A stretch of DNA of 51,130 nt, taken from Planctomycetota bacterium. Lineage in GTDB: Bacteria; Planctomycetota; Planctomycetia; Gemmatales; Gemmataceae. The notes beneath the pieces were generated by a model that worked only from the letters and a program-made list of their open reading frames with translations, searched no databases and was not told where the DNA came from. A program made the translations under genes and the position numbers. The stretch spans positions 1-51,130 of the forward strand of contig JACPPF010000155.1 in NCBI GenBank assembly GCA_016191165.1. The letters run 5' to 3'. Shown here one piece after another: positions 1 to 51,130 of this stretch; positions within the stretch are counted from its first letter, which is position 1, and each line of letters begins with the position of its first letter.

Positions 1-108
1 CAAAAGTACGTGGCCTGGTTCCAAGGCAAAACGCTCCGTCGCCTGGACCGCGGCCACGGCGTAAAAGTGTTGACGAATCAACCATTAACCTTGAAGGAAG
101 CAGCTTGA
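1..108 (+). CDS. Transposase C-terminus (partial, ISKra4-like)
   Basis: The last 35 codons of a gene that begins before the window are visible and end at TGA 106-108. The peptide aligns without gaps with the tail of the complete transposase at 294-1838: 19 of 35 residues are identical, including WFQ, KT and KVLT. It is therefore a diverged relative rather than a recent duplicate. The same right inverted repeat follows both genes at a similar distance. The part visible contains no catalytic residue, so whether the full gene is intact cannot be judged. Confidence 0.75.
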   Translation, partial: QKYVAWFQGKTLRRLDRGHGVKVLTNQPLTLKEAA

Positions 109-137
109 CAACCACGTTGGGAAATCAGCTGCACCCA
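1..137 (+). mobile_element. Right end of a first ISKra4-like insertion sequence (partial)
   Basis: The window opens inside an insertion sequence whose right terminal repeat, CAGCTGCACCCA, is at 126-137. The same 12 bases end the next element at 1856-1867. Only 7 bp (138-144) separate this end from the left end of the second element, so the two copies are head-to-tail neighbours. Confidence 0.7.
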
Positions 138-144
138 TTTGAAA

Positions 145-1867
145 TGGGTGCAACTGCTGATTCTACCGGCGTTTTCCCGTAGTTTTGAGCGAAAGAGTGC
201 GTTTTTCGCAGGATTAATGGCGTTGAGGCGCAGCTGAAAAAGAGCATGGAGCATATCCTTGTCGGTAATCACACACGACTCGGAGTTTGCTCCATGATGA
301 TTCAAAGTAAGCCCGCGACCATCGATTGTCCAGTCACGCTTGCAGTGGTTCGTCAGAACGCCAAGGCCGCCTTCGACGACCTGGTGAGGTTTTGCGAAAC
401 CTGCGAGGCACCGTTTTGGAGGTTTGAGAAAGAACTCCTGGTTCGCGTCGCGGTCTTGGGCTGCTGCTTGATTCGGCTGTTCCTCGCCGCACGCTATGAG
501 CGTTTGGATTTGCAGCCGTTCCTCAAAGATGGGAAGTATCGTCCCGGCGACCCCTATGCCGAGCGAATTTTGAAGACGTTCTACGGCGAAGTCACCTATG
601 GCCGTCACTATTTGATGTCGCGTGGTGGCGGCCGTGGGTTCTTTCCGCTCGATGTGGTGTTGGGACTGACACGTGATCGCCTGTCGCCTTGGGTGATGCA
701 ATGGGTCGCACGCTTGGCGACGCGCATGAGTTTCAAAGCCGCCCAGATGGTATGTAAAGCGGTGCTCAATTGGGCGCCGGCCACCGAGACGATTGAACAA
801 GTTGTGCTCGGCATGGGACGCGACGCGGCCCCTTTCATGCAACAACTCAAGGCGCCGCCCGAGGATGGTGACGTGTTGGTGATCGAAGTCGATGGCAAAT
901 GTCCGCCCACGGCGACTGCGGCAGAGTTGGCCAAGCGACGTGGCAAACGCAAACCGAAGCATGAAAAAGATTGTGCCTGCGGTTGCCAACGTCATCGTGG
1001 CAAGGCGAAACGTAAGGCGCGTGGCAGCAAGAAACGCCGCAAAAGAGGGGATAAAAGCAAGAATGGCAAGGAAGTGAGCGTCGTCGTGATGTACACGTTG
1101 AAGCGTGGTGACGACGGCAAACTGCATGGCCCGATCAACAAGAAGTTGTATGCCACGTTCGCCGGTCGCAAGGCGGCGGCGCAGTGGGCGCGTGCGGAAG
1201 CGACCAAGCGTGGCTTCGGGCCGGACACGACTAAGATCGTACAAGTTGTGTTGGATGGCGCCAAGAGTTTGAAGCACAACCTGAAGCGGCTGTTCCCCAA
1301 AGCGATCTTCACGTTGGATGTGTGTCATGTGGTAGAAAAGTTGTGGGCGTTGGGCCGTCACTTTCACAAAGAAGGAAGTGAAGAATTGAAGGTCTGGGTA
1401 GAAGAACTCAAAGTGTTGGTGTATGCCGGCAAGATAAGGAAATTGTTGAAGCGACTTGAAAAGTTATTGGAACAAGTGCCGAGGCATGGCCCTGGGACGA
1501 AGGGTCGGCGCCAGGCCTTGGCGAAACTGCTTGGCTACTTGAAGCCACGGCGCAAGATGATGCGTTATGGAGACTGGATCAAACAAGACTTGGTGATCGC
1601 GTCGGGCCAAGTGGAAGGCGCGGTGCGTTACTTGGTGGGGGAGCGATTGGATTGTGCAGGAATGCGTTGGGTGCAGGCGAAAGCAGAAGCCGTGCTGCAC
1701 TTGCGTTGTATCGAACTGAACGGCGACTGGGAAAAGTTCGCCACATGGTTTCAACGCAAAACCCAGGGCCGCCTGAACAAAGGTGAGCGACACAAAGTCC
1801 TCACGAGTCAACCGTTGCCTCTGGCCAACGCAGCGTAGAAACCGTGTTGAGGAAACAGCTGCACCCA
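145..1867 (+). mobile_element. ISKra4-like insertion sequence, complete
   Basis: The element spans 145-1867 (about 1.72 kb) and contains one transposase gene. The left end reads TGGGTGCAACTGCTGATTC and the right end, reverse-complemented, TGGGTGCAGCTGTTTCC, so the terminal repeats share TGGGTGCA-CTG with scattered mismatches beyond. No clear target duplication is seen. On the left the flank is the end of another element, and together 131-151 forms a perfect palindrome with arms GCACCCATTT and AAATGGGTGC around one G. Confidence 0.75.
294..1838 (+). CDS. ISKra4-family transposase
   Basis: This enzyme probably catalyses movement of the surrounding element. The protein is about 514 residues from ATG 294; an in-frame ATG at 246 would add 16 residues, but it lies in one arm of a hairpin (CATGGAGCA at 245-253 pairs with TGCTCCATG at 288-296). 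Family-typical segments are visible: an acidic stretch VIEVDGK, a Cys-rich basic segment (CACGC followed by many Lys/Arg), VQVVLDGAKSL, LDVCHVVEKLW, and near the C-terminus ASGQVEGAVRYLVGERLD followed by GMRW. The last resembles the conserved E-region of ISKra4 transposases, and two Asp and the Glu in VEGA are plausible DDE residues. The frame is intact, so the element may be active. The family call rests on motif recognition. Confidence 0.85.
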   Translation: MMIQSKPATIDCPVTLAVVRQNAKAAFDDLVRFCETCEAPFWRFEKELLVRVAVLGCCLIRLFLAARYERLDLQPFLKDGKYRPGDPYAERILKTFYGEVTYGRHYLMSRGGGRGFFPLDVVLGLTRDRLSPWVMQWVARLATRMSFKAAQMVCKAVLNWAPATETIEQVVLGMGRDAAPFMQQLKAPPEDGDVLVIEVDGKCPPTATAAELAKRRGKRKPKHEKDCACGCQRHRGKAKRKARGSKKRRKRGDKSKNGKEVSVVVMYTLKRGDDGKLHGPINKKLYATFAGRKAAAQWARAEATKRGFGPDTTKIVQVVLDGAKSLKHNLKRLFPKAIFTLDVCHVVEKLWALGRHFHKEGSEELKVWVEELKVLVYAGKIRKLLKRLEKLLEQVPRHGPGTKGRRQALAKLLGYLKPRRKMMRYGDWIKQDLVIASGQVEGAVRYLVGERLDCAGMRWVQAKAEAVLHLRCIELNGDWEKFATWFQRKTQGRLNKGERHKVLTSQPLPLANAA

Positions 1868-1905
1868 GGATCAATCATCAAGCTGGAGACTCCTTGATTT
1901 CCCGA

Positions 1906-3105
1906 TCAAGCAAGACCTGGCCGAATGACTTGTGTCCACTCCGCCATCGTTATCATCTCTGGCTGTCGCGCGGCGAACTTCCCGCCGTGCATTGCTTGAG
2001 TCCATCCCAGCCGTACTTCAAGCTCTCGCTGCATGAGGATCCAAATAGCCTCCTTGGCACCCTCGTCGCCGGCATTGTCCGCATCGAACAGCAACGTCAC
2101 CCTTCCGCCGGCGAGGGACTTCGCAAACCGTTCGAGCTTCACAACCTGTTGCTCAGTGATCTTGTTTCCCATGATCGCGACAGCCGGCACGCCGATATCG
2201 TCGAGACCGATGACATCGTTGAAGCCTTCAACGACGATGATCCCGCAGCTTGCGATTGTTTCGCGATAGCCCGGTTCGCTAAGTCGGCTTGCGTGCTGTC
2301 CGAACAATTCCTGCCCACGGTGGAAATCGACGGGGAACTTGTGTTTGTACGGTTTCTTCTCCTTGCCCCGTTGCTCCGGCGGCAGTGCATTGAATACCTG
2401 CTCCTTCGACTCGTACTGCGGATCCCGAGCGACCCAGCTGAGGAGTTTGCCGTCCTCGGCGAGGACCGGATAAATGACCTGCCCGCGAAGCATCCACCCG
2501 CGTTTATCATTTCCGCCATCCTGTGGAAGCACGCCAACACGCCATTTCTCCATCACCGTCGGTGACAAGCACGGATGACGTCGCACATAGCTCGCCGCCG
2601 GCGGCGGCATGTACGCGACATCGCGCAGGAACTTTTCATCAAGCGTCACCAGTTCGCGGGCCTTCTCGTTTTCGCTTTGAGCAAGTGGTACGTTGCGTGG
2701 CGCCGACGATTTGTGGTCGGGTGTTGCCTCAACAGGTGTCGACGCAGCCATCGTCGGAGTAGGGGAGCCGCCGAGGAGGACGGCGCGGACACGCTTGAAC
2801 TCCTCGCCTTTGAGCTTTCCACCGGTCGGCAGCGTTCCATTCAGCCAGCCGTGCATGAGCGTGAGTAGGTTGCCGCGCACTTGGCATTGATAGGCATGGC
2901 ACGCAAAGACCTTTTGCGGATTGCCCGTGTCCACCGACACCTCACGCTTGCCGGCGTGATCGCCTTCGCAGCTGAACGGGCAATCGAGACGGACTTGCCG
3001 GCCGGTGCCATGCACCTCGACGGTGACATTGCATTTCGCTGCCGCTTCATCGAGAGTCGTCTGCGCCTGCACGTCGTCAACGCTTCGATATTGATTCGGA
3101 TTCAT
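1906..3105 (-). CDS. DnaG-like primase with zinc finger and Toprim domain (element-borne)
   Basis: Predicted to make RNA primers for replication of the mobile element, or to act as a primase-related topoisomerase/primase-fold enzyme. I chose ATG 3103-3105, giving 399 residues, because the first domain follows directly; the frame stays open to 3306 but that part would overlap the divergent gene at 3154. Residues 42-74 hold a zinc-ribbon candidate (C42, C46, C69, C74). Residues 287-350 hold a Toprim fold with VVEGFNDVIG (Glu293) and LLFDADNAGDEG (Asp341, Asp343). It is shorter than chromosomal DnaG (about 600 residues) and shows no helicase-binding C-terminus, typical of phage, plasmid and integrative-element primases. 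The start is 48 bp from the divergent replication-relaxation gene, so both may share a regulatory region. The downstream flank is an insertion sequence ending 38 bp past the stop. Confidence 0.8.
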   Translation of the reverse strand: MNPNQYRSVDDVQAQTTLDEAAAKCNVTVEVHGTGRQVRLDCPFSCEGDHAGKREVSVDTGNPQKVFACHAYQCQVRGNLLTLMHGWLNGTLPTGGKLKGEEFKRVRAVLLGGSPTPTMAASTPVEATPDHKSSAPRNVPLAQSENEKARELVTLDEKFLRDVAYMPPPAASYVRRHPCLSPTVMEKWRVGVLPQDGGNDKRGWMLRGQVIYPVLAEDGKLLSWVARDPQYESKEQVFNALPPEQRGKEKKPYKHKFPVDFHRGQELFGQHASRLSEPGYRETIASCGIIVVEGFNDVIGLDDIGVPAVAIMGNKITEQQVVKLERFAKSLAGGRVTLLFDADNAGDEGAKEAIWILMQRELEVRLGWTQAMHGGKFAARQPEMITMAEWTQVIRPGLA

Positions 3106-3153
3106 ACGGAGATGGGCACAGAAAGGGATCGATGGTAAACTGACGACCGCTCC

Positions 3154-4158
3154 ATGTCCAGCCGTGTAAGTCTGTCGCCGCGCGACCTGTCTATGCTGCG
3201 CCTGCTCAGCTGGACTCCCGCGACGACGCCATTGCTCCAGCGAGCAAGCGTAACCTTCGACGAAGGGGAATTTGCAAACGAACGCCGACTTCGCGAGCGT
3301 CTCCAAGCGTTGAGCTCAGCCGGCATGGTCCGTGCGTGGAGCACTGCCCAGGCAGGTGGCGGACTTCAAAACTACTACAAGGTCACGCCGCTTGGTTTTG
3401 ATGTATGTCACGGCACAGACGCCGAGCGCCCGCCGCGAGCGTTCTTTGCCGAGGTATCGGCGTCACTCTTCGCGCACACCTTCCGCCTCGCAGAGGCGAT
3501 CGTCGAGACCGTTCGGGCTTGTCACAGTCGGCGCGTCACGATTGACCGGTTCATCCGGGAAAACGAGTTGGCTTTCAAGGCGGGCGATCGGCAGGTGCAA
3601 CCGGATTGTTTTTTTCGTCTCACATCCGCCGAACGGTCTTTCAATCTTGCATTCGAAATCGACAACAGCATGCCATCCGTCGATGCCCACGCGACGAATA
3701 GCATCCGACAGAAGCTCATGACGTATCAGGCATACCAAGAAATGCTGCTGTCGCAATGGCTCGCCGCCGGCAAGAAATGGGAACGGCCGCGCTTCCGCGT
3801 GGTGTTCCTGACGCGCTCGGTAGAACGCGCATATCATATTCTGACGTTCGCGGCCGAGACAACGCCGAATAAGTCGCGCCGCCTGGTCTACGCTGCTACG
3901 CAAGAAAGCTACGTCACCGATGACCGTCCGCTGCACACGCCGATCTTCCTCGATCACCTCGGCAACTGGCAATCGCTCATTGACTTGCATCCGACCGCCG
4001 TCTACACGAAGGCCCCAGTCCGATTGACAAGGCCCGTGGACTCGCCGCTGGTCCTCGTGTGTCAACCGCGCTCCAAAATCGAGCCACTTTGGCGCTCACG
4101 AACGGGCCACCATCTCCACAACATTTTTTCGCCACAAATTCCCTTCACGTGTAGCTGA
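3154..4158 (+). CDS. Replication-relaxation family protein
   Basis: 334 residues. The first 90 or so look like a winged helix (LSPRDLSMLRLLSW, then ERRLRERLQALSSAGMVRAW and YYKVTPLGFDV). The middle holds an acidic core, QPDCFFRL then AFEIDNSM and IRQKLMTYQAYQ, that resembles the nuclease-like fold of the replication-relaxation family found beside mobilisation genes in plasmids and integrative elements. The biochemical role of this family is poorly defined; DNA binding at the element's replication or transfer origin is an inference. It is divergent from the primase gene. Its stop codon lies inside a 25-bp inverted repeat (4120-4182), so the last 13 codons form one arm of the palindrome. The C-terminal residues may therefore be recently acquired. 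Confidence 0.7.
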   Translation: MSSRVSLSPRDLSMLRLLSWTPATTPLLQRASVTFDEGEFANERRLRERLQALSSAGMVRAWSTAQAGGGLQNYYKVTPLGFDVCHGTDAERPPRAFFAEVSASLFAHTFRLAEAIVETVRACHSRRVTIDRFIRENELAFKAGDRQVQPDCFFRLTSAERSFNLAFEIDNSMPSVDAHATNSIRQKLMTYQAYQEMLLSQWLAAGKKWERPRFRVVFLTRSVERAYHILTFAAETTPNKSRRLVYAATQESYVTDDRPLHTPIFLDHLGNWQSLIDLHPTAVYTKAPVRLTRPVDSPLVLVCQPRSKIEPLWRSRTGHHLHNIFSPQIPFTCS

Positions 4159-4182
4159 GGGAATTTGTGGCGAAAAAATGTT
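4120..4182. repeat. 25-bp perfect inverted repeat with 13-nt loop
   Basis: Arm 4120-4144 begins AACATTTTTTCGCCACAAAT and ends TCCCT; arm 4158-4182 is its exact reverse complement. The loop is 4145-4157. The repeat straddles the stop codon of the replication-relaxation gene. No T-run follows on either strand, so an ordinary intrinsic terminator is a poor fit. A transfer or replication origin, a recombination site or a small mobile palindrome remain possible. Confidence 0.85.
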
Positions 4183-4354
4183 CGCAAGCGCGCAATGCGC
4201 GCTATGGACCCTTCCGGCCTGGTACGGCTATTAACCCGTGCCCCTCTACCCCAGGGTCGAGGAGTCAGGCTCGCAGGGGAAAGCATGGCGGCGAACCCGC
4301 CTCACGCGAATTGATACACATTCGATGGGGCGGTTAATCGTGTAGCATGTCGTT

Positions 4355-6607
4355 GTGCTGAAACTGCTGACCACGCCGGCGACGAACGACCGAAGCCCGC
4401 GTTACATGGAGCGAGCCCTTGCAGCGATCCATCAGAGCCATCGGGTCAGCGAGCCTATCACATTCATCTACGGATCCACGGCGGGGCGAGTCGGTCTGTT
4501 TGTGCAATGTGCCGATGGCCTGGAAGAAATTGTCGCGGGCCCGATCACCGCGAATTATCCGAATTGCACTCTCGCCACCGTCGAGAAAGACGACGAGCTA
4601 CCGCCCGGATGGGAGACATGGACCGCCGAATTGGAGTTGGTGCCAGAGATTTATCCGATCCTCAGGCACGCTCAATTCGAGGATCTTCTGAACCACACTT
4701 TCGCAGATCCAGTGAGTGCCATTCTGCGAGCGGTCAAGCCAGAGGAGGGGATTCGTTGCGCGGTCGAGATCCATCTTGTTCCCGCCGGCCGGCGTCGCTG
4801 CCGAGCCGCACAACACGCACTTCGATTGCTCGACCGTGAATTCTTCCGTCACCACCATCGCCTTGCCGAGTTATTTGCCGAACACATTACTCGCCGTCGC
4901 ACATGGTTACTGGCGTGGGTGCTCGGACTTCTCGCCCGAACTACACCGCATCCGATCCGTACAACACTCGACACGTCCGCCAGCCGTCTCCACGACCGTG
5001 AGGAGAATCTACAGGCAGGATCAGACAAGATCGGCGGGCACCTTTTCGAGACGCACATCTTATTGATAACGAATGCGGCACCGGACGCTTCGGCGTTAGC
5101 GATTGATCGCCTGCGCCAGCTGGCCGGTGCACTCGGCGCGTTTACGCAATCCCGACTTGCACGATTCCACCTTGGGAGTATCCGGCGAGGCAAACCGTCT
5201 TCCCCGCGTGGGAAGGGGAGTCTGATGTCGCATGAGGAGATCGCGACGCTTTTCCATCCGCCGACCGCCGCCGTCGCAGCCGAGCAGATGCAAACGATGG
5301 AGTTTCGAGAGCTGGAACCACCGCCAAATTTTCTCTCCGGCACGGAGCCAGGCAGCGTAATCCTTGGCCGAGCGCTCTTTCGAGGAGATGCCCGCACGAT
5401 CGGCATGGACGCCGACGCCCGTAGACGCCATCTCTACGTCGTGGGCTCGACGGGCGCCGGCAAATCCACGCTTCTATTGAATCTCATCCACCAGGACATG
5501 ATTGCCGGCCGGGGACTGACCGTCATCGACGTTCACGGCGATTTGGCGGCATCCGTGATCGAACGCGTTCCCAAAAATCGCACGAACGATGCAATCATAT
5601 TCGACGCCGCCGCCGAGCATGTCGTCCCCTTCAATCCCTTGTCATGTCCAGATCCGAGTCGCATGGATACCGTGGTGTCCGATGTCGTCTCAGCCTTCAA
5701 GAAGCTCAACGATTCGTGGGGACCGCGGCTGGAGAATTTGCTTCGATGCTCGATCTTCATGGCCGTCGAACAGAATGGGACGTTCATGGAGACGCTTCGG
5801 GTTTTGACGGACAAGGCGTATCGCGATACGGCCATCGTCCAACTTTCAGACGAAGTCGTTCGCGCCTTTTGGCAAGGCGAATTCGCCTCGTGGAGCGCAT
5901 CGTATCGGACCGAGGCCATTGCTTCGGTCACGAACAAGCTCATGCCATTCCTGACGAGCCGGCAACTGCGAGCCATCATGTCGGGCTCGGCAAAGCAATC
6001 ACTGAATCTGCGCCATGTCATGGACGAGCAAAAAATCCTGATCGTGAATTTGAGTCGCGGCCGGCTCGGGCAAGACAACTCTACGCTCCTCGGCAGCTTG
6101 CTCCTGACCGCCATCGAGCAAACCGCCATGACGCGTGCGGACATACCAGAGGCGCAGCGCCGCGATCACTTCCTTTATCTCGACGAATTCCAATCGCTGA
6201 CGACGCCCTCAACGGCGACCATGCTGTCAGAATCGCGAAAGTATCGGCTTTGCCTGACGCTCAGTCATCAACTCACGCGGCAGCTGGATCCGGCCACGTA
6301 TCAATCCGTGATCGGAAACTGCGGGACGCTTCTGTCATTCCGCATCGGCATGGAGGACGCCGAACTGCTGGCGCCGGCGATGAGCAAGCATCCGGGGCAG
6401 CTTCTGCCAGCCGACCTTTGCAATCTGCCAAATTACACCGTGTACGCGCGGTTGCTGATTGACGGCGAACCGAGCAGGCCCTTCTCGCTTCGGACTCTTC
6501 CTTCAAAGGATATAATGGATTCAGAGCGTGCGGAGATTATCCGTCGCACATCGAAACATCGATATGCTCGCCCGGCCTCATTTAAAGGAGTAGCGCAATG
6601 CCTGTGA
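4355..6607 (+). CDS. VirD4/TraD-like coupling ATPase (type IV secretion family)
   Basis: Likely couples the processed element DNA to a conjugation channel at the inner membrane. The 750-residue protein starts at GTG 4355; an internal Met at residue 18 is an alternative. The N-terminal half (about 1-340) is divergent, with one possible hydrophobic segment near residues 184-196 (WLLAWVLGLLA). The ATPase domain begins near 350: Walker A VGSTGAGKST at about 363-372, TVIDVHGDL following, Walker B FLYLDEFQS near 605-613, then sensor-like LCLTLSHQL. Families that match are the VirD4/TraG and HerA/FtsK-related conjugation ATPases. It overlaps the next small gene by 10 bp. At 5200-5218 a G-rich palindromic stretch encodes SSPRGKGS, possibly an in-frame repeat insertion. 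Confidence 0.75.
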   Translation: MLKLLTTPATNDRSPRYMERALAAIHQSHRVSEPITFIYGSTAGRVGLFVQCADGLEEIVAGPITANYPNCTLATVEKDDELPPGWETWTAELELVPEIYPILRHAQFEDLLNHTFADPVSAILRAVKPEEGIRCAVEIHLVPAGRRRCRAAQHALRLLDREFFRHHHRLAELFAEHITRRRTWLLAWVLGLLARTTPHPIRTTLDTSASRLHDREENLQAGSDKIGGHLFETHILLITNAAPDASALAIDRLRQLAGALGAFTQSRLARFHLGSIRRGKPSSPRGKGSLMSHEEIATLFHPPTAAVAAEQMQTMEFRELEPPPNFLSGTEPGSVILGRALFRGDARTIGMDADARRRHLYVVGSTGAGKSTLLLNLIHQDMIAGRGLTVIDVHGDLAASVIERVPKNRTNDAIIFDAAAEHVVPFNPLSCPDPSRMDTVVSDVVSAFKKLNDSWGPRLENLLRCSIFMAVEQNGTFMETLRVLTDKAYRDTAIVQLSDEVVRAFWQGEFASWSASYRTEAIASVTNKLMPFLTSRQLRAIMSGSAKQSLNLRHVMDEQKILIVNLSRGRLGQDNSTLLGSLLLTAIEQTAMTRADIPEAQRRDHFLYLDEFQSLTTPSTATMLSESRKYRLCLTLSHQLTRQLDPATYQSVIGNCGTLLSFRIGMEDAELLAPAMSKHPGQLLPADLCNLPNYTVYARLLIDGEPSRPFSLRTLPSKDIMDSERAEIIRRTSKHRYARPASFKGVAQCL

Positions 6608-6933
6608 TTCCTGTTCACGTCGGACGAATTGACTTTGGATCGTGCAGCGGAATGATCTACAGCTTCGAGCCAATCGCCTCCAAAAAAGAAGTAGCGGTTG
6701 ATGGCGTAAAGGGTTTTATCCGCTCCATCACCACGATCCAAATCCAGACTCCCGAGGGTTTTGTGTTGGAGCAGGTTAAAGATGTCAATCCGTATGGAGA
6801 CATCGGATTCAACCCGATGGTCTTTGACCCAATCGAGACCGCAAAAGGCACGACGGGGAGAGTCTATATGCGAGCAGCGCGACTCGTCGAACGAATGCGT
6901 TCTGGATACGGCGACTTCGCACAGGTCGGTTGA
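6598..6933 (+). CDS. Small protein of unknown function
   Basis: 111 residues, not recognised. A good ribosome site (AAAGGAG) lies about 8 nt before ATG 6598, and the start overlaps the end of the coupling ATPase by 10 bp, so the two are probably translated together. The protein has no clear signal peptide or transmembrane segment. It is rich in beta-type sequence (GFIRSITTIQIQTPEGFVLEQ) and ends in a basic helix (MRAARLVERMRSG). The TGA at 6931-6933 lies 1 bp from the convergent integrase stop. Position suggests a role in transfer or element maintenance, but nothing in the sequence proves it. Confidence 0.65.
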   Translation: MPVIPVHVGRIDFGSCSGMIYSFEPIASKKEVAVDGVKGFIRSITTIQIQTPEGFVLEQVKDVNPYGDIGFNPMVFDPIETAKGTTGRVYMRAARLVERMRSGYGDFAQVG

Positions 6934-6934
6934 T

Positions 6935-8260
6935 TCACGCAAATACACCCGCAATTGCCTTCTGCTTCACGTTCGGCGTCAGGTGCCGATAGCGTTTCCG
7001 TTGCTCGTCGGTTTGATGCCCGACGAAATCGTCGATGATTCGTTGATCGACGCCTTCGGCGGCGAGGCAGGAAATGAAGCTGTGACGAAGCACGTGGAAG
7101 CCGCGCAGGACGGACCACTTCGAGCCGGCGAGCGTGCGCTGAAAGTGATCGTGGGCCTCGTCCTTGGTGAGTGCCACCATGCCCGGCCGAGCCCGGACCG
7201 CCACCGTCGCCAGGCGCTCCTTCTGAGTCGTCGGCCTTGCGTCTTCGCTCTGATAACCCGTCTTCGTGCTGCGTTTCTTGCTGCGGGCGACGACCTCATT
7301 TTGGCAGAACAGGAAGTGCCCGCCAGGATGGACCGTCAACCAGTCTTGGAGGATTTTCTTGAGCGGCGGCGCCAAGGACACCTGGCGGGTAGTCCGCTGT
7401 TTCCGGGATCGCTTCTTCTCGCGAATCAGGATCATGTCGCCATCGAAGTCCACGTCGGCGATTTCGATCCGCAGAAGTTCGCTTCGGCGGGCGCCGGTGT
7501 AGGCTGCCGTCGCGACGAAGGGATACACCCAAGGATGAGTTGCGGTCTCTTCCACGTGCTCAAGCAATTCCTCGATTTCGTTTTTTCGCAGATACAGGCA
7601 AGCCCATAGTTCTTCGATCTTCGACGGAGACAAGCCTTTCACTTGCAGTCGCCGCTCGATTTCTGGCCAGGTCATGAACGGTAGTTTTTCGTCGCTCTTC
7701 GGAAAGACGAGGCCCTTGCTCGGGAACGAGCCCTTCACAAGCCCCATGGGCGCCGCCCAGTTCCAGGCGGCGCGGAAGGACGACATTTCGCGCTTGAGCG
7801 TCGCCGGGCTCAGCTTCTTGCCGCGATATTTTTTCTGCGAGCGAGTGGTGACGTGCCGCTGCAGATCGGCGAGGGTGAGTTCTTGGAGCGGGAAGCCCTT
7901 GCCGAGGGTCCGCTCGACGTGGCCCAGGTGCATAGTGACCGTCGCAAGGCTGTTCGCTTCCATGCCGCCGTTTTGCTGGACTTGCAGGTACCTTTCCTTG
8001 AAGCCGGAAAAAACGACGCGCTCGCTGACGGCCACGACCGCCTCGGGCACGTTGCCGCCGTGCAGGAGGAAATCGCCGATATCGACCCCGGTCGGAATCT
8101 GCACGAGGCGTTGCTTGATCCGCATCAGGAGCAGATCGACGTTGCCGGCGAAGGCGTCGGCTTCAGCCTTCGCGACTTTGCCCAGGGTCAGCGAGTGGCG
8201 CTTGCCGAGGTAGCAGAAAAGGACCCGAAAAGAATCGTTACGTTCCTGGATGACGGCCAT
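6935..8260 (-). CDS. Tyrosine recombinase / integrase
   Basis: Site-specific recombinase expected to integrate and excise the element at the neighbouring tRNA-Leu. The start is ATG 8258-8260 preceded by AGAGGTG, giving 441 residues; the frame is open further upstream but that part reads through the tRNA gene and is not coding. A SAM-like core-binding domain covers about 80-190 and the catalytic domain about 195-440. The catalytic set is visible: Arg258 in TGARRSELL, His389 and Arg392 in HVLRHSF, His415 in GHQT, and Tyr424 in RYRHL. It is convergent with the small gene at 6598. Two tandem 11-bp repeats in its leader (8309-8330) may be arm-type or operator sites. Confidence 0.93.
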   Translation of the reverse strand: MAVIQERNDSFRVLFCYLGKRHSLTLGKVAKAEADAFAGNVDLLLMRIKQRLVQIPTGVDIGDFLLHGGNVPEAVVAVSERVVFSGFKERYLQVQQNGGMEANSLATVTMHLGHVERTLGKGFPLQELTLADLQRHVTTRSQKKYRGKKLSPATLKREMSSFRAAWNWAAPMGLVKGSFPSKGLVFPKSDEKLPFMTWPEIERRLQVKGLSPSKIEELWACLYLRKNEIEELLEHVEETATHPWVYPFVATAAYTGARRSELLRIEIADVDFDGDMILIREKKRSRKQRTTRQVSLAPPLKKILQDWLTVHPGGHFLFCQNEVVARSKKRSTKTGYQSEDARPTTQKERLATVAVRARPGMVALTKDEAHDHFQRTLAGSKWSVLRGFHVLRHSFISCLAAEGVDQRIIDDFVGHQTDEQRKRYRHLTPNVKQKAIAGVFA

Positions 8261-8308
8261 GATGCACCTCTTTGGGTTGAGCGATGCGGCGTCAATGTGC
8301 TGGTAACA

Positions 8309-8330
8309 ATTGTACCAAAATTGTACCAAA
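8309..8330. promoter_or_regulatory. Two tandem 11-bp direct repeats in the integrase leader
   Basis: ATTGTACCAAA occurs twice without a gap, at 8309-8319 and 8320-8330, 49 bp upstream of the integrase start. On the minus strand each copy contains TACAAT, which resembles a -10 box. They could be an integrase arm site, an operator or a promoter; no homologue was checked. Confidence 0.5.
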
Positions 8331-8344
8331 GAGGGGAAAGACAA

Positions 8345-8385
8345 AGGGCAAGGAGCCGTGTCGATTTGACATAACTCCTTGCCCT
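8345..8385 (-). terminator. Intrinsic terminator downstream of tRNA-Leu
   Basis: AGGGCAAGGAG at 8345-8355 pairs perfectly with CTCCTTGCCCT at 8375-8385 across a 19-nt loop. On the minus strand the hairpin is followed by a T-rich run (TTTGTCTTTCC). It lies 8 bp beyond the tRNA 3' end and before the integrase. Confidence 0.7.
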
Positions 8386-8393
8386 GATTGCAG

Positions 8394-8477
8394 TGCCGAA
8401 GAGAGGACTCGAACCTCCACTCCCTAACGGGAACCAGCTCCTGAAGCTGGCGCGTCTGCCAGTTCCGCCACTTCGGC
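8394..8477 (-). tRNA. tRNA-Leu (anticodon CAG)
   Basis: The minus strand folds as a class II tRNA. The acceptor stem is GCCGAAG pairing with CTTCGGC plus discriminator A. The anticodon stem CCAGC/GCTGG encloses TTCAGGA, giving anticodon CAG, which reads CUG. There is a long variable arm, and the T arm carries GTTCGAGTCC. CCA is not encoded. It is the likely attachment site of the element to its left. Confidence 0.96.
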
Positions 8478-8791
8478 TTACATCGTACTTGCGCCGGGTT
8501 TACGTAAAAACACTTGGCCCTTACCGAAGCCGGGACGAGTTTTTTCGATCTCACAGAATTCGCTGATTTTCAGGCGACATCAACGATTAGCCCAACGCCG
8601 TCTTTCCGGTACGGGCATTTTACATTGGTTCATGCCGGTTCGCCAAGGTCGGATTTCGTTAATTCTTATCCCTTCGCTCTTGTCATGGGGGCCGCAAATC
8701 CGCTCAGGCGCCAAATCTTTCTGAAAGGAACCCGGTAATCCAAGGCGTAGTCAAGTTTTCGAACGCCATGCTGAATAAAGCCCTGAACGGA
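8478..8791. other. Intergenic stretch between tRNA-Leu and hypB
   Basis: 314 bp without a convincing gene. A 74-codon open frame at 8514-8738 has no ribosome site and no recognisable protein features. The tRNA promoter should lie just above 8478 on the minus strand; TACGAT close to the gene is a possible -10. Confidence 0.5.
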
Positions 8792-9472
8792 TCAATGGGC
8801 CTTCCCGATCTGTCGTTTCAGGGCTTGCCACAGAAAATCATACCAGGAATCGAGGCCGCTGCCGGATCGGGCCGAGAGTTCAAGTAGCGTTGCCGTCGGC
8901 GCCGTACGGTGAATGTTTTCGCGCAAGGCCGGAAGGTCGGCTCCGACCGCGGCGGCGAGATCGGTCTTGGTGATGAGAACCAGGTCGGCCTTGCGGAACA
9001 ACGTCGGGTATTTTAGCGGTTTGTCTTCTCCTTCGGTCACCGAAAGCAACACCACGCGCAGGTCCTCGCCCAGATCATACGACGCGGTGCAGACCAGATT
9101 GCCGACGTTCTCGATGATGAGTAGGTCGAGCTGGCTCAGATCGAATTTTTCGTTGGCCTGCGCGATCATGCTCGCGTCGAGATGGCAGCAGCCGCCGGTC
9201 AGGATTTGCACGACCGGGGCGCCACGTTCGCTCAGGCGGCGCGCGTCGTTGTCGGTTTGCAGATCGCCGACCTGAACGCCGATGCGTACTCGGCCGCACA
9301 GATCACTCAACGTGCGTTCGAGCAGGGCGGTTTTTCCCGAGCCGGGGCCGGACATGATATTGACCACCAGGAGTTTTTGGGCGTGAAACCGCAGCCGGTT
9401 TTGCGCCGCCAACTCGGTGTTCTTGCCGAGCAGGGCCTGATTGACTTCGACGACCCAGCGAGTTGTTTCCAT
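8792..9472 (-). CDS. hypB: Hydrogenase nickel-insertion GTPase HypB
   Basis: SIMIBI-class GTPase that, with HypA, delivers nickel to the large subunit of NiFe hydrogenase in the cytoplasm. The 226-residue length fits the core family. Walker A GPGSGKT is at 42-48, the switch region GDLQTDNDARRL follows, then GGCCHLDASM with the conserved metal-binding cysteine pair region, LLIIENVGNLVC, and the base-recognition motif ITKTDL. The long His-rich N-terminus used for nickel storage in some species is absent, and so is an N-terminal CxxCGC motif, so nickel storage is unlikely. The start codon directly abuts the hypA stop, and it is the last gene of the hyp operon in the transcribed order F-C-D-E-A-B. 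Confidence 0.95.
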   Translation of the reverse strand: METTRWVVEVNQALLGKNTELAAQNRLRFHAQKLLVVNIMSGPGSGKTALLERTLSDLCGRVRIGVQVGDLQTDNDARRLSERGAPVVQILTGGCCHLDASMIAQANEKFDLSQLDLLIIENVGNLVCTASYDLGEDLRVVLLSVTEGEDKPLKYPTLFRKADLVLITKTDLAAAVGADLPALRENIHRTAPTATLLELSARSGSGLDSWYDFLWQALKRQIGKAH

Positions 9473-9823
9473 TTAATCCTCACGCGCGAATTCAACCAGG
9501 ACGAGATCCAGTTCGTGCCCGTGTCGTACATCCACGTTCCAGCTTCCGCAGCATGGGCAGGCGTCCGGGAAACCATCGGGTTCGAATTCACGCTGGCATG
9601 CGCGACAAACCAGCCGTGCCGGTACCCTTTCGAATTCGATTTCGGCAAGTGCAGCGGGCGTACCAGCCCTCATGGCCTCGAATGCGAAGGCCAGCGCCTC
9701 GGGAACCACGCCCGCCAGGGCGCCAACGCGCAGGCGCACGCGGACAATCCGTGTGGCCGATTCCGCGCGCATCCGGTCGCAGGCCAGGTCGAACACATTC
9801 TGCATGATGCTGGCTTCGTGCAT
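9473..9823 (-). CDS. hypA: Hydrogenase nickel metallochaperone HypA
   Basis: Zinc and nickel chaperone partner of HypB. I placed the start at ATG 9821-9823 because the mature protein must begin MHE, in which His2 binds nickel; an upstream in-frame start at 9838 would bury it. That gives 116 residues, typical for the family. The zinc site is CRAC at about 74-77 and CPCC at about 89-92. The start is 8 bp after the hypE stop and the stop abuts hypB, so all are almost certainly co-transcribed. Confidence 0.95.
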   Translation of the reverse strand: MHEASIMQNVFDLACDRMRAESATRIVRVRLRVGALAGVVPEALAFAFEAMRAGTPAALAEIEFERVPARLVCRACQREFEPDGFPDACPCCGSWNVDVRHGHELDLVLVEFARED

Positions 9824-9831
9824 CCCATTCC

Positions 9832-10890
9832 CTAGCAAATGCGCGGCAACTGTTCGCCGCTGAGCATGTCGAGGATACGCGTGGTGCCGAAGGAGCTGCG
9901 CAGAGTTACGCGGCCTGGTTCACCTGCTTCCACGTTCCCGATCTGCCGGGCATCCGTGCCGAGCGGGTCGCCATGCAAGATCTCCAGGGCTCGCTCGGCA
10001 TGTTCTGACGGCACGAAGGCGACGAAGCGGCCCTCGTTGGCGACATGTAATGCGTCCAGCCCGAGGATCTCGCAGACGGCGCGCACGGTATCATGCACCG
10101 GAATCCTATCTTCGTGAACCTGAATCGCCAGGGCGGACGCTTCGGCAATCTCCACCAGAGCGCTGGCGAGGCCGCCGCGCGTCAGATCACGCAGGCAATG
10201 GATGGGCACGTCCGCATCGACAAGGCGACGCACTGGCTGCGCCAGGGGAGCGCAATCGCTTTCCAGCGCCGTCTCCAGGCGGATGCCTTCGCGGACGGCC
10301 ATGAGGGCGATGCCATGACGGCCGACATCGCCGGAGAGGAGAATGGCGTCGCCGGGTCGCACCTGGCGCGGGCCGAGCGGCAGCCCATGTTCCACCACGC
10401 CGATGCCCGACGTATTGATAAAGATTCCGTCTCCCTTGCCGCGTTCGACAACTTTCGTGTCCCCTGTAACAATCGAAACGCCGGCGGCATCCGCTGCCTG
10501 GCGTAGGGATTGGCAGACGCGGCGCAGGATTTCCCAGGGCAAGCCCTCCTCCAGGATGAAGCCGGCGCTCAACCAAACGGGCCGTGCTCCGCCCATGGCG
10601 AGGTCGTTGACGGTGCCGTTGACCGCCAGCGTGCCGATGTCGCCGCCTGGAAAGAACAGCGGGCGAACGACGTACGAGTCGGTCGTGAAGGCAAGGCGAG
10701 TCGTCGCGGGAGTCGGCACCAGGGCGCAATCGTGAAGTTCCGCAAGCTGGTCTTTGCGCAGCGCGGGCAGGATGACATCGTCCAATAAACGGTGCATCAA
10801 TCGGCCGCCGCCGCCGTGCGCGAGTTGAATCTTCTGGCCTTCGGCGAACGGAACTGGACAGGCCAGCGTGATTTCGCGATCAGGTTCCAT
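9832..10890 (-). CDS. hypE: Hydrogenase maturation carbamoyl dehydratase HypE
   Basis: Receives a carbamoyl group from HypF on its C-terminal cysteine and dehydrates it to thiocyanate, the source of the CN ligands of the NiFe site. It is 352 residues from ATG 10888-10890, an 11-bp overlap with the end of hypD; an upstream start at 10914 is possible but less likely. The AIR-synthase-type fold is visible in [49 protein letters not shown] and [17 protein letters not shown]. The protein ends LPRIC, the conserved PRIC tail with the active cysteine at the last position. Confidence 0.96.
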
Positions 10891-11992
10891 GGACCGCCGC
10901 CTCCCTCCGCGCACCGCGATAGCGGTAATAGGCGGCGCAGGCGCCCTCGGAGGAAACCATGGTGGCGCCGAGCGGCGATTCCGGCGTACACTGGCGACCG
11001 AAGGCGGGGCATTCGCTCGGCTTCTTCAGCCCTTGCAGGATCTCGCCGCTGATGCACGCGCCGACCTCGACCGGCGTGGCTTCCGCCGTCTCGAAGCGGC
11101 GCTCGGCGTCAAGGTCGGCGTATTCTTCGCGGAGACTCAACCCGCTTTCAGGGATTTCGCCGATGCCGCGCCATTGCCGGGGTACGATGCGAAACACTTC
11201 GACCAGGAGTTCCAGCGCATGCCGATTGCCTTCGGGGCGAACGGCGCGTGCGTACTGGTTCTCGACGTCGGCCCGGCCTTCTTCAAGTTGTCGCACGCAC
11301 ATGGCGATCCCTTGCAGAATGTCGAGTGGCTCGAATCCGGTGACGACGATCGGCACGCGAAATCGTGTGGCCAGCGGGGCGTAGGCGTCGATCCCCATGA
11401 CGGCACATACATGTCCCGCGGCGAGAAAGCCTTGCACCCGGCAGCGCGGCGATTCGAGTATCGCCCGCATCGCCGGCGGCACCAGCACCTGGGAAACCAG
11501 CACCGAGAAGTTGCGCAGGTTTCGCCGGCGAGCCTGATAGACCGCCAGGGCGTTCGCCGGGGCCGTCGTTTCAAATCCAACTGCGAAAAAGACAACCTGC
11601 CTGTGCGGATTTTGCACGGCGATCTCCACCGCATCGACCGGAGAATAGACCATGCGCACGTCGCCGCCGTCGGCCTTGACGCGCAAGAGATCGCTTTGCG
11701 TACCGGGAACGCGCATCATGTCGCCGAAGGAGCAAAAGATGACCTCCGGCCGCGCAGCGATGGCAATCGCACGATCCACCATCTCCACGGGTGTCACGCA
11801 TACCGGACAGCCCGGACCGTGTACCAGCGTGATGCCCGGAGGAAGTAGTTCGTCAACGCCGAAGCGCACGATGGCGTGAGTCTGGCCGCCACAAACCTCC
11901 ATGATCGTCCAGGGCCTGGTCGTGATCCGCGCCAGCAGGTTCGCATACTTCCGGGCGGCGTCGGCGTCGCGATATTCATCGAGGTACTTCAT
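10880..11992 (-). CDS. hypD: Hydrogenase Fe(CN)2CO assembly scaffold HypD
   Basis: 4Fe-4S scaffold on which, together with HypC, the Fe(CN)2CO unit is built before transfer to the hydrogenase large subunit. It is 370 residues, the normal length. Conserved motifs present are [11 protein letters not shown] near residue 31, [10 protein letters not shown] near 59, FETTAP, and the C-terminal cysteines in [22 protein letters not shown] and [11 protein letters not shown], which ligate the cluster. The start codon overlaps the hypC stop by 4 bp and the 3' end overlaps hypE by 11 bp, so translation is probably coupled. Confidence 0.96.
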
Positions 11993-12228
11993 GGCGCATC
12001 CTCGGGTTGCATTTGCTGAAGAAACGCGAACACCTGCTGGGCTTCCTCCTCCGCGATCCTGCTCAGGGCCATGCCGACATGAACGATGACGTAATCACCG
12101 ATGGCCGCTTCCGGCACGAGGGCGAGGCTGACCTCCTTGACGACGCCGCCGAAATCGATCTTGCCGGTGCGGAGCCAGGCGACGCCGTCGTCAACTTCAA
12201 TGACCCTACCGGGAATTGCCAGGCACAT
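11989..12228 (-). CDS. hypC: Hydrogenase maturation chaperone HypC
   Basis: Small chaperone that carries the iron ligand complex between HypD and the hydrogenase large subunit. It is 79 residues and starts MCLAIPGRV, with the essential Cys2 exposed after Met removal. The OB-like core ([20 protein letters not shown], then [11 protein letters not shown]) is typical. It overlaps hypF by 23 bp upstream and hypD by 4 bp downstream. Confidence 0.95.
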
Positions 12229-14527
12229 GCAGCGTCTCCATCATTGAGGCAGCCACGATCTGTCCGAGGGCGATGCCGCCGTCCCCGGTCGGAACACGTT
12301 GATGCCAGTATGGCGTAAAACCTTCGTCGGTCAAGCGCTGAACCGCGCCTTCAAGCAAACGTCGATTGAGAAAACAGCCGCCGGTCAAGACCACGCGCCG
12401 TTCCGAAACGCGGCGGCAAACGGCGACGAGGGCCTCGATAAGGCCCGCGTGAAAACGCGCCGACACCAGGCCCCTGTCAAGCCCGGCGCCCAGATCGGCG
12501 AGCAGCGCCTGCAAGAGCGGACCCCAGTCCACGACGGCGGGGTCGTGCCCGTCGAGGGTCATCGGATAAGGGATCGCCGCCCGGCGCCCATCCGCGCGCC
12601 ATTCCCATTCCATGGCGGCCTGACCCTCATGGCGGTTTTCCATGCGGACCCCGGCGAGCGCCGCGACCGCGTCAAAAAGCCGACCGACGCTTGTCGTCAT
12701 CGGCGAATTCACCTTGCGACGCAACGCCACGGCAAGTAATTCCCATTCGCCGGGCGTGAACGCGGACCGCAGCGGGAGGTCAGCGCGCGAAAAGACTTCG
12801 TCTCCGAGCCAGGCGTGAAGGAGCCCAAGCGCCGTCCGTCGGGGCTCGCGTATCGCCAATTCACCGCCGGGAAGCGGGAAGGGCCGCAAATGCGCGGCCC
12901 GAACAAGCCCGCCCTCCGTCAGGTGAAAGAACTCCCCGCCCCATATCGTCCCATCCGTGCCGAAACCCGTCCCATCCCATGCCACACCCAAGACCGGCGC
13001 CTGAATGCCGTTCTCGGCCATACACGAAAGTACATGAGCGACATGATGCTGCACCCGGGCAATCGGTAATTCTTGCCGTTCGGCAAAACGCGTCGAGTAA
13101 TATTCGGGATGCAGGTCGCAAGCCACAACTTGCGGCGCGGTTTGATAAAGCCTGGGCAAATCTCGGCTTGCCTGTTCAAATACGCTGACGGCTTCCACGG
13201 TTTCCAGATCTCCCACATGTTGACTCAGGAAGACATCGTTACCGACCGACACGGCCACCGTGTTTTTCAGATGCCCACCCACGGCGAGAATCGGCGGCAG
13301 CGCGCGATCGAGCGTGATCGGAAACGGCGCGTAGCCGCGCGCGCGCCGCAGAATCTGTTCGCGTCCGAGTACGACGCGGACAACCGAATCATCCAGGGAC
13401 CGAGCGATCGGCCGATTGTTTGTCAGGAACAAGTCGGCAATACCCCCAAGCCTGGCCAGCGCCTCGTTTTCATTGATGCAGATCGGTTCGTCAGCGCGAT
13501 TGCCGCTGGTGGCAACGACCGGGAAGTTCATTTCCGCCATGAGCAGGTGATGCAGCGGCGTGTACGGCAGCATCATGCCGAGATAGGGATTTCCCGGGGC
13601 AACGGAAGGCGCCAGGATTTCTCCCGGCGGCAGCGCGCCAGGCCGGCGCCGCCTCACCAGCACGATCGGCGCTTGCCGGGCGCCGAGCAACTTCGCTTCG
13701 GGAGGCGTCAATTCGGCCGCGCGCCCGGCCGCCTCCAGAGACGGATACATCAAGGCAAACGGCTTTTCCTCGCGGCGTTTGCGCAGGCGCAGACTCCGCA
13801 CGGCCGCTTCACTGCGCGCGTCCGCCAGCAAATGGAACCCGCCGAGCCCCTTGAGTGCGACGATGGCACCCTGCCGGATCGCACGAGCGCACTCGATCAA
13901 AGCGGTTTCGCCGTCAGCCAGGATCTGCCCGGCCCCATCCCACAATTCCAGGTGTGGCCCGCATTGCCGGCAGGCGATGGGCTGAGCGTGAAAGCGTCGA
14001 TCGCTCGGATCAGCATATTCGCGCGCGCAATCCGCGCACATGCGGAAACGCCGCATGGTGGTATTTGGCCGATCGTAAGGCAGGCAGGTAACAATGCTGA
14101 AGCGCGGCCCACACTGCGTGCAGTTCAGGAATGGATAGCGAAAACGCCGATTGCCGGGATCGAACAGCTCGCGCAGGCAGTCGGCGCAGGTCGCCAGGTC
14201 CGGCATGATCCAGACGGCCCGGGTTCCGTCTTGCGCGCTTTCACGGATCTCGAACCGGGCATGGCCTGCCGCGTCCAGCCAGGTCGATTCGACCATGGAG
14301 AAGGGTCCAAAAAGCGCGGCGTCGTTTTTGAATTGCTCAACAAAAGACTCCAGGTGCTCCGAACGTCCCTCCACCTCGATGCAGACTCCCTGCGGATTGT
14401 TTTGGACCCAGCCGGAAAGATTGTGTGCGGTCGCCAGCCGAAATACGAAGGGGCGAAAGCCCACGCCTTGCACCGCGCCGCGGACCAGCAAGCTGACACG
14501 CCGGCATGAATCTGGTTGGCCAATCAT
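12206..14527 (-). CDS. hypF: Carbamoyltransferase HypF
   Basis: Makes the carbamoyl-adenylate from carbamoyl phosphate and ATP and transfers the group to HypE. From ATG 14525-14527 it is 773 residues, full length. Domains in order: acylphosphatase-like (about 10-95, LLVRGAVQGVGFRPFVFRLA), two zinc fingers (about 105-185, CADCLRELFDPGNRRF then CTQCGPR, and CADCAREY then CRQCGPH), YrdC-like (about 200-375, IVALKGLGGFHLLADA), and a Kae1/TobZ-like C-terminal domain with VQHHVAHVLSCMAENG and LTGGCFLNR. It is the first gene of the operon; a strong hairpin at 14645-14701 separates it from the gene upstream. Confidence 0.96.
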   Translation of the reverse strand: MIGQPDSCRRVSLLVRGAVQGVGFRPFVFRLATAHNLSGWVQNNPQGVCIEVEGRSEHLESFVEQFKNDAALFGPFSMVESTWLDAAGHARFEIRESAQDGTRAVWIMPDLATCADCLRELFDPGNRRFRYPFLNCTQCGPRFSIVTCLPYDRPNTTMRRFRMCADCAREYADPSDRRFHAQPIACRQCGPHLELWDGAGQILADGETALIECARAIRQGAIVALKGLGGFHLLADARSEAAVRSLRLRKRREEKPFALMYPSLEAAGRAAELTPPEAKLLGARQAPIVLVRRRRPGALPPGEILAPSVAPGNPYLGMMLPYTPLHHLLMAEMNFPVVATSGNRADEPICINENEALARLGGIADLFLTNNRPIARSLDDSVVRVVLGREQILRRARGYAPFPITLDRALPPILAVGGHLKNTVAVSVGNDVFLSQHVGDLETVEAVSVFEQASRDLPRLYQTAPQVVACDLHPEYYSTRFAERQELPIARVQHHVAHVLSCMAENGIQAPVLGVAWDGTGFGTDGTIWGGEFFHLTEGGLVRAAHLRPFPLPGGELAIREPRRTALGLLHAWLGDEVFSRADLPLRSAFTPGEWELLAVALRRKVNSPMTTSVGRLFDAVAALAGVRMENRHEGQAAMEWEWRADGRRAAIPYPMTLDGHDPAVVDWGPLLQALLADLGAGLDRGLVSARFHAGLIEALVAVCRRVSERRVVLTGGCFLNRRLLEGAVQRLTDEGFTPYWHQRVPTGDGGIALGQIVAASMMETLHVPGNSR

Positions 14528-14644
14528 GAAAGAGCTTCCGCACACCGCCCAATACGGTGTCCGCAGAATTCAGAAACGCCGCCAGCATGGACATCGGGCA
14601 TTTGGCCCGAGTATTGGGCCGAGACGATGCGAATCAAAAAGGCG

Positions 14645-14701
14645 GTTCGCCCGGTGCGCGAGTCGAGGAAGTGGAGCACCTCCCTCGCGCACCGGGCGAA
14701 C
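14645..14701 (-). terminator. Long hairpin, probable intrinsic terminator
   Basis: An 18-bp perfect stem: GTTCGCCCGGTGCGCGAG at 14645-14662 pairs with 14684-14701 across 21 nt. Read on the minus strand it is followed within 4 nt by TTTTT, which fits termination after the DUF1570-like gene at 14842-17271. The stem is unusually long, so it may instead be a palindromic mobile repeat used as a terminator. The rest of the gap 14528-14841 shows no gene. Confidence 0.6.
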
Positions 14702-14841
14702 CCAATGTGCCTCAAACCAAAAACCTGAGCGTTGTTCACGCAAGAATTCAGCGGTTGCGTTGGCGTTCGACCAGCCTGTAGGACCGTCACATGGTTCCGG
14801 CATGTTGGGGCGACGCACAACATTCCAGGCGTGACAATGCC

Positions 14842-17271
14842 CTAGGAGCCGCGGCCCCCGGGACCAGGGAAACCACCGGGGGCTGGGCCACCGGCGCCGG
14901 GACCAGGGAAACCACCGGGGGCTGGGCCACCGGCGCCAGGGCCAGGAAATCCGCCTGGGGCTGGGCCGCCGGCGCCAGGGCCAGGGAAACCACCGGGAGC
15001 TGGGCCGCCAGGGCCAGGCCCTGGAAAACCACCAGGCCCGGGGAAGCCGCCGGGGCCGTTGTTGGGATTCGACTTGACGGGTGGCGGCGGCGGCTCGTCG
15101 CGCTTGGCGCGGGCTTTCAGGAGTGAATCTTGCATCTGTGCATCCGCCAGATTCGTGCCCAGCATCATTTCAAACCAGGCTGTTGCCAGGTTCTTTTTCT
15201 TGATGTCATCAATTTGCCGGGCGTCTTGCGCGTCGGTCAGGTCAAACGATTTGGCAAAGGTGGCCTGCAGCACGGCGGCATTGAGGTCCATGTCGCGGGG
15301 CAATTTGCCAAGCTCTTTCCCGTAGTTGAACAGGCAATCGAGCCGGTGGTTTTGGGCGAGGTAATAGACGAAAGACCAGGAGGTACAGCGTGCGACCTCC
15401 CAGGCCTCGTAGTTCTTTTTCTTCAGCGCCTCGCTGGTGCGATTTTCCTGGGCCTCGCGAGCGGCGCTGCGCGCCTTCTGGAAATAGGAATCGTTGATCA
15501 CATTGCCCAGCGCTTCGGATGCCAGGGGGAATTTGCCTTTCTTGTGGAAATACTTGAACGAAACCAGGTGTGTCCAGTTGGCGGCGCCGATGGTCGGGTA
15601 AAGCGTGCCGACGGGGGTTTCGAAGAACGCCGCCAGGCCTTCGACCATCCAGTCCGGGATTTGCACGGCACGCGGAAACATTTCCGACGCGATCAGGAGT
15701 TGCCGGGTTGTTTCATTGGTGACCGTGTGGCGTTCGGCTTCGTCCTCCAGCGCCTTGGCAACGACGAAGGCGGTTTGCGCCGCCGCGATGTAGATGGCCG
15801 CCTGCCCCGCGAGTTTGTTTTCCGCGATCTTGCCGGAAACCAGATCGTCCGCCGTGATCGAAATCTTCAACTTGGCCAACTTGGCGTTGGCCTCCTCTAA
15901 CTTGGTCGCCAGGAGCGAGCGAAATTCGTGATAGAGCGGGTCGCGCAAACGGGGCGTGGCCGACATCACAACCAGGTTATCCCGGCGTGGGGTAAAGCCA
16001 TCCGCGGTCATGGGCGTTCGACCCCAGTCCAGATGCAGCGTGGTGAACGCTTCCTTCGATGTCGCCAGGAGGGCGTTGAGGCGATACTTGGGCAGATTAG
16101 GCTGCGGGGATTTTTCCTGCAAGGCAAACCAGTAGTAGAAAGTCTCCAGGGTCTCCTCCATCATGGCGAGCCGGCGATCGACCGAATTCTTGGTGACGTG
16201 ATCGTTGTCGCCCTTTGGCGTGTAATAGACGCGGAAATGGCCGGCGTCGCTATCCTTGAAGATATTCCGCTTCTCGCGCAGCGTCGCCAGCAACTCACGT
16301 TGCGCGGGATCATCGACCTTGAATGGCTGTGCGAGGCTGCGTTTGACCGAGGTATACCGCAGGACATTGGCGTGGGCGGCCTCGATTTTCGCCGCTTCCG
16401 CCATGGCTTCATGCATGGATTTCAATTCCCCGCGTGAGAGTGCCCAGCGGGCCAGCGCGAGGAAATTGTCGATGGATTTTTCCTTCTGGCGTTTTTCCTT
16501 GGCTAATTTGTTTTTGAACTCCACGATAAATGGAGTTTCGGGAAGCGGCTTGAGCTTGATGGGGAGAAGTTTGGAATCGGGCAACCAGTTATTCTTGCCC
16601 CAGCGATGGTCGTAGCGATAGATGGGTCCGAAGGGAGTGGGAAAGGCGCCCTTGTTTCCTTTGATTTCGATGTAGATGTAGACCCATTTGGCGTTGGGGT
16701 CGTCGTCGGAGGCGGAGGGGTTGCCCTGGTTACCGCCGGGTTGCCCGCCGTTGGGGTTTCCGCCGGGCATGCCGAGGTTGCCGCCGCCTGGTTGGGGACC
16801 GCCGCCGCCGAGCCCGCCGCCGAAGTTGCCGGGTTGAGGTCCGCCGCCGCCGAGCCCCCCGCCGCCGATGCCAGCGCCGCCGAAGTTGCCTGGGCGTGGT
16901 CCACCGCCGCCGAGCCCCCCACCGCCGAAGTTGCCTGGGCGTGGTCCACCGCCGCCGAGTCCACCACCGAAATTGCCTGGGCGTGGCCCGCCGCCGCCGA
17001 TGCCGGGTCCAGGTCCCCCGCCAATGCCGGGCCCAGGACCACCGCCGATGCCGGGTCCAGGTCCGCCGCCGATGCCGGCGCCGCCGAAGTTACCCGACTG
17101 GGGGCCGCCCTTGTTCCCGCCGACCATGCCCGGTTGCCCGCCGTTTCCGCCTTGATTCAATTCCGGGAAGAAATTGAGTTTGTTGATGTTGATCTTGACG
17201 AGCACATAGTCCGCCGATGCGGTCCCGGCGCCCAACACGAAAAAACCCGCGACGAGCAAGAAACGTTTCAT
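14842..17271 (-). CDS. Secreted DUF1570-like protein with Pro/Gly repeats and degenerate zinc motif
   Basis: 809 residues starting with a clear signal peptide (MKRFLLVAGFFVLGAGTASA). Residues about 40-190 are Gly/Pro/Asn-rich repeats built on GPGPGIGG and GGGPRPGNFGG units, and about 750-809 repeat PGPGAGGPAPGGF. Between them is a globular region like the planctomycete DUF1570 family, related to gluzincin peptidases. In that fold a HExxH helix and a downstream Glu bind zinc. Here the corresponding segment reads NETTR at 519-523, followed by PDWMVEGLAAFFE with Glu544, so both zinc histidines are replaced. I infer a non-catalytic, surface or periplasmic protein. The Pro/Gly regions are also translatable in other frames, but the signal peptide and continuous globular core support this strand. 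A plausible minus-strand promoter lies near 17295-17345. Confidence 0.8.
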   Translation of the reverse strand: MKRFLLVAGFFVLGAGTASADYVLVKININKLNFFPELNQGGNGGQPGMVGGNKGGPQSGNFGGAGIGGGPGPGIGGGPGPGIGGGPGPGIGGGGPRPGNFGGGLGGGGPRPGNFGGGGLGGGGPRPGNFGGAGIGGGGLGGGGPQPGNFGGGLGGGGPQPGGGNLGMPGGNPNGGQPGGNQGNPSASDDDPNAKWVYIYIEIKGNKGAFPTPFGPIYRYDHRWGKNNWLPDSKLLPIKLKPLPETPFIVEFKNKLAKEKRQKEKSIDNFLALARWALSRGELKSMHEAMAEAAKIEAAHANVLRYTSVKRSLAQPFKVDDPAQRELLATLREKRNIFKDSDAGHFRVYYTPKGDNDHVTKNSVDRRLAMMEETLETFYYWFALQEKSPQPNLPKYRLNALLATSKEAFTTLHLDWGRTPMTADGFTPRRDNLVVMSATPRLRDPLYHEFRSLLATKLEEANAKLAKLKISITADDLVSGKIAENKLAGQAAIYIAAAQTAFVVAKALEDEAERHTVTNETTRQLLIASEMFPRAVQIPDWMVEGLAAFFETPVGTLYPTIGAANWTHLVSFKYFHKKGKFPLASEALGNVINDSYFQKARSAAREAQENRTSEALKKKNYEAWEVARCTSWSFVYYLAQNHRLDCLFNYGKELGKLPRDMDLNAAVLQATFAKSFDLTDAQDARQIDDIKKKNLATAWFEMMLGTNLADAQMQDSLLKARAKRDEPPPPPVKSNPNNGPGGFPGPGGFPGPGPGGPAPGGFPGPGAGGPAPGGFPGPGAGGPAPGGFPGPGAGGPAPGGFPGPGGRGS
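14860..15015. repeat. 39-bp tandem repeats coding for PGPGAGGPAPGGF
   Basis: About four copies of a 39-bp unit encode the 13-residue repeat at the C-terminus of the DUF1570-like protein. Copies differ by scattered substitutions. Copy number could vary between strains by slippage. Confidence 0.75.
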
Positions 17272-17598
17272 GATCGGCTCAGCCTCCGACGAAAGGGAGA
17301 TTCCCCATTGGGGTATATCTTATCACTTCCCCGCCGCACAATGCCAGGCACAATTCGTTTTGGCGAAAAGATTTTCCTTCGTGCCTGTCCTTATTCAGAC
17401 GGCTGCCGGCACGATTTGGATTCGGGTATTTCCCTCACGCCGATTCGCCGCGACGGCGGGGAGCTTCGAGGCGGGTATTTTTCAATTTCTGTTGGCATCT
17501 TCGTGGCCAAGGACTATGCTGGCGGTTGCGTCACAAGGACTAACCCAGAAATCCATCGGGCAGTTGAACTCGATGCGTTGAGCGAAAGGTGGTGCGTG
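17272..17598. other. Divergent intergenic region
   Basis: 327 bp between the secreted DUF1570-like gene (minus) and the ACT-domain gene (plus). The plus-strand frame of the ACT gene stays open through it, with an ATG at 17341, but the translated extension shows no domain and no ribosome site. On the minus strand TTGTGC and TATACC, 18 nt apart, could be the promoter of the secreted protein. Nothing else was recognised. Confidence 0.45.
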
Positions 17599-18060
17599 AT
17601 GAGCTTCAAATGGGACCGGGTTCATGTTTGGTCGTGCGAGATACCGGATCACCCGGGGAGCGTGGCGGAAAAGCTGGCCCATCTTGCTCAGGGAGACGCC
17701 AATCTCGAGTACATCTTCACCAAGCGGCTGCCCAACAAGCCGGGCTTTGGCGTTCTTTACGTGGCGCCCGTGACCGGCGCCGCCCAGGTTCGCGCCGCCA
17801 AGGCCGCCGAGATGCACGAGGTGGATTCGCCGGTCGTGCGACGCATCGAAGGCGACAACGAGGCGGGCCTGGCTCACCGCGTCACGCAAAAGTGGGCGTT
17901 GGCCGGCATTAGTTTGCAAGGCCTGACGATGGCCGTCATCGGAGCCCGGTTCATCGGCTACGCAGCCTTCGATACCGTCAACGACGCGAATCGCGCCGCC
18001 CAGATCCTGGCTGACCTCGGCCTGGCCGCCGCCATCGAGACCAAAATGAACGGGAACTGA
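17599..18060 (+). CDS. Tandem ACT-domain protein
   Basis: 153 residues with two ACT-like ligand-binding modules, about 5-70 (VHVWSCEIPDHPGSVAEKLAHLA) and about 77-148 (VVRRIEGDNEAGLAHRVTQK). ACT domains bind amino acids and regulate enzymes; the D-x-P/A-G-x motifs typical of the ligand site are present in both (DHPGS, NEAGL). I chose ATG 17599, preceded by GAAAGG, because it sits directly before the first module; the open frame upstream shows no protein features. The asparagine synthase gene follows 88 bp downstream on the same strand, so a link to amino-acid metabolism is possible but unproven. Confidence 0.75.
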   Translation: MSFKWDRVHVWSCEIPDHPGSVAEKLAHLAQGDANLEYIFTKRLPNKPGFGVLYVAPVTGAAQVRAAKAAEMHEVDSPVVRRIEGDNEAGLAHRVTQKWALAGISLQGLTMAVIGARFIGYAAFDTVNDANRAAQILADLGLAAAIETKMNGN

Positions 18061-18106
18061 GTCCTCGCCCCGTCAGGCGCCTATTTTGTCGCGGAGCCAA
18101 GACGGC

Positions 18107-18134
18107 AGGATGAAGGCGGAAGGATGAAGGCGGA
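18107..18134. repeat. 14-bp tandem duplication before asnB
   Basis: AGGATGAAGGCGGA is present twice in direct tandem, 18107-18120 and 18121-18134, ending 14 bp before the asparagine synthase start. The unit is purine-rich and contains ribosome-site-like AGG blocks, so it may affect translation initiation. Confidence 0.8.
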
Positions 18135-18148
18135 AGCCAGGGAAAACC

Positions 18149-20227
18149 ATGTGCGGCATCGCGGGCATCGTCAATCTCAAACCAACGGCTGACGTCGATC
18201 CGCGGATCGTGCGCCGCATGGCCGACGCAATCACGCATCGCGGGCCGGACGAAGACGGCTTCTTTTTTCGCCCGGGCGTGGGTCTGGCCAATCGCCGGCT
18301 TAGCATCGTCGGCCTGCACGACGGCAAGCAGCCCATCAGCAACGAAGACCAGTCCGTGTCCGTCGTCTTCAACGGCGAGCTTTTCGACTACCCCGAGGTC
18401 AAGGCGCGGCTCCTGGCCAAGGGCCATCAATTTCGCACCCATTGCGATACCGAAATCATCCCGCATCTTTACGAGGACCACGGCGACACCGTCTTTGAGA
18501 AACTGCGTGGCCAATTCGCCATCGCTCTCTGGGACGAACGCCAGCAACAACTCCTCATCGCGCGCGATCGATTCGGCATCTGCCCCCTCTACTGGACTCG
18601 CCAGGGTGATGTTTTCCTCTTCGCCTCCGAGATCAAGGCACTGCTAGCGTCGGGATTGGTTCCAGCCCGACCCGACCCGCGCGGCATCAATCATGTGTTT
18701 ACCTTCTTCGCCACGCCGGGGCCTGTGACCTGTTTTGAAGGGATCAACTGTCTGTTGCCAGGGCGGTATTTGCGCGTGCGGCCGGACTTCGCCGCTTCCC
18801 TCGGCGCTGGCGCCGGCGGAGGCGCGGCGCCCATCGAAGAACGCGTTTACTGGGAGATCGACTTCCCCGATGCGGGAGACGAGGAGTGGCGCGATTGCCG
18901 CCGTTTTGGCTCGAATGCGAATGCGCCGGTGATCGACGAATTTGAAGCCGTGATGAAGAAATCGGTCGAACGCCGCCTGCGCGCCGATGTGCCGGTCGTT
19001 TCCTATTTGTCCGGCGGCGTCGATTCGAGCGTCGTCGTCGCGTTGGCATGCGCCCAGCGTCGCAGCGAAGGCAAGGGCCCAATCCCTACTTTCACCATCG
19101 CGGTGCAAGACCCGGTGCTGAACGAAAGGAATGAGGCGGCCGAGGTCGCGAGACACGTGGGGTGCGAGGCGACGGTCGTCGATTGTGGCCGCGCTGACGT
19201 GTTGAACGTCTATCCCGAGTTGATTCGGGCCGCGGAGTGCCCGGTGATCGACACGGCCTGTGCCGCTCTGTTGATGCTGGCGCGCAAAGTACATGATGCC
19301 GGCTACAAGGTTGCCTTGACCGGGGAAGGGGCGGATGAATGGCTGGCAGGCTACCCATGGTACAAGATTCATCGCCTGCTGGGTATGCTGGACCTGATCC
19401 CCGGCTTGCCCATGAGCGGCCTGGCGCGGCGGGCCTACCTGCGCCTGACCGGAGCGCCGAAGGTGTCATGGGATGCCGCCCGCAAAGTGCAGACCGCACT
19501 GGGCGGTTCGAACGCCTGGATGAATATCTACGGCCTGTTTGGTTCGTCAAAGGCCCGTTTCTTCAGCGCGGGCATGTGGGAACAGCTTGGCGATCATTTG
19601 CCGTATTCCGATTTGCAGCTGAATCTGGCCCGGGCCAGGAAATGGCATCCCCTCAATCGGTCGCTCTATGTCGGGGCGCGGGTCATGTTGCCAGGGCTGT
19701 TGCTGGCGTCGAAGGGGGACCGGGTCGCGATGAACTCGTCGGTGGAGACGCGCTATCCGTTTCTCGATGAAGAGGTGTTCAGCTTCCTGGCCAAGCTGCA
19801 TCCGGTCTGGAAGATGCGTGGCCTGCGCGACAAATTGATTCTGCGTTACCTGGCCGACCGCTGGGTGCCGCGCTCGGTTGCGTGGCGGCGCAAGGCAATG
19901 TTCCGTGCCCCTTTGGATGGATTTCATACAACAACCATGCCCACTTTTGTGGACCAACTGTTAAGTCCGGACTCGCTCAAACGGACTGGCTACTTTGACC
20001 CGGCAGCGATCGCGCATTGGCGAGCCGCGTTCCGCACCATGCGCGAAGGCAGCAACCAGCGCACGATGGTCGAGATGGGCCTGGTCGGGGTCGTCGCGAC
20101 GCAACTTTGGCATCATACCTTCTTGGGGGGCCAGCTGGCGGAATTGCCGACCTGGTCGCCGCCCCTGCCAGGGCAAAACGGAGTGGGCCCCACGGGAACG
20201 GGCGCCGACATCCCGCCAGGCAAATAA
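18149..20227 (+). CDS. asnB: Asparagine synthase (glutamine-hydrolysing)
   Basis: Transfers glutamine-derived ammonia to an adenylated aspartate, or to a related carboxylate. It is 692 residues from ATG 18149 after AGGGA. The class II amidotransferase domain begins MCGIAGIVN with nucleophile Cys2, followed by RGPDEDGFF, NRRLSIVG and NGELFDY. The synthetase domain (from about 240) has the PP-loop SGGVDSS at 288-294 and GEGADEWLAGYPWY. It is somewhat longer than E. coli AsnB (554) and ends in a Pro/Gly-rich tail, as in many AsnB-like enzymes linked to cell-surface polysaccharide or peptide modification. The gene is directly followed by the exporter permease gene (20-bp gap), so its product might act on an exported compound. 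General asparagine synthesis cannot be excluded. Confidence 0.9.
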   Translation: MCGIAGIVNLKPTADVDPRIVRRMADAITHRGPDEDGFFFRPGVGLANRRLSIVGLHDGKQPISNEDQSVSVVFNGELFDYPEVKARLLAKGHQFRTHCDTEIIPHLYEDHGDTVFEKLRGQFAIALWDERQQQLLIARDRFGICPLYWTRQGDVFLFASEIKALLASGLVPARPDPRGINHVFTFFATPGPVTCFEGINCLLPGRYLRVRPDFAASLGAGAGGGAAPIEERVYWEIDFPDAGDEEWRDCRRFGSNANAPVIDEFEAVMKKSVERRLRADVPVVSYLSGGVDSSVVVALACAQRRSEGKGPIPTFTIAVQDPVLNERNEAAEVARHVGCEATVVDCGRADVLNVYPELIRAAECPVIDTACAALLMLARKVHDAGYKVALTGEGADEWLAGYPWYKIHRLLGMLDLIPGLPMSGLARRAYLRLTGAPKVSWDAARKVQTALGGSNAWMNIYGLFGSSKARFFSAGMWEQLGDHLPYSDLQLNLARARKWHPLNRSLYVGARVMLPGLLLASKGDRVAMNSSVETRYPFLDEEVFSFLAKLHPVWKMRGLRDKLILRYLADRWVPRSVAWRRKAMFRAPLDGFHTTTMPTFVDQLLSPDSLKRTGYFDPAAIAHWRAAFRTMREGSNQRTMVEMGLVGVVATQLWHHTFLGGQLAELPTWSPPLPGQNGVGPTGTGADIPPGK

Positions 20228-20247
20228 GGAATGGAAGGATCCTGTTA

Positions 20248-21360
20248 ATGTCGTATGCTCTCTCCACCCTCTGGTACGAGCGGCAGCGCTATATGCCCGC
20301 GGTGCTGGCGGTCGCCTTCAGCTGTTTGCTCATTGCGCTTCAATGCGGCCTCCTGCTCGGCCTGTTCTCGATCACGTCGATCCCGATTGACGAATCGCGC
20401 GCCGACATCTGGGTCGGACATCCCGCCGTGCCAAGCGTCGATCTTGGCATGCCCATTCCCGAGGCCTGGCAATCCTATCTGGCGTTACCTGAAGTCGAGC
20501 GGACCGAGCCCTACATGGAAGGATTCGCCTACTGGAAGAAACCCACGGGCGGCATGGAACTGGTGCTGGTGATTGGCACGCGCCTCGGTCCGGACTCCAT
20601 CGGCGCCATCAAGCAGCTCACACCCGAGTTGCGAACCTTGCTTTCGGAACCCAGCTCCATCGTGATCGACGAGGGGGAATTCGCCCGGCTCGGCATCGAC
20701 AAGGTCGGCGACACCGCGGAGATCATCAACAAGCGTGTCCGCGTTGTCGGCACCGTGAAAGGACTCCGAAGCCTGGCGGGTCCGTATCTGTTTTGCTCGC
20801 TGGATACGGCACGCAAGATCCTGAACCCACCGCCAGGCCAATGCACGTTCATCCTCGCCAAGTGCCACAAGAAGAGCGACGCTCCCAAGGTGGTCGCCCA
20901 TCTCCGGGAATTCCCAAAAAAGCTCTCGCCGTTTACGACCGAGGAATTTTCGACTCACAGCCAGCTTCACTGGCTGTTCAAAACCAAGGCTGGCATCGCC
21001 CTGGGATTGGCGGCAGCCCTGGGACTTCTTGTCGGAGCGGTCGTAACCAGCACGACGCTGCACGCCGCGACCGTGGCCTCGCTCAAGGAGTACGCGGTCC
21101 TGCGCGCCCTCGGCATTCCGCGCTGGCGCATGGCCATGATGGTGATCTCTCAGGCGTTCCTGGTCGGACTGTCCGGGATCATCGTGTCGCTCCCCGTGAT
21201 CTTTGGCATCGCCTACCTGGGCAACGTGGTCGCCAAGGTGATGCTCCCGCCCGAGCTTCTGGGCGGCGCGTTCGCCATCACGATGACCATGGCCATGTGC
21301 TCCGGCCTTTTCGCGCTGCGCAGCCTGCGGCACGTCGAGCCGGTGACGCTGTTGCGCTAG
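20248..21360 (+). CDS. ABC exporter permease, FtsX/MacB (DevC-like) type
   Basis: Membrane subunit of an ABC exporter or extractor. It is 370 residues starting at ATG 20248. One transmembrane helix lies near 17-40 (MPAVLAVAFSCLLIALQCGLL), then a periplasmic domain of about 200 residues, then three helices: about 247-272 (GIALGLAAALGLLVGAVV), 290-325 and 335-355. This 1+3 layout with the cytoplasmic segment LKEYAVLRALGIPRWRMAMM is the FtsX-like permease signature. It is followed by a matching ATPase gene and then a membrane fusion gene, as in the DevBCA glycolipid exporter of cyanobacteria. The substrate is unknown. Confidence 0.85.
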   Translation: MSYALSTLWYERQRYMPAVLAVAFSCLLIALQCGLLLGLFSITSIPIDESRADIWVGHPAVPSVDLGMPIPEAWQSYLALPEVERTEPYMEGFAYWKKPTGGMELVLVIGTRLGPDSIGAIKQLTPELRTLLSEPSSIVIDEGEFARLGIDKVGDTAEIINKRVRVVGTVKGLRSLAGPYLFCSLDTARKILNPPPGQCTFILAKCHKKSDAPKVVAHLREFPKKLSPFTTEEFSTHSQLHWLFKTKAGIALGLAAALGLLVGAVVTSTTLHAATVASLKEYAVLRALGIPRWRMAMMVISQAFLVGLSGIIVSLPVIFGIAYLGNVVAKVMLPPELLGGAFAITMTMAMCSGLFALRSLRHVEPVTLLR

Positions 21361-21504
21361 GCGAATTGTCAAAGCCCGCGGACTGCCGGCCCTTGATTTT
21401 GAGGGTGAGGTCGATTGTGCCGATTGTAGCGCCGGCACGGCACGCAAAACCGGCAGACGTGTGTAATATTTACAATCCCCCGGCGTGCCGCTCCTGTAAA
21501 ATCC

Positions 21505-21535
21505 TTGGAAACCACAAAGTCTTTTTGAGTATAAT
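21505..21535 (+). promoter_or_regulatory. Candidate promoter before the exporter ATPase gene
   Basis: TATAAT at 21530-21535 is a perfect -10; the best -35 is TTGGAA at 21505-21510 with a long 19-nt spacer. The -10 is only 9 bp from ATG 21545, so transcripts starting here would be nearly leaderless or use a later start. Confidence 0.4.
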
Positions 21536-21544
21536 AATCGACCT

Positions 21545-22330
21545 ATGATTGCCACCATGACCATGCAGGACCTGGGTATGCCCGCGGTTGCACCGACGAC
21601 GACGCCGACCATGAAAGCGGAGGGGATTACCCGCTCGTTCGGCAGCGGTGACACCAAGATATTCGCCTTGCGCGATGTCAGCCTCGAACTCTACCCGGGC
21701 CAGATCACCCTCCTGATGGGGCCGTCGGGCAGTGGGAAATCGACGCTGTTGGCGGTTCTTTCGGGCCTTCTGCATCCCGATACCGGCAGCGTGACCATTC
21801 AGAATCAGGACCTCTGGGCCATGACCGAACGCCAACGCGAGGCGTTTCGGCTGCAGCATTTCGGCTTCGTGTTCCAGGGCTACAACCTGTTTCCCGCCTT
21901 GACGGCGCGCGATCAACTGGAAATGATCCTCAGGTGGGGCAACGGCGCAAGCGCCCGAGACGCCCGCGAAAAGACCGACGAGATGCTGGACATCCTGGGC
22001 CTGTCGAAACGGGCCCATCTGCGTCCCTTGCAACTTTCGGGCGGTGAAAAGCAACGCGTCGCCATCGGGCGCGCCCTCATCAAACAACCAGGTTTTGTTT
22101 TCGCCGACGAACCGACGGCCGCGCTCGATTGGAAACACGGACAACACGTGATCGAATTGCTTCGCGCCGCGGCTCACGATCAAGCCTCAACCATTCTCGT
22201 GGTCGCTCATGATTCCCGAATCATTCCCTTCGTGGATCGAGTCTTATTACTGGAAGATGGCGTCCTCTTTGAAGGCCCGGAAAAACCCGGGGAGCTATTC
22301 AACGCCAATCCAGTCCAGACTGGCTACTGA
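21545..22330 (+). CDS. ABC exporter ATP-binding subunit (LolD/MacB/DevA-like)
   Basis: ATPase partner of the permease. It is 260 residues. Walker A is GPSGSGKST near 59-67, the Q-loop FGFVFQGYNLFPALT, the signature LSGGEKQR, Walker B FVFADEPTAALD, and the H-loop VVAHD. The order and spacing are those of the lipoprotein/macrolide export ATPases. The true start is uncertain: Met codons at 21545, 21557, 21563, 21578 and 21611 are all in frame, and the domain begins at the last of these (MKAEGITRSFG). The gene lies 184 bp after the permease with a possible promoter of its own. Confidence 0.92.
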   Translation: MIATMTMQDLGMPAVAPTTTPTMKAEGITRSFGSGDTKIFALRDVSLELYPGQITLLMGPSGSGKSTLLAVLSGLLHPDTGSVTIQNQDLWAMTERQREAFRLQHFGFVFQGYNLFPALTARDQLEMILRWGNGASARDAREKTDEMLDILGLSKRAHLRPLQLSGGEKQRVAIGRALIKQPGFVFADEPTAALDWKHGQHVIELLRAAAHDQASTILVVAHDSRIIPFVDRVLLLEDGVLFEGPEKPGELFNANPVQTGY

Positions 22331-22427
22331 AAGCCCGAAAAAGGAAGCGCGAGCAGCGAAAAGCCAGGTTCGCGGCTTTCGCTTCAGGCTTGGTTTGTAG
22401 CATGAAAAAAGCCAAGGAGAGCGCACC

Positions 22428-23471
22428 ATGAAAGCCTGGGTAATTGTCGGCATCGTATTGGTGGTCGTGACCATCGTCGGGGCTCAACTTGCCTATAACC
22501 AATCGCCGTTTGCGCCGGCCGACAAAAAGAAACAGGCCGATGCGGATCAGCCGCCCGCCAAGATCATCGTCTGGGGCTACTTCGACGTGGAGCCCGGGGT
22601 GGCCGGCCTGTATCCCAAGCAATTTGGGGATGTGACCTTTCTGGCCCCGGAGAGCACCCGGGTCAAAAAGGGCGAACTCCTGTTGCAGGTCGATGACGTG
22701 ATGGCCCGGTTCAAGATTGACGAGGCCAAAGCCGACGAAAAAGCCAGCGAAAACCAACTTGCCGAGGCGCAGCAGCTGCCCGAGGTGTACAAACTCCAGG
22801 CCGCCCAGCAGCAGGCAGCGATCAATGCCCTTGGCCATGAAATCAAGAAAACTCAATCGGACCGTGATACCAAGTTAAAGGCCGTGGAGGAAAAGTCGGC
22901 TATCTACAAGACGATCAAGGATTTCTACACGGAAAGCCTGGGACAGCTGGCCGAAAAGAAATCAGCGGAGGAGAAAAAGCTCAAGGAAATCAACCTGCGC
23001 GACCCGAAGTTAAAGATCGCGCAGGCCCAGGCCGACCTCAGCGCCAAGCGGACACGGGTAAAACAGGCCGAGGAGATTCTCAAACACTTTCAGGTCCTTG
23101 CCCCGTCGGACGGGACGGTGCTCCGGGTCTATGTTCACAAGGGGGAGACGCTCGGACCGAATCCCCGAATTCAAGCACTTGATTTTCTACCCGACGCCGA
23201 CATTGTGGTGCGTGCGGAAATCCTTCAAGAATGGGCCCGCTTCGTCAAGGAAGGCGCCGAAGTGTCCATCGAGGACGATACCTATCACGGCCCGGCGTGG
23301 AAGGGAAAGGTCAAGTCGATTTCCAAATGGTACGCCCCCATCCGCACGCCGGTGATCGAACCGTTCCGCTTCAACGACGTACGCACGCTGGAATGCATCA
23401 TTTCGGTCTCATCCGGAGACGCTCAAAAACGCATCGGTCAGCGCGTGCGTGGGATGATCCTTTCCCAGTAG
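22428..23471 (+). CDS. HlyD-type membrane fusion protein
   Basis: Periplasmic adaptor that links the exporter to an outer layer. It is 347 residues with one N-terminal transmembrane anchor (about 4-22, WVIVGIVLVVVTIVGAQLAY). A lipoyl-like half motif (VTFLAPESTRVKKGELLLQVDD) is followed by a long alpha-helical hairpin (about 95-218, many Lys/Glu/Gln/Ala), the second half (FQVLAPSDGTVLRVYVHKGE) and a beta-barrel region. It is the third gene of the permease/ATPase/adaptor set. No outer-membrane TolC-like gene is seen in the window. Confidence 0.87.
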   Translation: MKAWVIVGIVLVVVTIVGAQLAYNQSPFAPADKKKQADADQPPAKIIVWGYFDVEPGVAGLYPKQFGDVTFLAPESTRVKKGELLLQVDDVMARFKIDEAKADEKASENQLAEAQQLPEVYKLQAAQQQAAINALGHEIKKTQSDRDTKLKAVEEKSAIYKTIKDFYTESLGQLAEKKSAEEKKLKEINLRDPKLKIAQAQADLSAKRTRVKQAEEILKHFQVLAPSDGTVLRVYVHKGETLGPNPRIQALDFLPDADIVVRAEILQEWARFVKEGAEVSIEDDTYHGPAWKGKVKSISKWYAPIRTPVIEPFRFNDVRTLECIISVSSGDAQKRIGQRVRGMILSQ

Positions 23472-24058
23472 CTGCCAAACTCCCTTCCCCCAAAACGGAT
23501 TCCGTTGCCCGGAAAAAAAGGGCTCCGTGCTTTCGCACCTGCCAATCTGAGACGCGAACGATGGGATTCCTGCCTCTCAACTTCTTCGCCCGATGCGACG
23601 ACCTCTTGAGGCATACGACATCGTGTCGTTGTTGCTCGCAAAGACGCAAAGGATGCCAAGAAAGACAAGAGACCGAAGAGACGAGGAGCGCAAACAGAGT
23701 GGGGATAATTCCAGGTGGTTCCCGGTCTTGAATTCGTTTGCGCCGTTTGCGCCTTTGCGAGAACTCGGGTTCGGCGCTCTCGGTTACCCGGTTGCGGCTC
23801 GACCGCGCTAGCAGAGATGTCGCCGCAATTCCACAGGCTTGAATCGCTGACGCCAGCCATCCTTCGGAACCGACCCGGGAAAATCCCTCGAAGGCGCTTG
23901 ACCCGGGAGCCTGATCGCCTTACTATATCTTTTAAGTTCCCGCCACGCCCGTTTTGAGATGCTCTCACCAAGCCATTGTAATCTCGCCTTTTTCGCGCTG
24001 ACGTATTTTTTTCTTTTGCCCTGCCGCCTGGTATGGGGCCGCTCAGGAGTGATCCAGC
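23472..24058. other. Long intergenic region with decayed repeat
   Basis: 587 bp without a supported gene. It contains an inverted pair, CTCGCAAAGACGCAAA at 23635-23650 and its near complement at 23746-23761 (15 of 16 matches), the remains of a palindromic repeat of about 127 bp. A good promoter at 23898-23926 serves the gene at 24059, leaving a leader of roughly 125 nt. Confidence 0.6.
23898..23926 (+). promoter_or_regulatory. Sigma-70-type promoter of the PPC-domain protein gene
   Basis: TTGACC at 23898-23903 and TACTAT at 23921-23926 are separated by exactly 17 nt and lie about 130 bp before ATG 24059. The match to the consensus is good for a high-GC genome. Confidence 0.6.
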
Positions 24059-26632
24059 ATGATCGGCAAACGTTTCGCGGTTCGCCTCGGACTCATCGTC
24101 GCCTTTTTGACAGCGCCAGGCGTCACGCCGCTCGTCAACGCTCAGATTCAGAACGGGAACCAATGGCCCACGCCGCGGCTTACCGTGCTGACTCCCGCCG
24201 GCGGCAAGGTCGGCACCACCTTCGAGGTCGGCTTTGCCGGCACGGAACTCGAAGAGCCCACGGCGTTGATCTTCAGCCACCCGGGCATCAAGGGAACGCC
24301 CGTCATCCCGCCGCTCCCGCAGCCCAAGATCGATCCGAAGACCAAAAAGCCCGATCCGAAGCAAAAGGCCCCGGTGCGACCTCCTATCACCAGGATCAGC
24401 GTGTCGATCGCCAAGGATGTGCCGCTCGGCTATTACGATGTGCGCCTCGCCAACAAGAACGGCGTCAGCAACCCACGCCGATTTGTCGTGGGCAACCTCA
24501 CCGAGGTCGCGGAAAAGGAGCCGAACAACGATGTCGAGCAGGCCCAGAAAATCGAGATCGGCACCACCATCACCGGCGCCATCACGGCCGGCACCGACGT
24601 GGACTACTGCACTTTCCCAGGCAAAAAGGGACAGCGCGTGGTCATCACCTGTTTGACGGCAAGCATCGACAGCCGGCTCGACCCGGAAATCCGCGTTTAC
24701 AATTCCAGGGGAGTGGAGATCGCCTATCATCGCGCCGGACCAGGCGAGGACGGCGTCGTTGACGCCCTCCTTGCCGAGGATGGCGACTACCTGGTGCGGC
24801 TCAATAAATTCACCTATACCACCGGCAGCGCCGAGTATTTTTATCGCCTCAACATCGCCACCGCGCCGTACATCGAATCGGTCTTTCCCATGATGATCGA
24901 GCCCGGCAAGACCGCGGCGATCACGCTGTATGGCCGCAATCTGCCCGGCGGCAAGGTCGATCCCACCTACGTCGTGAACGGCCAGGCCGTCGAGTCGCTG
25001 ACCGTGAATGTGACCGCTCCCAATGACCCGGCGTCGCTCGATGAATTGAAGTATTCGGGGCTTGTAAGCCCGATCTCGGCGGGCCTGAACGGTTTTGAAT
25101 ATCGCTTCACCGGTCCGACGGGCACGTCCAACCCCGTGTTGTTGACCTACGCTCGAGCGCCCGTCGTTTTGGAGAACGACAATAACGACACGATCGACAA
25201 GGCTCAGCCCGTGCCGACCCCCTGCGAGATCGCCGGACGCATCAACAAGAAACGCGACCGCGACTGGTATGTCTTCGACGCGAAAAAAGGCGAGGTGCTG
25301 ATGATCGACGTCGTGAGCCATCGCCTCGGGGCGCCGACCGATATGTACTTTGTCCTCAAAAACCTGGCCACGAAACAGGACATCACCTTGCAAGACGACT
25401 CGGCCGACAATGTGGCCCAGCGGTTTTTCACCGTCAATCGCGATCCGGCGCCGTATCGCTTCGTCGCCCCGGCCGATGGCAAATACCACCTGATGCTGGC
25501 GAGCCACACCGGTGACAACAACGCCGATGTCACGCACGTTTATCAGGTCCGCATCACCAAGGAAATACCCGACTTTCAAGTGTTTGTCATGCCGTCGGAA
25601 AGGTTTCGCCCCGACACCGTCCGGCTCGGACAGGGCGGCGCCGATCACTACACCGTGTTTGCCCGGCGCCTTGACGGATTCAAGGGCGAAATCCAGCTGA
25701 CGATGGAGGGCTTGCCCCCCGGCATCACCTGCCCGCCGCAAACCCTGGGCGGCGCGATGAAGTCGGTCCAGCTCGTCGTCCTCGCCGCCGATAATGCTCC
25801 TGAATTCACGGGAATCGTCCGCGTCGTCGGCACGGCGACGATCAACGGCAAGAAAGTCGTGCATCAGGCCCGCCCAGCCACCGTGACCTGGCCCGTCCAG
25901 ATCAATCAGAATATCCCCACCGTCACCCGACTCGATCGCGTGCTGGTCATGGCCGTGCGCGGCAAGGCGCCGGGAAAACTCGTCGCGGGCACGACCAAGC
26001 TCGTTGCCTCGCACGGTGAAAAGAAAGAGATTCCGCTCAAATTGACGCGTACCAGCCCCGAGTTCAAGGCGAATTTTCAGGTCGTCACGGTACCCGGCGA
26101 GTTTCCCGTCGGTGTGACCTTTGGCAACCTGACGTTCGCGCCCGGGAAGGACGATCTGAAGGCGGTGGTCAATGTCGCCACGAATGCGGCGCCGGGAACC
26201 TACAACTTGGTTTTCCGCGGTTTTGCACCCATCTCGCCCATGGCCAAGGGTAAGCCGGTCAACACGATCCTGGTGTCCACGCCCGTGGAGTTGACGGTGT
26301 TGCCCAAAGATGTCGCCACCTTGTCGGTCGCGGCGCCCACGGTCACCATCAAAACCGGAAAGGCAGGCGATGTCGTGATCCGCGTCGCCCGCAAGTATGA
26401 TTACGAGGGGGAGTTCAAGATCGAACTGGTGCTGCCTCCCAATGTGAAAGGAGTTACCGGCGCTCCCGTGACCATCGCCCCCGGCAGCAACGAGGCGAAG
26501 ATGAGCCTGCAAATCGCCCCGGGCACACCCCCGGCGAACCTGCAAAACCTGACCCTCCGCGCCACCGCCGTCGTTCACACCAACGTGATGCTCAAACATG
26601 AAGTGAAGTTCAACGTGGTGGTCGCAAAATAA
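24059..26632 (+). CDS. Secreted protein with two PPC (pre-peptidase C-terminal) domains
   Basis: 857 residues with a signal peptide ending near PLVNAQ (residues 1-30). A ribosome site (AGGAG) precedes ATG 24059. Two PPC-like beta-sandwich modules are recognisable: about 155-265 (EKEPNNDVEQAQKIEIG, then GTDVDYCTFPGKKGQRV) and about 370-490 (LENDNNDTIDKAQPVP, then DRDWYVFDAKKGEV). The rest is a string of Ig-like or NEW3-like beta domains. No peptidase catalytic domain is present, so PPC here is a binding or structural module. Such proteins are typical of planctomycetes, where they pair with cytochrome/WD40 proteins; that pair is seen here, since the next gene is of that kind. A cell-envelope location is expected; the ligand is unknown. 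Confidence 0.8.
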   Translation: MIGKRFAVRLGLIVAFLTAPGVTPLVNAQIQNGNQWPTPRLTVLTPAGGKVGTTFEVGFAGTELEEPTALIFSHPGIKGTPVIPPLPQPKIDPKTKKPDPKQKAPVRPPITRISVSIAKDVPLGYYDVRLANKNGVSNPRRFVVGNLTEVAEKEPNNDVEQAQKIEIGTTITGAITAGTDVDYCTFPGKKGQRVVITCLTASIDSRLDPEIRVYNSRGVEIAYHRAGPGEDGVVDALLAEDGDYLVRLNKFTYTTGSAEYFYRLNIATAPYIESVFPMMIEPGKTAAITLYGRNLPGGKVDPTYVVNGQAVESLTVNVTAPNDPASLDELKYSGLVSPISAGLNGFEYRFTGPTGTSNPVLLTYARAPVVLENDNNDTIDKAQPVPTPCEIAGRINKKRDRDWYVFDAKKGEVLMIDVVSHRLGAPTDMYFVLKNLATKQDITLQDDSADNVAQRFFTVNRDPAPYRFVAPADGKYHLMLASHTGDNNADVTHVYQVRITKEIPDFQVFVMPSERFRPDTVRLGQGGADHYTVFARRLDGFKGEIQLTMEGLPPGITCPPQTLGGAMKSVQLVVLAADNAPEFTGIVRVVGTATINGKKVVHQARPATVTWPVQINQNIPTVTRLDRVLVMAVRGKAPGKLVAGTTKLVASHGEKKEIPLKLTRTSPEFKANFQVVTVPGEFPVGVTFGNLTFAPGKDDLKAVVNVATNAAPGTYNLVFRGFAPISPMAKGKPVNTILVSTPVELTVLPKDVATLSVAAPTVTIKTGKAGDVVIRVARKYDYEGEFKIELVLPPNVKGVTGAPVTIAPGSNEAKMSLQIAPGTPPANLQNLTLRATAVVHTNVMLKHEVKFNVVVAK

Positions 26633-26638
26633 CAGAAG

Positions 26639-26667
26639 CCCAGGGGCGAGCGCAGCGAACCCCTGGG
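26639..26667. repeat. 29-nt palindromic repeat, copy 1
   Basis: Arms CCCAGGGGC and AACCCCTGGG-type ends flank the loop GAGCGCAGCGA. It begins 7 bp after the stop of the PPC protein gene. The same architecture occurs at 28212, 39959 and 50892. Position suggests it can act as a 3'-end hairpin. Confidence 0.85.
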
Positions 26668-26703
26668 ATCCCGCTTTTTCCCTGAACCCCCCTGGAGCCT
26701 GCC

Positions 26704-28203
26704 ATGCGTCTCATCCTGACTCTCGCCTGCCTCGCATTTCTGCCGCTTGCCGCCACGGCCCAGCCGAAAAAAGAAGTCGGCCCGATCAAGGTCATCAAGC
26801 TCGAACGCAAGGACCCGATCTCCTACGAGAAGGATGTCGAGCCGATCTTTTACAAACGCTGCACCGTCTGCCACAGCGGCAACCTGAAGGAAGGCAAACT
26901 GGACATCGCGACCTATGAAACCCTGGTCAAGGGCGGCAAGCGCGGCACGGCGTTCAAGCCCGGGAAATCGGAAGACAGCTTGCTCTACAAGGTGATGGCG
27001 CGGACGCAAAAGCCGTTCATGCCGCCCCGCGGCGAGGAACCGTGTACCCCCGAAGAGCTTGCCATCGTGAAACTGTGGATCGAACAGGGCGCCAAGGCGC
27101 CGTCGGGTGTTCGACCGCGCAAGGAAATCCTGGTCGGCTTGCCGCCCGCCAACGTCAATCCGGTGCGCGCCGTCGCCGTCAGCCCCGACAAGACCACGGT
27201 CGCCGCCGGGCGAGGCAATCAGGTTCACATCTACGACGCCGGCTCGGGAACCTACATTCGCTCGCTCATCGCTCCGGGTCTCAAGACCTTCGACGGAAAG
27301 GCCGCCAAGGCCGCCCATCTGTCCATCGTCGAATCGATGGCCTGGTCCCCCGACGGCAAATGGCTTGTCACCGGCAGCTTCCGCGAGATCGCCATGTGGG
27401 ATGCCCTCACCGGTGAACAGAAACACAAAATCACCGGCTTCGCCCATAACGTCGTTGCCATTGCTTTCTCGCTCGATAGCAAGATGCTCGGCGTCTCCGG
27501 CGGTGAACCCACCGTGGACGGCGAGGTCAAGGTATTCGACGTCCCCACCTGGAAGCTCATCTTTGACCTCAAGAACGGCCATTCCGACACCGTCTACGGC
27601 CTGGCCTTCAGTCCCCCCGACATGATGATGGTCGCCCCTGGCCAGAAAACTCCGGACCCCAAGGACAAAACCACCAAGCTCAAGACCATACCGGTAAAAC
27701 TGATCGCGACCTGCTCGGCGGACAAGTTCGTCAAGGTCTGGAACCTGGCCGACGCCAAGTTCGTCAAGTCGTTCGAGGGCCACACCCATCACGTCCTCGA
27801 CGTGGGCTGGTCCGGTGACGGCAAGCTGCTCGCCTCGGCGGGCGGCGACAACACCGTGAAAATCTGGGACTTTGAAAAAGGCGAACAGGCGCGCACGATC
27901 AACGCGCATGGCAAACAGGTCACCCGGCTCTTCTTCATCGGCAAGAAAAACGAGTTTCTGACCGGCGGCGGCGACAACGCGGTGAAAGCGTTCAACTCCA
28001 CCAATGGAGGCAACATCCGCAACTTCGCCGGCGGCACCGATTTCATCTTCGCCGTCGCCAGCAGTCCGGACGGCGCAGTCGTCGCCGCCGGCGGCCAGGA
28101 GGGCGTCGTCCGCGTCTACAACGGCGCCAACGGCACGCTGACGCGAAGCCTGCTCCCCCCCGATGCCCAGCCCCCGATCAAGAAGGACACCAAAAAGAAG
28201 TAA
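26704..28203 (+). CDS. Secreted cytochrome c-like / WD40-repeat protein
   Basis: 499 residues with signal peptide (MRLILTLACLAFLPLAATAQ). A planctomycete-type cytochrome c domain covers about 35-130, with the haem motif CTVCH at 53-57 and a Met-rich distal segment (KPFMPPRGEEP). Seven or so WD40 blades follow (about 145-490): AVSPDKTTVAAGRGNQVHIYD, SPDGKWLVTGS, ATCSADKFVKVWNL, SGDGKLLASAGGDNTVKIWD and SSPDGAVVAAGGQEGVVRVY. Haem would be attached outside the cytoplasmic membrane. The gene is 71 bp downstream of the PPC protein gene, so the two likely form a secreted pair. The electron-transfer role is inferred from the single CxxCH motif. Confidence 0.88.
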   Translation: MRLILTLACLAFLPLAATAQPKKEVGPIKVIKLERKDPISYEKDVEPIFYKRCTVCHSGNLKEGKLDIATYETLVKGGKRGTAFKPGKSEDSLLYKVMARTQKPFMPPRGEEPCTPEELAIVKLWIEQGAKAPSGVRPRKEILVGLPPANVNPVRAVAVSPDKTTVAAGRGNQVHIYDAGSGTYIRSLIAPGLKTFDGKAAKAAHLSIVESMAWSPDGKWLVTGSFREIAMWDALTGEQKHKITGFAHNVVAIAFSLDSKMLGVSGGEPTVDGEVKVFDVPTWKLIFDLKNGHSDTVYGLAFSPPDMMMVAPGQKTPDPKDKTTKLKTIPVKLIATCSADKFVKVWNLADAKFVKSFEGHTHHVLDVGWSGDGKLLASAGGDNTVKIWDFEKGEQARTINAHGKQVTRLFFIGKKNEFLTGGGDNAVKAFNSTNGGNIRNFAGGTDFIFAVASSPDGAVVAAGGQEGVVRVYNGANGTLTRSLLPPDAQPPIKKDTKKK

Positions 28204-28211
28204 CCACGAAA

Positions 28212-28240
28212 CCCCGGGGTGAGCGCAGCGAACCTCTGGG
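28212..28240. repeat. 29-nt palindromic repeat, copy 2 (partly decayed)
   Basis: Same loop GAGCGCAGCGA; left arm CCCCGGGGT and right arm ACCTCTGGG pair at 7 of 9 positions. It lies 8 bp after the cytochrome/WD40 gene stop. Its last 10 bases are duplicated at 28340-28349 on the other side of an inserted palindromic element. Confidence 0.8.
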
Positions 28241-28339
28241 TAGTGTCTCAGTTTGAAGGTAGACCTCACGCTCCGCGTGAGGAATTCCTCACGCGGAGCG
28301 TGAGGTCTACCATGCGCCGAAGCAAAGTGAGACACCACC
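28241..28339. mobile_element. Palindromic MITE-like insertion, about 99 bp
   Basis: A 54-bp perfect palindrome (28258-28311, arms starting GGTAGACCTCACGC, centre GAATTC) sits between terminal repeats GTGTCTCAGTTTG (28243-28255) and the complement of CAAAGTGAGACAC (28323-28335), 12 of 13 matching. AACCTCTGGG flanks it on both sides (28231-28240 and 28340-28349), consistent with a 10-bp target duplication. It encodes nothing. The parent transposase is not in the window. Confidence 0.75.
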
Positions 28340-28434
28340 AACCTCTGGGATGTTTTGAAACCGGCAGACGCCTCGGGTACAATACCCCGAGGCGTTTGTT
28401 TGCGCCACGGTCGGACACGCCGCTGGAGTAGCCC

Positions 28435-30069
28435 ATGATCACGGATTCGCCGCCCCGGACGATTCACCTGAACCTCGCCATCGGCGAGCCGGAAATCGTG
28501 GCCGAGTTGAACAAGTATGCCGCGGGACCAGAGCGCGACGATTTCGCTCGGTCCGCCTTGCGCATCGGCGTCCTCGCTCTCAGACAGGCCAGCGGCCACA
28601 TCGACGCCAACGCCGTGCGCGTGGAGGGCGAACGCCTCGTTGGCGCCATCCGCGAGATTCTGACGGAGAAGCTCGGCAACGTCGCCTCGACGCTCAAGAT
28701 CTATTTCGATCCCGCGGAAGGCCATCTGCCCCAGCGCCTCGATCGCTTGCTAAAAAAAGACGGCGAGCTGCAATCGTTGCTGGCTCAGCACCTCGACGGC
28801 GATCAGTCGGTGGTGGCGCGCACCCTCGCCAGGCATATCGGCAAGGAAAGTCCTCTCTTACAAATGCTGGCGCCGGAAGAAAAACAGGGAGTCATCGCGG
28901 CCCTTACCAAGGCCGTCGGCGACGCGCTGCAAACCCAGCGCGATCACGTGCTCCATCAATTCAGCCTCGACGACAAGGAGTCGGCGCTGTCGCGACTCGT
29001 CCTCGAAATGACCGGCGCCAACGGCCAGCTGCGGCAGGACCTGGCGCAGGATGTCCAAAAGCTACAGCAGGAATTCTCGCTCGACAACGAACAGGGCGCC
29101 CTGTCGCGTTTGGTCGCGCGCGTGGAGAAAGCCCAGCGCACGATTTCTCAGGAGTTCTCGCTCGACAACAAAGAATCCGCCCTTTGTAGGCTGGTCAAGC
29201 TGATGGAGACGGCCAATGCCTCCATCCACGACAACCTGACGCTCGACAACGAAAACTCGCCGCTCTATCGGCTCCGGCGTGAACTGACCGAGGTCATCGA
29301 CAAGCTGGATAAATCAAGCTCCGCGTTTCACCAGGAAGTCAGGTTGACACTCGAGTCCTTCAAAGTTCGGCGTGAGGCGGACGAACGTTCGACGCAGCAT
29401 GGCAACGCATTCCAGGACGAAGTCGGCGCCGTGCTCCAAGCGGACGCGCAAAAGGCGGGCGACCTGTTCGAGGCGACCGGCAACAAGGTCGGCGTGATTC
29501 CGTATTGCAAGGTCGGCGATTACGTCATCACCCTCGGCAGCGAAAGCGTCGCCGCAGGCGCCCGAATCGCCGTCGAGGCCAAGGAGGACAAGAGCTACCA
29601 TTTGACCAAGGCGTTACAGGAAATCGAACAGGCCAGGAAGAACCGCGAGGCCCAGATCGGGCTTTTCGTTTACTCGAAGCAGTCCGCCCCCACCGGACTG
29701 GCGCCTTTCGTGCGACATGGACAGAGCATTCTCGTGATCTGGGATCAAACCGATTCCGCGAGCGACATATTTCTCCAGGCCGGGGTGTCCGTCGCCAAGG
29801 CGCTGGTGGTTCGCGAACGCCTGGCCGAGGAACGGAGCAAGGACATGGTCGCCCTCAGAAAGGCTCTGGAAGCGATTACCAAGGAGGTGACGGCGCTTGC
29901 GCAAATCAGCAAATGGGCGCAAACCGTCAAACGCACCGGCGACAAGATCGGCAAGAAGGCCGACTTACTTCAGAAGAAATTGACCCGGCATCTCCTTATC
30001 CTGGAGAAATATCTCTTGCCCGATGCCGCCGAGCACGCCGGTGAAAATGGAGTCTGCCAATCGATGTGA
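28435..30069 (+). CDS. Coiled-coil repeat protein with PD-(D/E)XK nuclease-like C-terminus
   Basis: 544 residues, not matched to a named family with certainty. Four copies of a motif of the form FSLD(N/D)xxSAL(x)RLV occur at 176-188, 214-227, 241-254 and 268-281, each followed by a short helical linker, so the middle is probably a long helical rod. The segment 320-440 looks like a restriction-endonuclease fold: GNAFQDEVGAVL, then GDYVITLGSE with Asp362, then IAVEAKEDK with Glu381 and Lys383, and ending SILVIWDQ. RmuC and DUF2130 proteins combine coiled coils with a similar nuclease domain, which suggests a DNA-repair or defence role; that is inference. No signal peptide or transmembrane helix is seen. 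The gene stands alone; the one downstream is convergent. Confidence 0.65.
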   Translation: MITDSPPRTIHLNLAIGEPEIVAELNKYAAGPERDDFARSALRIGVLALRQASGHIDANAVRVEGERLVGAIREILTEKLGNVASTLKIYFDPAEGHLPQRLDRLLKKDGELQSLLAQHLDGDQSVVARTLARHIGKESPLLQMLAPEEKQGVIAALTKAVGDALQTQRDHVLHQFSLDDKESALSRLVLEMTGANGQLRQDLAQDVQKLQQEFSLDNEQGALSRLVARVEKAQRTISQEFSLDNKESALCRLVKLMETANASIHDNLTLDNENSPLYRLRRELTEVIDKLDKSSSAFHQEVRLTLESFKVRREADERSTQHGNAFQDEVGAVLQADAQKAGDLFEATGNKVGVIPYCKVGDYVITLGSESVAAGARIAVEAKEDKSYHLTKALQEIEQARKNREAQIGLFVYSKQSAPTGLAPFVRHGQSILVIWDQTDSASDIFLQAGVSVAKALVVRERLAEERSKDMVALRKALEAITKEVTALAQISKWAQTVKRTGDKIGKKADLLQKKLTRHLLILEKYLLPDAAEHAGENGVCQSM

Positions 30070-30073
30070 ATCG

Positions 30074-30105
30074 CCCGGATCCCAACGCGTCGTCTGGGAT
30101 CCGGG
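30074..30105. terminator. Bidirectional terminator hairpin between convergent genes
   Basis: CCCGGATCCCA at 30074-30084 pairs perfectly with TGGGATCCGGG at 30095-30105 across a 10-nt loop, 5 bp after the plus-strand stop and 9 bp before the minus-strand stop. T-runs are weak on both sides. Confidence 0.65.
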
Positions 30106-30113
30106 ACTTGAAG

Positions 30114-30716
30114 CTAATTAATCGATTCCTTCTTCTTCCCCGCCCGCTTCGTAAACGTGATCTCCATCACTTTGATTTCTGCCGGCAAGCCTTCCGGCTG
30201 GCGGTACATCTCGAAGGTCTGCACATCGGCACTGACGATTTTGAGCACGTCGCGGGCCTTCATTTTCTTCTTGCTGCCGGCGTCGTAATCCTCGCCGAGC
30301 ATGGTGAACGTTTTTTTTCCCGGGTTGTAGGTGCCGGACATTTGCAGCATGGAGGTGGACATGCTGTCCACCCAGGTGGTGACGTACTTGTTCTGTTTCT
30401 GGTCGAAGCCCATGATGCCGATGCCGCTGAAACCGGCGCCGAGGAATTCGCCCTTGAACGATTCCTGCAGGTAGTTGCCGCCGAGGATCATCTTGCGGGT
30501 CATGACGCCCTTGGACTCCATCGGCTTGCCGCTGGGATCAAGATATAGCTTGACCTTGGCGTCATAAACGCCGGCCAGGCTTTGAAGCACCATGTGCTCG
30601 GGACCACGTTTGACGGCCGGGAAGCCGCCTTCTTTTTTCTTGTCACCGGCGTTTGACGGCACGGCAAGAGTCAAAGCCAGCAGAACGAGTGCGGACAGGG
30701 ATAGGGTGCGTCGCAT
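30114..30716 (-). CDS. Secreted DUF1579 family protein
   Basis: 200 residues from ATG 30714-30716, preceded by GAGGAC; a longer frame upstream lacks a ribosome site and would precede the signal peptide. Residues 1-24 are a signal peptide (MRRTLSLSALVLLALTLAVPSNA). The body matches DUF1579: HMVLQSLAGVYDAKVKLYLD, then a repeated G-rich strand pattern (GGNYLQESFKGEFLGAGFSGIGIMGFD) and YVTTWVDSMST. It probably forms a beta-barrel in the periplasm. Function is unknown. The mrp gene lies upstream, 50 bp away on the same strand. Confidence 0.82.
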   Translation of the reverse strand: MRRTLSLSALVLLALTLAVPSNAGDKKKEGGFPAVKRGPEHMVLQSLAGVYDAKVKLYLDPSGKPMESKGVMTRKMILGGNYLQESFKGEFLGAGFSGIGIMGFDQKQNKYVTTWVDSMSTSMLQMSGTYNPGKKTFTMLGEDYDAGSKKKMKARDVLKIVSADVQTFEMYRQPEGLPAEIKVMEITFTKRAGKKKESIN

Positions 30717-30765
30717 GAAGTCCTCATGAAAAAAAGGGGAACGGATGGAAACGAACAATAAGACG

Positions 30766-31590
30766 TCACAGTTTCAGCGTCGGCAGCTCGGCGGTCGAAT
30801 CGGTGGATCGCCGCACTTGCTCGGCGACGATGCCGGCCAGGTCGAGATACGACTTGGCAATCGCGCTGTCCGGATGCCGATGGACGATCGGGTCGCCCGA
30901 ATCGCCGCACTCGGCGACCAAAGGATCGATCGGAATTTCGCCGAGGAACGGCACGCCGGCCTCCTGGGCGAGCTTCTTGCCGCCGCCGTGACGGAATATC
31001 TCATAGCGTTTGCCATCGGCGCCCAGAAAATAGCTCATGTTTTCGACGATGCCGAGAACCGGCACGCGCACCTGGCGAAACATTTCGAGCCCCTTGCGGG
31101 CATCGATCAGGCTAACATCCTGCGGCGTCGTGACGATGACCGCGCCGGAGAGCGGCGCCGTCTGCGTCAAGGTCAGTTGCGCATCACCAGTGCCGGGGGG
31201 CAAGTCGATGACGAGGTAATCGAGTTCGCCCCAGTTGATTTGCGTGAGGAATGCCGTCAGGTATTTGTGAACCATCGGCCCGCGCCAGATCATGGCCGTT
31301 TCCGGCTTGACGCAGAAACCCATCGACATCAGCTTGATGCCATGCCGGTCGAGCGGGAACTGGGTCGTGTTCGGGTCGAAGACCTCGTTGACGCCCATCA
31401 TGATGGGGATGCTCGGGCCATAAATGTCGGCATCGAGAAGCCCAACGCGCCGGCCGTGCATGTGCAAGGCCAGCGCGAGGTTGGTGGCGACGGTCGATTT
31501 GCCGACGCCCCCTTTGCCGCTGGCAACGGCGACGACATTCTTGACGCCGGGCATGGCGATTTTCTGGGGCTCGGCTTGGGGTGGAGGCAT
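30766..31590 (-). CDS. mrp: Mrp/ApbC-type Fe-S cluster carrier ATPase
   Basis: P-loop NTPase that assembles or delivers iron-sulphur clusters in the cytoplasm. It is 274 residues from ATG 31588-31590; further upstream the frame has no family features. It has the deviant Walker A GKGGVGKST near 25-33, then LLDADIYGPSIP, VIDLPPGTGD, VTTPQDVSLID and GIVENMSYF. Two things differ from textbook Mrp. The N-terminal DUF59 (MIP18-like) domain is absent. The CPxC pair that normally follows NMSYF and binds the cluster at the dimer interface is replaced by LGADGKRYEIF. The DUF971 gene 46 bp upstream is a common genomic partner and is cysteine-rich. Confidence 0.9.
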   Translation of the reverse strand: MPPPQAEPQKIAMPGVKNVVAVASGKGGVGKSTVATNLALALHMHGRRVGLLDADIYGPSIPIMMGVNEVFDPNTTQFPLDRHGIKLMSMGFCVKPETAMIWRGPMVHKYLTAFLTQINWGELDYLVIDLPPGTGDAQLTLTQTAPLSGAVIVTTPQDVSLIDARKGLEMFRQVRVPVLGIVENMSYFLGADGKRYEIFRHGGGKKLAQEAGVPFLGEIPIDPLVAECGDSGDPIVHRHPDSAIAKSYLDLAGIVAEQVRRSTDSTAELPTLKL

Positions 31591-31636
31591 GGGAATCGTC
31601 CTCGATAGAATGTTCGCGCTCGGCTGCGCGTTGCGG

Positions 31637-31972
31637 CTAAACTTTTTTGTTGCATTCCGGGCACTGGCAGAGCGAGCGCAAATGTTCGAGCGTGAACAAG
31701 CCCGAATCGTGGCCATCGCTCCAGACAATCTTGTAGGCGTAATGCCCGATCGGGCTGATCGATATCGGCTTGAGCGGGACCAGCTCGCTGGGCTTCAAGA
31801 TCCGAAATGGATCGGGCGGCTGCTCGTGCTCGCCCCGGCAGCCGGCACAGGGACAATTGCCGCGCAGGTGGGTCCAGGCATAAACGCTGCGATGACCGTC
31901 GCTCCAGTCAATCCGCAAACGGTCCTCGCCGTCCTTCGTCAAGGCCACGGGCCGCACGCCGGAAACAGTCAT
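31637..31972 (-). CDS. DUF971 (GBBH-like) protein
   Basis: 111 residues from ATG 31970-31972. The sequence fits DUF971, a small beta-rich domain also found at the N-terminus of gamma-butyrobetaine hydroxylase and fused to some Mrp proteins: LRIDWSDGHRSVYAWTHLRGNCPC, and a second related strand pattern, YKIVWSDGHDSGLFTLEHLRSLC. It carries six cysteines in two clusters, CPCAGC and CQCPEC, able to bind metal or an Fe-S cluster. It is upstream of mrp on the same strand, which supports a shared role in cluster assembly. Confidence 0.8.
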   Translation of the reverse strand: MTVSGVRPVALTKDGEDRLRIDWSDGHRSVYAWTHLRGNCPCAGCRGEHEQPPDPFRILKPSELVPLKPISISPIGHYAYKIVWSDGHDSGLFTLEHLRSLCQCPECNKKV

Positions 31973-32112
31973 GGTGGTCCAGGCCTTTCGGATTCGCCAT
32001 TGCCTCGCGCCAAACAGACCCGCGGCAAGCAACGCCAGGCGGTTTCGCGCACAGGACAAAAGCTCGTGCCAACCGACAGGGGAATTATAGAAAGCAAGCC
32101 GTCCTTGACGCC

Positions 32113-33051
32113 TTAAATCCGTTGCGTCAGAATGCGCAGCAGTGAATTGATCGCGTCCGGTGTGGAGCTTTCTCCGCGCCGCCAGGCATCGGCGAGGTGT
32201 TCCAACTCGGCGTCGCGCGTGCGTTCCACGGCATCAAAGCGCTGTCCGAGAGAATCGAGCGCCGCTTGAAACAGTAACCTCGCGGCGGTGGGTTGTTGCC
32301 GGCGCGCGGGCAATACCTGAATCGTTTGCCATAGCTCGGCGTGTCCGGTGTTTGCTTTCGTGCTGACGCGCAGAACCGGCGCCGCATGGGCCATCGACAG
32401 GTCGAGCGCGGCACGCACCTGGGCGGCGGTCTGGTCCGCGCCGGGCAAGTCGGACTTATGCACGATTACCACGTCCGCGCATTCCAGAATGCCCGCCTTC
32501 TCCCACTGCACATCGTCGCCGCTTTCGGGTTGTACCAGCAGTGCCACCACGTCGGAATACTTGCGCACATCCACGTCTCCCTGACCGGAGCCGACCGTCT
32601 CCAGGAAGATCACGTCGAAGCCGAAGGTTTCGAGGAGACGAATGATGACATCAAGATGCTCGGCAAGGCCGCCATGTCCGCTGACGGCGGCAAGGCTGCG
32701 GATGAAGACGCCGTCGTCGGTGGAGTTGCCCATGCGAAAACGATCGCCGAGGAGGGCGCCGCCGGTAAGCGGGCTTTGCGGATCGCAGGCGAGCACGGCG
32801 ACTTTGAGGTTTTGCTCGCGAACGAGCGGGATCAGCTTGCCGATGAGCGTGCTTTTGCCCACCCCGCCCGATCCGGTGAAAGCGACCACGCGGGCGCAAT
32901 TCCCCTCACCCCCGGCCCCTCTCCCAGAGGGAGAGGGGAGTAGAGCGGCTTGCATTTCGCCGAGGTGTTCGCCGCGCGCGGCCTGGCTGACCAGACGAGC
33001 CAGGGCATTGCGATCGCCCTGGCGCAGCCGATCGAACAGCGCGGCGATCAT
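32113..33051 (-). CDS. MeaB/ArgK-type GTPase (methylmalonyl-CoA mutase chaperone)
   Basis: G3E GTPase that protects and reloads B12-dependent acyl-CoA mutases. It is 312 residues, as expected. Walker A is GSGGVGKST near 60-68, then [35 protein letters not shown] and the base motif HKSD. The gene overlaps the B12-binding-domain gene by 4 bp, a direct functional hint. Between the N-terminal helix and the first strand, residues about 38-51 ([14 protein letters not shown]) come from a palindromic 41-bp repeat (32900-32940) that appears to have been inserted without breaking the frame. The catalytic core is otherwise complete. Confidence 0.9.
32900..32940. repeat. 41-bp G/C-rich palindromic repeat inside meaB
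   Basis: It contains a perfect 10-bp stem with a 3-nt loop: CCCCTCTCCC at 32916-32925 and GGGAGAGGGG at 32929-32938. It matches 41562-41602 inside pabB at 37 of 41 positions, and it is read in the opposite orientation relative to its host gene there. Confidence 0.85.
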
Positions 33052-33449
33052 GGCGTGCGCTCCCGCGGTTTTTGCACGAAGGAGACGATGTCATCGAGTG
33101 ACGTGCCGGGGCCGAAGATCTTGGCGACGCCAAGGTCGTGGAGCTTGGGCATGTCCGCTTCGGGGATGATGCCGCCCACGAGAACGCCGGTGTCGGCCAG
33201 GCCGGCTTGCTTGAGGAGTTCCATGACGCGCGGCACAAGGGTCATGTGCGCGCCGGAAAGGAGGCTGAGGCCGAGCCAGTCGGCGTCCTCGTCGGCCACG
33301 GTGCGAACGACTGCCTCCGGAGTCTGCCAGAGGCCGGCGTAGATGACGTGCATCCCCGCGTCGCGCAAGGCCCGTGCGACGACCTTGATGCCGCGATCGT
33401 GACCGTCCAGCCCGACCTTGGCGAGCACGATGCGTTGGGGTTGGTCCAT
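33048..33449 (-). CDS. Methylmalonyl-CoA mutase cobalamin-binding subunit or domain
   Basis: 133 residues, the size of a stand-alone B12-binding Rossmann domain. VGLDGHDRG near 12-20 carries the cobalt-ligating His of the DxHxxG motif; [10 protein letters not shown] and [15 protein letters not shown] are the other family motifs. Its substrate-binding partner (the TIM-barrel mutase subunit) is not in the window, so it must be encoded elsewhere or this domain may serve a different acyl-CoA mutase such as isobutyryl-CoA mutase. The start codon overlaps the stop of the TPR gene by 1 bp and the end overlaps the meaB-type gene by 4 bp. Confidence 0.9.
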
Positions 33450-34762
33450 TACTTGGAACTCTTCGCCTTTTGCAGTTTCTTTTCGACGAGCACCTTGCGT
33501 TCCTGATCGCGGCGATTGGGGGACGCCAGGCGAATGCCCTCTTCCCAGGCCTTGATCGCCAGATCACGCTCGCCAAGGGCCATGTGGACGTCGCCGAGGT
33601 GGTCGAAGATTTCGAGATGCTGGGCCGACTTGTCCGCGATCGCCTTGAGGAGCCATTCCTTCGCTTCCTTGTTTTTCTTTTGCTTGTGCAGGACCCAGCC
33701 CAGGCTGTCGAGGTAGGCGCCCGGATCCTGGTCCGTTTTCGGATCGAACTTGGGGCTCTTCATGCGGCGTCCGCGGTCCAGTTCCAGGGCCTTGCGGATC
33801 AGCTTTTCGGCTTCATCGAGCTTCATGTCGTTATCGGCCCAGATGTAGCCGAGATCATTGTAGAACATGGCATCGTTGGGGCGCTTCTTGAGAAGGTACT
33901 CCAGGTGCTCCGAGGCCTGATTGACTTTCTTGAGGTCGATGTAGACATTGCTGACCTCGTAGCGGAATTGTTCGATGAAGGCATCGCGCTGGCTCTGGCT
34001 GAAGCGTTCATCCGCGGTGGCTTGTTTGATGACATCCTCATAGACGCCCGCGGCCGCTTCAAGTTGGCCGGCCTCTTTCAACACCCAGCCTTTCAAATGC
34101 CGATCGATCCAGTTGTCGTTTTTCTTCAAGAGACCATCGACGAGTTTGACCGCCTGGTCGTATCGACCCAGTTTCGCGGTGGCCTTGACGTAGTATTCGA
34201 AGATGTACGGGCGCAGGCGCTGAGCCGTGTCGAAGCTGTCGCGAGGCTCGCGAAAATCGACTTCACCGAAGCGGTCGGCCATGGTGGCGACGACCTTGCG
34301 ATCCTTGCCGTCGTCGGTGTTCAGCTCCAGCAACGCCTTGCAAATACGCACGGAGTCGGCGTACATCTTGTAGTCGTAATAAAGTTCGATCAAGAGCCCG
34401 TAGGACTGCCTGAGTTTCTCGAGGCTTTGCAGCTTGGCGCCTTTTTCCATGCACACGCGCAGGTAGGTTTCGGCGGTCTTCATGTCCTTCATTTCCGCCG
34501 CGGTCAGGCCAAGCACCATGGCGGCGTTGTAGGACAGTTCTTTTTTCTCGGCGGCTGACAGGCCGAAGGCGAGGAGTTTCTTGGCGTGTTGTGGATTGTC
34601 GACCAGCCCCTTGAGGGCGCCGCGCAATGGATCCTTGCCGGTCAAGCGGTTGAGGTCGGCTAGCTCCTTTTTCAGCGCGTCCTCGCCGGCCCGGGCGATC
34701 AAGGTCGTGCACAAGAAAATCAGCGACACGAGCGACAGCGTCCGTAGCAGCTTGGTGGCCAT
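33449..34762 (-). CDS. Exported TPR-repeat protein
   Basis: 437 residues starting at ATG 34760-34762 after AGGGAG. Residues 1-26 form a signal peptide ([26 protein letters not shown]). The rest is alpha-helical tetratricopeptide-type repeats; clear units include [79 protein letters not shown] and [19 protein letters not shown]. TPRs mediate protein contacts; a periplasmic scaffold is likely. It shares an operon with the B12-domain and GTPase genes by 1-bp overlap, though no biochemical link is obvious. Confidence 0.85.
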
Positions 34763-34927
34763 GTTAATACTCCCTGGCTTGGCGTAGAGACCAAACGGGG
34801 CACAACTCCCCGCTACCCTTATGGTAATCAATTGCCTTTCGCGATTCCATGTCAGGTTGATGGGATCGGCATATTTTGCCCAGATTGACGCAATGAGAGT
34901 CCAGGGCCGCGAGTTCAAAGCCATCGT

Positions 34928-36415
34928 TCAATCCGATGGCCGCAAACGTGAATCGCTCAGGTCGAGTCGGTACATGATCTGATTGTAATCGTACCGCGGG
35001 GTCGCATGCGGATTCCCGGAAAAGGTGTGCGTGTAGGTCCCCTCGAAGTAAAGGTAGCGCCCCTTGGCGAACATCGGATGCTGCTTGGGATTGTAAAAGC
35101 TGTAGCGATCGTGCGTGACAATCTTGACACCGCGGTCCCAGGGGCCGACGGGCGCCTCGGCCTCGGCGTACCAGATTTCACCTAACAGCGACGTGCCGCC
35201 AATCTGCGTGGCGATCAGGATCCAGCGCTTGCGATACTCGTTCCAGTAAACCGACCCCGCGTGCGGCGTCACGCGCTTGCCGGCTGCATCGCGCAGCTGC
35301 CAGCGCGCCTCATCCGCCTTGATTTTTCCCCCGGCGATCAGCTTCGCTTCTTTCTGCGGATCAAGCGCCGGCGCGTTTTTACGCCAGGCATAACGCAATC
35401 GCGCCTTGACGTCGCGATCAAATTGCAATTCATCGAGCCTGCTGCCTTCCTTCAGGCAGGTGAAGGCCTCGTATTGCTTGATATCGAGGAATGCCTTGGC
35501 CGAGGCACGTACGCGTGTCACGGGAAAAGGGTGCGCGAAGTAGACATGATCGCCATAGCGAAACGCGTGCCCCATCGGAAAAATCGGCGCCTTCATGTCC
35601 ACGCCGGCGACCGGCTTGAAGCCCTTCTTGTCGTCATCCCAGACCGCCAGCCCGCGCGCGTAAATCGTCAACGGCGGCTGCACCTTGACATAGGACGCAT
35701 GAAGCCGTTCGCGGTTTCCGTCGTCTGCCAGCGGAACCAGTGTCGTCATCCAGGTCGGTCCCTTGCCCGGAAAGCGCATGGTCTCCTTCGCGAAGCCCCT
35801 GGCATCGACGAAGTAGTCGAGATTGACGCCGACATCCGGATCGAGTCCACCCTTGCCCGGCAGAAGCGAAGTCGCGCCAGGAACGTGGAAGTTGCCGAGC
35901 GGATAGGACGGACGGTTGGTGTCGCCCCAGAACCAGTGAATCTTGCCGCGATAGACGGCGTTCATCACGCTGTCGGAGCCGACGACGAGCCCGTTGAGCA
36001 CCGGTTCCTTGAGCGGTGCCTTCGCGCCGACGAGCACGCTGTCGCGATAGATGCCGCCGCCGGTGATGCGATAGAGCCGCTCGGCGATGTTGAGGCGTTT
36101 GATCTTGAGCGTGGTCGCCCCGCCGGCCTTGACCTTCAACATCTTGCCGCGAATGCCGAACCCGTCCTTGGGGAATTCGTAGCCGTGGCTCGAAACGTGA
36201 AAGAAAACGTCCTTGCCCATCAGCCCTGGTTCGTGAAAGGCGACGACGCCGGCGCTGTCGGTGTAAAGTTTGATGCCGTTGACGGTGCGCAGCTCGACGA
36301 GAGGGACGCCGCGGGCGGTTTGTTCATCCACGACGGTGATGCGGAAGAAGTCCGATGCCTGGCTCGCCACCACGCCGGACACGGCAATGACAATGAAGGA
36401 AAGCACCGCCTGCAT
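34928..36415 (-). CDS. Secreted protein: regulatory-like beta domain plus beta-propeller (glycosidase-like)
   Basis: About 495 residues from ATG 36413-36415; an in-frame TTG at 36439 is possible but overlaps the divergent promoter. Residues 1-24 are a signal peptide (MQAVLSFIVIAVSGVVASQA). About 25-110 resembles a carboxypeptidase-regulatory or prealbumin-like sandwich (FFRITVVDEQTARGVPLVEL). From about 125 the sequence has the look of a five-bladed propeller such as DUF4185/GH43-like proteins: NAVYRGKIHWFWGDTNRP, HWF and WNEYRKRWILIATQIGG. A carbohydrate-related role is a guess; catalytic acids cannot be assigned by eye. The toxin-antitoxin promoter lies upstream on the other strand. Confidence 0.7.
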   Translation of the reverse strand: MQAVLSFIVIAVSGVVASQASDFFRITVVDEQTARGVPLVELRTVNGIKLYTDSAGVVAFHEPGLMGKDVFFHVSSHGYEFPKDGFGIRGKMLKVKAGGATTLKIKRLNIAERLYRITGGGIYRDSVLVGAKAPLKEPVLNGLVVGSDSVMNAVYRGKIHWFWGDTNRPSYPLGNFHVPGATSLLPGKGGLDPDVGVNLDYFVDARGFAKETMRFPGKGPTWMTTLVPLADDGNRERLHASYVKVQPPLTIYARGLAVWDDDKKGFKPVAGVDMKAPIFPMGHAFRYGDHVYFAHPFPVTRVRASAKAFLDIKQYEAFTCLKEGSRLDELQFDRDVKARLRYAWRKNAPALDPQKEAKLIAGGKIKADEARWQLRDAAGKRVTPHAGSVYWNEYRKRWILIATQIGGTSLLGEIWYAEAEAPVGPWDRGVKIVTHDRYSFYNPKQHPMFAKGRYLYFEGTYTHTFSGNPHATPRYDYNQIMYRLDLSDSRLRPSD

Positions 36416-36430
36416 GATCGGTTCACCGGT

Positions 36431-36476
36431 TTGTTTCAAAGGGTTGACAGGCTTATAATTCTGGCTAACCTGTAGC
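36431..36476 (+). promoter_or_regulatory. Promoter and possible operator of the toxin-antitoxin pair
   Basis: TTGTTT at 36431-36436 and TATAAT at 36454-36459 have a 17-nt spacer. The palindrome GCTA-acctg-TAGC at 36464-36476 covers the expected transcription start, a typical place for toxin-antitoxin autorepression. The coding start follows at 36481, with only a short leader. Confidence 0.6.
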
Positions 36477-36480
36477 TAGA

Positions 36481-36813
36481 ATGCGTTATGAAATCATCTT
36501 GGCTCCGGAAGCCGTGGACGATTTGGCACGCCTCAAGGCGAACCGTCGCGCGACAGTCAAGGCAGCGCTGGAGCAACACCTGCGGCACGAACCGGCGAAA
36601 GTCAGCAAGAGCCACGTCAAACGCCTGCGTGGCCTGTCTCACCCCCAATATCGCTTGCGGGTTGACGACGTGCGCGTATTCTACGACATAACCGAAAAAA
36701 CGGTGGAGGTCCTGGCCATTGTCTCCAAAACCGATGCGAACGCCTGGCTCGCGCAAGCAGCCAAACGGGAAAACCAAAGCGGAGAAACCGATGAAGAAGG
36801 CAGCGCTATCTGA
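36481..36813 (+). CDS. RelE/ParE-family toxin
   Basis: 110 residues. The fold is recognisable from MRYEIILAPEAVDDLARLK, then LRGLSHPQYRLRVDDVRVFYDI and VEVLAIVSKTDANAWL, matching ParE/RelE toxins that cleave mRNA at the ribosome or block gyrase. The C-terminal tail beyond about residue 95 is acidic and overlaps the antitoxin reading frame. Gene order is toxin first, as in HigBA and some ParE/Phd pairs. Neighbours are the DGR locus downstream and a divergent secreted-protein gene. Confidence 0.85.
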   Translation: MRYEIILAPEAVDDLARLKANRRATVKAALEQHLRHEPAKVSKSHVKRLRGLSHPQYRLRVDDVRVFYDITEKTVEVLAIVSKTDANAWLAQAAKRENQSGETDEEGSAI

Positions 36814-37033
36814 CGTCAAGGACGACCTGTCGAAATATCTGCGCCTGGCCGAAAAGGAGGGAATCGTCATCACCCGTCACGGCAAACCAGCCGGGGTTCT
36901 GATCGGCTTTGCCGACGAGGACGATTGGTTTGACTATTGTCTGGAAAACGATCCGCGGTTTGTCGAACGGATCGCCGCCGCCCGGCAGAAACTGCGATCC
37001 GGCCAGGGTGTGCGGCTGGAAGACACCGAGTAA
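36791..37033 (+). CDS. Phd/YefM-family antitoxin
   Basis: 80 residues from ATG 36791, preceded by GGAGA, overlapping the toxin end by 23 bp, so translation is coupled. Phd/YefM features are the N-terminal DNA-binding part MKKAALSDVKDDLSKYLRLA, and VITRHGKPAGVLIGF. The acidic C-terminal half (FADEDDWFDYCLENDPRF) is the likely toxin-binding tail. The pair may stabilise this locus. Confidence 0.87.
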   Translation: MKKAALSDVKDDLSKYLRLAEKEGIVITRHGKPAGVLIGFADEDDWFDYCLENDPRFVERIAAARQKLRSGQGVRLEDTE

Positions 37034-37051
37034 CGGATAGGAACGGAGAAA

Positions 37052-37180
37052 TCACCAGCGGCTCAGCACAAGCCGGGCCTCGCGCGCGAGCATCGCTTCG
37101 CCGTCGCCGGTGGCCAGCGTTTCCACGATCTTGCGAGCGTCGGGGGTGCCGATGCGTTCGAGCACCTCCGACCTCGCCGG
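37052..37180 (-). pseudogene. C-terminal remnant of a planctomycete WD40-repeat protein
   Basis: Read on the minus strand from 37180 to the stop at 37052-37054, this encodes SEVLERIGTPDARKIVETLA followed by a basic helix ending in VLSRW. That is the helical tail seen at the end of many Gemmata-type WD40 proteins. No upstream domains remain; homology stops abruptly near 37180. It is probably debris from insertion of the DGR or of the toxin-antitoxin pair. Confidence 0.55.
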
Positions 37181-37691
37181 GACTAATCAAATCTTTAATG
37201 GACGGAGGTCCCACCTGGAGAAAATCAACAGCCCGGCAGGGCCTTCGAGCCTTCCGGCCTACCAGACCTGCTAGGCCTAAGCATCATTTGGCCGGGCCGT
37301 CTATTTGGCGACGCGACGCGGGACAACCGCCTGGACTTTGCACCCTGCAATTGCCGATAATCTTAATGCGGGCCAGGGTCGAGCTTCGCGGTGGTTCGTG
37401 GAACAATCATCCCATGAACCTTCGCTCCGCCAACCGTAACAGGAACGAGCCCACGAACCTCAACAACAACATCGGGTTCCGCGTTTGTTCCTGCCTGCAC
37501 TTCCGAAACTGCCAGTCCGGTAGCCCAGAATCGGCAGGTTCACGAATCTGCCGAGCGCGGCGCCGGAAGTCCTGACCCTGTTCCGGCCATGCCTAGATGC
37601 TTCGGCAGGCGAACAGAAATGCGTGCCCGCATCAGTCTGGTAGGCGCGAGCCGAAGGCCTGATGTGGGACCTTTATCTCAAAGAGACCCTG
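37181..37691. other. Non-coding region carrying the DGR template repeat
   Basis: No supported gene. An open frame runs over 36937-37575 but its ribosome site and codon pattern are poor, and it is explained by the template repeat at 37383-37497, which reads in the same sense as the target protein's C-terminus. The 194 nt between the repeat and avd would belong to the template RNA that primes reverse transcription in known DGRs. Confidence 0.65.
37383..37497 (+). repeat. DGR template repeat (TR), 115 bp
   Basis: It matches the variable repeat over 115 bp without gaps. It has 26 adenines, mostly in AAC codons of the target frame; 12 of them are changed in the variable repeat, and none of the 89 other bases is. 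The last 24 bases (37474-37497) lack adenine and are identical in both, as expected for the initiation-of-homology region. It is presumably transcribed as part of a non-coding RNA upstream of avd. Confidence 0.96.
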
Positions 37692-38051
37692 ATGGCCAAG
37701 GATCTGACCATTCTGAGTGATTTTTACGACCTGATGAAATACATGACGGAACGAATTGAGAAATTCCCGCGTCATCACCGCTATAGTCTCGGCCTGTCGA
37801 TGGAGAATCGGCTGCAACAAATCCTCGGCGCCTTGATCCGCGCCAAATACACAGGCGCCCATGAATCCAAGCGATTGCTGCTCGCAGATGTCAACATCGA
37901 ACTAGAGGTCCTACGCTATCAGGCGCGATTGGCGTTGGAGTGCCGTTGTCTTGCTCCCAATAGCCATGCCCATGCGGCCAAACTGCTGGAATGGGTCGGT
38001 GCCCAAGTGGGCGGTTGGCTGCGCTCGTTGCGTTCGCCCTCAAACCCATGA
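37692..38051 (+). CDS. avd: DGR accessory variability determinant Avd
   Basis: 119 residues from ATG 37692 (after AAAGAGA); an in-frame ATG at 37662 would add ten residues. Avd forms a pentameric four-helix-bundle barrel that binds template RNA and the reverse transcriptase. Family features seen are the four predicted helices and the conserved IEKFPRHHRYSLGLSMENRL near 22-41. The stop overlaps the RT start as ATGA (38048-38051), so the two proteins are translationally coupled. It resembles the bacterial 23S-intervening-sequence (S23) protein fold, but the RT linkage and nearby template identify it as Avd. Confidence 0.92.
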   Translation: MAKDLTILSDFYDLMKYMTERIEKFPRHHRYSLGLSMENRLQQILGALIRAKYTGAHESKRLLLADVNIELEVLRYQARLALECRCLAPNSHAHAAKLLEWVGAQVGGWLRSLRSPSNP

Positions 38052-39157
38052 AACGCCACGGTAAGCTCTGGCCTGACCTCCTCGCCTGGGAGAATCTGCT
38101 CCGGGCCGCTCGCAATGCGCGGCGAGGGAAAAGGCATCGCGATGTGGTGCTACGTTTCGATTTCCATCTCGAACGCAACCTTCTCGATTTGCAGCGCGAA
38201 CTCGCCGCCGGCTCCTATCGGCCTGGTCCATTCCGAAACCACTGGATCGCCCACCCGAAGCGGCGTCTCATTTCGGCGGCGCCGTATCGTGATCGCGTTG
38301 TCCATCATGCGTTGATGAACGTGCTTGTGCCGATTCTGGATCGGCATTTTCATCCCGATACCTATGCTTGCCGGGCAGGCAAGGGGACCCATGCCGCCGT
38401 GCGCCGCTTGCAAGCCCTCATGCGCCGCAATTCCTGGGTGCTACAGTGCGACTTGCGCAAGTTTTTCCCTAGTATCGACCACGAAATCCTGAAAGCGACC
38501 TTCCGCACCCTCATCAAAGATCAAACCCTTCTCGCCCTGATGGACCGCATCGTTGATGCCGGTAATGAACAGGAGCCGGTTTGCGAATGGTTTCCAGGCG
38601 ACGATTTGTGGACGGCCCTGGAGCGCCGGCGGGGGCTTCCCATTGGGAACCTGACCAGCCAGTGGTTCGCCAATTGGTACCTGAACCGCTTTGACCATAT
38701 GATGACCAGCCATTTCGGAGCGGGCGGTTACGTGCGGTATTGCGATGATTTTCTCATTCTCGATCAATCCAGGCAGCGCGTTCTGGAGCTTCTCGAAGCT
38801 GCGCGCGAAGCGTTGGGAGACTTGCGATTGCGAATTCACCCGCACCGGTGTGTTGTCACCCAAACGCGCGGATTGCTTCGTTTTGTCGGTTACCGGGTTG
38901 GGCCGCGGATGATCAAACTGCCGAAAACGAACGTGCGAAAATTTCTTCGCCGGCTGCGCTGGTTGAAGGGGGCTTTTGCCGACCGACGGTTGGGGACCCA
39001 TGAAATCGACAAACGGCTGCAAAGCTGGCTGGGTCATTCTAAACAGGCGAACACTAAGCATTTGGTGAAGCGGCTGGCCAAGGATTGGATTTTTTCGCGC
39101 CGCGCGCCCTCACTTCGTGAGGGCGCGAAAGAAGAAAAAGAAAAGGGAAAAGGGTAA
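38048..39157 (+). CDS. DGR-type reverse transcriptase
   Basis: Copies the template RNA into cDNA with errors at adenines. It is 369 residues from ATG 38048. RT motifs: CDLRKFFPSIDHE (Asp135), GLPIGNLTSQWFANWYLNRF at 196-215, and the active site YCDDF at 231-235 (Asp233, Asp234). In DGR enzymes the motif-4 segment is (I/L)GNxxSQ, where group II intron and retroviral enzymes have QG; IGNLTSQ fits. No maturase or endonuclease domain is present, which excludes a group II intron protein. The C-terminus from about 350 is low complexity (KEEKEKGKG) and contains a hairpin-forming stretch. It is convergent with the target gene, with 23 bp between stops. Confidence 0.95.
   Translation: MKRHGKLWPDLLAWENLLRAARNARRGKRHRDVVLRFDFHLERNLLDLQRELAAGSYRPGPFRNHWIAHPKRRLISAAPYRDRVVHHALMNVLVPILDRHFHPDTYACRAGKGTHAAVRRLQALMRRNSWVLQCDLRKFFPSIDHEILKATFRTLIKDQTLLALMDRIVDAGNEQEPVCEWFPGDDLWTALERRRGLPIGNLTSQWFANWYLNRFDHMMTSHFGAGGYVRYCDDFLILDQSRQRVLELLEAAREALGDLRLRIHPHRCVVTQTRGLLRFVGYRVGPRMIKLPKTNVRKFLRRLRWLKGAFADRRLGTHEIDKRLQSWLGHSKQANTKHLVKRLAKDWIFSRRAPSLREGAKEEKEKGKG
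39103..39127. repeat. GC-rich hairpin between RT and variable repeat
   Basis: CGCGCCCTCAC at 39103-39113 and GTGAGGGCGCG at 39117-39127 form an 11-bp stem with a 3-nt loop. It lies in the last codons of the RT gene and 59 bp beyond the variable repeat's 3' end. It may be a shared terminator or the stem-loop that assists retrohoming in several DGRs. Confidence 0.8.
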
Positions 39158-39180
39158 TAGATTAAAGTACACAGTGTAAA

Positions 39181-41280
39181 TCAGTCCAGGCAGGAACAAA
39201 CGCGGAACCCGACGTCGTTGTAGAGGAGCGTGGGCTCGTTCCTGCGACGGTCGGCGGAGCGAAGGATCAAGGGATGAATGTGCCACGAACCACCGCGAAG
39301 CAAATGTTCACTTCCCGTCGCCGGCCCGGTGGGATCGGTCACTGGCTTGCTGGGATATTCGCCATAAAAATCCGCGCACCACTCCCACACGTTGCCGTGC
39401 ATGTCGTATAGGCCCCAGTCGTTTGCATGCTTCTGCCCGACAGGATGGGTTTTCGATCCAGAGTTTTCGGAAAACCAGGCGTATGGACCAAGGACGCCCG
39501 GATTGTCGCCGAAGCAATACGCGGTCTGCGAACCGGCGCGACAGGCGTATTCCCATTCCGCTTCGGTCGGTAGACGGTAGGTGTGCCCGTCCTTCGCCCC
39601 AAGCTTCTTGCAAAACGCGCAGGCGTCGTTCCACGAAACCCTTTCGACTGGCAAATCGTCTCCCTTGAAATGGCTGGGGCTGTTTCCCATGACCGCTTGC
39701 CATTGCGCCTGCGTGACTTGATGGATGCCAAGGTGGAACCCCTTGGCGATTGTGACGCGGTGGGGCGTCTCATCGTCGAAGCGATCTTTTTCGCCCGGCG
39801 GACTGCCCATGGTGAACGTGTCGGGCGGAATCCAGGCGAACTTCATGCCGAGCTGGTTGGTGACGATGTCGCCGGGCTTGCGGGTTGATGACGATTGCGC
39901 GGGCGCTACCCTGGCGACGGGGATGACGGTGGGGGGGTCCGGTTCACGGGTCGGCGATCCCGACGGCTCGCTGCGCTCGCCATCGGGCATGCGGGCGAGT
40001 TTGACAATTCGTTCATGCAACTCCTGCGCATCTTTCGGCCGATCGTCCACGTCTTGAGCCATGCATTCGCCCAGAAGCTGAACGTGCCCATCGGCGAGGC
40101 CCAGGGCGCGCAAGCGTTTGTCCCAGCCCCAGCCGGTGGGTGCGGAGCGGGACAGGTCGCGCAGCAACAGCTGGTAGCCGATGACGCCCAGGGCGAAGAC
40201 GTCGTCGCGCGGGTCGGGATCCTCGCCGCGCTGTTGCTGCGGCGATGCGTACAGCGGTGTGCAGGCGTAGCGCAGCGTGCCCAGCGATTTGGGCATTGCC
40301 GTGGCGATGCGCGATTGATCGAGCTGTTTTTTCGCCGCGATATGGCCGATGCCGAAGTCGGCGATCAAGAGGTGCAGTTTTTTGGCGAGCCGGCGCACGA
40401 GGATGTTGGCGGGCTTGAGGTCGCGATGGAGGATTGGTTCGGGCAGGCGATGGAACTGCCCGACGATCATGGCGAGATTTTGCCAGATCGCCAGAGCCGT
40501 GGGCACGCGATCGACGCCGGGCTGTTCGTTCCACTCGTTGACCATGCCCGCGAGGTCGCCGCCCTCGATGAGTTCGTATTGCAGCCACGGGGGCGAACTG
40601 TCGAGCTTGTAGTTTTGCAGCGTGACGACGCCCTTGACGTTGGCTAGGCGAACGCGGCCAATGATTGCCCTTTCGTGGTTCAATTGCAGCTGGCGCTTCG
40701 CGTCGGGGTCGGTGCAGAACTTGAACGCGGCGACAAAGCTGGCGTCGTCGATGCGGTGCGCCTTCCAGACTTCGCCCTGCCCGCCGCGGCCCAGCAGTTC
40801 GACAAGTTCCCAGTCACCATGCAAACAGGAAGGCCGTTCGCCCGGTTGAAACTGCGCGAGCCCGACGGGCAAAAGCGCGAGTACGTCGGCCGGGCCCTTG
40901 AACGCCAGCGTCGCAGGCACGGTCGTTCCCGATGGGTCGGCCGGGCGCTTGAGCGCTTGCCGGGTGGCGCCGGGAATCTGCATCAGGTATTGCGAAAGGC
41001 CTTGCTTCATTTCCGGGGAGGCTTGCGGCGCCAGTTCGGCGACGACCTGGGCGACGATCTGCTTGAGTTGCTCGGCCGGAATGGGCCTGGCGACCTCGGC
41101 CAGCTCGGCGCGTGCCTGGCCTTCGCTCGCTTCACCGACCCAGGCCTTGTAGAAATCGTCGCCGACCTCGCACATGTCGGCGAGCAGGTCCAAACCCGCG
41201 GCCTTGGCGATCCACTTGGGAACCTTCGGGAGCACGGCCTTGCCGGCGCAGCGCATGACTCGCTTGATCTTGTCGAACAT
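39181..41280 (-). CDS. DGR target: Ser/Thr kinase fused to FGE-sulfatase/C-type-lectin-fold domain
   Basis: 699 residues. About 1-145 is a helical N-terminal region (GLDLLADMCEVGDDFYKAW) of unknown role. The kinase domain spans about 155-430: glycine loop LGRGGQGEVW at 163-172, VAAFK with Lys187, HRDLKPANIL at 285-294 and DFG at 308-310, all intact. A Pro/Ser/Thr-rich linker (about 431-470) contains a 29-nt palindromic repeat. The formylglycine-generating-enzyme fold covers about 470-699 (FAWIPPDTFTMGSPPGE, RLPTEAEWEYACRAG, YDMHGNVWEW). Its C-terminus, residues 661-697, is encoded by the variable repeat. Catalytic cysteines of true formylglycine enzymes are absent (RSAD where they have RCA), so this end is a binding surface. 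I infer a kinase whose ligand-sensing module is hypermutated. No transmembrane helix or signal peptide is seen, so it is probably cytoplasmic. Confidence 0.92.
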   Translation of the reverse strand: MFDKIKRVMRCAGKAVLPKVPKWIAKAAGLDLLADMCEVGDDFYKAWVGEASEGQARAELAEVARPIPAEQLKQIVAQVVAELAPQASPEMKQGLSQYLMQIPGATRQALKRPADPSGTTVPATLAFKGPADVLALLPVGLAQFQPGERPSCLHGDWELVELLGRGGQGEVWKAHRIDDASFVAAFKFCTDPDAKRQLQLNHERAIIGRVRLANVKGVVTLQNYKLDSSPPWLQYELIEGGDLAGMVNEWNEQPGVDRVPTALAIWQNLAMIVGQFHRLPEPILHRDLKPANILVRRLAKKLHLLIADFGIGHIAAKKQLDQSRIATAMPKSLGTLRYACTPLYASPQQQRGEDPDPRDDVFALGVIGYQLLLRDLSRSAPTGWGWDKRLRALGLADGHVQLLGECMAQDVDDRPKDAQELHERIVKLARMPDGERSEPSGSPTREPDPPTVIPVARVAPAQSSSTRKPGDIVTNQLGMKFAWIPPDTFTMGSPPGEKDRFDDETPHRVTIAKGFHLGIHQVTQAQWQAVMGNSPSHFKGDDLPVERVSWNDACAFCKKLGAKDGHTYRLPTEAEWEYACRAGSQTAYCFGDNPGVLGPYAWFSENSGSKTHPVGQKHANDWGLYDMHGNVWEWCADFYGEYPSKPVTDPTGPATGSEHLLRGGSWHIHPLILRSADRRRNEPTLLYNDVGFRVCSCLD
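39187..39301 (-). repeat. DGR variable repeat (VR), 115 bp
   Basis: On the minus strand this aligns with the template 37383-37497 end to end. Substitutions change codons for residues 667, 668, 671, 672, 677, 679, 685, 687, 689 and 690, for example AAC to CAC, ATC, GAC, CGC, CTC and TAC. Several other template AAC codons (681, 688) are unchanged here. The conserved 3' end encodes GFRVCSCL. Confidence 0.96.
39959..39987. repeat. 29-nt palindromic repeat in the DGR target linker, in frame
   Basis: Arms CCCGACGGC and GCCATCGGG (8 of 9 pair, one G-T) surround the loop TCGCTGCGCTC, which is the complement of GAGCGCAGCGA found in the intergenic copies. It encodes PDGERSEPSG in the linker between kinase and lectin-fold domains. 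Confidence 0.8.
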
Positions 41281-41439
41281 GGCCTGGGAACCTCAACGCG
41301 ATGAAAGATATTGAAGGTTATCAGGTAGTTATTCGCGGCTCAAGGGAAAAGATTTTGCCAAACCGGCGCGGTTCAGTTGCATGGCGATAAAACGGTCGGA
41401 CCACCGATCAGGCCTGGTGGTCAGATATACAATGCCTTG

Positions 41440-42933
41440 ATGAGCCGCGTGATCGAATCGCCGCGTGTGGCCCCTCACGTCGAACCGGTGACGGGAGTGA
41501 CGGCGTGGGAGGTCTGTCAACGGCTGGCGGGTTGGGAGCGGGTCGTGTTTTTCGACTCCGCTTCCCCTCACCCTCGGCCTCTCTGCCAGGGGGAGAGGGG
41601 AGACACGCTCGGGCGTTACTCCTACGTGACCGCCGACCCCGCGGTCTGGCTGACGTCGCATCAGGGGTGGGTTAGCGAGAACGGGCGGTTTCTTGGCGTG
41701 GCGGATCCGCTGATGGTGCTGGCGGATCGGCTGGCCGATTTTTCGCTGGAGCCCCTTGAGGGCTTGCCGCCGTTCCAGGGCGGGGCGGCGGGCCTGTTCG
41801 GGTATGATCTGTGCCATCACATCGAGGTCCTGCCGCGGCCCGCATACGATGATTTCGGTATCCCCGATCTGGCGGTCGGGATCTACGACTGGGTCATCGC
41901 GTTTGATCATTCGTCCGACGAGGCCTGGCTGATCTCGACGGGCTATCCCGAAACGGAACCGCATCGGCGCGAGCAACGCGCGCGGCGGCGCGCGGATGAA
42001 GTCAAAGCTTGGCTGGATCGGCGATCGCTCCCCTCTCCTCCTGGGAAAGGAGTTGGGGCCAAGGGCGTTGGGCGCGCCGCCATCGAGACGCCCCAATTTC
42101 CCAGCGCTGGCCATTCGAGGATTACGAGTAATTTCGATAAGAAAGAATATCTACATACGATTGCGCGGGCCATCGAATACACCCATGCGGGCGATTGCTT
42201 TCAGGTGAACATCGCCCAGCGGCTGATGACGCCCGCGCATGACGCGCCGCTCGATTTGTACGCGAAGCTGCGCGAACGCAACCCGGCGCCGTTCGCGGGC
42301 TACTTCGACCTCGGCGATCACACCCTGCTGAGCGCATCGCCTGAACGGTTTCTACGCGTCGACACCCGCGAAGTTGAGACGCGACCGATCAAGGGCACAC
42401 GCCCGCGCGGGCAGACGCCTGAGGAGGACCGACGCCTCGCCCACGAACTCTTGACCAGCGCCAAGGATCGAGCCGAGAATGTGATGATCGTCGATCTGTT
42501 GCGCAACGACCTGGGCCGGGTGTGCGAATACGGCAGCGTGCGCGTCGAGGCGCTGTGCCGGCTGGAGAGTTATCAGTTCGTGCACCACCTCGTCTCCGAG
42601 GTTCGTGGGCGCCTGCGCGAAGGAATGGGGCCGATCGATCTGCTGCGGGCGGCGTTTCCGGGGGGATCGGTCACCGGAGCGCCGAAAATCCGGGCGATGG
42701 AGATCATTGCCGAATTGGAAAACACCGCCCGCGGCCCCTACTGCGGCTCGCTCGGCTGGATCGGATTCGACGGCGGCATGGATACGAATTTGCTCATACG
42801 AACCATGGTGTACGGAAAAGGCTGGCTGCACTTTTCGGTCGGCGGCGGCATCGTCGCGGATTCGGATCCGGAGCAGGAATACGCGGAAACCTGGCACAAG
42901 GCGCAAGGCTTGTTGCGAGCGCTGGGCGATTGA
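41440..42933 (+). CDS. pabB: Aminodeoxychorismate synthase component I (PabB)
   Basis: Converts chorismate plus ammonia to 4-amino-4-deoxychorismate, the precursor of p-aminobenzoate. It is 497 residues from ATG 41440. The chorismate-binding domain shows FQVNIAQRL, SASPERFL, TRPIKGTRPRG, KDRAENVMIVDLLRNDLGR, GSVTGAPK and GGGIVADSDPEQEY. The PIKGT lysine separates PabB from anthranilate synthase (PIAGT). Two G/C-rich palindromic insertions lie in the variable N-terminal half: residues about 42-55 (HPRPLCQGERGDT) and near 197-212 (LPSPPGKGVGAKGV). It is 60 bp upstream of DUF447 and beta-RFAP synthase genes. p-Aminobenzoate is the direct substrate precursor for beta-RFAP synthase, which explains the grouping. 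Folate synthesis is an alternative or additional use. Confidence 0.93.
   Translation: MSRVIESPRVAPHVEPVTGVTAWEVCQRLAGWERVVFFDSASPHPRPLCQGERGDTLGRYSYVTADPAVWLTSHQGWVSENGRFLGVADPLMVLADRLADFSLEPLEGLPPFQGGAAGLFGYDLCHHIEVLPRPAYDDFGIPDLAVGIYDWVIAFDHSSDEAWLISTGYPETEPHRREQRARRRADEVKAWLDRRSLPSPPGKGVGAKGVGRAAIETPQFPSAGHSRITSNFDKKEYLHTIARAIEYTHAGDCFQVNIAQRLMTPAHDAPLDLYAKLRERNPAPFAGYFDLGDHTLLSASPERFLRVDTREVETRPIKGTRPRGQTPEEDRRLAHELLTSAKDRAENVMIVDLLRNDLGRVCEYGSVRVEALCRLESYQFVHHLVSEVRGRLREGMGPIDLLRAAFPGGSVTGAPKIRAMEIIAELENTARGPYCGSLGWIGFDGGMDTNLLIRTMVYGKGWLHFSVGGGIVADSDPEQEYAETWHKAQGLLRALGD
41562..41602. repeat. 41-bp G/C-rich palindromic repeat inside pabB
   Basis: It is 37 of 41 identical with 32900-32940 in the meaB-type gene and contains the stem core CTCTGCC / GGGGAGAGG. 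Here it is read on the strand opposite to that used in meaB, yet it stays in frame. A related but more diverged stretch is at about 42030-42060 in the same gene. Confidence 0.85.
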
Positions 42934-42993
42934 GTGTATTCGATTAGCGCCCGCGCCGCGCCACGCAGGCGCTAAACGAAAGCCGGATGATCC

Positions 42994-43560
42994 ATGATCC
43001 TCGAAGGCATCGTCACCACGGTATCCCCGACCGGCGAGGTCAACATCGCCCCGATGGGCCCGCGCGTCGATGCGGACATGCGCCGGTTTCTGTTGCGGCC
43101 ATTCAACACCGCCACGACGTATCACAATTTACGCGCGCACGGCGAGGGCGTGCTGCACGTGACCGATGACGTGCTCCTCCTGGCGAGGGCGGCGGTGGGA
43201 CAACTGGTGGAGTTGCCGCCGCTGTTTCCAGCTCGCGCCATCCGGGGATGGGTGCTGCGTGATGCGTGCCGGGCCTACGAATTTCGCGTGCTGCACATTG
43301 ATGATCGCGAGGAGCGCATCCGCATCGAGGTCGAAACGGTGTATCACGGGGTCTTGCGAGAGTTCTTCGGCTTCAACCGCGCCAAGCACGCCGTTGTCGA
43401 AGCTGCGATCCTGGCGACGCGCACGCACATTTTGCCGATGGACGAAATCGAGGCGGAATTCAAGAAGCTCGAGGTGATCGTGCAGAAGACGGGCGGGGAA
43501 CAGGAGATGGAAGCGTTTGAGTTTCTGCAAGATTACGTCGCGGGAAGGAAAGAAGCATGA
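42994..43560 (+). CDS. DUF447 family protein (methanopterin-linked)
   Basis: 188 residues, matching DUF447, a flavin-reductase-like beta-barrel family. Visible motifs are MILEGIVTTVSPTGEVNIAPMGPRV, FNTATTYHNLRAHGEGVLHVTDDVLLLARAA, and FGFNRAKHAVVEAAILATRTHI. In methylotrophs and archaea this family clusters with tetrahydromethanopterin-dependent C1 genes, but its reaction is not established. The stop overlaps the beta-RFAP synthase start as ATGA (43557-43560), which strongly supports a common function. Confidence 0.85.
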   Translation: MILEGIVTTVSPTGEVNIAPMGPRVDADMRRFLLRPFNTATTYHNLRAHGEGVLHVTDDVLLLARAAVGQLVELPPLFPARAIRGWVLRDACRAYEFRVLHIDDREERIRIEVETVYHGVLREFFGFNRAKHAVVEAAILATRTHILPMDEIEAEFKKLEVIVQKTGGEQEMEAFEFLQDYVAGRKEA

Positions 43561-44564
43561 TCCAAATCCAAACCGGAAGCCGACTGCACTTCGGTTTGTT
43601 CTCGCTACCCGCCGACCATGCCGAACCCTGGCCGAATCACGCGGGCACGCCGACGTTGCCGCAGCGTCAATTTGGCGGCGTCGGCTTGATGGTCAAAGAG
43701 CCGGGAATCAGATTGACATTCGAGGAGGCCAAGAAGTGGTCAGCGGAGGGTTTGCACGCGGATCGCGCGCTGCAGTTCGCCGTCGCCTGTTGCAACTCCC
43801 TTCACATCCAGACCGCGTATCACATGCGAATTGTCTCCCCTGCTCCCCAACATGTCGGCCTGGGAACGGGAACCCAGCTTGGCATGGCCATCGCCTCGGC
43901 TCTCCACGCCGTGGCGCGACACGACGGGAAGGAATGCAACGTCGTCCAGATGGCGGCCCTCATCGGACGCGGCCAGCGCTCCGCCATTGGAATTCATGGC
44001 TTTGAGCATGGAGGGTTTCTCGTTGAGGCCGGCAAACGCTCCGACGCTGAAATATCACCGCTGCTCATCCACTGTGACTTTCCTACCGAATGGAGCATTC
44101 TCCTGGTCGTGCCCCGCGACCTTCAAGGCGTTCATGGGTCGCGCGAAGCGGCCGCATTCTCCAGCCTGAAACGGGAGCCGGTCGACGAACGGGCCACGGA
44201 AGCGATGTGTCGTATCGTCTTGCTCGGCATGGTTCCCGCGCTCATCGAACGCGATCTCGAAACCTTCGGCGAGGCCCTTCATGAATTCAATTACCGGGCC
44301 GGCACGATGTTTCGCCCGTTCCAGGGAGGCGTCTATTCGCACCCGCGGGTCGAGCAGATCGTCACCTGCCTGCGCGAGTTCGGTATTCCCGGCGTAGGTC
44401 AAAGTTCGTGGGGCCCGGCAACGTTCGCGGTCACCGATCAGGCCCATGCCGCCCAAACCTGGCTGGTCCGGAAAGGCGTCATTTCGTCCGACGAGGCCAT
44501 CATCGCCACTCCATGCAATCACGGGGCTGAGACGACCATCCCAACGAAAAGCGCCGACGGTTGA
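43557..44564 (+). CDS. Beta-ribofuranosylaminobenzene 5'-phosphate synthase
   Basis: Condenses p-aminobenzoate or p-hydroxybenzoate with phosphoribosyl pyrophosphate, releasing CO2 and pyrophosphate, the first committed step to tetrahydromethanopterin. It is 335 residues. GHMP-kinase-like fold: IQTGSRLHFGLFSLPADHAE at the start, QFGGVGLMV, the glycine-rich PQHVGLGTGTQLGMAIA, GRGQRSAIGIHGFEHGGFLVE and the end segment GVGQSSWGPATFAVTD. The name is a confident family match. Presence of this gene implies a methanopterin-type C1 pathway for formaldehyde oxidation, known in planctomycetes. It is coupled to DUF447 by ATGA and downstream of pabB. Confidence 0.92.
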   Translation: MIQIQTGSRLHFGLFSLPADHAEPWPNHAGTPTLPQRQFGGVGLMVKEPGIRLTFEEAKKWSAEGLHADRALQFAVACCNSLHIQTAYHMRIVSPAPQHVGLGTGTQLGMAIASALHAVARHDGKECNVVQMAALIGRGQRSAIGIHGFEHGGFLVEAGKRSDAEISPLLIHCDFPTEWSILLVVPRDLQGVHGSREAAAFSSLKREPVDERATEAMCRIVLLGMVPALIERDLETFGEALHEFNYRAGTMFRPFQGGVYSHPRVEQIVTCLREFGIPGVGQSSWGPATFAVTDQAHAAQTWLVRKGVISSDEAIIATPCNHGAETTIPTKSADG

Positions 44565-44687
44565 GCGTTTGGCGGTCCGGTAACTCCGTTTTTCTGGAAG
44601 CAATCCAAAATCGACGCCGAATCGTCTCATAGGATAGACAAAAAGAAATCAATCGAACCATGTTTGTTTGTACACGAGGATGAAGCC

Positions 44688-47600
44688 ATGTTGAAGTCGC
44701 GGAAATTGGGGCTGTTCGCCCTGGCGTTGACTCTCGGTCTGCTGGGCGTCTGGCGGTTGACCGCCGGGACGCCTTCGCTTGCGGCCCAGCGCACCAAGCT
44801 CACCAAGGCCTACAACGACGGCAACTACAAGGTCGCCTTCGAAGGCCTGCGAGCCCTCGCGCTCAATCCCAAGAACGACAAGACGCTCGTTGGCAAGGAT
44901 CTCGAACTGGCCATCAACGCGCTCGTTCGCCTGGGCCGAAATAGCGAGGTCGATGACTTCCGCGAAGCTGTCATCAAAGTCCACGCGAAGAACTGGCGTC
45001 TGCTCGCGGCGGCAGCCCAAACCTACAACTCGGGCGAACATTATGGCTTCATGGTGGCCGGCACGTTTCAGCGCGGCGGGCATCGCGGCGGCGGGCACAT
45101 CGTCAACAGCCTGCAACGTGACCGCACCCGCTCCCTTCAGCTCATGAAACAGGCGCTCGACAACACCAAGGGCGAGAACGATCGCGATGCCCTTGCCAAC
45201 TTCCACCTCCAGTTCGCGCACCTCATCCTCCACGGCGCCGGCAATACCGACGCCTGGCGGTTGCAATACCTCACCGATCTCAGCAAGCTCCCCGATTACG
45301 AGGAAGGCTACTGGTGGCACCGCCATCGCAATCACAACGGCGCCCCGGTCGATGCCGACGGCAATCCCATCCTTCACAAGGTCCCCAAGAGCTGGGACGC
45401 CGCCAAGTCCGATGGCGAACGCTGGCGCTGGCTCCTCCTGCAAACCATCGAATTCGATTCGGGCAAGGTCAACGAAGTCGATATGATCTTCGCCGACTTC
45501 ATGCGCGGCCAGCTCGGCGTGCAGACCATGGCCTACTACGGCTGGCGGTTTGGCAACATCGACGACACCGACGGGGACAAGAAGTCCGGCACCTTTGCGT
45601 TGCATACCCTCAAGGACAAGGAAACCATCGCCCGGCTCGCCACCGGCCTGAAGCGGTTCACCATTCCCGATGAGTACAACTGGATCAAGATCTACCAGCG
45701 CATCGCCGACCGCGCGCTGACCTCATGGGGTGAACGCGCCCTGGGCAATCTCGGACAAGAGTTCGAGGATCGCCGCCAGTATCCGCGCGCCGCCACGATC
45801 TGGAAACGCGCCATCAAGGATTACGGCGCAGGACCCAACCAGTGGCGCCAGAAACGGCACGACCAGATCGTCAACAACTGGGGCCGCTTCGAGAACGTGC
45901 AGACCCAGCCCGCCGGCACCGAACCGCACCTCGACTTCCGCTTCCGCAACGGCAACCAGGTCGCCTTTGAAGCCCATTCCGTGGACGTGCCCAAACTGCT
46001 CAACGATGTGAAGGCCTACCTCCGCGCCAACCCGGGCAACCGCATCGACTGGAATCAGGTCAACGTCAGCAATATCGGCTACCGCCTCGTCGAAAAGCAG
46101 CAGGTGCAATACCTCACCGGAAAGGTCGCCGCCTGGAACGTCAACCTCAAGCCTCGACCCAAACACGTCGATGACCGCATCACCGTCAAGGCCCCGCTCA
46201 AGAAACCCGGCGCCTACTTGGTGACCGCCCAGATGGCCAATGGCAACCTGAGCCGCATTCTCGTGTGGGTCAATGACACCGTCATCGTCAAGAAGCAACT
46301 CGATCAGAAGAGCCTGTACTTCGTCGCCGATGGCGTGACTGGCACGCCGGTCCCGAACGCCCAGGTCGAGTTTTTCGGCTGGCGGACCGTGCAGGTCGCA
46401 CCGAATGTCAACAAGTTCAACGTCGTCACCACGACGTTCACGGCCCAGACCGACAAGGACGGGCAAGTCATCCTCGGTCAGGACAAGGCGTCGCAGAATT
46501 ACCAGTGGCTGATCACGGCGACGAAGGCGAAGGCCGGCCTCGCCGGCGCCGATCGCTTCGCCTACATGGGTTTCACCTATGCCTGGTACGGTCAGCGCTA
46601 TGACGCCGAATACAACGCCGACCGCACCTTCGTCATCACGGACCGCCCGGTTTATCGCCCGGAACACAACGTCCAGTTCAAGATTTGGATTCAACACTCC
46701 AAATACGATCAGCCCAATGTCGCCTCCTTCGCGGGCCAGGCTTTCAAGGTTCGCATTACCAATCCAATGAACGAAAAAGTTCATGACAAGATTTACACAG
46801 CGGACGAATACGGCGGCATCGTCGGCGAGTACACGTTGCCCAAGGGCGCGACCCTCGGCGTGTACAGCGTCCAGCTCCTCGATCCCCAAGGCCCGCCGGA
46901 CCGCTATCGCGGCGGCTCCAGCTTCCGCGTCGAGGAATACAAGAAACCCGAGTTCGAAGTCAAAATCAACGCGCCGACCGAACCCGTCAAACTCGGCGAC
47001 AAGGTCACGGCAACCATCGACGCCCGCTATTACTTCGGCGCGCCGGTCACGAATGCCATGGTCAAGTACAAGGTCATGCGCCAGTCGCATTCAAGCCGCT
47101 GGTATCCCTATAGCCGCTGGGACTGGATGTACGGCAACGGCTACTGGTGGTTCGCGCCCGATTACAACTGGTACCCCGGCTTCGAGGCGTGGGGATGCCG
47201 CCGACCCATCATGCCCTGGTGGGGCTGGAGCCGTGAGCAGCCGGAAATGGTGCTCGAAAACGAAGTCCCCATCGGCGCCGACGGCAAGGTCGAAGTCGTC
47301 ATCGACACGGCGACTGCCAAGGAATTGCACGGCAATCAGGACCACAAGTACACGATCACCGCGGAAGTGACCGATCAGTCGCGCCGCACCATCGTTGGCC
47401 AGGGAGACGTGCTTGTCTCGCGCAAGGCCTTCAAGATTTACACCTGGCTCGACAAGGGCCATTACCGCACCGACGACACGATCAAGGCTCACTTCAAGGC
47501 CCAGACGCTCGACAAGAAAGCGGTCGAGGGCAAGGGCGAATTGACTCTCTTCCAGATCAGCTATAACGCCAAGAACGAGCCGGTCGAGAAGGCCGTGCAG

Positions 47601-50600
47601 ACGTGGAAGCTCGACACCAATGTCGAGGGTTCCGCAATGCAGCAGATCAAGGCCGCCAAGGCAGGGCAGTATCGTCTGTCCTACAAGGTGACGGACAAGA
47701 AGAAAAACACCATCGAGGGAGGCTACCTCTTCCTCGTCATCGGCGAGGGCTTCGATAGCAAGGGTTATCGCTTCAACGACATCGAGCTCATCACCGACAA
47801 GAAGGAATACAACCCCGGCGATAAAGTCAAGATCAACGTCAACGTCAACCAGAACAACGGCACCGTGTTGCTGTTCGCTCGCCCGACCAACGGCGTCTAC
47901 CTGGCTCCCAAGGTGCTGCGCCTCAAGGGAAAAAGCATCGAGGAAGAGATCACCGTCGTCCAGCGCGACATGCCCAACTTCTTCGTCGAAGTCCTCACGG
48001 TCCACGGCGGCCGCGTTCATACCGAGACGCGCGAACTCGTCGTCCCGCCTGAAAAGCGCATCGTCAACGTGGAAGTGCTTCCCAATCAGCAGGAGTACAA
48101 ACCGGGCGAAAAGGCAACGGTCAAGGTCAGGCTGACCGACATCCATGGCAAGCCATTCGTTGGCTCGACGGTCATAAGCGTTTACGACAAGAGCGTCGAG
48201 TACATCTCCGGCGGCTCAAACGTGCCGGAGATCAAGGAGTTCTTCTGGAAATGGCGCCGGCATCACTACCCGCGCACCGAGTCGAGCCTGGTCGGCTGGT
48301 CGGGCAATCTGTTTCGCACCGGCGAAATCGGTATGAGCGACCTCGGCGTGTTCGGCGCCAGCGTGGTTGAGGAAATGAAAAACAAGGCAGACGCCAAGGG
48401 CGCCGAAAAGGCCATGGCGCGCGACGGCGCCGCGGCCCCAGGCGGCTTCGGCGGCGGCGGTCTGGGCGGCTTGCGCCAGCAGAACGGTCAGGGGGCAGAT
48501 CGCGGTAACGCTTATCGGCGCGAATTGCAAAAGGCTGCCGGCGAGGCCGGCGAACCGGGCAACGCCAATCAGCCGGGCGTGGAGCCTTCCATCCGCAAGA
48601 ACTTCGCCGACACCGCCTACTGGGCCGGCTCACTGGTCACCAACAAGCAGGGCCTGGCCGAGGTTTCCTTCAAGACGCCCGACCAGCTCACGGCCTGGAA
48701 GATCCGCGTCTGGACCATGGGTCTGGGCACCAAGGTTGGCCAGGGCGAGGCCGAGGTCGTCACCAAGAAGGACCTGATCGTTCGGCTCCAGGCCCCGCGG
48801 TTCTTCGTTCAAAAAGACGAGGTCGTCCTGTCCGCGAATGTTCACAACTACCTCAAGGCCGAGAAAAAAGTTCGCGTCACGCTCGAATTCGATGGCGGCA
48901 CTCTGTCCGCGATCGATCCCCTGAGCCGCGAGGTCACGATTCCCTCCGGCGGCGAGAAGCGCGTCGACTGGCGCGTCAAGGTCCTGAACGAAGGTGAAGC
49001 CATCGTCCGCATGAAGGCCGTCACCGACGACGATGCCGACGCCATGCAGATGCGCTTCCCGTGCTTCGTTCACGGCATGTTGAAGATGGATTCTTTCACT
49101 GGCGTCATCCGTCCGGAAAAGAACTACGGCAAGGTGACGTTCAGCGTGCCCGCCGAGCGGCGCGTCAACGAAAGCGTCCTTGAAGTTCGTTACACGCCGA
49201 CGTTGGCCGGCGCGATGATCGACGCCCTGCCCTACCTCGTCGATTATCCCTATGGGTGCACCGAGCAAACGCTCAATCGCTTCCTTCCCACGGTCATCAC
49301 CCAGCGCGTGCTGCAAAGCATGAAGCTCGACCTCAAGGAGATCGAGAAGCACCAGACCAACCTCAACGCCGGCGAGCTCGGCCCCGACAAGAAGCGTGTC
49401 GCCGACTGGAAGCGCCTCACCAAGCGCAACCCCGTCTTCAACGAGGAAGAAGTCCGCAAGATGAGCCAGGCCGGCATCAACGCCCTGGCCTCCATGCAAC
49501 TCTCCGACGGCGGCTGGGGCTGGTTCTCCGGCTGGGGCGAACGGAGCTGGCCGCACACGACTGCCACGGTCGTTCACGGCCTGCAACTGGCCAAGGCCAA
49601 CGACATCGCCCTGCCGCCAAACATGCTCGAACGTGGCGTCGCCTGGCTGCAAGGCTATCAAAACCAGCAGGTTCGCCTCCTGCACAATGGCGCCACCAAG
49701 ACGCGACCGTACAAACTTTATGCCGACAACATCGACGCCCTGGTCTACATGACCCTCGTCGATGCCAAGGTCGACAATACCGAGATGCGCGATTTCCTTT
49801 ATCGCGATCGCACGCATATCGCCGTCTACGCCAAGGCGATGTTCGGCCTCGCCCTCCACAAGCAGGGCCAAAAGGACAAGCTCAAGATGATCCTGGAGAA
49901 CATCGACTCTTACGTCGTCAGCGATGACGAGAACCAGACCGCCTACCTGCGCATGCCCGAAAGCAACCAGTGGTGGTACTGGCACGGCAACGAGATCGAA
50001 GCCAACGCCTACTACCTCAAGCTCCTGTGCAAGACCGACGCCAAGGGCGAACGTGCCAGCCGCATGGTCAAGTACCTGCTCAACAACCGCCGGCACGCGA
50101 CCTACTGGAAGAGCACGCGCGACACCGCCATCTGCGTTGAAGCGTTTGCCGACTACCTGAAGATGTCCGGCGAGGATCGCCCCGACATGACGGTCGAGGT
50201 CTGGCTCGACGGCAAGAAGCACAAGGAAGTCCGCATCAACAAGGACAACCTCTTCAGCTTCGACAACAAACTGATCCTCACCGGCGACAAGGTCACGACC
50301 GGGAAGCACACGGTCGAGATCAAACGCAAAGGCTCCGGCCCGGTCTACTTCAACGCCTACGTGACGTACTTCACCCTCGAAGACTTCATCACCAAGGCCG
50401 GCCTGGAGGTGAAAGTCAACCGCAAGTACTACAAGCTCACGCGCGTGATCGACAAGATCAAGGCGTCCGGTTCCAAGGGCCAAGCGCTCGATCAGGCCGT
50501 CGAGAAGTATACACGCGCGGAGTTGCCCAACCTGTCTACAGTGAAGAGCGGCGACCTCGTGGAGGTGGAACTCGAAATCGATTCCAAGAACGATTACGAG

Positions 50601-50879
50601 TACCTGATCTTCGAGGATCCGAAAGCCGCCGGCTTTGAACCGATGCAGGTGCGCTCCGGGTATGTGCCCAACACGATGGGCGCCTACATGGAACTGCGCG
50701 ACGAGAAGGTCGCCTTCTTCGTGCGGCACCTGGCGCGCGGCAAGCATTCGATCGCCTACCGCATGCGGGCCGAGATCCCCGGAACCTTCAGCGCGCTGCC
50801 AACGCGCGGCTACGCCATGTACGCGCCGGAACTCAAGGGCAACTCCGACGAGATCAAGATCCGCGTGATCGACCGGTAA
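44688..50879 (+). CDS. Alpha-2-macroglobulin family protein with thioester motif
   Basis: 2,063 residues from ATG 44688, which has GAGGA at a good distance; an upstream TTG at 44664 is less likely. An N-terminal hydrophobic segment (about 8-25, LFALALTLGLLGVWRL) is a signal peptide or anchor; no lipobox cysteine is present. The first 400 residues are helical, TPR-like. Macroglobulin domains follow, with the family motif VITDRPVYRPEHNVQFKIW. A Trp/Tyr-rich loop lies at about 804-850, and a Gly-rich bait-like stretch (GGFGGGGLGGL) near 1250. The thioester motif YGCTEQT is at about 1522-1528 (Cys1524, Gln1527), followed by the alpha-toroid (LSDGGWGWFSGWGE). Such proteins trap proteases in the periplasm or at the cell surface. 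No pbpC neighbour is seen. A 29-nt hairpin and a terminator follow. Confidence 0.92.
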   Translation: MLKSRKLGLFALALTLGLLGVWRLTAGTPSLAAQRTKLTKAYNDGNYKVAFEGLRALALNPKNDKTLVGKDLELAINALVRLGRNSEVDDFREAVIKVHAKNWRLLAAAAQTYNSGEHYGFMVAGTFQRGGHRGGGHIVNSLQRDRTRSLQLMKQALDNTKGENDRDALANFHLQFAHLILHGAGNTDAWRLQYLTDLSKLPDYEEGYWWHRHRNHNGAPVDADGNPILHKVPKSWDAAKSDGERWRWLLLQTIEFDSGKVNEVDMIFADFMRGQLGVQTMAYYGWRFGNIDDTDGDKKSGTFALHTLKDKETIARLATGLKRFTIPDEYNWIKIYQRIADRALTSWGERALGNLGQEFEDRRQYPRAATIWKRAIKDYGAGPNQWRQKRHDQIVNNWGRFENVQTQPAGTEPHLDFRFRNGNQVAFEAHSVDVPKLLNDVKAYLRANPGNRIDWNQVNVSNIGYRLVEKQQVQYLTGKVAAWNVNLKPRPKHVDDRITVKAPLKKPGAYLVTAQMANGNLSRILVWVNDTVIVKKQLDQKSLYFVADGVTGTPVPNAQVEFFGWRTVQVAPNVNKFNVVTTTFTAQTDKDGQVILGQDKASQNYQWLITATKAKAGLAGADRFAYMGFTYAWYGQRYDAEYNADRTFVITDRPVYRPEHNVQFKIWIQHSKYDQPNVASFAGQAFKVRITNPMNEKVHDKIYTADEYGGIVGEYTLPKGATLGVYSVQLLDPQGPPDRYRGGSSFRVEEYKKPEFEVKINAPTEPVKLGDKVTATIDARYYFGAPVTNAMVKYKVMRQSHSSRWYPYSRWDWMYGNGYWWFAPDYNWYPGFEAWGCRRPIMPWWGWSREQPEMVLENEVPIGADGKVEVVIDTATAKELHGNQDHKYTITAEVTDQSRRTIVGQGDVLVSRKAFKIYTWLDKGHYRTDDTIKAHFKAQTLDKKAVEGKGELTLFQISYNAKNEPVEKAVQTWKLDTNVEGSAMQQIKAAKAGQYRLSYKVTDKKKNTIEGGYLFLVIGEGFDSKGYRFNDIELITDKKEYNPGDKVKINVNVNQNNGTVLLFARPTNGVYLAPKVLRLKGKSIEEEITVVQRDMPNFFVEVLTVHGGRVHTETRELVVPPEKRIVNVEVLPNQQEYKPGEKATVKVRLTDIHGKPFVGSTVISVYDKSVEYISGGSNVPEIKEFFWKWRRHHYPRTESSLVGWSGNLFRTGEIGMSDLGVFGASVVEEMKNKADAKGAEKAMARDGAAAPGGFGGGGLGGLRQQNGQGADRGNAYRRELQKAAGEAGEPGNANQPGVEPSIRKNFADTAYWAGSLVTNKQGLAEVSFKTPDQLTAWKIRVWTMGLGTKVGQGEAEVVTKKDLIVRLQAPRFFVQKDEVVLSANVHNYLKAEKKVRVTLEFDGGTLSAIDPLSREVTIPSGGEKRVDWRVKVLNEGEAIVRMKAVTDDDADAMQMRFPCFVHGMLKMDSFTGVIRPEKNYGKVTFSVPAERRVNESVLEVRYTPTLAGAMIDALPYLVDYPYGCTEQTLNRFLPTVITQRVLQSMKLDLKEIEKHQTNLNAGELGPDKKRVADWKRLTKRNPVFNEEEVRKMSQAGINALASMQLSDGGWGWFSGWGERSWPHTTATVVHGLQLAKANDIALPPNMLERGVAWLQGYQNQQVRLLHNGATKTRPYKLYADNIDALVYMTLVDAKVDNTEMRDFLYRDRTHIAVYAKAMFGLALHKQGQKDKLKMILENIDSYVVSDDENQTAYLRMPESNQWWYWHGNEIEANAYYLKLLCKTDAKGERASRMVKYLLNNRRHATYWKSTRDTAICVEAFADYLKMSGEDRPDMTVEVWLDGKKHKEVRINKDNLFSFDNKLILTGDKVTTGKHTVEIKRKGSGPVYFNAYVTYFTLEDFITKAGLEVKVNRKYYKLTRVIDKIKASGSKGQALDQAVEKYTRAELPNLSTVKSGDLVEVELEIDSKNDYEYLIFEDPKAAGFEPMQVRSGYVPNTMGAYMELRDEKVAFFVRHLARGKHSIAYRMRAEIPGTFSALPTRGYAMYAPELKGNSDEIKIRVIDR

Positions 50880-50891
50880 ATGCCTTGCAAG

Positions 50892-50920
50892 CCCAGGGGT
50901 GAGCGGAGCGAACCCCTGGG
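50892..50920. repeat. 29-nt palindromic repeat, intergenic copy 3
   Basis: Arms CCCAGGGGT and ACCCCTGGG pair perfectly around the loop GAGCGGAGCGA, which differs from other copies by C to G. It starts 13 bp after the alpha-2-macroglobulin stop. Confidence 0.85.
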
Positions 50921-50937
50921 ATGGTCTTCTAAAAAAC

Positions 50938-50966
50938 AAACCCGCGGCCAAAAGGCTGCGGGTTTT
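50938..50966 (+). terminator. Intrinsic terminator of the alpha-2-macroglobulin gene
   Basis: AAACCCGCGGCC and GGCTGCGGGTTT form a stem with one G-T pair and loop AAAA, followed by TTTTCTTGTT. It lies about 60 bp after the stop codon. Confidence 0.85.
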
Positions 50967-51091
50967 CTTGTTGCATTTTGTGCAAGTGTCGCTTAGTGGT
51001 CCGTTTCACAAATAACGTCGTGGTTAGTTTAGACTTTTGGTATAAGGAGGTGAACCCCCAGAAAAAAACCCGGCAAGGAAAGGAAGCCGCT

Positions 51092-51130
51092 ATGCCAGGT
51101 CCACTGCCGACTCCTTGTACCTTCCCCGAC
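51092..51130 (+). CDS. Start of an unidentified gene (partial)
   Basis: ATG 51092 begins 13 codons (MPGPLPTPCTFPD) that run off the window. A purine-rich ribosome site (AAGGAAAGGAAG) precedes it. The family cannot be named from so short a piece; the region 50995-51060 resembles the edge of a mobile element, so a transposase is one possibility. Confidence 0.45.
   Translation, partial: MPGPLPTPCTFPD

Follow-up and report, generated by a model that had tools for sequence, protein, structure and literature searches.

A chromosomal diversity-generating retroelement in a planctomycete, its spacer RNA and the sequences that follow its variable repeat

The whole stretch of DNA analysed here (51,130 nucleotides, contig JACPPF010000155.1 of the Gemmataceae assembly GCA_016191165.1), hereafter the window, almost certainly carries a complete chromosomal diversity-generating retroelement (DGR), in which RNA of a template repeat (TR) and its spacer is turned into cDNA by a reverse transcriptase (RT) with Avd, and the variable repeat (VR) of a kinase-FGE gene is thereby rewritten (Table 1). 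Its parts are all in place, the VR differs from the TR at adenines only, the template adenines are arranged to suit the reading frame of the target, and both the spacer RNA and the sequences beside the target are conserved among relatives. A transcript with the TR and the structured spacer would be copied by RT-Avd with errors opposite adenines, and the resulting cDNA would replace the VR of the convergent kinase-FGE gene. Published DGRs already include examples with Avd, with FGE/C-type-lectin targets and with targets fused to a kinase (PMC7517822, PMC10907252). The retroelement itself is thus ordinary-looking, and the conserved RNA and the tract at the target are the parts worth following.

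What is known of the DGR mechanism comes mainly from a single phage element. Moreover, the route of the cDNA to and into its target is still an open question (PMC12875486). In this regard, we tentatively propose, giving it a little under an even chance, that the cellular DGRs of this lineage in Planctomycetota, Myxococcota and Cyanobacteria share a hitherto undescribed homing signal, and that in the window one such machinery replaced another at a target gene that was already there. The signal would consist of a spacer RNA of ~165 nt paired to the 3' boundary of the TR and, at the target, of a pyrimidine tract with a 7-8-bp period together with a C(GNA)G DNA mini-hairpin in the sense strand, by which the target strand would be kept open. 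Spacer RNA and tract offer a searchable signature for cellular DGRs, as seen in 22 further planctomycete loci and four cyanobacterial plasmids, and, if the proposal is true, remote or orphan TRs would become predictable and targets for cellular DGRs designable.

Table 1. Features of the retroelement, in positions of the window
Feature	Position	Strand	Remarks
Sp2, truncated antisense spacer from a different DGR lineage	37227..37347	-	
TR	37383..37497	+	115 bp, 26 adenines
TR 3' boundary (IMH*-like)	37496..37502	+	TGCACTT; 37498 is C in TR, G in VR
Sp1, conserved structured spacer RNA between TR and avd	37498..37660	+	CM R1 match 37478-37668, 160 bits
Avd, 129 aa	37662..38051	+	PF22296, 1.9e-16; PHROG 3206 ('Avd protein of DGR'), 2e-23
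DGR reverse transcriptase, 369 aa	38048..39157	+	IGNLTSQ and YCDD motifs
Hairpin	39103..39127	- (sense strand of target)	11-bp stem, GAA loop closed by C-G
Pyrimidine-rich tract, directly 3' of target stop codon	39128..39180	-	7-8-bp periodic
VR	39187..39301	-	3' end of target; stops 3 bases short of stop codon
Target protein, 699 aa, Ser/Thr kinase + FGE	39181..41280	-	ORF open

Template, variable repeat and encoded proteins

The retroelement has its TR, spacer, avd and RT gene in this order on the plus strand, with the target gene convergent. Adenine-patterned TR and VR, intact RT, Avd, a VR in a predicted lectin fold, an IMH/IMH* pair, a hairpin and a spacer RNA are all found, the hairpin at a greater distance from the VR than the 4-34 bp reported for phage DGRs. 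No phage structural genes occur among the neighbouring ORFs that were read, and the DGR is chromosomal. Directly upstream, genes for a ParE/RelE-like toxin and then a Phd/YefM-like antitoxin are found at 36481-37033 on the plus strand. A DNA search of the 7.2-Mb host genome, which is 95% complete, answered the suggestion of a preliminary description of this locus that other VR copies be sought: the genome holds this TR and this VR, and no second copy of either.

Direct alignment of the TR with the reverse complement of the VR gave back exactly the coordinates and the gapless 115 bp of that description, with 103 identical positions and 12 mismatches. As had been claimed, all 12 sit at adenines of the TR (A to T in five cases, to G in four and to C in three) and the 89 non-adenine positions are all unchanged in the VR. 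With 26 adenines in 115 bases, such a distribution has a chance probability of 1.6e-9 (hypergeometric). An adenine-only difference between TR and VR is the accepted signature of DGR retrohoming, and by this pattern mutagenesis has taken place at the DGR of the window in the past. The limit of 115 bp was a choice made in the preliminary description, and the very next base, number 116, is C in the TR (37498) and G in the VR (39186), followed by ACT in both. As most related loci show this C/G difference at the equivalent position, we read it as the IMH*/IMH boundary mark and not as a counter-example to the adenine bias; it would set the direction of transfer from TR to VR.

The same bias was found when 50 locus stretches of relatives were compared with themselves, which yielded TR/VR pairs in 41, a few of them duplicates. 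Outside the 3' boundary, 56% of the TR adenines (769/1378) differ from the VR, against 0.6% of the non-adenine bases (25/4256); the first A of AA is altered in 70% and the second A in AAY in 48%. Ordinary duplication or gene conversion, with no reverse transcription, can also yield near-identical repeats, but the confinement of 12 of 12 changes to adenines (1.6e-9) and the recurrence of this bias in ~40 related loci refute such an origin, to which we assign a negligible probability.

The TR is moreover arranged with regard to the reading frame of its target. All 12 changes in the VR are nonsynonymous and lie at the first or second position of a codon, and none of the 26 TR adenines occupies a third position. 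Random filling of these adenines gives ~1e15 proteins, with up to 16 codons altered and no stop codon. In the target protein, a kinase domain (aa 158-375) with its glycine loop (GRGGQGEV), HRD (HRDLKPAN) and DFG motifs is followed by an FGE-sulfatase/C-type-lectin domain (aa 483-694; FGE-sulfatase match 2e-49), and the VR encodes aa 661-698, which puts it at the 3' end of a target with a predicted C-type-lectin fold. The best relative in the PDB is the DGR variable protein TvpA (2y3c). An AlphaFold model of the lectin domain from seven sequences had a mean pLDDT of 54, too low to be of use. The VR part of the lectin-fold domain is where known DGR proteins bind their ligand. The kinase probably relays such binding, so that the protein would be a sensor of a variable ligand and further evidence that bacteria vary signalling sensors by means of DGRs. 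Within the 8-locus RT clade of the window, targets include caspase-FGE, NACHT-FGE and SIR2-NACHT-FGE proteins, and targets of the NACHT/SIR2/caspase-FGE type have been proposed as immune sensors (PMC10907252). Two loci have two VRs each, L080 (3421-5166 and 7165-8979) and L076 (1687-4653 and 6445-9741), in caspase-FGE and NACHT/SIR2-FGE genes that are likely immune sensors. The FGE paralogs examined in the genome of the window, several with rough reading frames that run past the domain, have neither a tract nor TR-like ends. The closest of them in C-terminal sequence (L056, contig C33 of G000), whose LRGGSW...GFRLCFFLD resembles the end of the VR, lacks TR identity and tract and is possibly a former target.

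Avd and a DGR-type RT with IGNLTSQ and YCDD had also been placed between the two repeats, in agreement with the profile and PDB matches (Table 1 for Avd; for the RT, PF00078 at 7e-21, PHROG 1423 at 9e-109 and PDB 8ub7 at 3.7e-48). The RT aligns over almost its entire length with 8ub7_A (file title 'Reverse transcriptase'), which from its length and context we take to be the BPP-1 RT. An inactivated RT would, in the preliminary description, have counted against its reading; both motifs are present and no stop interrupts the gene. The start codon of avd is possibly the ATG at 37692. Avd-like proteins encoded elsewhere in the genome (L071-L073, on contigs C175, C69 and C135) have no TR/VR or DGR RT nearby and, for this reason, these bAvd-like proteins are probably not DGR parts.

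A structured spacer RNA

About 165 nt 3' of the TR are conserved in Planctomycetia, Phycisphaerae and one Myxococcota metagenome-assembled genome. The consensus fold of this spacer, Sp1, obtained with RNAalifold, comprises 40 pairs in six helices, one of which joins the 3' boundary of the TR (CACTTTC) with GAAAGT. Strong covariation was also observed: 93.8% of the pair cells are paired, compared with 80.4% after column shuffling and 30-49% in slid controls, and 21 pairs show changes on both sides. There is no match to Sp1 in Rfam. A covariance model built from eight loci, with rough E-values and an alignment left without manual correction, finds Sp1 in 22 further planctomycete loci, at the end of the TR wherever the TR is known, some of them without a local VR. 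The same model also matches four cyanobacterial plasmid DGRs. At six loci (L116, L119, L123, L130, L143 and L145), a spacer RNA lies beside a DGR RT with no TR/VR pair within the available stretch, the target being beyond the contig end or remote.

The spacer of BPP-1 recruits RT-Avd and primes the cDNA (PMC12875486), and from its equivalent position we infer the same role for Sp1, which would recruit RT-Avd and supply the priming site. Beyond the BPP-1 spacer, no description of a spacer of the Sp1 type was found in the open-access literature searched.

Pyrimidine tract and hairpin after the variable repeat

In the window, the tract that follows the target gene overlaps the last codons of the RT gene. 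Defined as at least 70% pyrimidine in 50 nt, such tracts follow 43% of the scored VRs, compared with 2% of 207 other ORF ends and no TR at all. A 7-8-bp period is seen in 27 tracts, with z of 13-14 against base shuffles, values inflated by related copies. Moreover, the presence of a tract is clustered on the RT tree (0 of 500 shuffles as low), with eight of eight in the clade of the window. As a held-out check, all nine VRs of the four cyanobacterial plasmids were found to have a tract (0.78-0.95) with the same period. The open-access literature searched holds no description of the pyrimidine tract.

A C(GNA)G hairpin in the sense strand was found after 20 of 37 VRs, compared with none of 34 TRs, one of 164 other ORF ends and none of the 37 antisense strands; this set of 37 leaves out, by a choice made post hoc, a distinct RT clade with purine-rich flanks, where the hairpin occurs after 2 of 16 VRs. 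The loci L144 and L146-L153, a clade of their own in the RT tree, mostly have purine- and G-rich sequence after the VR in place of a pyrimidine tract and may use another target signal. Hairpin length alone was tried as a mark of VRs and did not separate VR from TR flanks, whereas the GNA loop did. Similar short hairpins follow some of the cyanobacterial VRs, the strict GNA loop being absent. In the window, the hairpin is located 55 nt past the end of the VR alignment, and the DNA fold of the flank has a z of -4.4. Since hairpins with GRNA tetraloops 4-34 bp after the VR are published for phage DGRs (PMC3240598) and GRA triloops for the DUSEL4 DGRs (PMC4372165), it is of a known kind. It is to the sense strand that the cDNA is complementary, and a stem-loop has been proposed to make this strand stay open for longer (PMC12875486), a proposal with which the strand bias of the hairpins fits. 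In this line, pyrimidine tract and GNA hairpin together would hold the strand open to the incoming cDNA.

Both elements come after a stop codon, which is also terminator territory, and could be ordinary 3' gene ends, either terminators or genome-wide repeats, a reading to which the missing gene-end control for the cyanobacterial tracts lends some weight. We consider it rather unlikely, given how rare tracts and GNA hairpins are at other ORF ends and their absence from TRs and, for the hairpin, from antisense strands. Moreover, the T/C tract precedes the hairpin and few T follow it on average, the reverse of an intrinsic terminator, and the presence of the tract tracks the RT clade. The hairpin and part of the tract (39103-39157) overlap the RT gene at its 3' end, on the opposite strand, so that the C-terminal tail of the RT, SLREGAKEEKEKGKG, is encoded by the complement of the putative homing signal; the RTs of L078 and L080 have similar charged C-terminal tails.

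Locus history and comparison with known systems

Between the toxin-antitoxin genes and the TR lies a second, antisense spacer, Sp2, which in BLAST matches the L117 spacer at 81% identity over 115 bp and the spacer of the same-genus locus L064 at 77% over 121 bp. The spacer covariance model matches this region at 37231-37389 of the minus strand (E 2.9e-5). An artefact of searching the complement of a structured RNA was considered for Sp2 and excluded by the 81% match to L117. Sp2 is colinear with the target gene and ends near the start of the present TR, and the loci L078 and L080 have no antisense spacer. At this one locus, these data suggest that one DGR replaced another: an older DGR of the order target-avd-RT-TR-spacer would have had its machinery supplanted by that of the present DGR, which went in with the opposite orientation. 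It is quite possible, if somewhat doubtful, that Sp2 came instead from an unrelated neighbouring DGR and is uninformative on the present target, as the spacer alone remains and no trace of RT2, Avd2 or TR2 was found; the colinearity of Sp2 with the target, in the target ... spacer order of L064, and its end near the present TR start argue for the replacement. Comparison within the genus gave no clean empty site, a pabB block being conserved while the left side differs.

The RT tree places the window, with a support of 98/90, beside the planctomycete loci L078 and L080, which have the same convergent order, and apart from L064; this points to horizontal transfer of the DGR of the window. L064, in genome G005, is the clear DGR of the same RT family in one of the six other genomes of the genus; its order is target-avd-RT-TR and its target joins kinase and FGE. 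The target ORF of L064 is seemingly split by a frameshift inside the FGE domain (4353-4566), from error or decay. The scarcity of DGRs in the genus, the broken remnant of another DGR at the locus and the single VR seen in one genome would all suit a fossil, once active and no longer working in its host lineage. We regard this as distinctly improbable, because each of RT, Avd, TR, spacer RNA and target ORF is intact, the conserved structure of the spacer has been preserved, and TR and VR agree at all 89 non-adenine positions.

Altogether, the closest likeness is with cyanobacterial cellular DGRs, in which kinase, caspase and other N-terminal domains are fused to C-type-lectin domains (Vallota-Eastman et al. 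2020, PMC7517822). The RT of the window is 44-48% identical to plasmid RTs of Fischerella, Anabaena, Nostoc and Acaryochloris, and Avd, FGE/lectin targets, an Sp1-type spacer RNA and the pyrimidine tract are shared. In contrast, the window belongs to a planctomycete, has its TR upstream of avd and its target convergent with the RT, and carries an antisense remnant of another DGR. The clade-5 DGRs, which diversify putative antigen sensors (Dore et al. 2024, PMC10907252), likewise combine FGE/C-type-lectin targets with signalling or effector domains, and the RT of the window shares 44-48% identity with cyanobacterial RTs of this group; unlike these DGRs, the window has no recognised NTPase, adapter or effector gene directly adjoining the locus.

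BPP-1 (PMC3240598) resembles the window in its RT, its Avd, its adenine pattern, the IMH/IMH* difference and a hairpin after the VR. It differs in that its hairpin has a GAAA tetraloop and stands a few bases past the VR, that a pyrimidine tract is absent (the pyrimidine fraction of its VR flank is 0.42), that its target is encoded on the same strand and that the Sp1 covariance model does not match it; conversely, the window has neither the GRNA tetraloop at 4-34 bp from the VR nor the phage location of BPP-1-type elements. The nanoarchaeal DUSEL4 DGRs (PMC4372165) have their hairpin inside the target gene, unlike that of the window, and share with it a trinucleotide (GRA) loop and an IMH that differs between TR and VR. 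Finally, the solved chain of Treponema TvpA (PDB 2y3c) is without a kinase domain, but it is the closest solved lectin domain to that of the target and has its VR at the same C-terminal position.

Follow-up and report, generated by a model that had tools for sequence, protein, structure and literature searches.

A complete-looking diversity-generating retroelement with a predicted kinase-lectin target in a Gemmataceae genome

Bacteria have few known systems for programmed protein hypermutation, and diversity-generating retroelements (DGRs) count among them. Lectin domains diversified by DGRs have been placed in proposed conflict systems (PMC10907252, PMC7159879, PMC8195603). For the DGR targets of Thiohalocapsa, one figure legend lists Pkinase as a domain (PMC10907252). 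For cyanobacteria, the kinase was reported in 2020 to be the commonest domain of DGR targets, together with a ligand-sensing hypothesis (PMC7517822, Vallota-Eastman et al. 2020).

We analyzed a 51,130-nucleotide stretch of a planctomycete contig (JACPPF010000155.1, assembly GCA_016191165.1), hereafter the window, in which a first-pass annotation had noticed a DGR acting on a kinase and had regarded such a target as a departure from known DGRs. That premise is out of date, as both kinase plus C-type-lectin targets and the idea of a ligand-activated kinase have been published for cyanobacteria (PMC7517822). Among the papers listed by a literature search combining DGRs with Planctomycetes, Planctomycetota or Gemmata, none had a title on planctomycete DGR kinases.

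Anatomy of the DGR locus

The template repeat (TR; 37383..37501, + strand) lies 5' of an avd accessory gene (37662..38051, +; bAvd PF22296, E 1.9e-16; NCBIfam DivGenRetAVD, 84.9 bits against a cut-off of 80) and a DGR reverse transcriptase (RT) ORF (37991..39157, +; RVT_1, E 8e-21). The likely RT start is the ATG at 38048, which overlaps the avd stop (ATGA). The target gene, encoding a 699-aa product, is convergent (39181..41280, - strand; the ORF coordinates and strand were checked and are right), and its last 119 bp form the variable repeat (VR; 39183..39301, -; residues 661-699), so that avd and RT sit between TR and VR. ParE toxin and Phd/YefM antitoxin genes are found immediately 5' of the TR (36481-37033). 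On the other side of the target, an anthranilate/aminobenzoate synthase component I-like gene is followed by DUF447 and GHMP kinase genes (41377-44564), a set that would fit tetrahydromethanopterin synthesis in planctomycetes, and a 2071-aa ORF (44664-50879) resembles, by its sequence, an alpha-2-macroglobulin-like protein.

TR and VR align over 119 bp without gaps and differ at 13 positions, 12 of which fall on template adenines. The TR has 27 adenines in all (hypergeometric P = 2.1e-8 for the bias). Exactly ten residues are altered by the A-site mismatches (667, 668, 671, 672, 677, 679, 685, 687, 689 and 690), the number that had been read from the sequence at first pass. The single non-A difference is a C in the TR (37498) and a G in the VR (39186, - strand), close to where the match ends; the same terminal C/G difference recurs at three related loci (L049, L057 and L175), and we infer that it is an IMH*/IMH difference. 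No further TR or VR copies, remote VRs included, were found at E≤1e-3 in the 7.2-Mb genome (183 contigs).

A DNA hairpin with an 11-bp stem and a GAA triloop on the target strand (39103..39127, -) is located 56 bp past the VR, within the RT ORF near its 3' terminus. Such a hairpin is required by the BPP-1 DGR, and phage DGR hairpins are described with stems of 7-10 bp and 4-nt GRNA loops (PMC3240598), whereas the loop here has 3 nt. In the related loci we counted hairpins that have a C-GNA-G triloop and a stem of 4 bp or more and lie no more than 90 bp past the repeat. They followed 28 of 80 VRs, a count inflated by kinship (19 of the hairpins are distinct, and they come from 21 of 56 loci). 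The count was 3 for 56 TRs, 2 for the 228 other long ORFs in these loci (L047-L126) and 0 for the 80 flanks 5' of the VRs; 200 dinucleotide shuffles gave a mean of 0.18 and a maximum of 3. The pattern was set after GAA loops had been noticed, which makes this test partly post hoc. Among loci found after the pattern was fixed, the hairpin was present in L175 and L176 and absent from L177 and L180. A pyrimidine-rich stretch separates VR and hairpin in the Gemmataceae loci. We count the triloop hairpin, which differs from the phage consensus, among the additions of this analysis without claiming that it was unreported; as a signature it offers a handle for finding further DGR targets.

A scan with the RT gave 314 relatives, of which the best 80 were kept. 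A-biased TR/VR pairs were found by a strict screen at 55 of these 80 loci. Eight of the other 25 were inspected with relaxed criteria, which added pairs in L049, L057, L061 and L062. A repeat in L065 was rejected as a TR because it is an inverted repeat. All 69 target ORFs of at least 250 aa without ambiguous residues, the window's included, had an FGE domain; five also had Pkinase and four Peptidase_C14. One DGR target, from a Planctomycetaceae MAG (L060:1-5538; 1846 aa, with an open 5' end), combines kinase, nSTAND1, TPR and FGE regions. The locus thus has an RT related to DGR RTs, A-specific TR/VR differences, Avd and a hairpin after the VR, and judged by this anatomy it is a real, complete-looking cellular DGR with a predicted kinase target.

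The target protein and its variable face

The target consists of a helical N-terminus (residues 1-150), a Ser/Thr kinase domain (about 155-435; Pkinase 158-375, E 8e-20) and an FGE/C-type-lectin domain (about 473-699; FGE-sulfatase 483-694, E 2e-49). Residues 1-149 had no Pfam match even at E 5. All kinase motifs are present, namely the glycine loop GRGGQGEV from residue 164, K187, HRD285 and DFG308; these and the Pfam domains agree with the first-pass description of a variable lectin-fold end on a kinase with intact Lys187, HRD and DFG. By its motifs the protein is a Hanks-type Ser/Thr kinase with predicted phosphotransfer activity. Hydropathy analysis of the whole protein revealed no transmembrane helix (best 19-residue mean 1.33), and the N-terminus was not signal-like (best mean 0.82 in the first 60 residues), again as first proposed. 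The target is therefore predicted to be a probably cytosolic kinase. The FGE catalytic cysteine pair, also noted as missing at first pass, is indeed lacking, because the W666-R674 segment has no Cys in either VR or TR.

The FGE domain was modelled alone with a pLDDT of 93.6. Its closest match was Treponema TvpA (2y3c; Z 35.3, rmsd 1.4 Å over 224 residues); FGE of human (Z 28.7) and bacterial origin scored lower, near 29. Of the ten variable residues, this model puts six in loops, two at the first position of short strands and two in a helical turn of three residues; all ten come after the strand ending at residue 662. The stretch that holds them corresponds to the binding face of TvpA and, by homology, they would be exposed. 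The full-length model was poor (mean pLDDT 62.8, pTM 0.41, with a poor kinase N-lobe), and the domain arrangement is not readable from it. The first-pass reading of a binding surface on a signaling enzyme is thus partly supported: a DGR diversifies the lectin-fold end of a kinase that looks cytosolic, and homology places the sites in the TvpA-face segment. The novelty of that reading is not supported, given the cyanobacterial precedents.

Variability between species does not by itself demonstrate that a DGR has acted, and we rejected it as proof, as homologues without a DGR were about as variable at the ten sites. In 27 such homologues, taken from 40 selected stretches after those with an unreached or unmatched FGE end were dropped, the ten sites had 3.03 bits vs 0.71 at other VR positions; in 45 mostly DGR-linked rows the values were 3.21 and 0.62 bits. 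Standalone kinase fragments had misaligned to the FGE end and were excluded from later alignments. Three kinase-FGE-like proteins without a known DGR (L148, L149 and L155) have HRD replaced by HRY, HRG or HRH and, from these motifs, are likely pseudokinases.

DGR targets across the Gemmataceae

At E≤1e-60, nine RT matches were found in 6 of 95 Gemmataceae genomes; a truncated RT in another genome (G009, E 1.2e-36) did not reach this cut. The first-pass annotation had suggested comparison with other planctomycete DGR kinase fusions, and a kinase-FGE target was found at seven of the eight readable Gemmataceae loci: the window, L035 (G005), L175 (G068), L177 and L180 (G082), and L178 and L179 (G112), the last two with near-identical kinases that are hence not independent. 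The eighth, L174 (G112), has caspase-FGE targets in two genes. The target of the remaining locus, L176 (G080; a contig re-examined from L059), is unreadable at the contig edge. The locus in another genus, L175, has the same layout as the window DGR and a related kinase-FGE target; its ORF begins within the kinase C-lobe, which is 49% identical to the window's, and Pfam there calls FGE only. In the sister species G005, the DGR kinase-FGE gene (L035:2290-5018) is split by a frameshift that is either real or an assembly error.

Outside the Gemmataceae, 45 loci had a target of at least 250 aa, and a kinase was present in three of them (Fisher P 6e-6 against seven of eight, although related loci are not independent). 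Left out of the target count was L050, where no TR was found, though a kinase-FGE gene adjoins the RT. This gene (L050:1987-5544) encodes a kinase-CsgG-like-FGE protein, and its VR-like end has two cysteines five apart past a conserved W, like the FGE pair.

Kinase-FGE targeting therefore looks like the usual DGR pattern across the family. We also compared DGR targets with the other FGE proteins of the same genomes. Four genomes (G000, G005, G068 and G082) contained 66 FGE matches, and all five that are DGR targets were kinase-fused, vs 15 of 61 that are not. The 15 may be an undercount, as ORFs below 500 aa were scored kinase-free unscanned, the L235 ORF was missing, and L214, L216 and L222 overran their stretch. 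Because the chance of five in five from those counts is about 0.002 (hypergeometric), Gemmataceae DGR targets look enriched for kinases over an already high background. Since kinase-FGE fusions are this common without a DGR, the pairing may also stem in part from the FGE genes that happen to be available.

A kinase-domain tree of 31 rows placed the kinases of the window and of L175 (the latter filling 30% of the columns) in one starred group (96/95), among 20 kinases that have no known DGR. The eight remaining DGR kinases and that of L050 fell outside this group. On the starred branches the DGR label has to change at least twice; the 20 non-DGR kinases had been picked by similarity to the window protein, which accounts for part of the clustering of labels. 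Even within one genus, the DGR kinases of the window and G005 are only 24% identical. These results suggest that, in the Gemmataceae, DGRs became paired with kinase-FGE proteins in two or more kinase groups, which would indicate selection for the pairing.

Proposed mechanism, alternatives and related systems

The anatomy described above was seen here, and the retrohoming reaction is modelled on BPP-1. Template RNA would be reverse-transcribed with errors at adenines by RT and Avd, and the cDNA would replace the last 119 bp of the convergent target gene, with the downstream hairpin aiding. The C-terminal FGE-type C-type-lectin face, with its ten variable residues, would then bind a molecule, most likely a protein, and binding could switch the kinase or place a substrate at it, so that cell lineages could differ in the partner to which their kinase is tuned. 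We consider it probable, though well short of assured, that the locus is a complete DGR diversifying the lectin face of a probably cytosolic Ser/Thr kinase, with partner binding steering the kinase, because of the A-specific TR/VR differences, the intact avd and RT, the hairpin, the kinase motifs, the TvpA match, the L175 layout, the seven of eight Gemmataceae loci and the kinase tree.

It is possible, at a rather low probability, that the protein serves as the intracellular antigen sensor of a defense or programmed-death system, its kinase relaying infection. DGR-lectin sensors have been proposed for conflict systems (PMC10907252, PMC7159879, PMC8195603), and related DGR targets carry caspase (L053) or nSTAND1 (L060) domains. 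However, the scanned neighbors (the ParE/Phd pair, the pabB-like gene, DUF447, GHMP kinase and DUF4185) included no evident effector or adaptor, and the PADLOC matches of the target were kinase-domain matches, the best being PD-T4-6 and mad6, with no curated cut-off shown. In NCBIfam, the target scored 76 bits for MAD6, far below the cut-off of 460 bits, and so reached no known anti-phage system over a curated cut-off.

We are doubtful that the variable face works as a docking arm that picks the substrate of the kinase and does not switch it, an alternative named for the cyanobacterial proteins (PMC7517822). The C-terminal place past a linker suits an input or output role alike; no specific evidence counters docking, and anatomy cannot separate the two. 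It is unlikely that the DGR is now idle, with its last retrohoming round fixed and the gene an ordinary kinase-lectin protein. The single TR and VR of the genome and the patchy occurrence of DGR RTs in the family would fit such a state, but the RT, the Avd, the TR and the hairpin appear to be intact, and all TR/VR differences bar the terminal C/G site are at template A. Export of the target as a surface binding protein is highly improbable: related DGR targets (L047, L051, L053 and L054) have hydrophobic signal-like N-termini, as judged by eye from ORF starts, but the window target has none, and a kinase domain needs ATP.

If DGRs do drive signaling kinases, as in the favored reading of a diversified, partner-steered kinase, bacteria can tune intracellular sensing within generations. 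A wider proposal, which we regard as speculative and unlikely in its full form, is a family-wide strategy in which Gemmataceae DGRs repeatedly captured unrelated Hanks kinases, making hypermutable intracellular receptor kinases for adaptive recognition, perhaps against phage or non-self. Were it true, a lineage could change what a cytoplasmic kinase senses, in bacteria with large kinase repertoires.

The closest solved structure, TvpA of Treponema denticola (2y3c), shares the FGE-type C-type-lectin fold and a C-terminal VR; unlike the window protein it is described as a single domain with a predicted lipoprotein signal and without a kinase. The Gemmataceae L053/L174 DGR is alike in its upstream TR, convergent target, GAA hairpin and RT (56% identical to the window's), but it acts on two genes, each for a caspase (PF00656)-FGE protein that begins with a signal-like N-terminus. 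The DGR sensors of Thiohalocapsa PB-PSB1 likewise join signaling or NTPase domains to a DGR lectin or FGE domain, although those described are mostly STAND or MoxR-vWA conflict systems (PMC10907252).

The cyanobacterial DGR proteins, as reported, are also kinase-lectin fusions, mostly predicted to be cytosolic, with the same functional hypothesis (PMC7517822). The window differs from them in its planctomycete host, in a TR 5' of avd with a convergent target, in a kinase group distinct from that of two sampled cyanobacterial kinases, and in an N-terminal helical region that is common to Gemmataceae homologues without a known DGR; the cyanobacterial RTs in our scan were roughly 43-50% identical to the window RT. 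DGR-diversified kinase-lectin targets are therefore known, and what is new, besides the triloop hairpin, is the Gemmataceae tally and the separate recruitment of kinases. The tally suggests that a second phylum also has the pairing described in cyanobacteria, there on kinases that are unrelated.
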